Positions 1-36,527 of a stretch of 36,527 nt of DNA are shown in pieces. The notes beneath the pieces are model-generated. The model worked only from the letters and a program-made list of their open reading frames with translations. It did not search any database and had not been told where the DNA came from. The stretch spans positions 1 to 36,527 of the forward strand of contig JAAESG010000634.1 in the NCBI GenBank assembly GCA_024229615.1, in the 5' to 3' direction. Each line of letters opens with the position of its first letter. Within the stretch, counting starts at the first letter, position 1. This stretch comes from Gammaproteobacteria bacterium (lineage in GTDB: Bacteria; Pseudomonadota; Gammaproteobacteria; GCA-001735895). Made by a program: the position numbers and the translations under genes.

Positions 1-1235
1 AAAATATGCCCGACTTCAATTCCGCGCAGTATTTTTAGCTTGCCATTACCGGTGGGGCTCGGGTCGCCATCGACCACGTTACGAATATCGACCGCGCCGG
101 GTTCCTCACAATCTCGCCCCCAGTTGGCATTGACCAGGTGCTTGTCATTCTGATTCGCGCCACAGACGAAGTCGCTCATCATCGCCGCGCTGTGATCGAC
201 GAAGGTTTTGATACCGAGACCAACAGGTCCTATCGAACCAACATCGTTGCCGAGTACCTCGTTGATTTGCTCACGCTCAGCCAGGCGTAGGGGGCTGGCG
301 ACTCCGTCCAGCCGTTCCGCCTTGAGTGCGTTGAGCTCGTGATCTCCCCGTAATACCAGTGCAACCAGACCTTTGTCCTCGGCTTCGACGATTAGTGTTT
401 TCATACATTGTTGAACGTCGACATCAAGTCCACTGGCAAGGTCTTCGATAGTGTACATGCCGGGAGTATCGATGGCCTGCATCTCGGCCCCGGGTGCGGC
501 CCGGCTGCTAATCGTCGGTAACGCCTCAACCGTTTCAATATTGGCCGCAAAATCGCCCTGATCCGAAAATGCGATCGCATCTTCTCCGGAATCGGCAAGC
601 ACGTGAAATTCTTGTGAAGTGCTGCCCCCGATTGCGCCTGAATCGGCGTTTACCGCTCGATAGTCTAATCCGAAGCGATCAAAAATATTGATGTAAGCCT
701 GATCCATCCGATCGTAGGATGCCTGCATCGCTTGCCGGTCGATATCGAATGAATAAGCGTCTTTCATGATGAATTCGCGCGAGCGCATAACCCCGAAGCG
801 GGGTCGAATTTCATCGCGAAATTTGGTCTGTATCTGGTAAAAATTCAACGGTAGTTGTCGATAGCTACTGACTTCGCGACGGAATATATCGGTTACAATT
901 TCCTCGTGAGTCGGACCGATGCAGGCATCGCGCTGATGGCGGTCTTTAAGGCGTAGCAACTCCGGCCCAAACTTATCCCAGCGCCCCGATTCCTGCCATA
1001 GCTCTGCCGGTTGAAACGACGGCATTAGCAACTCGAGCGCACCCGCTTTATCCATTTCCTGACGAATGATTTGCTCGACCTTGCGCAAGATGCGTAAACC
1101 CAGCGGTAACCAGCTATATATGCCGGCGGCATGTCTGCGGATCATGCCGGCTCGCAGCATCAGCTGATGGCTAATGATCTCGGCATCGCCGGGGGTTTCT
1201 TTCAGAGTTGCGAGGTGGAAGCGGGAAGTTCTCAT
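1..1235 (-). CDS. proS: Prolyl-tRNA synthetase, N-terminal 411 residues (partial at window edge)
   Basis: Class II aminoacyl-tRNA synthetase that charges tRNA-Pro in the cytoplasm. The frame is open from an ATG at 1235 to the window edge, giving about 411 of the usual 570 or so residues; the anticodon-binding domain lies outside. The protein begins [19 protein letters not shown], carries GPTHEE at residues 107-112 and class II motif 2 as FRDEIRPR at 139-146. The region after about residue 220 corresponds to the YbaK-like editing insertion of bacterial-type ProS, so this is the long, editing-competent form. The last visible residues (RGIEVGHIF) begin the stretch after the insertion, as in full-length homologues. 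Identification is secure; the truncation is only due to the window. Confidence 0.96.
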
Positions 1236-1255
1236 AAATACTCATACATGGCGTC

Positions 1256-1287
1256 AATGCGCCAGACTATTAATTTGGCGCATTATA
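1256..1287 (-). promoter_or_regulatory. Putative proS promoter -10 with overlapping dyad
   Basis: On the minus strand a perfect TATAAT (1287-1282) lies about 47 bases before the proS ATG. No good -35 is seen. It overlaps a perfect 9-bp inverted repeat, AATGCGCCA (1256-1264) and TGGCGCATT (1276-1284), with an 11-base spacer. The dyad could be an operator at the transcription start or a hairpin at the 5' end of the proS message. There is no T-run after it on either strand, so it does not look like a terminator for the gene at 1332-1757. Confidence 0.45.
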
Positions 1288-1331
1288 GTGATTCCACGAA
1301 TTACTAACAGAAAATTAAACGCTGTGGCCGC

Positions 1332-1757
1332 TTATTGACAAAAGCGCTCGATATCGTCCTCAGCCTGTACCCTGCGTTCTTCGATTTCCTCGCTGGTCAG
1401 GTAGCGGGTACTGCCGTCGGCAGCCCTCAATTTGATGCGACTGCTGCGACCGATGACCTGAAGATCTTCCTGAGCTTGTTGACAGGCAATTTTTGCCTGG
1501 TCTTCGGGTACGGTATTGTTGTTGGTTGCAGTGCTGGAACCACTAGCCGAAGCCTTATCGTTTTTAGGCTGTGATAGACGTGGCAGGGCCTTGCCGGGAT
1601 TGCTCGGAGCTGACTGAACTCTTACATTTTCGGTTTTTGCGGTGATGGGAGGCGCATCGCTATAGTGCACATTGCCATCCTCATCAACCCATTTGTGAAT
1701 CGACCCTGCGCCGAGCGATGTTGATGCCAGTAAGGTCAAGTAAATCAGATAGCGCAT
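1332..1757 (-). CDS. DUF4124 domain-containing exported protein
   Basis: Small protein of 141 residues with an N-terminal signal peptide (MRYLIYLTLLASTSLGAGS) followed directly by the DUF4124 signature: a short beta hairpin with KWVDEDGNVHYSD and a following proline. The middle is low-complexity, rich in Ser, Thr, Asn and Pro, and the end is charged and probably helical. The family is common in gammaproteobacterial envelopes and has no established function. I chose the ATG at 1757 because it puts the hydrophobic segment right at the N-terminus and has a weak AGG upstream; ATGs at 1787 and 1778 lack a ribosome site. It stands alone, divergent from the LysR gene. Confidence 0.8.
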   Translation of the reverse strand: MRYLIYLTLLASTSLGAGSIHKWVDEDGNVHYSDAPPITAKTENVRVQSAPSNPGKALPRLSQPKNDKASASGSSTATNNNTVPEDQAKIACQQAQEDLQVIGRSSRIKLRAADGSTRYLTSEEIEERRVQAEDDIERFCQ

Positions 1758-1874
1758 GGTTATGCCTGTTTTCGCCATTATTTTCATAGTTTACAAATCC
1801 AAAGAATAGTTGTCATCCAAATATTTACAATCTTTTTTAATGTCGTCTCTTATATTACAAGCTGTTTTTGGGAG

Positions 1875-1919
1875 GGATACCATCAATCAAATTTATCTAT
1901 CCTGTAGGTATCCATAAAT
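1875..1919 (+). promoter_or_regulatory. Nested dyads upstream of the LysR gene
   Basis: GGATACC (1875-1881) is matched by its exact inverted copy GGTATCC (1907-1913). A second dyad, ATTTAT (1891-1896) with ATAAAT (1914-1919), is centred near 1905 and has partly matching inner bases. LysR-type regulators normally bind such dyads in the intergenic region next to their own gene, so autoregulation is plausible. This is inferred from position and symmetry only; no site of a named regulator was recognised. Confidence 0.35.
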
Positions 1920-1962
1920 CTAATATATAATGTTGGCCCTCACAAAAGAGCTAACACAGGCG

Positions 1963-2865
1963 ATGAGCGATCGCAGACTCAAGGTTTTTCATACCGTTGC
2001 CAGACTGTTAAGTTTCACCAAAGCGGCCGAAGCGCTCCATATGACTCAGCCCGCAGTAACTTTCCAGGTGCGTCAACTCGAAGAATATTTCAATACCCGC
2101 CTGTTCGATCGCACACATAACAAGGTTAATTTAACACCCGCAGGAGAACGGGTCTCCGAGTTTGCCGAACGCATCTTCGATCTGTATGCGGAAATGGAAA
2201 ACACGGTGCACGATTTGACCGGAGAGATCAGTGGCGCGTTGACGGTGGGTGCAAGCACCACGATCGCAGAATACATGTTGCCGGCCCTACTGGGGGAATT
2301 CAAGAATCGCTACCCGGATATCAATCTGCGACTCAAGGTATCAAACTCCGAAGGCATCGTGTCGATGGTCGAGCACAATGTTATCGACCTTGGTGTCGTC
2401 GAGTCTCCGGTGAGTAATAAAAATCTGATCGTCGAAGTCTGTCATGACGATCAACTCGTCGTGGTGGCGGCCCCGGATCATGATTTGGTAAAGCGGGGCG
2501 GCAAGGTCAAACCCAGCGACATCATCAAGTACCCGTTTGTCAGTCGCGAAGAAGGTTCGGGAACACGAGACGTCATCATGCGTTACCTGACCGAGGAAAA
2601 GGTAAACCCTGCGGAGCTAAACTTCAGTCTCGAGCTCGGTAGCCCGGAATCGATCAAGGGAGCAGTGGAGGCGGGCATGGGGATCACCATAATTTCACGT
2701 TCGATCATAGGCAAGGAATTGAAGTTGAACACCCTTTGCGAATTGCAACTCGACCCACCTTTGAGTCGCCCCTTCTCGTTTGTACGGCAACGCCAGAAAT
2801 TTCGCGTTACCGTCATGGAGAAATTGCTTGAGTTTGCCCAATCATATTTTAAAAATAACGGCTAG
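1963..2865 (+). CDS. LysR-type transcriptional regulator
   Basis: Protein of 300 residues from the ATG at 1963, the usual LysR length. The winged helix-turn-helix is at the N-terminus (SFTKAAEALHMTQPAVTFQ, roughly residues 17-35), followed by the linker helix and the periplasmic-binding-protein-like effector domain from about residue 80 to the end. The sequence looks like the CysB/CbbR-like group sometimes labelled selenium-metabolism associated, but the effector cannot be deduced. An in-frame ATG at 1930 would add 11 residues that the family normally lacks; neither start has a strong ribosome site. It is followed 37 bases later by perM and may be cotranscribed with it. Nested dyads just upstream suggest autoregulation. 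Confidence 0.9.
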   Translation: MSDRRLKVFHTVARLLSFTKAAEALHMTQPAVTFQVRQLEEYFNTRLFDRTHNKVNLTPAGERVSEFAERIFDLYAEMENTVHDLTGEISGALTVGASTTIAEYMLPALLGEFKNRYPDINLRLKVSNSEGIVSMVEHNVIDLGVVESPVSNKNLIVEVCHDDQLVVVAAPDHDLVKRGGKVKPSDIIKYPFVSREEGSGTRDVIMRYLTEEKVNPAELNFSLELGSPESIKGAVEAGMGITIISRSIIGKELKLNTLCELQLDPPLSRPFSFVRQRQKFRVTVMEKLLEFAQSYFKNNG

Positions 2866-2902
2866 CGTCGAATCCCGGGTGCCATGAACGAAGTTTCACA
2901 TC

Positions 2903-3964
2903 ATGTTTGATATTTTACAGCAGTGGTATCACCGACATTTCACCGATCCGCAAACGGTGATTTTCGCGTTTATCCTGATTGCCGGTTCGGCCCTGGTTTT
3001 TGTCCTCAATACGCATTTGATGCCAATCCTGGTTGCGCTCATTATCGCTTACCTGGCGGAAGGCATGGTGGCATGGTTGCACAAAGTTAATCTAGGACGT
3101 ACCGCATCCGCCAGTTTCGTTACCGCACTGATGATCGCGACAATTATCCTGGTATTATTTGTGTTGTTGCCGTTGTTATCCAAACAGGTCAGTGAGCTTT
3201 TTCGCGAGATGCCAAACATGCTCGGCAAGGGGCAACAGTTGTTGCTGCATTTACCAGAACAATACCCTGACTATGTTTCGGCACAGCAGATAGAGGAACT
3301 CTTAACCCTGGCGCGCAATGAATTGACGTCTTTCGGGCAAAGAGTGGTTAGCCTGTCGCTGTCGTCCGTGGTCGGCATAATTACCTTTCTTGTATACCTT
3401 ATTTTGTTACCGCTAATGGTTTTCTTCTTCCTCAAGGACAAGGAAATGATTATCCACTGGCTGGCCGATTTTCTGCCTGAAGAACGCAGGTTGCTGCGCA
3501 CCGTGTGGGCCGAACTCGATATCAAGATTGCCAGTTATGTTCGTGGCAAGGTTATCGAGGTGTTGATTATCTGGGCGGCAAGTTACATCGCATTTGCGGT
3601 AATGGGGCTTAATTACGCAATGCTACTGAGTCTCGCGGTCGGTTTATCGGTCATCATTCCCTATGTCGGCGCCACCGTGGTAACGATTCCGGTTGCCCTG
3701 ATTGCGTTTTTCCAATGGGGATTTACCTCGGAGTTTGGCTGGTTGATGGCGATTTACGGTTTTATCCAGTTCCTCGACGGTAATCTGTTGGTACCGCTAT
3801 TGTTTTCAGAAGTGGTAAACCTGCACCCGGTTGCGATTATTGTAGCGGTCGTATTCTTTGGTAGCCTGTGGGGTGTCTGGGGCGTATTCTTCGCGATCCC
3901 GCTGGCAACCTTGATCCAGGCCATTATCAAAGCCTGGCCTTCTGAAGATCTGATTGCGGAATAA
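2903..3964 (+). CDS. perM: AI-2E family transporter / PerM-like permease
   Basis: Inner-membrane protein of 353 residues, the same length as E. coli PerM. It has about eight hydrophobic segments: a pair near residues 15-60, one near 70-95, a soluble stretch at roughly 100-150, then a helix at 150-175 and four more after 210. The conserved family portions are seen, for example the MVFFFLKD region near residue 175 and the proline-containing VIIPYVGA segment near residue 250. Members export small molecules or act in Na+/H+ exchange; the substrate here is unknown. In many gammaproteobacteria perM lies near bcp, gcvR, dapA and bamC; here bcp and gcvR are missing between perM and dapA. Confidence 0.9.
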   Translation: MFDILQQWYHRHFTDPQTVIFAFILIAGSALVFVLNTHLMPILVALIIAYLAEGMVAWLHKVNLGRTASASFVTALMIATIILVLFVLLPLLSKQVSELFREMPNMLGKGQQLLLHLPEQYPDYVSAQQIEELLTLARNELTSFGQRVVSLSLSSVVGIITFLVYLILLPLMVFFFLKDKEMIIHWLADFLPEERRLLRTVWAELDIKIASYVRGKVIEVLIIWAASYIAFAVMGLNYAMLLSLAVGLSVIIPYVGATVVTIPVALIAFFQWGFTSEFGWLMAIYGFIQFLDGNLLVPLLFSEVVNLHPVAIIVAVVFFGSLWGVWGVFFAIPLATLIQAIIKAWPSEDLIAE

Positions 3965-4230
3965 CTAGCCTCCAAATGGCGAGTAATGCGGTTCGACCAG
4001 ATCTCCTGCAAGTCTGTTGTCAGCGTGATATTGGCCGACAGTTTAACCGGGACCATAATCACTAGTTCGTGAAATCGAAATAGTAATCGAGTTTGAATCA
4101 CGCATAGATCAACTGATCGTTATACCAGTAGATAATTTAGATAGGTGCATTCGTAGGAATAGCTTCAAAATGCATGGATTTCTTTATAACATACGTCCCT
4201 TGATCAGCCATGGCAAAACAGAGGTTATCC

Positions 4231-5106
4231 ATGTTTAAAGGCAGTATCGTCGCATTGGTCACGCCAATGCTTGACAACGGTGACGTTGATTTCACGCAGC
4301 TTGAGGCATTGATCGATTTTCATGTGCGAGAAGGGACCCAGGCGATTGTTATTGCCGGGACCACGGGCGAATCTGCGACCTTGAGTCCAGGTGAGCACTG
4401 CAATCTGTTACAGAAGAGTTACGAGATTATCAACCAGCGTTTGCCGATGATTGCAGGGACAGGCGCCAACTCCACTACGGAAGCAATCGAACTCACCAAA
4501 TGCGCCAGAACAAGTCGTGCGGAAGCTGCGTTGCTGGTAACGCCTTATTACAATAAACCGACGCAAAAAGGTTTAATCCTGCATTACCAGGCGATTGCCG
4601 AAGCAGTCGATATCCCACAAATTCTGTATAACGTTCCAGGTAGAACGGCCTGTGATATGCAAGCCGATACCGTGGCCGAGTTGGCCAGAGTCGGTAATAT
4701 CGTCGGTATTAAGGAAGCCACCGGTAGCATGGAGCGGCTCGCCGATATCAAGCGCCAGGTCGGCGACCATTTTGCATTGCTGACCGGCGACGATTCGACG
4801 ACTTGTGAATTTATCTTAAACGGAGGTCATGGCGCCATTTCCGTTACTGCCAATGTGGTACCTGCGAAGATGTCGAACATGTGCCGGCTAGCCCTGCAGG
4901 GTAACGCCGACGAGGCGCGAGCTGCAGATGCTGAAATTGCTGAATTGCATCATTTGCTGTTCATCGAATCCAACCCGATTCCGGTTAAATGGGCCGTTTC
5001 ACAGATGGGCTATGGTGAATTAAATCTGCGCTTACCGATGACGGTTTTAGACGAAAAACATCAAGCGCCTCTGAGGCAAGCCTTGATCAGCAGTGGTGCG
5101 TTGTGA
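4231..5106 (+). CDS. dapA: 4-hydroxy-tetrahydrodipicolinate synthase
   Basis: Condenses pyruvate with aspartate semialdehyde, the first committed step to diaminopimelate and lysine. The protein has 291 residues (E. coli: 292). With the ATG at 4231 the catalytic residues fall at their textbook numbers: Thr44-Thr45 in GTTGES, Tyr107, Tyr133, Arg138 and the Schiff-base Lys161 in GIKEATG. This ATG has AGAGG nine bases upstream; an ATG at 4210 would add seven residues, has no ribosome site and is not conserved. The stop overlaps the bamC start by four bases. The 266 bases before it contain no gene and no clear promoter that I would stand by. Confidence 0.97.
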   Translation: MFKGSIVALVTPMLDNGDVDFTQLEALIDFHVREGTQAIVIAGTTGESATLSPGEHCNLLQKSYEIINQRLPMIAGTGANSTTEAIELTKCARTSRAEAALLVTPYYNKPTQKGLILHYQAIAEAVDIPQILYNVPGRTACDMQADTVAELARVGNIVGIKEATGSMERLADIKRQVGDHFALLTGDDSTTCEFILNGGHGAISVTANVVPAKMSNMCRLALQGNADEARAADAEIAELHHLLFIESNPIPVKWAVSQMGYGELNLRLPMTVLDEKHQAPLRQALISSGAL

Positions 5107-6221
5107 GAAATATCCCATCAATCGTTTTAGTGCTGTTTGTCGCTTTGCTTTCAGCCTGTTCCTTTGGACAGGATAAGCGCTATCTTAATACGGGCACGGC
5201 TGAGAGTCTCGAATTACCCCCCGATCTGACGGAATTCGATGTTCGGTCCAAGTTCGATCTGCCGACGGTCTTTTCCGGCGACGATGAATCGGTGCGAGAC
5301 CGAGTGCCGGTGCTGGCCAAGGTGGACTCCCTGAAGCTCAGAGGTAGCGGAAATTTATACTGGCTTGAGGTCGAGGAACCAGTCGATAATCTGTATCAGA
5401 TGGTTAAAAGCTTCTGGGCCTTCGAAGGTTATCGCCTGATACTAGACGAACCAGTCATCGGTGTCATGCAAACGGAATGGATTTATAAGTCTGAAGGAGG
5501 TAACCAGGGGGGTGAATCGTGGTTCGAGAGTCTGTTCTCCAGCGACGACCTGTCAGCCACCCAGGATCAGTTCAAAACCAGGATTGAACGAGCTGAGGTT
5601 GACCCGGTCAACAGAATATATATCGCACACCGGGGAACCGAATATGTGCATATCCTGGAATTCGGGAAAGATTACCTGAAAGATAACCAGAATGTGGTCG
5701 CCGAAGAAGATACTGACAACGATTGGGGTTTTCGCGCACCGGAACCCGAGCTCGAAGTCGAGATGCTGTCGCGTCTGATGATTTATCTTGGCTTGCAAGA
5801 AGCCGAAGTCATGCAACAGGTTGCAGATGTTAAAATGTTTAGCCCGCGAGCCTCACTGCGTATGGATGCAGAGGAAAAGTCACCGTTCCTGATTTTGCAC
5901 GATCCCTATCAAATTGCCTGGAATCGGGTTTTGCATCAACTTGAACGCATGAATTTTGAAATTCAAAGCACGGATTTCAATACCGGGCTTTTCAGCAAGA
6001 GTTTCATTGTCGTCAATACCACGGTGAAGCAGGGTGACAGCGATAATGGCGGCGGTTGGTTCTCGAGTGAAGCCGAGAGCGAAGTTCGGACGATAGCCCT
6101 GGTTGTATTAGAGGAGACACACGAGTTGACCAGGGTGAATATAGAAACCATCAGTGGAGAATTTGATACTTCTGCTGCCGGCGCTGATTTTCTCGACCTG
6201 TTGTATCGACAAATCAAGTAA
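5103..6221 (+). CDS. bamC: Outer-membrane assembly lipoprotein BamC
   Basis: Component of the BAM complex that inserts beta-barrel proteins in the outer membrane. Starts with GTG at 5103 overlapping the dapA stop (GTGA), so it is translationally coupled. The signal peptide ends in a lipobox LSAC with the lipidated Cys19, followed by an extended unstructured N-terminal arm with YLNTG and LPPDLTE, as in BamC, which binds BamD through this arm. Two helix-grip domains follow, at roughly residues 90-220 and 250-370. At 372 residues it is somewhat longer than E. coli BamC (344). The dapA-bamC pair is a conserved gammaproteobacterial arrangement that supports the call. Confidence 0.93.
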   Translation: MRNIPSIVLVLFVALLSACSFGQDKRYLNTGTAESLELPPDLTEFDVRSKFDLPTVFSGDDESVRDRVPVLAKVDSLKLRGSGNLYWLEVEEPVDNLYQMVKSFWAFEGYRLILDEPVIGVMQTEWIYKSEGGNQGGESWFESLFSSDDLSATQDQFKTRIERAEVDPVNRIYIAHRGTEYVHILEFGKDYLKDNQNVVAEEDTDNDWGFRAPEPELEVEMLSRLMIYLGLQEAEVMQQVADVKMFSPRASLRMDAEEKSPFLILHDPYQIAWNRVLHQLERMNFEIQSTDFNTGLFSKSFIVVNTTVKQGDSDNGGGWFSSEAESEVRTIALVVLEETHELTRVNIETISGEFDTSAAGADFLDLLYRQIK

Positions 6222-6222
6222 T

Positions 6223-6978
6223 ATGCGAATTGCATCGTTGGGCAGCGGTAGCCGGGGCAATGCGACCCTGGTGCAGCATGATAGTACTACTCTACTGGTA
6301 GATAACGGATTTTCTCTACGGCAATTCTGCAAGCGACTGGATCGATTCGATGTCGAAGTCGATTCGATTGACGCGATATTACTAACCCATGAACACAGCG
6401 ATCACAGTGGCGGAATCGAGCGCTTGTGTAGCGCCCACGGCATCCCACTTTGGACCACGGTTGGCACTGCTCGGGCGGTCCTGACATCAGGCTTCGATTA
6501 CAACCGGCTGGTGGCAGGCCGGGCGGTGACGATAGGTGCGATCGAAGTTATGCCAATTACCGTGCCGCATGATGCCAGCGAGCCATTACAGTTTGTGTTT
6601 CATCAGCTCGATAGTGGTAAACGACTCGGTATTCTGACCGATACCGGGCATGTTACTTCGCATATCGTCGATGCTTTCAACCATCTGGATGCGCTGTTAC
6701 TGGAGTTTAACTATGACCCGGCCATGCTCGAATCGGGACCTTATCCGGAAATGTTGAAACAGCGAGTCGGTGGCAATCACGGGCACCTGTCGAATCTGCA
6801 ATCGGTGGATTTACTGCGTCAGATAGATACTGAAAAGCTTGATTGTCTGATTGCCGCACACATTTCCGAGAAAAACAACACACCTGTCATCGTAGAACAA
6901 CTTATTCGACAACTGAACGGTCTACCGACGCCTGTACTGGCTAATCAAAACGAAGGCTTTGACTGGATCTCAATATAG
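6223..6978 (+). CDS. MBL-fold metallohydrolase (YycJ/WalJ-like)
   Basis: Protein of 251 residues with the metallo-beta-lactamase metal site THEHSDHSGG (His56, His58, Asp60, His61), a later DTGH motif and a HisLeuSer segment (NHGHLSN) near residue 190. The beginning, MRIASLGSGSRGNATLV, is typical of the YycJ/WalJ group of beta-CASP-less MBL exo-nuclease-like enzymes; the substrate is unproven. ATG at 6223 is one base after the bamC stop, so it depends on coupling. Earlier in-frame starts lie inside bamC and would add non-family sequence. In gammaproteobacteria a gene of this kind often follows bamC and precedes purC; purC is absent here, and the gene instead converges on folE2. Confidence 0.85.
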   Translation: MRIASLGSGSRGNATLVQHDSTTLLVDNGFSLRQFCKRLDRFDVEVDSIDAILLTHEHSDHSGGIERLCSAHGIPLWTTVGTARAVLTSGFDYNRLVAGRAVTIGAIEVMPITVPHDASEPLQFVFHQLDSGKRLGILTDTGHVTSHIVDAFNHLDALLLEFNYDPAMLESGPYPEMLKQRVGGNHGHLSNLQSVDLLRQIDTEKLDCLIAAHISEKNNTPVIVEQLIRQLNGLPTPVLANQNEGFDWISI

Positions 6979-6996
6979 GCTGATATAATGGCTGGG

Positions 6997-7812
6997 TTAC
7001 GCGCTATCCTTGTCATACTCGATCAAGGCATAGGCCGAGTGATTGTGAATCGACTCAAAGTTTTCCGATTCGAGTATGTACTGCCTGATACGATCGTCCT
7101 TGTTTAACTCTCCCGCGATATCCCTGACCATGTCTTCGACAAATTTTGGATTGTCGTAAGCGCGTTCGGTGACGTATTTTTCATCGGGTCGTTTGAGCAA
7201 TCCATACAGTTCGCAAGAAGCCTGTTTTTCGACGATATCGATCAGTTCCTCGATCCAGATGAAGCCGCTGGTTTTGGCATCCAGAGTCACGTGTGAACGC
7301 TGGTTGTGGGCGCCGTAATCCGAGATCGATTTTGAACATGGGCATAGACTGGTGACCGGAATCTGTACCTTGATGCGAGTGGTGGTGACCCCGGAATTGA
7401 TTTCACCGACCAGAGAAACTTCATAGTCGAGCAGTGACTCAACCCCGGAAATGGGCGCCTGTTTATTCACGAAGTAGGGGAATTTCATTTCGATATAGCC
7501 TGACTCCGCTTCGAGCAACTCGGCCATTTCCCTGAGCATTTCATTAAAAGAGGTATACGAGATTTCCTTTTCGTGATCGTTAAGTATCGTGACGAAACGT
7601 GACATGTGTGTGCCCTTGAACTGATGCGGCAGGAATACAAACATGCTGAAGGTTGCGATGGTATGCTGCTTGCCTTCGGAGCGGTCCTTGACAATAACCG
7701 GATGTCGGATGTCTTTGATACCGACCTTGTTGATTGCGAGTTCACGGGTATCCGCTGATCCCTGGACGTCGGGAATCGTCGAAACTGCGCTTGGAACTGG
7801 TTCACCATTCAT
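6997..7812 (-). CDS. folE2: GTP cyclohydrolase FolE2 (type IB)
   Basis: Converts GTP to 7,8-dihydroneopterin triphosphate, first step to folate and queuosine. The protein has 271 residues with the FolE2 signatures GTHMSRF (67-73), [19 protein letters not shown] (Cys157, Cys159, His169) and a C-terminal NHSAYALI. Start: a TTG at 7830 is in frame, but the ATG at 7812 has AAAGGA six bases upstream and is preferred. FolE2 can use metals other than zinc and is under Zur in some bacteria; I looked for a Zur-type box upstream and did not find one. A different dyad straddles its promoter (see 7896-7947). Whether a classical folE also exists cannot be told from this window. Confidence 0.95.
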
Positions 7813-8130
7813 TACTTGATCCTTTGACAATCCTTGGTTGTATTGTATCGCTTCTTTACCCCGGCCATTGGTATGACCTGAGTAATTGCCAGAAAAATAA
7901 CCAAGTAAAAAGGTTGGTTATTATACTGCGCCACCGAGTGAAGGCAAATGTTCATGCTCAGAATTATCCCACTAACATCGCTGGATAGCGATAGCATGGG
8001 GGGATGGAATGTCGCGGAATATTCGACAAATACTAACAGTTAACGAAATCTCTGATTTCGCCAAACGGCTGAACCAGTCAACTTTGGACCGGAATCAGGG
8101 GGTAGCTATAAAACTCTTTTTGTTGTTATT
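7813..8130. other. 318-base intergenic region between cold-shock gene and folE2
   Basis: Holds the folE2 promoter and dyad (7896-7947). A perfect small hairpin lies farther up: CGAAATC (8044-8050), loop TCT, GATTTCG (8054-8060). It has no T-run on either side, so I do not call it a terminator, although it lies downstream of the cold-shock gene. No convincing coding sequence is seen in it. Confidence 0.6.
7896..7947 (-). promoter_or_regulatory. folE2 promoter with operator-like inverted repeat
   Basis: Reading on the minus strand: a -35-like TTGCCT (7947-7942), 16-base spacer, perfect TATAAT (7925-7920). Overlapping the end of the -10 and covering the expected start point is a perfect 9-bp inverted repeat, AATAACCAA (7896-7904) and TTGGTTATT (7914-7922), with a 9-base A-rich spacer. 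This is where a repressor operator would sit; it could also be a hairpin at the very 5' end of the message. Confidence 0.5.
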
Positions 8131-8340
8131 TTAAGCTGGTGAAACGTCTTCAGCCTGCGGACCCTTGGCACCATCGGTAACTTTCATCGTCACTGCCTGG
8201 CCTTGCTGTAGGGTTTTATGACCCTCAGACTGGATGGCACTGTAATGAACGAAAACGTCTTTCCCACCTTCTTGTGAAATAAAACCATAGCCTTTGGCAT
8301 CGTTAAACCACTTAACTGTGCCAGTTACTGTTTCAGACAT
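8131..8340 (-). CDS. CspA-family cold-shock protein
   Basis: Single OB-fold nucleic-acid chaperone of 69 residues, the family's usual size. Both RNA-binding motifs are intact: RNP1 as KGYGFIS (about residues 16-22) and RNP2 as VFVHYSAI (about 29-36), with the aromatic KWFND before them. Such proteins melt RNA secondary structure; some are cold-induced and others constitutive or stress-related, and the sequence alone does not say which. The ATG at 8340 is preceded by a weak CAGAG. The gene is monocistronic by position: a gap of about 160 bases and a repeat on the upstream side, and 318 bases before folE2. Confidence 0.93.
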
Positions 8341-8511
8341 AATATTACTCTGTAGCTTGACAATATATGCCGGTCGTTAAGCGCCCGACAGTGCCAATTG
8401 TAGGGGAAAGCCTTGCCAGGCGCCATTATTTAAACCCGTTCTGATTTTTCCGTTGCCTGGCCACGCAAACCAAAAACAGAAATCCACCACGATTTGCTAT
8501 CGCATTAACTA

Positions 8512-8616
8512 GGAGTCTGTCGGACTTAGGGAAAATCTACTGCGGCGATGGGAAACCGGCCCATTTTCTCGATCTCCCACTCGCCTCGCTACGATTCCCT
8601 AAATCCGACAGGCTCC
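8512..8616. repeat. Palindromic repeat element A (REP/MITE-like), overlapping the dxs 3' end
   Basis: The terminal arms are 22 bases each: 8512-8533 (starting GGAGTCTGTCGGACTTAGGG) and 8595-8616. The right arm is the inverted copy with two mismatches. The inner part also folds back partly: GGCGATGGGA near 8543 against TCCCACTCGCC near 8575. The whole 105 bases could therefore form a long hairpin. There is no open frame for a transposase. Size and symmetry fit a non-autonomous MITE or a REP-type element. The right arm encodes the last eight residues of Dxs, and its stop codon follows inside the element. Copy number elsewhere in the genome is unknown to me. Confidence 0.75.
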
Positions 8617-10502
8617 TGGGCTTTAGTGAACGCAATGATCGATTGTTTGAGGCTTTCCGCATCGAGTCCGTATTCTTCCAGTACCTGCTCACGGCTACCC
8701 TGTGAAGGGAATACGTCGGTGAGTCCGAGGCGTAACAACGGGATACTGAGACCTTGTTGATTCAGGTACTCGAGTACCGCTGAACCCGCGCCACCGATAA
8801 TACTCGAATCTTCCAGCGTGATCAGGTGCTCGTGTTTTTCGGCCAGGTCATTGATTAACGCTTCATCGAGTGGTTTGATAAAACGCATATTGACCAGGCT
8901 CAGGTCCAGTTCTTCGGCAATCGGCTGAGCGATACTGAAAAGACTGCCGAATACGAGTAAAGCGGTTCGCTTGCCTTGTCGAACCTGCAGGGCCTTGCCG
9001 ATTTCGATTCGATCGTTGACGTTTATCTTGTCGGGTTGCGGGACGCTATCTCTCGGATAGCGCACCAGTGCCGGGCCAGGATAATGATAAGCGGTGTTGA
9101 GCAATTCATACATATCCTCGCCATTGGCCGGTGCCATCATGATGATGCCCGGGATACAGCGACAGTATGCGGTATCGAAGCTTCCTGTGTGGGTCGCGCC
9201 GTCCGCTCCGACGATGCCTGCACGATCGATCGCAAATGTGACATCGAGGTTCTGTATCGCAACGTCATGGATAAACTGGTCGTAGGCGCGTTGCATGAAG
9301 GTCGAATAAATCGCAACCACGGGCTTGAGCCCCTCGCGCGCCATTCCGGCGGCCAGGGTCAGGGCGTGCTGCTCTGCGATGCCCACATCGTGATAACGTT
9401 GCGGTATTTGCTGTGAAAAATCGACCAGCCCGGAACCTTCGCGCATGGCCGGGGTCACCGCATGCAGCTTTAGATCCTGCTGGCCCTTGGCTACCAGCCA
9501 GTCAGAAAAGATACCGGTATATGATTGCATACCGGCTTTGCTCGATGATTTTACGATACCGGTCTCGGGATCGAATGGTCCGACGCCATGAAACTTGCAG
9601 GCATCCTCTTCGGCCGGCGGATAGCCCTTGCCCTTGCGCGTGACTATGTGCAGCATCCTCGGGCCCGACAACTGCTGCAGGTTATGTATTAACGAGAGCA
9701 GGTCGTTGAGATTGTGACCGTCTATGTGACCGCAATAGGAAAAACCCAGTTCCTCGAACAAGGTGCCCGGGGTCACCATTCCCTTGACGTGCTCTTCGGC
9801 GCGCTTGGCCAGTTCCCAGGCGCTCGGAATTCGCTTCAATACTTTTTTACTGCCCGAACGCAGGCTGGAATATATTTTCCCGGACCAGATGCTGGACAGG
9901 TACTTCGACATTGCCCCGACATTGGGCGAAATCGACATTTCATTATCGTTCAGGATAACCAGCAGGTCGTTATCGATGGCACCCCCGTGATTGAGCGCCT
10001 CGTAAGCCATGCCTGCAGTCATGCCACCGTCACCGATGATTGCGACGGTCTTGCGCTCGATTCCCTGTGATTTCGCAGCAATCGCCATGCCAAGCGCTGC
10101 ACTGATTGAAGTGCTCGAATGACCGGCGCCAAAATGGTCATATTCCGATTCGGTAATCTTGGGAAAACCGGAAAGCCCGCCTTTCTGGCGCAATCCCGAC
10201 ATTTGGTCGCGGCGACCGGTTAGAATTTTATGCGGATAACACTGATGTCCGACGTCCCAGATCAGGCGGTCGTGCGGTGTGTTAAAAAGATAATGTAGCG
10301 CGATGGTAATTTCGACTGAGCCCAGCCCGGAAGCGAGATGGCCGCCGGTTTTTGCCAGGCTTTGCAACAAAAAGTCACGCAACTCGTTCGCCAGAGCCGG
10401 TAATTGCTCGGCGTCCAGGTCGCGCAAATCCGCCGGGCTGTCGATCTGCGCCAATAGCGGGAATGTTTCGCTTAAGTTGTTCAATGTGTAACTATCCAGC
10501 AC
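8589..10502 (-). CDS. dxs: 1-deoxy-D-xylulose-5-phosphate synthase
   Basis: Thiamine-diphosphate enzyme that joins pyruvate and glyceraldehyde 3-phosphate, first step of the MEP isoprenoid pathway. The TPP motif is GDGGMTAG...ILNDNEMSIS; WDVGHQCYPHKILTGRR and GHSSTSIS are also present, then a pyrimidine-binding domain and the C-terminal transketolase domain. The GTG at 10502 gives 637 residues. Other candidates are TTG at 10532, overlapping ispA, and TTG at 10484; the family start is close to the last, so this is uncertain by a few residues. The final residues, EPVGFRES, come from palindromic repeat A and are not family sequence. xseB-ispA-dxs is a conserved operon. Confidence 0.96.
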   Translation of the reverse strand: MLDSYTLNNLSETFPLLAQIDSPADLRDLDAEQLPALANELRDFLLQSLAKTGGHLASGLGSVEITIALHYLFNTPHDRLIWDVGHQCYPHKILTGRRDQMSGLRQKGGLSGFPKITESEYDHFGAGHSSTSISAALGMAIAAKSQGIERKTVAIIGDGGMTAGMAYEALNHGGAIDNDLLVILNDNEMSISPNVGAMSKYLSSIWSGKIYSSLRSGSKKVLKRIPSAWELAKRAEEHVKGMVTPGTLFEELGFSYCGHIDGHNLNDLLSLIHNLQQLSGPRMLHIVTRKGKGYPPAEEDACKFHGVGPFDPETGIVKSSSKAGMQSYTGIFSDWLVAKGQQDLKLHAVTPAMREGSGLVDFSQQIPQRYHDVGIAEQHALTLAAGMAREGLKPVVAIYSTFMQRAYDQFIHDVAIQNLDVTFAIDRAGIVGADGATHTGSFDTAYCRCIPGIIMMAPANGEDMYELLNTAYHYPGPALVRYPRDSVPQPDKINVNDRIEIGKALQVRQGKRTALLVFGSLFSIAQPIAEELDLSLVNMRFIKPLDEALINDLAEKHEHLITLEDSSIIGGAGSAVLEYLNQQGLSIPLLRLGLTDVFPSQGSREQVLEEYGLDAESLKQSIIAFTKAQEPVGFRES

Positions 10503-10512
10503 GACTACCCGC

Positions 10513-11418
10513 TTAATGTGTCCGCTCAACAAACCAGGCCGAAATATACCTTAAAATATCGGCTTCCTCACCAAATATCGAAAGTGCCTGTAGCGCTTTC
10601 CGATGTAACTCCTGTGCTTTTTCCCGCGAAGCGTCGAGACCGATAATCGACGGGAAGGTCGGTTTGTTGCGCGCGCTGTCCGAACCCTGAGTTTTACCCA
10701 GGGTCGCAGTGTCACCCGTGACATCGAGAATATCATCCTGTACCTGGAAAGACAGGCCGATACATTTGGCGTATGAATCGAGTGCCTTGAACTGTGTTGT
10801 GCTGAGTTTGCTGGTACTGTGCGCAGCCAGTTGAACGCAGGTTCTGATCAGGGCGCCGGTTTTGTGGATATGCATGGTCTCGAGTTCTGCGATGTTGAGA
10901 GTCTTGCCAACCGCGGCCAGATCGATAGCCTGGCCTCCCGCCATTCCGCGTGAACCGGAAAACAGGGATAGTTTTTCGATCATCTGCAGGCGCGCCGTGT
11001 CGTCCTGGACCATCTGAGGATCGTGGCTGATGATGTAAAATGCCAGTGCCTGCAGCGCGTCGCCGGCTAAAATGGCAGTGGCTTCATCGAACTCACGATG
11101 ACAAGTGGGACGACCCCGGCGTAAATCGTCGTCATCCATGGCTGGCAGGTCATCATGAATCAGGGAATAGGCATGAATTATTTCGACGGCGGCAGCGGCG
11201 CCATCGACTCTTTCCAGGTCGATATCCAGTGCTGATGCGGTCGCATACACCAGAATCGGGCGCACCCGCTTGCCTGGCGCCAATACCGCGTAACGCATGG
11301 CCCGGTGTAGACGTATCGGATTAACCCTGGCCTGTGGCAGCCAGCGCTCGAGTGCTGCGTCTACTCTTTGCTGGAAGTCATCAACCAGGGACTCGAAGGG
11401 CTGGGCATCAATCTTCAT
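10513..11418 (-). CDS. ispA: Farnesyl diphosphate synthase (geranyltranstransferase)
   Basis: Prenyltransferase of 301 residues (E. coli IspA: 299) making farnesyl diphosphate from DMAPP/GPP and IPP. The first Asp-rich motif is DDLPAMDDDDLRRG and the second is QVQDDILD; GKRVRP, KTGAL and the C-terminal basic tail are in place. The two extra residues between the aspartates of the first motif are typical of bacterial FPP synthases. ATG at 11418 overlaps the xseB stop by 11 bases, so translation is coupled; an in-frame TTG at 11430 is less likely. The dxs start follows within about ten bases, giving two MEP/isoprenoid enzymes in one transcript. Confidence 0.95.
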   Translation of the reverse strand: MKIDAQPFESLVDDFQQRVDAALERWLPQARVNPIRLHRAMRYAVLAPGKRVRPILVYATASALDIDLERVDGAAAAVEIIHAYSLIHDDLPAMDDDDLRRGRPTCHREFDEATAILAGDALQALAFYIISHDPQMVQDDTARLQMIEKLSLFSGSRGMAGGQAIDLAAVGKTLNIAELETMHIHKTGALIRTCVQLAAHSTSKLSTTQFKALDSYAKCIGLSFQVQDDILDVTGDTATLGKTQGSDSARNKPTFPSIIGLDASREKAQELHRKALQALSIFGEEADILRYISAWFVERTH

Positions 11419-11653
11419 CAAGATCTTCAAAGGGAATGGTTTGCTGCAGGCCGTTTTTTTCGATCAACTGCTCGACGCGCAGTTCCGCGTTAGCCAGTGT
11501 GTCCTGGCAGGTCCTGGCAAGCTTGACTCCCTTTTCAAATTGCTCGAGCGATTGTTCCAGTCCCAACTCACCGGATTCCATGTTGGCGACGATTTTTTCC
11601 AGATTCTGCAGGGAATTTTCGAAATCTTTGAGTTTGTCTTTATCTTCGGCCAT
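11408..11653 (-). CDS. xseB: Exodeoxyribonuclease VII small subunit
   Basis: Protein of 81 residues from the ATG at 11653 (E. coli XseB: 80). It is entirely helical, with the family pattern FENSLQNLEKIVANMESGEL near residues 9-28, a following LEQSLEQFEKGVKL and the NAELRVEQL near the end. Several small subunits bind each XseA catalytic subunit to make the processive single-strand exonuclease. An in-frame ATG at 11692 would overlap radA and add non-family sequence. xseA is not in this window. Linkage to ispA and dxs is the usual arrangement. Confidence 0.93.
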   Translation of the reverse strand: MAEDKDKLKDFENSLQNLEKIVANMESGELGLEQSLEQFEKGVKLARTCQDTLANAELRVEQLIEKNGLQQTIPFEDLDED

Positions 11654-11681
11654 GTTATTACTCGCTGTCGCAATAGCGCGA

Positions 11682-13040
11682 TTATAGTGCATCCACCGTA
11701 TCAGCTAAATGACTGACCGGGATTAACTTGAGATCCTTGAAGGTTCCGCGTTTGGGCATATTGGCCTTCGCAATGATGGCCGATTCAAATCCGTGTTTAC
11801 TGGCCTCGCGTAAGCGTTCCTCGCCATTGGCGACCGGCCGGATTTCGCCCGATAGCCCTACCTCTCCGAAAACCAGCGAACGTTGATTAAGGGGACGGTC
11901 ACGAAAACTCGACAGGATGGCGAGGATGATGGCGAGGTCCGCGCCAGTTTCGGCAATTCGTACCCCACCCACGGCATTGATAAACACATCCTGGTCGTAA
12001 AGTGTGATGCCGCCGTGGCGTTGTAAAATAGCGATCAGCATAGCCAGGCGATTGGATTCGAGACCTACACTGAGGCGTCGTGGATGGCCACCGTAGCACT
12101 CGCTTACCAGGGCCTGGATTTCAACCAGAAAGGGTCTTGTACCCTCCCGTGAGACCATGACGACACTGCCTGGAACCGGTTCGTCATGCTGCGCCAGGAA
12201 TATCGCTGAAGGATTGCTCACCGGCTTCAGGCCCTCGTCTGTCATGGCAAAAATACCGAGCTCATTGACTGCGCCAAATCGGTTCTTGACGGCACGAATC
12301 ACCCGGTAACGGGTCGACGTGTCTCCTTCGAAGTAGAGTACGGTGTCGACCATATGCTCAAGCACGCGGGGTCCGGCCAGCTGACCTTCCTTGGTGACAT
12401 GCCCAACCAGGAAGATTGCGACATTGGATTGCTTGGCAAATCTCACCAGCATAGCGGTACTTTCGCGCACCTGGCTGACCGAGCCGGGGGCCGACTGGAG
12501 GCTGTTGCTGAAAATTGTCTGGATCGAATCGATGACCATAACCGCCGGTTTAGTAGTGCTGGCCTGCGCGATGATTTCTTCGACACAAGTTGAGCTGAGT
12601 AATTGCAGGCTGTCGGCGGGCAGGTTGAGGCGTCTGGCGCGTAAACTGACCTGTTGTGGCGATTCCTCCCCGGTGACGTAGAGCGCGTTGTGTTGCTGAC
12701 TGATCAGCGTCAGGCATTGCAACAGTATGGTGGACTTGCCAATTCCGGGGTCTCCCCCCAGTAGCACCACCGAGCCTTCGACCAGTCCGCCTCCGAGTAC
12801 ACGATCGAGTTCATCGATCTGGCAGCTAAATCGGGGTGTTTCACTGGTTGGGACCTGGCTAAGCGTCATCACCTGGGGCCGTGCTGTCCCATGCCAGTTG
12901 GTCTTGGCACCGTTGGCCGACGCCAGTAGCGGAATTTCGTCGATACAGTTCCAGCTTTTGCACTCCTGACACTGCCCCGACCATTTCGGTGACAGGCTGG
13001 CGCACTCACGGCACTGGAACTGGGCGCTGGTTTTAGCCAT
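11682..13040 (-). CDS. radA: DNA repair protein RadA (branch-migration ATPase)
   Basis: RecA-like DNA helicase/branch-migration factor of 452 residues, active in recombination intermediate processing. It has an N-terminal C4 zinc finger (Cys10, Cys13, Cys24, Cys27), Walker A GGDPGIGKST at 95-104, Walker B VMVIDSIQ, the RadA-specific KNRFG motif and a C-terminal Lon-protease-like domain (GGVRIAETGADLA...FGEVGLSGEIRPV). All key motifs are intact. The start overlaps the 3' end of the CorB-like gene by eight bases, and xseB begins 28 bases after the stop, so the five genes from the CBS protein to dxs may share a transcript. Confidence 0.97.
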   Translation of the reverse strand: MAKTSAQFQCRECASLSPKWSGQCQECKSWNCIDEIPLLASANGAKTNWHGTARPQVMTLSQVPTSETPRFSCQIDELDRVLGGGLVEGSVVLLGGDPGIGKSTILLQCLTLISQQHNALYVTGEESPQQVSLRARRLNLPADSLQLLSSTCVEEIIAQASTTKPAVMVIDSIQTIFSNSLQSAPGSVSQVRESTAMLVRFAKQSNVAIFLVGHVTKEGQLAGPRVLEHMVDTVLYFEGDTSTRYRVIRAVKNRFGAVNELGIFAMTDEGLKPVSNPSAIFLAQHDEPVPGSVVMVSREGTRPFLVEIQALVSECYGGHPRRLSVGLESNRLAMLIAILQRHGGITLYDQDVFINAVGGVRIAETGADLAIILAILSSFRDRPLNQRSLVFGEVGLSGEIRPVANGEERLREASKHGFESAIIAKANMPKRGTFKDLKLIPVSHLADTVDAL

Positions 13041-14334
13041 TCAAGGGTAGCTCAGATTGCAGGTTGGATTTGCCTGCGACCAACGCCAGGGAAATACGCG
13101 CCGTCTTTACCCTGTTGTTTTTCACCTGCATGATTTCAATTGGGTAATCATTAATTTTCATGCTGGTGCCGGCTTCGGGTATAAATTCCATGTGCTCCAG
13201 TATCAATCCGTTCAAGGTGCGCGGTCCTTCACTGGGTAGCTGAATATCGAGATTGCGATTGATCTCCCGAATATGGGTTGAACCATCGATCAGAAAGCTG
13301 CCATCGGCATCCTGGAAAAAGTCCTGGTGCAAGGCGCTAGGGTCGGTGGTGAACTCGCCGACAATTTCTTCCAGGATATCCTCGATTGTCACCAGTCCCT
13401 GGATATCTCCGTATTCATCAACGACGAATCCTATGCGGCGTTTATTCTTGCGAAAGTTAATCAGTTGAGTGGTTAGTGCGGTACCTTCCGGAATAAAATA
13501 ACCGTCACGGGTAAGCCCTACCAGGCTCTCGGAGTCAAATTCGTCTTTCAGCAGCAATGGCAGCATCTTGCGTAACAGCGCTGTACCGACCAGGTTGTCG
13601 ATGTTGCCTGAGAAAATAGGGATTCGTGTATAGGACAGATTGGTGATCAGTTTGAGGGTATCGTGCCAGTCATCTTCGAGATCGATACCGACGATTTCGC
13701 TACGAGGCACCATGATGTCGTCGACGGTTACCTTTTCGAGGTCGAGGATACTGAGCAACATATCGCGGTGTGAATCCGGGATCAGACCGCTGGTTTCGTT
13801 GACTGCAACACGCAATTCCGCTGAGTTCAAGGCGTCGTTACCGGGAGACTTGCCCGATAGCAGGAACAGTTTCAGTATCAGTTTGGCCAGCCAGTCGATC
13901 ACCGCGACCAGCGGGAACAGCAGCTTGCTCAGCGGTCGATAAACATAGGCGGCGGGAAATGCGATCTTTTCCGGGTTGGTTGCCGCCAGGGTTTTCGGCG
14001 TTACCTCGGCAAACAAAAGCAGTACCAGGGTCAGTACACCGGCTGCAATAGCAATCCCGGCCTCGCCGTAGAGGCGGTAGCCGATATAAGTTGCGAGCTG
14101 AGTGATCAAAATATTGATGAAGTTGTTGCCCAGCAATATCAACGTGATTAACTTGTCGGGTCGTTGCAGCAAGTCTACCGCGCGGATAGCACCGCCGTGT
14201 TTTTTGGCTGCGAGGTGCTTCAGGCGGTAGCGATTCAGGCTCATCAGTCCGGTTTCCGAACTGGAAAAGAATCCAGACAGTAGTATCAGCACTACGAAAG
14301 CGATATACAGCCAATATAACGGGATCTGATTCAA
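13033..14334 (-). CDS. HlyC/CorC family protein with DUF21 and CBS domains (CorB/YfjD-like)
   Basis: Membrane protein of 433 residues: a CNNM/DUF21 transmembrane domain (about residues 5-180, with FFSSSETGLMSLNR and PKTLAATNPEK), a CBS pair (about 200-335, with MVPRSEIVGID and FVVDEYGDIQGLVTIED) and a C-terminal CorC_HlyC transporter-associated domain. Homologues are linked to Mg2+/Co2+ transport or resistance. The start is a TTG at 14334; it reproduces the conserved beginning MNQIPL and no earlier ATG is in frame. The pair CorB-like/ypjD next to ffh is the same neighbourhood as in E. coli, which supports identity. No ribosome site stands out. Confidence 0.92.
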   Translation of the reverse strand: MNQIPLYWLYIAFVVLILLSGFFSSSETGLMSLNRYRLKHLAAKKHGGAIRAVDLLQRPDKLITLILLGNNFINILITQLATYIGYRLYGEAGIAIAAGVLTLVLLLFAEVTPKTLAATNPEKIAFPAAYVYRPLSKLLFPLVAVIDWLAKLILKLFLLSGKSPGNDALNSAELRVAVNETSGLIPDSHRDMLLSILDLEKVTVDDIMVPRSEIVGIDLEDDWHDTLKLITNLSYTRIPIFSGNIDNLVGTALLRKMLPLLLKDEFDSESLVGLTRDGYFIPEGTALTTQLINFRKNKRRIGFVVDEYGDIQGLVTIEDILEEIVGEFTTDPSALHQDFFQDADGSFLIDGSTHIREINRNLDIQLPSEGPRTLNGLILEHMEFIPEAGTSMKINDYPIEIMQVKNNRVKTARISLALVAGKSNLQSELPLNG

Positions 14335-14352
14335 CTAAAGCATCACGAAATG

Positions 14353-15141
14353 TTAAAGGATAAATTCAAGTACCAGCTTGCTACCGAAAAAGGCAAGCAT
14401 CAAAAAAGCAAATGCCGACAGTGTCCAGCGAATCGCGGTTTTGCCCCTCCAGCCGAATTTCAGGCGACCAAACAGCAAGACTCCGAGTATGAACCAGCCG
14501 ATGATGGACAACACCGTTTTGTGCACCAGGTGTTGCGCAAAAATATTCTCAAGATAGAAGAAACCGGTGAGCAGGGATGCGCTCAGGCAGATAAACCCGA
14601 AGCTCAGGAACTGGAATAGCAGGGTTTCCATATCGTGTAGCGGGGGCAGGTAGCGGATGAATCCGCCCGGATGATGGCGCCTGATTGAGCGATCCTGATA
14701 CGCCAGTAAGCCCGCCTGAAAGGCTCCCAGGGTGATCAGACTGTAGGCGATTATCGAGACCATGATGTGCCCCTGTACGGCATTGTTACTGATGCTGATC
14801 AAATGATCCGAAAAATGCAGGCTGGCGATTATCGTGGCAACGCCGCTGACCGGAAAAACGACGATACCCAGACTTTCGATTCGTCGATAAATGCTGCTGA
14901 GTAATATCTGGATCGATATAAGCCAGGCGATTAGCGAAAAAGCCTCGAAGAAGCCGAGATTCAAACCATCCGGCTGGATAATAAGAATATTCAGTATGAC
15001 TGCTTGCAACAGCATCGCAATTGTCGCCGGTGCTAGCGCGACCCAACGTTGATGCTGCGTTGTTCCTAGTTGTTTGTAGATCAAAAAGGCAGACAAGCAG
15101 TAAAGTAGGGCAGCGAACGCGCTTGCGGTGGTGGGGAACAT
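14353..15141 (-). CDS. ypjD: Cytochrome c assembly (CcsA/CcmC-like) membrane protein YpjD
   Basis: Integral membrane protein of 262 residues (E. coli YpjD: 263) with about eight hydrophobic helices. It belongs to the CcmC/CcsA heme-handling family by overall pattern and by histidines placed as in that family (HIMVSIIAY, HKTVLSIIGW). The WWD-like heme-binding segment of true CcmC/CcsA proteins is not evident, so heme export should not be assumed. It lies 18 bases before the CorB-like gene and is divergent from the ffh side, as in E. coli. ATG at 15141. Confidence 0.88.
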   Translation of the reverse strand: MFPTTASAFAALLYCLSAFLIYKQLGTTQHQRWVALAPATIAMLLQAVILNILIIQPDGLNLGFFEAFSLIAWLISIQILLSSIYRRIESLGIVVFPVSGVATIIASLHFSDHLISISNNAVQGHIMVSIIAYSLITLGAFQAGLLAYQDRSIRRHHPGGFIRYLPPLHDMETLLFQFLSFGFICLSASLLTGFFYLENIFAQHLVHKTVLSIIGWFILGVLLFGRLKFGWRGKTAIRWTLSAFAFLMLAFFGSKLVLEFIL

Positions 15142-15326
15142 TGGTTTAGATCAGTGGCTCAAGCTTTAAAGTGTAACTGAAAATCAGGGTTGTGGCACTA
15201 CTCGAATAGCGGCATTTTACCTGTCGGGGGCCTGGGAATCGATTCGAATTTACGACTTGTTGACTGTGCCATAAGTCGTTATTCAGGCACCGCGAATGAA
15301 CTAACTGTGCCGGGGGGTAAAAATAA

Positions 15327-15388
15327 TTGCACGTTGGTTACGCATGTTTGCTATAAAAATGTCCAGGGGAAGCGGGTATTTTCCCCTG
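15327..15388 (+). promoter_or_regulatory. Candidate promoter and hairpin before the MBL-fold gene
   Basis: An extended -10, TGC followed by TATAAA (15352-15357), has TTGCAC (15327-15332) 19 bases upstream, a longer spacer than ideal. Just after it is a hairpin, CAGGGGAA (15364-15371) with TTCCCCTG (15381-15388), in the presumed leader of the gene starting at 15424. No T-run follows immediately. The 282-base gap between ypjD and this gene otherwise holds nothing I can support. Confidence 0.4.
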
Positions 15389-15423
15389 TTGGCGACGCTT
15401 AAACAGGAACTCGAATTAAGTAT

Positions 15424-16188
15424 ATGCAAATTGAAATACTTGGGTGGGCAGGTGGCATAGGTGCAAATCTGAGGACCACCTCATTCCTGATCGATGATGA
15501 TTTGTTGATTGATGCAGGCACCGGACTGGGTGATTTGCCGCTCAATCAGATGACCGGTATTCGCCATATTTTTTTGACCCATTCGCATATGGACCACGTG
15601 GTCGGCTTGCCTTTGCTCGCCGACAGCATGTTTGGCGTACACGACGAACCAATAGTGGTGCATGCCCAGGAAAAAACCATCAAGGCGCTCAAGGCGCATA
15701 TTTTCAACTGGGTCATCTGGCCGGATTTTTCGGAATTGCCGAGCAAGGAAAATCCATCGATACATTTCGAAATTATGAACCCTGGCGATAAAGTGGACAT
15801 CCGTTCGCGTGAAATTGAAATGATCCAGGTGAATCACACGGTCCCCGGAGTTGGTTATTGCCTTTCGTCGCGCCGCGCCAGTATCGCCTTCAGCGGCGAT
15901 ACCACCACCAACGACAGCTTGTGGGAAGTGCTCAACCGTTATGAAAATATCGATCTGATGTTTGTCGAGTCCGCATTTTCAAATAACGATATCGAGATCA
16001 GCAAGATTTCCAAGCACTACTGTCCCAGGCTTCTGGGCGAGGATATTTTGAAAATGAAACATCGACCTGATATCTGGCTGACGCATTTCAAGCCGGGTGA
16101 CGAAGAATTGATTTACCACGAATGTGTCGATGCCATGCCCGAATTCAACGTACACCAGCTGAAAGGCGGCGAAGTATTCAAACTCTGA
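15424..16188 (+). CDS. MBL-fold hydrolase, class II cyclic-nucleotide phosphodiesterase-like
   Basis: Protein of 254 residues with the metal-binding THSHMDHVVGL (His53, His55, Asp57, His58), a later NHTVPGVGY histidine, FSGDTTTN with the bridging Asp, and a final LTHFKPG histidine. This order and the THSHxDH form resemble class II 3',5'-cyclic-nucleotide phosphodiesterases and RNase Z-type enzymes. cAMP cleavage is possible but unproven. ATG at 15424; the ribosome site is weak. In E. coli ypjD is directly divergent from ffh, so this gene sits as an insertion in that neighbourhood. It ends 60 bases before ffh, which has its own -10. Confidence 0.8.
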   Translation: MQIEILGWAGGIGANLRTTSFLIDDDLLIDAGTGLGDLPLNQMTGIRHIFLTHSHMDHVVGLPLLADSMFGVHDEPIVVHAQEKTIKALKAHIFNWVIWPDFSELPSKENPSIHFEIMNPGDKVDIRSREIEMIQVNHTVPGVGYCLSSRRASIAFSGDTTTNDSLWEVLNRYENIDLMFVESAFSNNDIEISKISKHYCPRLLGEDILKMKHRPDIWLTHFKPGDEELIYHECVDAMPEFNVHQLKGGEVFKL

Positions 16189-16212
16189 GCTTTTATCCCC
16201 GGAAGCCGCTGT

Positions 16213-16218
16213 TATAAT
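16213..16218 (+). promoter_or_regulatory. ffh promoter -10 box
   Basis: Perfect TATAAT 30 bases before the ffh ATG, between the MBL-fold gene and ffh. The -35 region is poor (TTTTAT about 16 bases upstream). A good ribosome site, AAGGGA, follows nine bases before the ATG. Confidence 0.5.
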
Positions 16219-16248
16219 GCCGATTTTGCGTAGCTAAGGGATCCTCCA

Positions 16249-17613
16249 ATGTTCGAAAGCCTGACCGATCGTTTATCCAAAACGCTACAAAACCTGCGCG
16301 GTCAGGGGCGTCTCACGGAGGATAATATTCGTGACAGCCTGCGTGAGGTGCGCATGGCTCTGCTCGAAGCCGACGTTGCTTTGCCGGTGGTGAAGGACTT
16401 TATTGAAGCGGTACGGGAAAAAGCCGTCGGTCTGGATGTTATCAGTAGCCTTTCGCCAGGACAGGCCCTGGTTAAGGTGGTTAACGATGAACTGGTCTCG
16501 ATCATGGGTGAATCCCAGACCGCTATCGATCTGAATCACAAGCCACCGGTGATCGTGTTAATGGCCGGCTTGCAAGGTGCTGGTAAAACTACGACCGCGG
16601 CCAAACTCGCGCGCCGGCTGCAGGAAGTCGAGAAAAAATCGGTGATGGTGGCGAGTGCCGATATATATCGTCCCGCGGCGATTGAGCAGCTAAAAACGCT
16701 TGCCGCGGAAGTCGGGGCTGATTTCCATCCCAGCAACAGCGAGCAGAAACCGGTCGCGATAGCCCGTGATGCGGTAGTGGCCGCTATCAGGGCTGGCAGC
16801 GAGGTGCTGATTCTCGATACCGCCGGTCGCCTCGCCATCGATCAGCAAATGATGGATGAAATACGCGCAATCCATGACGCTGTTGAACCTGCGGAAACCT
16901 TGTTCGTAGTCGATAGTATGACCGGCCAGGACGCTGCCAATACGGCCAAGGCATTTGATGATGCGCTGCCGCTTTCCGGTGTGGTGCTGACCAAGACGGA
17001 TGGAGACGCACGCGGTGGTGCGGCCCTGTCAGTCAGGCATATTACCGGTAAACCGATCAAGTTTATCGGTTCCGGTGAAAAGACCGATGCGCTCGAAGCC
17101 TTTCATCCCGATCGTATTGCCTCGCGCATTCTGGGCATGGGCGACATCCTGTCGCTGGTAGAGCAGGCACATGAAAAGGTCGATCATGACAAGGCCGAAA
17201 GACTTGCGCGTAAGGTCAAGAGGGGCAAAGGTTTTGACCTCGAGGATTTACGCGATCAGTTTTCCCAAATGGAGAAAATGGGTGGGCTCGGCAGTCTTGT
17301 CGACAAGTTACCCGGGATGGGAAGCGGAGTTTCCCAGGCGATGCAAAATCCCGCGCATACCAAACAGATGAAACGCATGGTCGCTATCATCGATTCGATG
17401 ACGCCGCTGGAACGGCGAAAACCCGAGTTGATCAACGGCTCGCGCAAACGTCGCGTCGCGCAGGGCTCCGGGACTCAGATACAGGACGTTAACCGTCTGC
17501 TCAAACAGCACAAGCAAATGCAGCGAATGATGAAGAAGATGGGTAGTAAGGGTGGTATGGCGAATATGATGCGTGGCATGAAAGGGCGCATGCCCCCCGG
17601 AATGGGCTTTTAA
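16249..17613 (+). CDS. ffh: Signal recognition particle GTPase Ffh
   Basis: SRP protein that binds signal sequences and 4.5S RNA and delivers ribosomes to FtsY. Length is 454 residues (E. coli: 453). The N domain is at 1-90. The G domain has GLQGAGKTTT (107-116), DTAGRLAID, TKTDGDARGG and GSGEKTDALE. The M domain is rich in methionine, with the RNA-binding SGTQIQDVNRLLKQ and the end MKGRMPPGMGF. The ATG has AAGGGA upstream. The last few codons and the TAA lie within palindromic repeat B (17600-17745), yet the C-terminus keeps the normal PPGM ending, so function should not be affected. rpsP follows after about 400 bases. Confidence 0.98.
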   Translation: MFESLTDRLSKTLQNLRGQGRLTEDNIRDSLREVRMALLEADVALPVVKDFIEAVREKAVGLDVISSLSPGQALVKVVNDELVSIMGESQTAIDLNHKPPVIVLMAGLQGAGKTTTAAKLARRLQEVEKKSVMVASADIYRPAAIEQLKTLAAEVGADFHPSNSEQKPVAIARDAVVAAIRAGSEVLILDTAGRLAIDQQMMDEIRAIHDAVEPAETLFVVDSMTGQDAANTAKAFDDALPLSGVVLTKTDGDARGGAALSVRHITGKPIKFIGSGEKTDALEAFHPDRIASRILGMGDILSLVEQAHEKVDHDKAERLARKVKRGKGFDLEDLRDQFSQMEKMGGLGSLVDKLPGMGSGVSQAMQNPAHTKQMKRMVAIIDSMTPLERRKPELINGSRKRRVAQGSGTQIQDVNRLLKQHKQMQRMMKKMGSKGGMANMMRGMKGRMPPGMGF

Positions 17614-17745
17614 AGCCGCGATTTTTTAGCAATAGCGGTGTTGTTGGCAATGTGCTCGGACGATCACGTATTGCTCATACGTTCACGTCCTGCGCGCATT
17701 GCCGCCTTGCTCTTGCTAAAAAATAGCGACTTTAAATGCCCATTC
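17600..17745. repeat. Palindromic repeat element B (MITE/REP-like), overlapping the ffh stop
   Basis: The terminal inverted arms are 33 bases, 17600-17632 and 17713-17745, with 30 of 33 positions matching; both carry GAATGGGC, TTTAAAG and ATTTTTTAGCAA. Symmetry continues inward: GGCAATGTGC (17646-17655) against GCGCATTGCC (17694-17703), then GGACGATCACGTAT against ATACGTTCACGTCC around the centre near 17675. The whole 146 bases can therefore fold into a long imperfect hairpin. No coding capacity. It shares no obvious sequence with element A. Arms begin inside the last four codons of ffh, so the TAA belongs to the element. Confidence 0.75.
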
Positions 17746-18011
17746 ACTCAAACAGGCTAACTACTTCGGGGATTTTGGAGTCCGCGAGCGCTCCTCAGGG
17801 CTGAACCTTTGAGTTGCTAGCGAGAGATCGACCATCACAATTGGAAATTGAAAAACAATAAAAAAAACAGGGCTTTCGTACTTCACAGGCGGGTTTATTT
17901 AGGTACAATACGCGGTCTTCTGACCAGAGGGTCAGCGGCATACTGTTGTCTGGTGTCAGATTGCAGATGTTTTGGGTCGATCTGAGGGTCGATTTATTCT
18001 GGAGAGTTTTT
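17614..18011. other. 398-base region between ffh and rpsP
   Basis: The left third is the remainder of palindromic repeat B. The rest contains ACTCAAA (17746-17752), repeated inverted as TTTGAGT (17808-17814), of unclear meaning. After these come an A-rich stretch near 17860 and the rpsP promoter and leader. I see no gene and no intrinsic terminator with a T-run for ffh. Confidence 0.6.
17882..17935 (+). promoter_or_regulatory. rpsP operon promoter and leader hairpin
   Basis: TTCACA (17882-17887), 16-base spacer, TACAAT (17904-17909). The leader then forms a perfect 6-bp hairpin with a 4-base loop, CTGACC (17920-17925) and GGTCAG (17930-17935), close to the expected 5' end, about 76 bases before the rpsP ATG. 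Confidence 0.5.
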
Positions 18012-18263
18012 ATGGTTTCAATTCGATTGGCACGCGGTGGCTCTAAAAGACGCCCGTTTTACCACGTCGTGGTGAGCGACAGCCGTTACCCGAGAGATGG
18101 TCGATACATCGAACGCGTTGGTTTCTTCAATCCCCAGGCTCGTGGTCAGGAAGAGGAGCTGCGCCTTGATGATACACGTATCGATTACTGGATTTCCAAG
18201 GGCGCGCAACCCAGCGAGCGCGTTGCCCACTTGATCAAGGGAGCGCGCAAGGCTGCGGCTTAG
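18012..18263 (+). CDS. rpsP: 30S ribosomal protein S16
   Basis: Protein of 83 residues (E. coli: 82) with the S16 beginning [20 protein letters not shown] and the family's FFNPQA and [16 protein letters not shown] segments. Assembly protein of the small subunit body. ATG at 18012 has GGAG seven bases upstream; a GTG at 17946 is in frame but would add 22 foreign residues. First gene of the rpsP-rimM-trmD-rplS operon, with a good promoter candidate about 100 bases upstream. Confidence 0.98.
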
Positions 18264-18269
18264 TAATAT

Positions 18270-18779
18270 ATGGACCAACACGAGGGTGAATTAATCTGTG
18301 TTGGGCATATTCTGGGTGCGCAGGGAGTAAAGGGCTGGGTCCGGGTGTTTTCCAATACCAGCCCGCGTGAAAATATAGTGAGTTACAGCCCCTGGTTTAT
18401 TGAGCGGGGATCTGAGCTCAGGAAAGTGGCAGTGAAAGGCCGTCGGCAGGGTAAGAACGTCATCGCCAGCCTGGATGGGGTCGGGGATAGAAATGAGGCG
18501 GAAAATCTGACTGGATGCCAGATTTTTATCGATCCGCAGCAGTTGCCCCAACTGCAAGCAGGGGAGTACTACTGGTCCGACCTGGTCGGGATGACTGTAG
18601 AGACCTTGCAGGGCGAATTGCTCGGGGAGATTGCCTCGATGATGGAAACTGGCGCCGATGATGTCATGGTATTAAAAGGCGAACGTGAACGCCTGATACC
18701 ATTTGCAGTAGATCAGATCGTCAGAGAGGTAGACCTGGACAACCGACGTCTGGTTGTTGATTGGTCACCTGAGTACTGA
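18270..18779 (+). CDS. rimM: 16S rRNA processing protein RimM
   Basis: 30S maturation factor that binds S19 and acts on the 3' (head) domain. Length is 169 residues. The N-terminal RimM barrel ([18 protein letters not shown]) and the C-terminal PRC-barrel ([13 protein letters not shown], then [17 protein letters not shown]) are both complete. The start is six bases after the rpsP stop without a visible ribosome site, consistent with translational coupling. The stop is one base before trmD. Confidence 0.96.
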
Positions 18780-18780
18780 G

Positions 18781-19530
18781 ATGCGAATTGATGTAATCAC
18801 GCTGTTTCCCGAACTGGTAGAGCAGGTGATTGGATGCGGGGTTGTGGGTCGTGCCGCCGAGCGGAAGTTACTCGAGTTGCATTGCTGGAACCCACGCGAT
18901 TATACGCGGGACAAGCACCGCACGGTCGATGACAGGCCATATGGTGGCGGGCCTGGTATGTTGATGAAGGTACAGCCGTTGCAGGATGCGATTAGCGCGG
19001 TTCGGGAGAAGTGTCCCGATGCGCGCCTGGTGTATATGAGTCCGCAAGGGAAACCGTTGACACAGCAGCGGCTGGTACGGCAGGTAGAGTCTGGATCGGT
19101 GATATTTTTATGCGGCCGATACGAAGGTATCGATGAGCGCCTGATCCAGCGCGAAGTGGACGAAGAGTGGTCGCTTGGTGACTATATCATCAGTGGTGGT
19201 GAACTCGCTGCGATGGTTTGCATCGATGCGATGACGCGACTGATTCCGGGTGCTCTCGGGCACGATGAATCGGCGCAACAGGATTCATTTAGTGAAGGTT
19301 TGCTCGATTACCCTCACTACACACGTCCAGAAGAGTACCTGGGTGACCGCGTACCACCGGTTTTGATGAACGGTAATCATCGTGACATCGAGAACTGGCG
19401 GCAACAACAGGCACTCGGACGTACCTGGCAACGACGGCCTGAACTGCTTCAGCGGATCAGGCTCGATGCAAGGCAACAGGCCCTGCTCGATGAATATATT
19501 GCCGAGTCAGAACGGACTCGGAAGCGGTGA
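18781..19530 (+). CDS. trmD: tRNA (guanine-37-N1)-methyltransferase
   Basis: SPOUT-class enzyme that makes m1G37 next to the anticodon, preventing frameshifts. Length is 249 residues. The trefoil knot is seen as [13 protein letters not shown] and [13 protein letters not shown], and the flexible lid and C-terminal domain are complete ([22 protein letters not shown]). ATG at 18781, directly after the rimM stop, gives the canonical [11 protein letters not shown]; an upstream in-frame start at 18754 lies inside rimM. Confidence 0.98.
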
Positions 19531-19568
19531 ATGCTACCGTTTATTAGTGAGTTATTAGAGGATTTGAC

Positions 19569-19913
19569 ATGAGCAACATAATTGCACAACTCGATGCGGA
19601 ACAGATGAAGTCTGATATTCCGGCGTTTTCTCCCGGAGATACCGTGATCGTTCAGGTGCGCGTAAAGGAAGGTACACGCGAACGTTTGCAGGCCTATGAA
19701 GGCGTGGTTATCGCCAAGCGTAACAGGGGCATCAACTCGGCCTTTACGGTACGCAAGATTTCGCATGGTGAGGGAGTAGAGCGTGTATTCCAGACCCATA
19801 GCCCGCTGATTTCTGAAATCAAGGTCAAGCGTCGCGGCAAGGTGCGTCGCGCCAAGTTGTACTACCTACGCGGACGCACGGGTAAGGCAGCGCGTATCCG
19901 GGAAAAGCTGTAA
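19569..19913 (+). CDS. rplS: 50S ribosomal protein L19
   Basis: Protein of 114 residues (E. coli: 115) located at the 30S/50S interface. It shows the family stretches [40 protein letters not shown] and the basic end [19 protein letters not shown]. The gap after trmD is 38 bases and includes GAGGA ahead of the ATG. Last gene of the operon; a strong terminator follows 30 bases downstream. Confidence 0.98.
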
Positions 19914-19942
19914 GCTTTATCTCTAGCGAAAATGCAAAAATT

Positions 19943-19979
19943 AAAAAGCGTGTATGCTCTGGCTGCACGCTTTTTTTTT
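19943..19979 (+). terminator. Rho-independent terminator of the rpsP-rplS operon
   Basis: A 10-bp stem, AAAAAGCGTG (19943-19952) with CACGCTTTTT (19966-19975), 13-base loop, and nine consecutive T (19971-19979). It lies 30 bases after the rplS stop and only 16 bases before the next start codon, so the following gene depends on read-through or a promoter inside this region. Confidence 0.9.
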
Positions 19980-19994
19980 GAGGCAGTCTAAACA

Positions 19995-21752
19995 GTGATA
20001 ACAGTTGTAAGAATATTACTGGTTGTTACCCTGGGAATGGGCCTCGTCATATCGGTCTCTGCCAACGAACGCCTGAACCTGCTGAAAAGTATCTCCGCTT
20101 CGGGAGCACCCGGGCTGACCCTGAAAATGCTCGATCAGGCGCAACCCAACTTTGATGAAGATTTATACGAGTGGATTCTGTGGGAACAGGAACGGCTCGC
20201 TATCCTGACACAATGGAAACAATGGGATGAACTGCTGGTACGCATCGAAAGACTTCCCACAGATATTCCTAATCAGTTCAAACAACAGGTTACCACCTAC
20301 CAGGCCAGGGCCTTCCTCGAAACAGGACAAACCATCACCACACGCAAGATCCTGCGACAGCAACTTTGGCTAACCGGTGCTGGCGAATCTTCGGAATACG
20401 AAACATGGCGTCGGCAGGTCATCGAATCCTATATCAAGGAAGGCCGCATTGAAGATGCGCGGGTCTCAATGCTGCGTTTCGATCAGGATTTCGATAACTC
20501 CGATATCGACTGGTTATTGTTGCGTGCACGAGTGCTCATTGAAGCGGGTAGATACGAGCAGGCGATCCTGGTTTTGCAGGGTCTGGAGGGCTGGCCGGCA
20601 AGATTGACCAGCATGCTGGCGAGTTTCAAACATGGCCAGATCGATAAGGGAGAACTCTGGGGGGAGATTAAAAAGCGTAGTGAGAATGAAGAGATTGGGG
20701 CTGAGGAGCGAGCCTCGTTGTGGGCACTGGGATACTTCGCGGCACAGCAAATGTCGGCCGTGGATCGCGTTGTCGCGCTGGAGTCGCTTTTTCGTAACGG
20801 CGTGCAATCGCCACTGCATTTATTCCAGTTACCGGTTGATCTGTTATGGCAAGCGTATATAGATTATGCGGAGTTGGTCGGCAACCGATCCGAACTTTTA
20901 CTCGGAGCTGACGACAAATGGCTCGACCTGGCGAACGGGGCGAGCAAGGTGACACCGGTTAAATCGAGATCGCTTTACGCGATGCTGATACTGAGATCGG
21001 CAGATAGTGACATCGCAAATCGTGCGGCCAGCGGATATATGCAGACTTTCGCGGAAGTTGATGAAGCCGAGCGCAGCCTGTTGGAAAACCTGTTCAATCG
21101 CAGTCAAACCTTCTCCAGCGCACGTAAAATTCCACCCGGGATACGTTATCAGCTGGTTGACCTGGCGTTACGCACCAGCAATATCGAAGAGGCGACTCGC
21201 CTGATGTCGGGCCTGAATACCGTTCCGGAAGGTTCCAGCCATTTTGATTGGCAATTGCGTCAATCTCGCGTGCTTATACTCGGAGGTCGCTATGACGAAG
21301 GCAACCAGGTACTGCAAAACCTGATTGGCGAGTATCGGGAAGTCAACGTGGAATCCACCGATCGCATACTGCAGGTGTTATTCGATCTGCAAACCGTCAA
21401 CCTGCACGCGGAGGCGATTGCCCACTTTAACCAGTTGTTGCGCCTGGAGATTGAATCCAAGCAACGGCGCGAAATTTTGTACTGGATAGCAGATTCATAC
21501 CGAGAACTCGAGAAGTTCGAGCATGCGGCCTTGCTCTACCTGCAATCCGCCATGATGCCTGGGCCGGAATCGATGGACCCATGGGCTGAGACTGCCCGAT
21601 TCAACGCCGCCGGGAGTTTGCAGGAGTCGGGGCTGGTCGACGATGCCCGTCGGATTTACGAGGATTTACTTCGCATCACCGAGGATGCCACGCGGCGCTC
21701 TGTTTTAAATCACAAGATTCAGCAACTGTGGCTCTACCAGGGTATCCAGTAG
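19995..21752 (+). CDS. Exported helical-repeat (TPR-like) protein, function unknown
   Basis: Protein of 585 residues. An N-terminal signal peptide (hydrophobic residues 4-22, probable cleavage after SVSA) is followed by helical pairs throughout, with TPR-like pieces such as LLLRARVLIEAGRYEQAILV near 175-194 and ILYWIADSYRELEKFEHAALLYLQ near the end. No catalytic motif or transmembrane helix after the signal is apparent, so it is most likely a periplasmic scaffold or partner-binding protein. The GTG at 19995 is the only start that keeps the signal peptide; GAGG lies about 12 bases upstream. It sits between the rplS terminator and the heat-shock cluster. I do not recognise a named family. Confidence 0.8.
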   Translation: MITVVRILLVVTLGMGLVISVSANERLNLLKSISASGAPGLTLKMLDQAQPNFDEDLYEWILWEQERLAILTQWKQWDELLVRIERLPTDIPNQFKQQVTTYQARAFLETGQTITTRKILRQQLWLTGAGESSEYETWRRQVIESYIKEGRIEDARVSMLRFDQDFDNSDIDWLLLRARVLIEAGRYEQAILVLQGLEGWPARLTSMLASFKHGQIDKGELWGEIKKRSENEEIGAEERASLWALGYFAAQQMSAVDRVVALESLFRNGVQSPLHLFQLPVDLLWQAYIDYAELVGNRSELLLGADDKWLDLANGASKVTPVKSRSLYAMLILRSADSDIANRAASGYMQTFAEVDEAERSLLENLFNRSQTFSSARKIPPGIRYQLVDLALRTSNIEEATRLMSGLNTVPEGSSHFDWQLRQSRVLILGGRYDEGNQVLQNLIGEYREVNVESTDRILQVLFDLQTVNLHAEAIAHFNQLLRLEIESKQRREILYWIADSYRELEKFEHAALLYLQSAMMPGPESMDPWAETARFNAAGSLQESGLVDDARRIYEDLLRITEDATRRSVLNHKIQQLWLYQGIQ

Positions 21753-21784
21753 CCTGTACAGTTGCGGAAAATCTTGTCGTAGAG

Positions 21785-21813
21785 CTTGAAAACCCAACCT
21801 GCAAACCGCATAT
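21785..21813 (+). promoter_or_regulatory. Sigma-32 (heat-shock) promoter of htpG
   Basis: CTTGAAA (21785-21791), a 14-base spacer, then CCGCATAT (21806-21813). This matches the RpoH consensus CTTGAAA-N14-CCCCATNT at all positions but one. It lies about 197 bases upstream of the htpG ATG, giving a leader of roughly 190 nt. htpG is a classical sigma-32 regulon member. Confidence 0.85.
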
Positions 21814-21835
21814 ATTGCCGTTAATTATTACGGAA

Positions 21836-21981
21836 GCTCTGAACAATTCATCCTGAATTGTCAGAGCAAGAAGAAAAAAAAAATGTGATTTTTGTTTCTC
21901 CTTCATTTTCAACGACTTAGCAGTCATTGAAAATGGCGGTGCGTCCCTGCGCCGCGGAAACTCTAATAAATCAGAGTTTCC
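21836..21981 (+). promoter_or_regulatory. Structured htpG leader with three hairpins
   Basis: Three stems follow one another in the 5' leader. The first is GCTCTGA-ACAATTCA (21836-21850) with TGAATTGTCAGAGC (21854-21867), 14 pairs with one bulged A, followed by ten A rather than T. The second is CATTTTCAA (21904-21912) with TTGAAAATG (21927-21935). The third is GGAAACTCT (21956-21964) with AGAGTTTCC (21973-21981). The ribosome site GGAGA (21996-22000) lies beyond the last stem. None has a following T-run, so they are not terminators. Role unknown. Confidence 0.6.
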
Positions 21982-22009
21982 TTACCTTATCAATCGGAGA
22001 TTACGAGAG

Positions 22010-23908
22010 ATGACAACAGCCGCCAATACCGAAACCCGGGGCTTTGAAACCGAAGTTAACCAGCTGCTGGACCTAATGGTCCACTCGCTTTATTCCAACA
22101 AGGAAATATTCCTGCGTGAATTGATTTCCAATGCCTCTGATGCCTGCGACCGATTGCGTTTTACCGCAATCTCCGATGGAAGTCTTTATGAGGATGACAT
22201 CGAGTTCAAGATCAAGATCAGTTACGACAAGGACGCGCGCAGCATAACGATTAGTGACAACGGCATCGGTATGACGCGCGAAGAAGTCATCGACCACATC
22301 GGAACGATCGCTAAATCCGGGACGCGCTCATTTCTTGATTCGATCACCGGTGACGAAAAAAATGATGCCAAACTGATCGGACAGTTCGGCGTTGGTTTTT
22401 ACTCTTCTTTCATTGTGGCCGACGAAGTTACCCTGCGTACCCGTAAAGCGGGCGAAGCCGCTGACCAGGGCGTCGAATGGGTATCGGAAGGCAAGGGTGA
22501 ATACAGCATTACATCATTGGACAAGGCTGGCCGGGGCACCGAGATAACATTGAAGTTACGTGAGGGGGAAGACGAATTTCTGAACGACTGGAAACTGCGC
22601 TCGATCATAACGTCTTATTCTGATCACATCGATTTTCCGGTGGTTATGGATAAAACCGTTGAACCCGAAGCAGAGGATGGTGAAACCGTCATCGAAGAGG
22701 AGACCGTAAACCAGGCTTCCGCTCTGTGGACGCGATCCAGATCCGATATCAGCGACGACGAGTACAAGGAGTTTTACAAGCATGTCGCGCACGACTTCGA
22801 AGATCCCATCGACTGGAGCCACAATCGGGTCGAAGGCACCAACGAATACACTTCATTACTTTATATTCCAGCACGTGCACCTTATGACCTCTACGACCGG
22901 GAGTCTCGCTCCGGTATCAAACTTTACGTGCAGCGCGTATTTATCATGGAAGATGCGGACAAGTTGATGCCGCGTTACCTGCGATTTGTGCGCGGATTAA
23001 TCGATTCAAACAATTTACCGCTCAACGTTTCACGCGAGATACTGCAGGGCAGTAAGGTCATCGACAGTATTCGCAGTGGCTCGGTGAAGAAAGTACTGGG
23101 TATGCTCGAAAAGATCGCCAAAAACGATCCGGAGAAGTATCAGAAATTCTGGAAGGAATTCGGCAAGGTATTAAAAGAAGGTCCGGCAGAAGATAACGCG
23201 AATCGTGAGAAAATCGGTAAATTACTGCGTTTCTCTTCCACGCATAGTGGCGATGCCGAACAGAATGTGTCGTTGGATGACTACATCGGTCGCATGCAGG
23301 AAGGGCAGGACAAGATTTACACTATCGCGGCCGATTCCCATTCTGCTGCCAAAAACAGCCCGCATCTCGAGATATTCCGTAAAAAAGGTATTGAGGTGCT
23401 GCTACTCTCGGATCGTGTCGACGAATGGTTAAGCGCACATTTAATGGACTATGAAGGCAAGAAGCTGCAATCGGTCGCCAAGGGTGAACTGGATCTGGGC
23501 GAAGATGAAGTCTCCGAGAAAGAATTGGAAGAAAAGTCGAAATCCGCTGAAAAACTGCTAAAACGTATGAAGACGGCACTTGAAGACAAGGCTGCAGATG
23601 TTCGGGTTACTAATCGACTCACCGATTCACCCGCCTGTATCGTCTTGAATGAGCAGGATATGGCGATGCATATGCAACGAATTCTAAAGGAAGCAGGTCA
23701 TGAGTTACCGAGTTCGAAACCGATTCTGGAAATCAACCCTGATCACCCGATTGTGAAAAAACTCGACGCCGAAAAATCGAAGAAGAAGTTTGCAGACTGG
23801 TCTGATATATTATTTGACCAGGCGTTGCTGGCGGAGGGCGGTCAACTGGAAGATCCTGCCAGCTTCGTCGCGAAACTGAACAAAATGTTGGTGACCATTG
23901 CCAGATAA
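22010..23908 (+). CDS. htpG: Molecular chaperone HtpG (bacterial Hsp90)
   Basis: ATP-dependent cytosolic chaperone of 632 residues (E. coli: 624). The GHKL ATPase domain has [13 protein letters not shown]-type helix 1 ([19 protein letters not shown]), DNGIGM and [11 protein letters not shown]. The middle domain carries the catalytic-loop Arg ([11 protein letters not shown]), and the dimerisation domain ends without MEEVD, as in bacteria. All key motifs are intact. ATG at 22010 with GGAGA nine bases upstream. Preceded by a sigma-32 promoter and structured leader. The next gene begins inside its last four codons, and four more genes follow closely, suggesting one heat-inducible operon. Confidence 0.98.
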
Positions 23909-24338
23909 CACAACGATCCGAAAATTTATCCGCCACCCATCCGACGTACCTATTCAGGTAAGCCTGGACTGGGTGGAGGATGACAATGACGAGACCGCAG
24001 ATCAGACCATCACCAACGTTAGTCTAGGCGGCCTCGCATTTGTATCTCATAAACCACTAGAAGTATTGCAGCGGGTCAGAATCAGTATTCCTGTGCTGAA
24101 ACAGGATAATCACCTGGTCGGCAATGTCGTCTGGTGTGAGCGCTCTGGCAAGCTTTACGAGATTGGTATCGAGTTCGAAAAATCCAGAGATGTTTTTCGG
24201 CTACGCATGATTGAGCAAATCTGCCACATCGAGCACTATCGCATGGAAATTTCAAGACTGGAAGGCCGTGAGCTCAGCGCCCAGGAAGCGGCCGGGGAGT
24301 GGATATCCAAGTACGCCGGCGACTTCCCGGCGCTATAG
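23898..24338 (+). CDS. PilZ domain protein (putative c-di-GMP receptor)
   Basis: Protein of 146 residues. The PilZ c-di-GMP signature is complete: RxxxR as Arg8-KFI-Arg12, and NxSxxG as Asn40-V-Ser42-LG-Gly45. After the beta barrel (about 8-105) there is a helical tail (about 106-146) with [10 protein letters not shown] and a Trp near the end that is not part of the core domain. The only usual start codon before the motif is the TTG at 23898, because an in-frame stop lies at 23892; it overlaps the htpG end by 11 bases, so translation should be coupled to htpG. Target unknown. Confidence 0.88.
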
Positions 24339-24345
24339 TCTGTCT

Positions 24346-25350
24346 GTGGGTAGAAAGCCATCAGTCGGCATTATTGGCGCCGGGCTGGCCGGACTCACCT
24401 GTGGGACGGCACTGAAAGGCCTGGTCGAAAATATCAGGGTTTTTGAGAAAAGTATTTTCCCCGGTGGCAGATTGGGTCGATTTCGTGCCGGAGAATACGA
24501 GTTCAATCATGGCGCACAGTATTTCACGGTCAATAATCCGTTGTTCTGGAATATCGTTTCGGCCTGGCAAACCGAAGGCATTGTGCGCCCCTGGGACGGC
24601 TGGATTGTCGAACTGCAAAAAGGCCAGATCATCAATAGCGATATGGCGACACAACGTTTCGTCGGTGTTCCGCACATGCAAATGATTGCGCAATGCATGG
24701 CGCGTCAATGTGACCTGGTGACTTCGGCTAACATTTCCGAACTGGAACGACAGGGCGATGGTGTCTGGCGGCTTTTCAACGAACGTGGTGACTACCAGGG
24801 GGCCTATGATATTCTCATAGTCGCGACTGCAGCGCACCAGGTGGCTGATCTGTGCCGTTCGATTCCGATGATTGGCGAGCTGGCTGACAAGGTCGATATG
24901 ACAGCCTGCTGGAGTGGAATGTTCGCATTTGAGCACAAACTCAATATTCCCTACGATGCCGCCTTCGTGCTGGATTCTCCATTGTCGTGGATCTCAAGGT
25001 ATCAATTCAAGCAATCCGCTAACGATGCAGATTGCTGGGTATTACATGCTTCACCCGAATGGTCACAGCAATACGCGACCAGTTTCCGTGGTCGTGTTAT
25101 GCATGCCATGCTCGACGCCTTCTGGGAGGCGACCGACCTCAAGATGCATAAGCCAGCCTCCGCCTCGGTGCATTGCTGGAAACACGCTGCCCCTATTAAC
25201 CCGATTAGAGAGGATTCGTTGTTTGACGAACGGCATGCTGTTGGCGCCTGTGGTGACTGGTGTACAGCACCGCGTATCGAGGGTGCGGTGTTAAGTGGTT
25301 TTTCAATGGCAGACAGAATAATGAAGCACGTGCGTAAGGTCTATCCCTGA
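24346..25350 (+). CDS. FAD/NAD(P)-binding amine-oxidase/renalase-like oxidoreductase
   Basis: Flavoprotein of 334 residues, apparently soluble. The Rossmann dinucleotide site is at the very start, GIIGAGLAGLTCG (GxGxxG at 11-16), followed by VFEKS for the ribose and GGRLGRFRAGEYEFNHGAQYF, typical of the renalase/COG3380 group. A second FAD contact near the end is ACGDWCTAPRIEGAVLSG. The substrate is not known; eukaryotic renalase acts on dihydro-NAD(P) isomers, so a repair role for damaged nicotinamides is a possibility only. The GTG at 24346 is chosen because an upstream ORF start at 24211 lies wholly within the PilZ gene and adds unrelated residues. It starts seven bases after the PilZ stop. 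Confidence 0.87.
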   Translation: MGRKPSVGIIGAGLAGLTCGTALKGLVENIRVFEKSIFPGGRLGRFRAGEYEFNHGAQYFTVNNPLFWNIVSAWQTEGIVRPWDGWIVELQKGQIINSDMATQRFVGVPHMQMIAQCMARQCDLVTSANISELERQGDGVWRLFNERGDYQGAYDILIVATAAHQVADLCRSIPMIGELADKVDMTACWSGMFAFEHKLNIPYDAAFVLDSPLSWISRYQFKQSANDADCWVLHASPEWSQQYATSFRGRVMHAMLDAFWEATDLKMHKPASASVHCWKHAAPINPIREDSLFDERHAVGACGDWCTAPRIEGAVLSGFSMADRIMKHVRKVYP

Positions 25351-25377
25351 TTACAACTGTGAATAGCCTGCAGCTCA

Positions 25378-25770
25378 ATGAAAGCGAATGAACTGACAGT
25401 TCGGTTGGACAAGTGGTTGTGGGCGGCGCGTTTTTATAAAACCAGGTCACTTGCGGGCGAAGCGGTAAGCGGCGGCAAGGTACATTTGGCGGGGCATAGA
25501 ATAAAACCCTCACGCAAGGTAAAAATTGACGATTGCTTTGAAATTCAGCGTGGCTACGAACGTTTCGAAGTGATTGTTACCGGGATAAGTGAACGTCGCG
25601 GATCGGCCAATCAAGCGCAAACCCTGTACCGGGAGACAGACGCCAGTGTCGACAAGCGCAGAAATGAGGCCGAAAAAAGAAAACTGGCGCTGATGCAGCG
25701 GCCCCATTCCAGTGCTCGTCCAGACAAGAAACAGCGCAGGAAGATACGCCAGTTCAACGAAAAACTATGA
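25378..25770 (+). CDS. hslR: Heat-shock protein 15, S4-domain RNA-binding protein
   Basis: Protein of 130 residues (E. coli Hsp15: 133). It binds stalled 50S subunits carrying nascent chain-tRNA and helps recycle them. The S4 domain is at about residues 7-70, starting VRLDKWLWAARFYKTRS, and is followed by a basic C-terminal tail with KRKLALMQ and PDKKQRRKIRQFNEKL, as in the family. It is 27 bases after the FAD gene. hslR belongs to the sigma-32 regulon in E. coli; its place downstream of an RpoH promoter and htpG fits, although hslO, its usual companion, is not here. The stop overlaps the next start (ATGA). Confidence 0.94.
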   Translation: MKANELTVRLDKWLWAARFYKTRSLAGEAVSGGKVHLAGHRIKPSRKVKIDDCFEIQRGYERFEVIVTGISERRGSANQAQTLYRETDASVDKRRNEAEKRKLALMQRPHSSARPDKKQRRKIRQFNEKL

Positions 25771-26168
25771 ATCGGGTTTTTGTTTACGGCACCCTGAAAC
25801 GGGGCCAAAGAAACAATCACTTCCTACGCGATGCCGAATTCGTCAGCAGTTTCAGCACGAAAAAGATCTACTCGATGTACGAGTTTGAGAACTATCCCGC
25901 CGTCTGCTTGCGGGGTCGGCATGCGATCGAAGGCGAGATCTACCTTGTTTGTGATCATCAGTTTCAAATGCTCGATGAACTCGAATGGTATCCGCATTTT
26001 TACCAGCGTATCGAAATCCCGACAACCCATGGCGATGCCTGGATGTACATCGTCAAACACAAACTCTGCCTCGACAAAAAACAACTCCCCGGTATCTGGC
26101 CCTGGTCCTGTGATTCTGTCACCGTTTCCAGCGCTACCCCGATGGCTGCACCGTCGGAAGTCGTTTAG
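25767..26168 (+). CDS. Gamma-glutamylcyclotransferase-like (AIG2/GGACT) protein
   Basis: Protein of 133 residues with the family loop VYGTLKRG (6-13) that binds the gamma-glutamyl part, and the likely catalytic Glu73 in LDELEWYPHFYQR. GGACT-type proteins release 5-oxoproline from gamma-glutamyl amines or peptides, but bacterial substrates are poorly defined. The last 20 residues (after LPGIWPW) look less conserved. ATG overlaps the hslR stop by four bases. It converges on plsB with only ten bases between the stops and no terminator that I can see. Confidence 0.85.
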   Translation: MNRVFVYGTLKRGQRNNHFLRDAEFVSSFSTKKIYSMYEFENYPAVCLRGRHAIEGEIYLVCDHQFQMLDELEWYPHFYQRIEIPTTHGDAWMYIVKHKLCLDKKQLPGIWPWSCDSVTVSSATPMAAPSEVV

Positions 26169-26178
26169 TCAGGAAGGG

Positions 26179-28608
26179 TTAGTGGGGGGTGGCTTTAATC
26201 AGCGAGAGAATACTACTGCGCACCTCGGTGCTGAGCAGGTTGCGCAGATCGAGACTGACATAGTTGAAGCCCTGTTCGAACTCGAGCTGATGTTGGTCGT
26301 TCTTCACCAGGTATTCGTTATCCAGCATCGTGGCGATGAAATCGCGGAACAACAGGCGATCGAAAAAGTCGGGGGAATTGATACCATAAATCATCGAAAT
26401 CTTCTGCGCGAGCAAGTGGCAACGCAGTTCCAGTTCCTCTTCCCGTAACGGAGCTCCAGAGGTTTGCCACAAGACGATGAAGGTCATGTAGTAACGTTCG
26501 AGAATCGGTTGCACAATGTGAGCGAGCCTGATCAATTGCATGAACTCGTGGTCACTGCGCCGGGGGCGGCGTAAGTCACTTTCAATCTGTTCGAGCAGGG
26601 ATTCGCGGATGAGGCTGGATATGCATTCATCGACAATTTCGCCAAGCCTGGACTCCGGCCATTCGAGCTGCAGTTCCGATTTCAGGAATGGATATAGCAG
26701 TTTGATTTTACGCTGCACACTGGCACGCGATATGCGTCGAACATTGGTATAGCAACAGGCGATCAAGGCCAGGATCACCAGGCTATGCAAGCTGTTGTTA
26801 CGATAGTAGCCAATCAGAACCGAGTCCTCCGGTTTCAGGTAAACAATATCGCCGAGTTCGTGCTTGCGGATATGAACGATTTTTCTCCGCGCGATACGCC
26901 TGATGCGTTTTTTATTCACCTTGCCCTGGATACGAATCGAGGCGAGGCCGGGGACGCCACGGATCAGTCGGTGATGCAGTTTCGCCTGGCTCACCAGTTC
27001 CTCGATCTCGATGCTTTGCCTGGGCGTGGCGAGTAGAATCGTCGCGATCGAATTGACCGGGTTGATCACACAGGCACGGTTGATCCCGTACATGATCTCG
27101 CGCGAAAGATGCTGCAGGCTGCTGCGGTACCAATCCGGTTTATGCTCGATTTCCGAAGCACGCACCGACCAGTCTGTACAGTGCTCCTTCAGCAGTGTGT
27201 CGAGTTCTATGGGTTCACCGAAACTTGCGGTAACCTTGCCGAAGTGGCCCTTGAGTCTGAATATCGCGCTCAGTGCCCCCAGGGTAGACTCCTTTTTCTT
27301 TTTATCTCCATAGAGTTCGCCGAGGTAGGACTTGCCTTCGATCAGCTTATCGTAACCGATGTAAACCGGAACAAAGGCGAGTGGTCGGGCCTGGCTTTTG
27401 ATATAGGCATCGACGGTCATGCCGAGCATACCGAACTTCGGTTTCAGCATTCTTCCGGTTCGACTGCGTCCGCCTTCGACGAAATACTCAAGCGGTACAC
27501 CAAGCTCTACCAGCTGATTAACATAGGCTCGCATAACAGCGCTGTAGATCGGGTTGTCCTGGAAGCTGCGGCGGATGAAAAAGGCACCGCCGCCACGCAG
27601 AATACGTCCAATTAAAGGAATGTTAAGATTGCTGCCCGCGGCGATATAGGGGATCGCCAGATTTTCGTTGTAAATAACATAGGATAGCAGCAGGTAGTCA
27701 ACATGGCTGCGATGACAGGGTACATAGACCAGTTGATGAGTGAGTGCGGCCTCGCGAATACGACTAGCATTGAAGATTTCGATGCCCGAGTAAAACCGGC
27801 TCCAGAAGGCGCGCAATAAACGCAGCATGACTTCGATCGTGAGTTGCGTGCAGTCGGCGAAGATCTCACGGCAATAGCGATGCGCCCGGGCATAGCTGCG
27901 CAGCTTGTCATCGGCTTCTGCGGATATCAGTTTCTGCACGATTTGGTCTTCGATGACCTTTGCTGATAAATGTTTGTGACTGGTAATTTGAGGGCCGAAA
28001 GTCGCTTCGCGCTGTTGACGTAACGTCGTGATCAGCAATTCTTGCAAGTCCTGTTCGTCGTCGCCAGATGTATTGACGATTTCTCTGAAATCGAGGGCCT
28101 GAGAGAAAATCAGGCGCGCGTTACGGCCGTGAATTAACAGGGTGAAAAACTTGCGCGTGCGCCCGGCCAGCACCCAGGTGTCTGCAAAAAGTATCTGCAG
28201 CCAGTTCTTTTGTCGTGCCAGCGGGCGTCCCCAAAAAACCGATACCGGTACAATTTGCAGGTCCAACTCCGCATTCTCGGCAAACGCTCGCATAAAATCG
28301 CTTAACATCGGGGAGTGCTTGCGCCGGCGTTTGATCCAGTCGCCGAGCGGGCTGCGTGAAGCCAGGCTATAGACAGAGTGATGCTGGTTCAGGATTTCGA
28401 TCGAGATGTTTGCGAGTGGGTCGGGGAGCTCACAATCCGCGGTAACGCGTGACAGGACCAGGAGATCGCTCAAGCCCCGGTCGGCAAGCACGTAGAGCGT
28501 CGGTCGTTGCGGATCCAGAACCGCAGCAGGATCGTCTTCCGGAAAAACTTCTACCCTGACCCAGAGAAACAATATCCAGCGTAGAAATTGATTAAGCTGC
28601 TTTTTCAA
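26179..28608 (-). CDS. plsB: Glycerol-3-phosphate 1-O-acyltransferase PlsB
   Basis: Inner-membrane enzyme that transfers acyl chains from acyl-ACP or acyl-CoA to glycerol 3-phosphate, first step of phospholipid synthesis. Acyltransferase block I is HRSHVDYLLL (His and Asp at 299/304; E. coli 306/311), with FIRRSF and FVEGGRSRTGR following. I prefer the TTG at 28608: CAGG lies upstream, the protein is then 809 residues (E. coli 807) and it begins just before the conserved hydrophobic WILFLWVR. The frame is open to an ATG at 28698, but those 30 extra residues do not look like PlsB and that ATG lies within the hydrolase relic on the other strand. Confidence 0.94.
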   Translation of the reverse strand: MKKQLNQFLRWILFLWVRVEVFPEDDPAAVLDPQRPTLYVLADRGLSDLLVLSRVTADCELPDPLANISIEILNQHHSVYSLASRSPLGDWIKRRRKHSPMLSDFMRAFAENAELDLQIVPVSVFWGRPLARQKNWLQILFADTWVLAGRTRKFFTLLIHGRNARLIFSQALDFREIVNTSGDDEQDLQELLITTLRQQREATFGPQITSHKHLSAKVIEDQIVQKLISAEADDKLRSYARAHRYCREIFADCTQLTIEVMLRLLRAFWSRFYSGIEIFNASRIREAALTHQLVYVPCHRSHVDYLLLSYVIYNENLAIPYIAAGSNLNIPLIGRILRGGGAFFIRRSFQDNPIYSAVMRAYVNQLVELGVPLEYFVEGGRSRTGRMLKPKFGMLGMTVDAYIKSQARPLAFVPVYIGYDKLIEGKSYLGELYGDKKKKESTLGALSAIFRLKGHFGKVTASFGEPIELDTLLKEHCTDWSVRASEIEHKPDWYRSSLQHLSREIMYGINRACVINPVNSIATILLATPRQSIEIEELVSQAKLHHRLIRGVPGLASIRIQGKVNKKRIRRIARRKIVHIRKHELGDIVYLKPEDSVLIGYYRNNSLHSLVILALIACCYTNVRRISRASVQRKIKLLYPFLKSELQLEWPESRLGEIVDECISSLIRESLLEQIESDLRRPRRSDHEFMQLIRLAHIVQPILERYYMTFIVLWQTSGAPLREEELELRCHLLAQKISMIYGINSPDFFDRLLFRDFIATMLDNEYLVKNDQHQLEFEQGFNYVSLDLRNLLSTEVRSSILSLIKATPH

Positions 28609-28664
28609 CGGGAACCTGTTGTTTAACGACAAGTCACAATAATAACCTCTTGGAGCCGAACTTA

Positions 28665-28766
28665 ATGGAAAAAATAAAGCTGGAATTTGAAAACGCATCA
28701 GGCGATAGACTCACAGGATTACTCGAACTGCCAGAGCGGGCCGCAAATTATTACCGAACTGCTTGA
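28665..28766 (+). pseudogene. Stub of an alpha/beta hydrolase-OsmC type gene
   Basis: A 33-codon frame begins at an ATG with GGAG nine bases upstream. Its first 24 residues start MEKIKLEFENASGDRL and go on to GLLELPE; this is the pattern with which alpha/beta hydrolase-OsmC fusion proteins begin (xFxNxxGxxLxGxLxLPxG). The usual continuation with a HCFTC motif is absent and a stop comes nine codons on. In another frame, 28744-28782 reads [12 protein letters not shown] before a stop and could be what is left of the C-terminus. I infer an internal deletion. The homology is from memory of the family and is short, so it needs a search. Confidence 0.45.
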
Positions 28767-28778
28767 GCCAGGAGCGAT

Positions 28779-29741
28779 CTAAAACTGCTGTATCAAACGT
28801 GCGCCGAAACTGATATCGGGTGCGCTGCCGACCAGGATATCTTCAGAGAAAAACAGGTCGAGCCGATGATTCTCGATCAGGTTAAGAAAGCCCAGTCCGA
28901 GTTGAATCTGCAGCGAATTACCGAAAGCCTTGAGTTCGCTGTCTTCGATTGTCTGACTATGCAGGTCAAACTGGACAGTGCCGACGATGCTGTTGCTGAA
29001 TCGGTAATCGACGCCCAACTGGGCCAGCCAGATCTGATTTGCGACCAGTCCTTGCAGATTGCCTTCATCTCCGGGCAGGCTCAGACCGACCAGTCCGTAA
29101 ACCGACATTGTGGTGTCGATCTGCTTTTCGTGGACAATCCACAGAGCGAGATCGATGGCCTCGTTACCGCTGAAATCGGATTCGGAGCCGCTGGGTAACT
29201 CGATTCCAACGAAGTATCCGGGTTCGCCGGGCTTCTGGTTTCCGACTGCAAAAGCGATATCACCTATCCCGCTACTAGCGCTGGATTGCGAATATTCAAC
29301 AACACCGTCACGCGAGTATTCGATATTTACTTTGTTCTCGGGAAAGTCGCTCCGTTTGCCGCCAGGCAGTCCAAAAAAATCGTGCCAATCTTCAATCAAT
29401 CCATCAAGCTCTCCGCCGCTGTTGGCGATAAAAGGGATGCTCACCCGCAGTAACCAGCTATCGTTACGGTAACTGAAGCCAAGTTCATAGCGATAGTTCT
29501 CTACGTCGATGATCAGGTCTTCATCACTTTTGCTTTGATCCTGAAGGGTATTGGTGATCAGAACACTGTGGTCAACCAGCCAACCGTTGGAATCACCAAA
29601 AGGAGCATGGCTTGGCAGGTAAAACTGCAGTAGCATCGGATTCAGATCTCGCGTTGCCAGGCCCGTGGCCGCGAGCACCCATTCGCTGCGACTAAAAAGA
29701 AAAATTACGCTGGCAAAGGCAAGCGCTTTAGTCGGGTTCAT
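28779..29741 (-). CDS. DUF3187 family putative outer-membrane protein
   Basis: Protein of 320 residues with an N-terminal signal peptide (cleavage probably after WVLA, residue 24). The remainder has alternating beta-strand character with short turns and ends in Phe, as outer-membrane barrels do. The conserved start of the mature part, [17 protein letters not shown], and the central segments RVSIPF and [11 protein letters not shown] fit DUF3187, a family without known function. ATG at 29741 overlaps the 3' end of prfC by 14 bases, so it is likely translated from the same message. No obvious terminator follows. Confidence 0.82.
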
Positions 29742-31323
29742 AGTCGCCGTGTTCGCGCGTGGCGAGAAACTCGATATCTGGCCAGCGTTCTTCGGTCATC
29801 GTCAGATTTACCCGCGATGGGGCCACGTAGGCAAGGTCGCCGGCGTGATCGAGCGCAAGATTGCCGCGCATCTTGTGCTTGAATTCCTCGAGCTTCTTGT
29901 TGTCGCCAGAGGATACCCAGCGAGCGGTATTCACATTAACCGCCTCGAACTGGCATTCCACCCCGTATTCGTCCTTGAGCCGATGTGCAACCACGTCGAA
30001 TTGCAGCACGCCGACCGCTCCGAGGATCAGGTCGTTGTTGGCGAGCGGTCTGAAAAGCTGGGTCGCGCCTTCCTCGCACAACTGCGTCAGTCCTTTCAAC
30101 AGGGCTTTCATTTTTAGCGGATCCTTGAGTTGTGCCCGGCGGAATAATTCTGGTGCGAAATTCGGGATACCCGTAAAAACAAGCGGCTCGCCCTGGGTGA
30201 AACTGTCGCCGATACGGATCGTGCCATGGTTGTGAATACCAATAATATCACCGGTGTAAGCTTCTTCAATGTGGCCTCGATCAGCCGCAAAAAAGGTCAG
30301 TGCATCAGGGATTTTCATATCCTTGCCGATGCGCACATGGCGGACCTTCATGCCCCGGGTGTACTTCCCGGAACAGATGCGCATGAAGGCGATGCGATCT
30401 CGGTGCTGCTTGTCCATGTTAGCCTGGATTTTAAAAACAAAGCCGGTGAGCTTGTCTTCATCCGCGGATACCCTGCGGCTACGCGTAGCGCGGGGCATCG
30501 GTGGAGGGGCATACTGGTTAAATGCATCGAGTAACTCAGCCATACCGAAATTATTGATGGCCGAACCGAAGAAAACCGGGGTGAGCTCTCCGGTGAGGTA
30601 GCTGTCGAGATCAAATTCACTGGAGGCGCCTCGCACCAGCTCTATTTCCTCGCGAAAATCACCGGCCATCGCACCCAGAATCTGGTCGAGTTTGGGATTG
30701 TCGAGCCCTTCGATCACTTCGCCCGAGCTTATCTTGTCGGCATCGCTTGCGGAAAACAGGTGCACCGAATCGTTGAGCAGATGGAACACGCCTTTCAGGC
30801 TTTTACCCATACCGATAGGCCAGGTAATCGGTGCGCATCGTATCTTCAGCACATCCTCGACTTCGTCGAGCAGATCGATAGGATCACGACCCTCTCGATC
30901 GAGTTTGTTGATGAAGGTGATGATCGGGGTATCACGCAGACGGCAGACATCCATTAGTTTGATTGTGCGTTCTTCGACTCCTTTGGCGCAGTCGATAACC
31001 ATCAGCGCCGAGTCTACCGCGGTCAGTGTCCTATAGGTGTCTTCCGAAAAATCCTCATGCCCCGGGGTATCCAGCAGATTGATAATGCTATCGCGGTAAG
31101 GAAATTGCATAACCGACGATGTGACCGAGATACCACGCTGTTTTTCGAGCTCCATCCAGTCGGAGGTAGCGTGCCGGGCCGCTTTGCGGCTCTTTACCGT
31201 ACCGGCCATCTGAATTGCCTTGCCATACAGTAGCAATTTTTCGGTAACCGTAGTCTTGCCCGCATCCGGATGCGAAATAATCGCAAAGGTACGGCGTCGA
31301 CGCATTTCGTCATTGTCTGACAT
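29728..31323 (-). CDS. prfC: Peptide chain release factor 3
   Basis: GTPase that removes RF1/RF2 from the ribosome after termination. Length is 531 residues (E. coli: 529). The G motifs are [14 protein letters not shown] (G1), the [12 protein letters not shown] switch I region, [14 protein letters not shown] (G3) and [10 protein letters not shown] (G4); the later domains include [12 protein letters not shown]. The ATG at 31323 has GGAT upstream and the normal beginning; a TTG at 31335 is in frame but unneeded. The order glycosylase-rimI-prfC matches holD-rimI-(yjjG)-prfC of E. coli, without yjjG. Confidence 0.97.
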
Positions 31324-31362
31324 TTTAAAATCCAAAAATGAACCGGGGTCTGTTAACGGGCC

Positions 31363-31842
31363 CTAGTTGCCGTGTGATTCGATTTGTACAGGGATATGCC
31401 TTGCAAAGAGCAATGCATCCTCTCGACCCTCGGGCGCCGGGTAGTAATCCTTGCGACATCCGATTTCATTAAAACCGGCAGCATTATAGCAACTTATCGC
31501 GGCGCTATTGCTGGGGCGCACTTCGAGCAGCATGGTTTGTGCATCTTTCTGGCGCGCTTCTTCAACCAGGAACTCGATAAACTGATGACCGAAACCCTTG
31601 CGCTGGTACTGCTTGGCGATCGAAAGATTGAGCATATGACTTTCACCTGCGGTAACGCTGATCACGGCATGCCCGACGATGCTCAGCTGCTGTTGAGCCA
31701 GCCAGCATTGATATCCGACCCGAATACAGTCGCTGAAAATCCTCTCGGTCCACGGAAATTCGTATACTTCGTGCTCGACCATCATGACTTGCTCGACGTC
31801 TTCGAGTTGCATACGCCTGAAACCCAATACTGAATCGTTCAT
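31363..31842 (-). CDS. rimI: Ribosomal protein S18 alanine N-acetyltransferase
   Basis: GNAT-fold enzyme of 159 residues that acetylates the N-terminal alanine of S18. The acetyl-CoA pyrophosphate loop is QRKGFGHQ (Q/RxxGxG), with HMLNLSIAKQYQ before it, LEVRPSNSAAISCYNAAGF after it and RKDYYP at the C-terminal end, all as in RimI. The ATG overlaps the stop of the upstream glycosylase (ATGA), so the two are translationally coupled. prfC starts 39 bases downstream. Confidence 0.94.
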   Translation of the reverse strand: MNDSVLGFRRMQLEDVEQVMMVEHEVYEFPWTERIFSDCIRVGYQCWLAQQQLSIVGHAVISVTAGESHMLNLSIAKQYQRKGFGHQFIEFLVEEARQKDAQTMLLEVRPSNSAAISCYNAAGFNEIGCRKDYYPAPEGREDALLFARHIPVQIESHGN

Positions 31843-32666
31843 TGCAGCATTTGGTGCAACAGTTTCAGATCCTGCCAGGCGATGGCCTTGGCTGAAGGGT
31901 TGCGCAACAGATAGGCGGGATGATAGGTAACCTTGAGCGGGATATCGGTACCGGGCAGCTTGTGCATTTCTTTTATCAACTTGCCAACCGGTAGATTGCT
32001 AGCCAGCAGATTATGCGCGGAAACCCGGCCGACCGACAGAATCACCCGGGGGGAGAGCTGTTCAATTTGGGCCTCGAGAAAGCCGCGACATTGTCGTGTC
32101 TCATCCTGTTTCGGGTCGCGATTATTAGGTGGTCGACATTTGACGATGTTGGTGATGAAGACTTGTTCACGGGATATTCCGATTGCTGCCAGCATACGAT
32201 CCAGCAGTTGACCCGAGCGACCGACAAATGGTTCTCCACGAATATCTTCATCGTGCCCGGGGCCCTCGCCAACAATCAACAGGTCTGCCCGAGTATTGCC
32301 TATGCCAGGAACCTTCTGGGTACAGTTGCTTGCCAGCGCACAGGCCTCGCATCCCTGTATTGCCGAGTTGATCGAGTCCCAGGAGTCAAGCCTGGGTACA
32401 GATGGTGGTATCGTAGAAGAATCCTGAATAGAATCTGCGGCAACAGTGGCAGAAGGTGCCAGATCAGGCTTCATCAGCTCGGCTTCGGTATTTTTTGGCA
32501 GGCTCTCCGGTTGATTCTCTGTTGTATGAAACTCGACACTGTCCCCTATACTCGTACCGCCGGTATCGAGTTCCGTTTTGGGCTCTATGTCGTTGTTACG
32601 ATCGCGCTCGGCCCAAAACTGAATTCCGATTCCTTTCAGACAGCGTTGTTGCCGGTTGGTCAACAT
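31839..32666 (-). CDS. Family 4 uracil-DNA glycosylase with HolD (psi)-like N-terminal peptide
   Basis: Protein of 275 residues. Residues 100-275 are a family 4 (Fe-S) uracil-DNA glycosylase: GCEACALASNC with Cys106/Cys109, catalytic-loop GEGPG (133-137), GEPFVGRSGQLLD, NIVKCRPP with a further cluster Cys, a fourth Cys in TRQCRGF, and HPAYLLRNP. It excises uracil from DNA. Residues 24-95 are a low-complexity acidic linker. Residues 5-21 (RQQRCLKGIGIQFWAER) resemble the start of E. coli psi (HolD), sharing GI-x-x-W-x-x-R, and the gene occupies the holD position before rimI-prfC. ATG at 32666, six bases after leuA. The glycosylase call is firm; the psi relationship is inference. Confidence 0.9.
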   Translation of the reverse strand: MLTNRQQRCLKGIGIQFWAERDRNNDIEPKTELDTGGTSIGDSVEFHTTENQPESLPKNTEAELMKPDLAPSATVAADSIQDSSTIPPSVPRLDSWDSINSAIQGCEACALASNCTQKVPGIGNTRADLLIVGEGPGHDEDIRGEPFVGRSGQLLDRMLAAIGISREQVFITNIVKCRPPNNRDPKQDETRQCRGFLEAQIEQLSPRVILSVGRVSAHNLLASNLPVGKLIKEMHKLPGTDIPLKVTYHPAYLLRNPSAKAIAWQDLKLLHQMLQ

Positions 32667-32672
32667 AGAGGT

Positions 32673-34217
32673 TCACACATCTCCCAGTTGAGGATGGGTG
32701 CGACCGGCGCTGTTGATCACCTTGTTCAACGCATTGATATAGGATTTCGCCGAGGCGATGACAATGTCCGTGTCGGCACCTTGTCCGTTGATGACCTGTC
32801 CATCTTTTTCGACCCTGACGGTGACTTCACCTTGGGAGTCGGTTCCGGTGGTAATCGCATTAACCGAGTAAAGCTGCAGTTTGACGCCGGTTTGAGTGAG
32901 TTTCTCGATCGCCTTGAAACAGGCATCAACCGGGCCATCGCCACTGGCCACGGCCTGTTGCTCCGCACCATCGATGTTAAGCGTCATGGTAGCGCTCGGG
33001 ATTTCACCGGTTTCGCAACACACTTTGAGACTAACCAGTTTGATGGTTTCGTTTTCGGTCTCGAAAGTCGCTTCGTTTACCAGGGCTAACAAATCCTCGT
33101 CGAATATGTCGTGCTTCTTGTCCGCCAGGGTTTTGAAGGCGGCAAACACTTCGTTCAACTCTTCCTCGGAAGCGAACTGGATATTCAGTTCAGCCATGCG
33201 GGACTTGAAGGCATTGCGGCCTGAATGTTTGCCCAGTACTAGCTTGTTGGTGGTCCAGCCCACATCCTGGGCGCGCATGATTTCATAGGTTTCACGCGAT
33301 TTCAGGACACCATCCTGATGGATGCCCGATTCATGTGCGAAAGCATTAGCGCCAACAATTGCCTTGTTTGGCTGTACCGTGAAACCGGTAATGCCCGATA
33401 CCAGTTTTGAGCAATTCATGATTTGCGTCGTATCGAGATCGGAATCGCATCGGAAAATATCCTGCCGGGTTCGGACTGCCATTACGATCTCTTCAAGCGA
33501 TGCGTTACCGGCCCGTTCACCGAGGCCGTTAATCGTACATTCCACCTGGCGCGCACCGTGTAATACTGCGGCCAGTGAATTACCCACAGCCAGGCCCAGA
33601 TCATTGTGGCAATGCACCGAAAATACAGCCTTGTCCGAGTTCGGCACGCGTTCCATCAAGTCACTGATCAAGGCTCCGAACTGATGCGGGACGTTGTAAC
33701 CAACCGTATCGGGAATATTGATCGTGGTTGCGCCTTCGGCGATAACCGCCTCGATGACACGACACAGAAAATCCGCTTCGGATCGGCCAGCGTCTTCAGG
33801 AGAAAACTCGATATTGTCGGTGTACTGGCGCGCCATACGAACTGCAGCCACGGCAGCTTCGACCACCTGATCAGGCGACATGCGCAGTTTTTGTTGCATA
33901 TGAATCGGCGAAGTCGCCAGAAAAGTATGTATGCGGCCGGAATTGGCGGATTTGATCGCTTCGCCTGCGCGTTCGATATCAACCTGCTTGGCGCGTGCGA
34001 GCCCGCAGACCGTGCTGTCCTTGATGATCTTCGCAACCGATTTAACCGATTCGAAATCACCGTCACTGGCGATTGGAAATCCGGCTTCGATAATGTCGAC
34101 TTTCATCAGTTCCAGAGCGCGTGCGATACGAATCTTTTCATCGCGGGTCATGGATGCGCCGGGACTTTGCTCGCCGTCGCGCAAGGTCGTATCAAAAATG
34201 ATTAATCTGTCTTTGAT
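32673..34217 (-). CDS. leuA: 2-isopropylmalate synthase
   Basis: Condenses acetyl-CoA with 2-oxoisovalerate, first step of leucine synthesis. The catalytic barrel carries [34 protein letters not shown] (metal His pair) and [13 protein letters not shown], then the accessory region and the C-terminal regulatory LeuA domain with GDGPVDA, so leucine feedback is expected. Conserved starts read M-x-D-R-L-I-I-F; here the codon at that place is ATC (34217-34215), with an ideal AAGGAG six bases upstream. The nearest usual start in frame is a GTG at 34283 inside pssA. I give the conserved position: 514 residues, normal length. Lies 40 bases after pssA. Confidence 0.94.
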
Positions 34218-34257
34218 CAGAGACTCCTTACATTGTTGCCGGGTTAATGTATCGGGA

Positions 34258-35058
34258 TCAAGCCTCAGGTCCGCTGTCGTCACTCGTTTCAGACATGCGC
34301 ATTCGCTTGCGATTCCAGCGAAACAGGGAAAGTATCGGTCCCGACAACATGTACAGGAAAAAGAACGAGAACAACACGGTAGCGGTCTCGATCGAAAGAA
34401 ATACAAACACCAGCATTACCACGAGCAGGGACACGAAAGGAACCTTCTCGCGTAAATCAAAATCCTTGAAACTGTAGTACGAAAACCGGGAAACCATCAG
34501 AATGCCAGCCGCGGAAGTCAACAGCAGAGCGGCGTAGCTGACATCTTCGCCTATGATATCGTAACTCTCACAAACCCAAATCGATCCCATGACGACCGCG
34601 GCTGCCGCCGGACTGGCGAGTCCCTGGAAATAGCGTTTGTCGGCGACGCCAATCTGGGTGTTAAAACGTGCCAGTCGTAGTGCGGCACAGGTTGCATAAA
34701 TGAAGGCTGCCAACCAGCCCAGTTTACCCATCATAACCGAGACGTCGCGCAGGTAAATCAGAGACCACATGTAGACAATCAATGCCGGGGCGACGCCGAA
34801 GGAAACCATGTCGGAGAGACTGTCATATTCAGCGCCGAAGGCCGATTGAGTATTGGTCATGCGAGCCACGCGACCATCGAGACCATCGAGCAATCCGGCC
34901 AGAAAAATCGAGATTGCGGCAATTTCAAAGCGCCCGCTCATGGCCGCTATAATGGCGTAAAACCCCGCAAACAGAGCTGCCGTAGTGAACGCGTTGGGCA
35001 AAAGGTAAATGCCCTTCCGCATATTTTTTCGCGCTTCTTTGGGATTGCTATCGTCCAT
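34258..35058 (-). CDS. pssA: CDP-diacylglycerol-serine O-phosphatidyltransferase (PssA, membrane type)
   Basis: Integral membrane enzyme of 266 residues that makes phosphatidylserine from CDP-diacylglycerol and serine, leading to phosphatidylethanolamine. The CDP-alcohol phosphotransferase motif DGxxARx8Gx3Dx3D is complete (Asp61, Gly62, Ala65, Arg66, Gly75, Asp79, Asp83). About eight hydrophobic segments follow. This is the type II, Bacillus-like form, not the E. coli PLD-type PssA. ilvC-pssA-leuA linkage is common in gammaproteobacteria. ATG at 35058; ribosome site weak and a GC-rich hairpin lies just upstream. Confidence 0.95.
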
Positions 35059-35067
35059 AGGTCTCAG

Positions 35068-35085
35068 GCGGGCGCGGGCGCCCGC
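35068..35085 (-). other. GC-rich hairpin between ilvC and pssA
   Basis: On the plus strand GCGGGC occurs twice in a row (35068-35073, 35074-35079), followed by its inverse GCCCGC (35080-35085). Either copy can pair, giving a six-base-pair all-GC stem 10-27 bases before the pssA ATG. No T-run follows, so it is not a terminator; it may limit initiation at pssA or protect the upstream message. Confidence 0.4.
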
Positions 35086-35093
35086 TATCGATA

Positions 35094-36143
<1,050 letters not shown>

Positions 36144-36168
36144 TTATAGAAAAATATTGTAATCGTGT

Positions 36169-36527
36169 TTACAGGGTTAAAGCCTTCTCGCCGCGCAGTA
36201 TACCCATGGAGCCGGAGCGCACAACTTCGATAATGTTATTTTCATGCATTGCGCCGATATAAGCGTCGAGTTTTTCTCCGGAACCGGTTAGCTCGATACA
36301 AAAGGTAGTGTCGGTGACATCAATTATACGCGCACGGAAAATATCCGACAGGCGCTTAACTTCGCCGCGTTGGGAATCCCCTTCGGCCTTGACCTTAACG
36401 AACATCATTTCACGTTCGATAAAATTACCTTCGGTAAAATCCTGCAGCTTAACCACATCGATGAGTTTATTGAGCTGCTTGGTTATCTGCTCGATAATCC
36501 GGTCTGAACCCGTCGTGATAATGGTCA
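36169..36527 (-). CDS. ilvN: Acetolactate synthase small subunit (partial, N-terminus beyond edge)
   Basis: Regulatory subunit of acetohydroxyacid synthase that binds valine and activates the large subunit. About 118 C-terminal residues are visible. The frame runs past the apparent GTG start at 36456 to the window edge, with TIITTGSDRIIEQITKQLNK as in IlvN/IlvH, then the second domain (REMMFVKVKAEGDSQRGEV) and the ending GSMGILRGEKALTL. The valine-binding ACT domain start is outside. Length and downstream ilvC suggest the IlvH-like type of an ilvI-ilvH-ilvC operon. Confidence 0.95.
   Translation of the reverse strand, partial: TIITTGSDRIIEQITKQLNKLIDVVKLQDFTEGNFIEREMMFVKVKAEGDSQRGEVKRLSDIFRARIIDVTDTTFCIELTGSGEKLDAYIGAMHENNIIEVVRSGSMGILRGEKALTL

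Follow-up and report, generated by a model that had tools for sequence, protein, structure and literature searches.

In E. coli, the N-terminus of psi (HolD) binds domain III of three DnaX subunits; psi carries chi (HolC), and chi holds SSB (PMC3290774). Residues W57 and F64 of chi are required for psi binding, and chi may be retained for YoaA rather than for psi (PMC11981726), which would weigh against reading chi as a sign of psi. Chi is found in alpha-, beta-, and gamma-proteobacteria and psi in gammaproteobacteria only, and reviews have asked whether psi has gone undetected or whether chi contacts tau directly (PMC3290774, PMC3197488). Pseudomonas aeruginosa has a "cryptic" psi, PA4679, of 278 amino acids with a flexible N-terminal part. 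It was found only by its co-purification with the replicase, and it binds single-stranded DNA (PMC3197488, PMC8879598).

We propose, with a probability of about 0.78, that a 275-residue protein encoded in the window (the whole stretch of 36,527 nucleotides that was analysed) acts as psi in the DNA polymerase III clamp loader of its bacterium while also being a family-4 uracil-DNA glycosylase (UDG4), and that HolD is a protein of this kind minus catalysis. Like HolD (PF03603; 1EM8 and 3SXU from E. coli; 3GLI for the collar peptide), it has an N-terminal peptide, a rimI neighbor, chi in its genome, a core homologous by profile comparison, and a C-terminal helix of the form K/R...W..L. Unlike HolD, which has 115-180 amino acids without the catalytic motifs or the Fe-S cysteines, it contains a full UDG4 domain. 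It is similar to PA4679 in length and in having a flexible N-terminal stretch before the core, but there is no report of glycosylase activity for PA4679, and these two were compared by description only. It shares its fold, its catalytic motifs, and four cysteines with family-4 UDGs (TIGR00758; 1UI0 and 1UI1 from Thermus thermophilus), but it adds an N-terminal peptide and a linker to the T. thermophilus form. In vaccinia virus, a UDG (D4; PMC1936997) is also a structural component of the DNA replication machinery; D4 is from a poxvirus, its partner is A20, and it does not belong to family 4, so this is an analogy only. Our text search of the literature found no paper that joins psi to UDG, and a remark on fold similarity in the paper on the chi-psi crystal structure (Gulbis 2004) is possible.

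The glycosylase and its gene neighborhood

The proposed "UDG-psi" gene runs from 31839 to 32666 on the minus strand and begins with ATG. Six bases upstream of it ends a leuA-like ORF on the same strand (32673..34406), which, from general knowledge of its sequence, we take to encode something like 2-isopropylmalate synthase; its true start is probably within the ORF. Downstream, and also on the minus strand, are rimI (a GNAT acetyltransferase; 31363..31842), which overlaps the UDG gene by 4 bases, and prfC (RF3; 29728..31335), which was identified by family search. The original prediction had noted the gene order UDG-rimI-prfC, and both the ORF list and the family searches bear it out. In most gammaproteobacterial loci, UDG4 lies directly 5' of rimI, and classic HolD adjoins rimI in 27 of 28 loci.

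The UDG4 domain (residues 91-275; 31842..32396, minus strand) was recognized from TIGR00758, profile comparison, and a fold search. The protein scores 199.6 bits against TIGR00758 (UDG_fam4) across residues 106-274 (the cut-off is 125.3 bits) and 122.4 bits against PF03167. Catalytic motifs A (GE[AG]PG, here GEGPG at residues 133-137; 32256..32270, minus strand) and B (HPxYLL, here HPAYLL at residues 249-254; 31905..31922, minus strand) are both intact. The columns of these motifs are invariant or nearly so in our alignment, with G133, E134, and P136 invariant, and all four Fe-S cysteines (C106, C109, C177, and C193) are intact and likewise fall in conserved columns. The C-terminal helix, K..AWQDLK (residues 259-274; 31845..31892, minus strand), is the part of the core that psi keeps best; its counterpart in E. 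coli psi is TARAALWQQICTYE.

In the AlphaFold2 model, the UDG domain has pLDDT above 90, and it matches the UDG4 of T. thermophilus (1ui1) with a Z score of 30.7 and a deviation of 1.0 Å over 179 residues. Psi was not among the 50 matches listed for a fold search with this model, which weighs neither for nor against a shared fold. An AlphaFold2 model of E. coli psi, made from three near-identical rows, had a mean pLDDT of 47, too poor for a fold search. We file the window protein as a family-4 UDG; that it would work like psi is our claim, and PF03603 gave no match to this protein at E ≤ 1.

The N-terminal peptide and linker

Residues 2-21 (LTNRQQRCLKGIGIQFWAER; 32604..32663, minus strand) form a putative psi-type peptide that would dock on the DnaX collar. 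Its Gly-Ile-x-x-Trp-x-x-Arg element corresponds to G14, I15, W18, and R21. Among 29 orthologs from the genus and the family, conservation of the peptide is on a par with that of the enzyme, unlike that of the linker: pairwise identities average 0.67 for the peptide, 0.73 for the UDG domain, and 0.18 for the linker (residues 22-90; 32397..32603, minus strand), which also has 27% gaps. L2, Q6, C9, L10, and G14 are invariant in these orthologs, and W18 and R21 are present in 27 of the 29. In the AlphaFold2 model, residues 1-20 have pLDDT around 80 with a helix at 4-12, and the linker is disordered (around 48).

The peptide is also widespread. In a survey of roughly 150 UDG4 loci drawn from the genus and the family and from further families of the class (some come from a genome already counted), the strict pattern L..[hydrophobic]G[hydrophobic]..[aromatic] was absent from just 15, most of which come close to it (for example, YLDAMDIQTW or YLKKMEIPVW). 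In most of the surveyed loci, rimI is downstream on the same strand. UDG4 proteins with the peptide include those from relatives of Thiothrix, Methylococcus, Methylomonas, and Thioalkalivibrio. Betaproteobacterial UDG4 proteins (from Nitrosospira, Ralstonia, and Aromatoleum) have a variant peptide, LREMGLxPxWRLR, and rimI is mostly upstream of them instead.

When we compared the peptide profiles of UDG4 and Enterobacterales HolD, they matched at 97.6% with a score of 44.6, while column shuffles reached at most 70% and 18.2. For the betaproteobacterial UDG4 peptide and HolD, the match was 95.2% (shuffles up to 16.3%). The Pfam model for psi (PF03603), which was not built with such proteins in view, matches 11 of 24 UDG4 proteins, at best with E = 1.9e-5, and in two orthologs (L067 and L070) a single chain exceeds the curated cut-offs for both UDG and psi. 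By these comparisons, the N-terminal stretch of the window protein qualifies as a probable psi-type collar peptide.

The original prediction described about 100 extra residues before the glycosylase domain, a psi-like peptide at residues 5-21, and an acidic linker. There is an extension, of about 90 residues; the peptide stands, with its extent refined to residues 2-21; and there is a linker, which is not uniformly acidic. The prediction also called for a profile search against HolD and for a look at the peptide in orthologs; we found both profile similarity to the HolD peptide and strong conservation.

In three orthologs from the same genus (L002:1649-1750, L011:1684-1757, and L025:2036-2139), the linker contains an in-frame palindromic element of 70-100 bases (GGGGACAGACCACGTTTTTC ... 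GAAAAACGTGGTCTGTCCCC), which is translated as GDRPRFS...EKRGLSPVS. The window has no such element. Another ortholog, of 399 amino acids, carries two to three copies of a 201-base repeat in its linker (L017:1024-1541). Given the in-frame palindromic elements, the linker seems to tolerate mobile repeats.

Psi-core homology and decayed glycosylases

To compare UDG4 with psi outside of the peptide, we used Pfam to collect a set of psi proteins from 370 gammaproteobacterial genomes and aligned the profiles with hhalign. UDG4 matched the gammaproteobacterial psi set at 99.0%, and the match is in the core and not in the peptide. With the peptide cut from both sides, the match was 98.3% (100 column shuffles never exceeded 0.6%). 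By profile similarity, the psi core is thus homologous to the UDG core.

For the HolD of Enterobacterales, the direct comparison of its core to UDG4 gave just 16.5% (shuffles up to 0.8%), so the link between them rests on intermediates. UDG4 and the decayed full-length proteins (described below) match at 100% in the core, the decayed proteins and short psi at 98.6-99.1%, and short psi and Enterobacterales HolD at 93.5-96.3%. The decayed proteins also match Enterobacterales HolD in the core at 72.4% (shuffles up to 1.6%), and short gammaproteobacterial psi matches UDG4 at 98.6%. The short-psi profile recovers E. coli psi from the PDB with E = 4.6e-10. Conversely, three short psi proteins (L058, L061, and L062) match the Pfam UDG family along the same stretch (E = 0.0016-0.005). 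One of these, L061, has HPSHLLHHPSDKRHAWEALKR at the position where UDG4 has HPAYLLRNPSAKAIAWQDLKL; E. coli psi keeps only NPTARAALWQQI.

The genes 5' of rimI form a series, from intact UDG4 through full-length proteins with a ruined active site and proteins of about 155 amino acids that match both families to classic HolD. Thirteen full-length proteins at this locus (L174-L182, L185, L186, L188, and L189) have lost motif A or motif B and have kept the peptide and the C-terminal helix; some of these, such as L181, retain the other motif. A phylogenetic tree groups 12 of the 13 decayed copies beside L068, L072, and L070 and places L186 separately, beside the intact L165. Since its branches are long, a cautious count is one large loss and at least one further loss. 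The parts that survive decay appear to be those that psi needs, not those that a glycosylase needs. HolD is best read as a descendant of UDG4 minus catalysis, whose ancestor probably already had the peptide and already lay beside rimI.

A less likely explanation is that the peptide merely docks the UDG on the clamp loader for repair. In that case, chi would not bind the UDG domain, and the actual psi would either be lacking or have escaped detection. In favor of this, the peptide and the intact enzyme are both conserved, and a small psi could elude PF03603, with which HolD was detected in just 23 of the 370 genomes. However, this reading leaves unexplained why the psi core should be homologous to the UDG domain and why UDG4 and HolD share a locus, and a mere tether would have no need of the peptide and the C-terminal helix once catalysis is lost, yet the decayed copies retain both. 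We consider this explanation unlikely. The original prediction had offered a diverged psi or a tethered glycosylase, and our results support the two together, but in the opposite direction: given the core homology, the locus, and the decay series, it is HolD that seems to be the diverged form.

Chi, psi, and uracil glycosylases across genomes

Among the 370 gammaproteobacterial genomes, chi was found in 322, UDG4 in 282, and matches to PF03603 in 23, of which five are themselves UDG4 proteins (L067, L068, L070, L072, and L074). (Overlaps were counted by hand from lists, and all of these counts ignore shared ancestry.) UDG4 is present in 267 of the 322 genomes with chi; in 26 of the remaining 55, a wider profile found psi or HolD, and in 29 of the 322 neither UDG4 nor psi was detected. 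Put the other way, chi is present in 267 of the 282 genomes with UDG4 (it was undetected in the other 15), as compared to 55 of the 88 without UDG4. In viral contigs, we searched for further HolD proteins and found three copies, all of the E. coli type.

The genome of the window encodes a chi (E = 1.2e-37) in which the psi-binding residues W57 and F64 of E. coli are conserved, as W52 and F59. The original prediction also proposed to look for a separate holD in this genome, and none was found with PF03603 at E ≤ 10, which is an insensitive profile.

If UDG4 is the ancestral psi, this would explain why psi seems to be missing from most bacteria with chi. Residues 2-21 would insert into the DnaX collar in the manner of the E. 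coli psi peptide, and the UDG domain, tethered by about 70 flexible linker residues, would take the place of the psi core in E. coli-type wiring and bind chi, which binds SSB. The glycosylase would thus be kept at the exposed single-stranded template, where deaminated cytosines should be most frequent. Excision there could leave abasic sites ahead of the polymerase, and the complex may hold the activity in check.

Alternatively, the peptide might bind a partner other than DnaX, so that its likeness to psi reflects ancestry only and the HolD lineage acquired the psi function afterwards. Binding of the peptide to DnaX is a prediction from sequence, and UDG4 proteins beyond the gamma- and betaproteobacteria also have conserved but different N-terminal peptides. 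On the other hand, the same L, G-I, W, and R are kept in both the UDG4 and the HolD sets, and chi co-occurs with UDG4, so we consider this more doubtful still. We can reject the idea that an ordinary UDG4 took the peptide from a neighboring ancestral holD in this lineage, which the shared gene neighborhood could have favored: the architecture is found in nearly all sampled gammaproteobacterial families and in betaproteobacteria, and the psi core is UDG-like as well as the peptide. A chance resemblance in an ordinary UDG4 would be a concern if we had a few matching residues in one protein, but it is refuted by the conservation of the peptide, the two orthologs above the Pfam cut-off, and a profile score beyond the shuffles.

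Returning to UDG4 as a psi that excises uracil, the distribution of family-1 Ung fits a working glycosylase. Where UDG4 is strong (intact-type), 17 of 260 genomes have Ung; where it is weak or decayed, 17 of 22 do; and of the genomes without UDG4, 75 of 88 do (strong versus none, P = 2e-45, Fisher exact test, with counts that ignore shared ancestry). Ung and intact UDG4 are close to mutually exclusive across the Gammaproteobacteria. HolD of the Enterobacterales and their relatives may be what remained after catalysis was lost, with the loss tolerated where Ung does the repair: in a genome with Ung, UDG4 would be redundant and could decay into HolD. Ung was undetected in some decayed lineages (G122, G136, and G105).

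No family-1 Ung was found in the genome of the window, which gives indirect support to the predicted excision of uracil by the window protein. A second protein of the UDG superfamily is encoded in this genome (L048; G000:C523:13030-13473); it has 216 amino acids, contains GLAPGLHGANATGRPFTGD, and resembles family 5 (UDGb). The genome therefore has a candidate uracil glycosylase besides UDG4.

More broadly, we lean towards the view that in most gammaproteobacteria, and probably in betaproteobacteria, psi is an active UDG; that E. coli psi is a degenerate glycosylase; and that uracil surveillance of the SSB-coated template is built into the replisome and was lost in lineages with Ung. If so, UDG4 in the place of psi would answer the question of the missing psi for gammaproteobacteria and probably for betaproteobacteria. 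Psi would gain an evolutionary origin, one would be suggested for the cryptic psi of Pseudomonas, and many genes that are annotated only as "uracil-DNA glycosylase" might encode replisome subunits. It would also be a direct link between repair and replication that is open to simple pull-downs.

UDG4 proteins from another class of the same phylum (L305-L334) begin with a conserved peptide (LLxWYLEAGVDEAIxExPVDR or LLxYWRxCGID) and continue with a long linker, and nearly every genome sampled from that class encodes chi. These proteins are candidates for the missing psi of their class. The match of the alphaproteobacterial motif LLxWYLEAGVDEAIxExPVDR to the gammaproteobacterial peptide profile was 1.5%, within the range of the shuffles, so we do not extend our claim to alphaproteobacteria. 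In UDG4 proteins from Acidobacteria, Planctomycetes, and Myxococcota (L265, L269, L250, and L244), we also noticed an amphipathic N-terminal stretch that ends in Leu-x-x-x-Gly-[Ile/Val].
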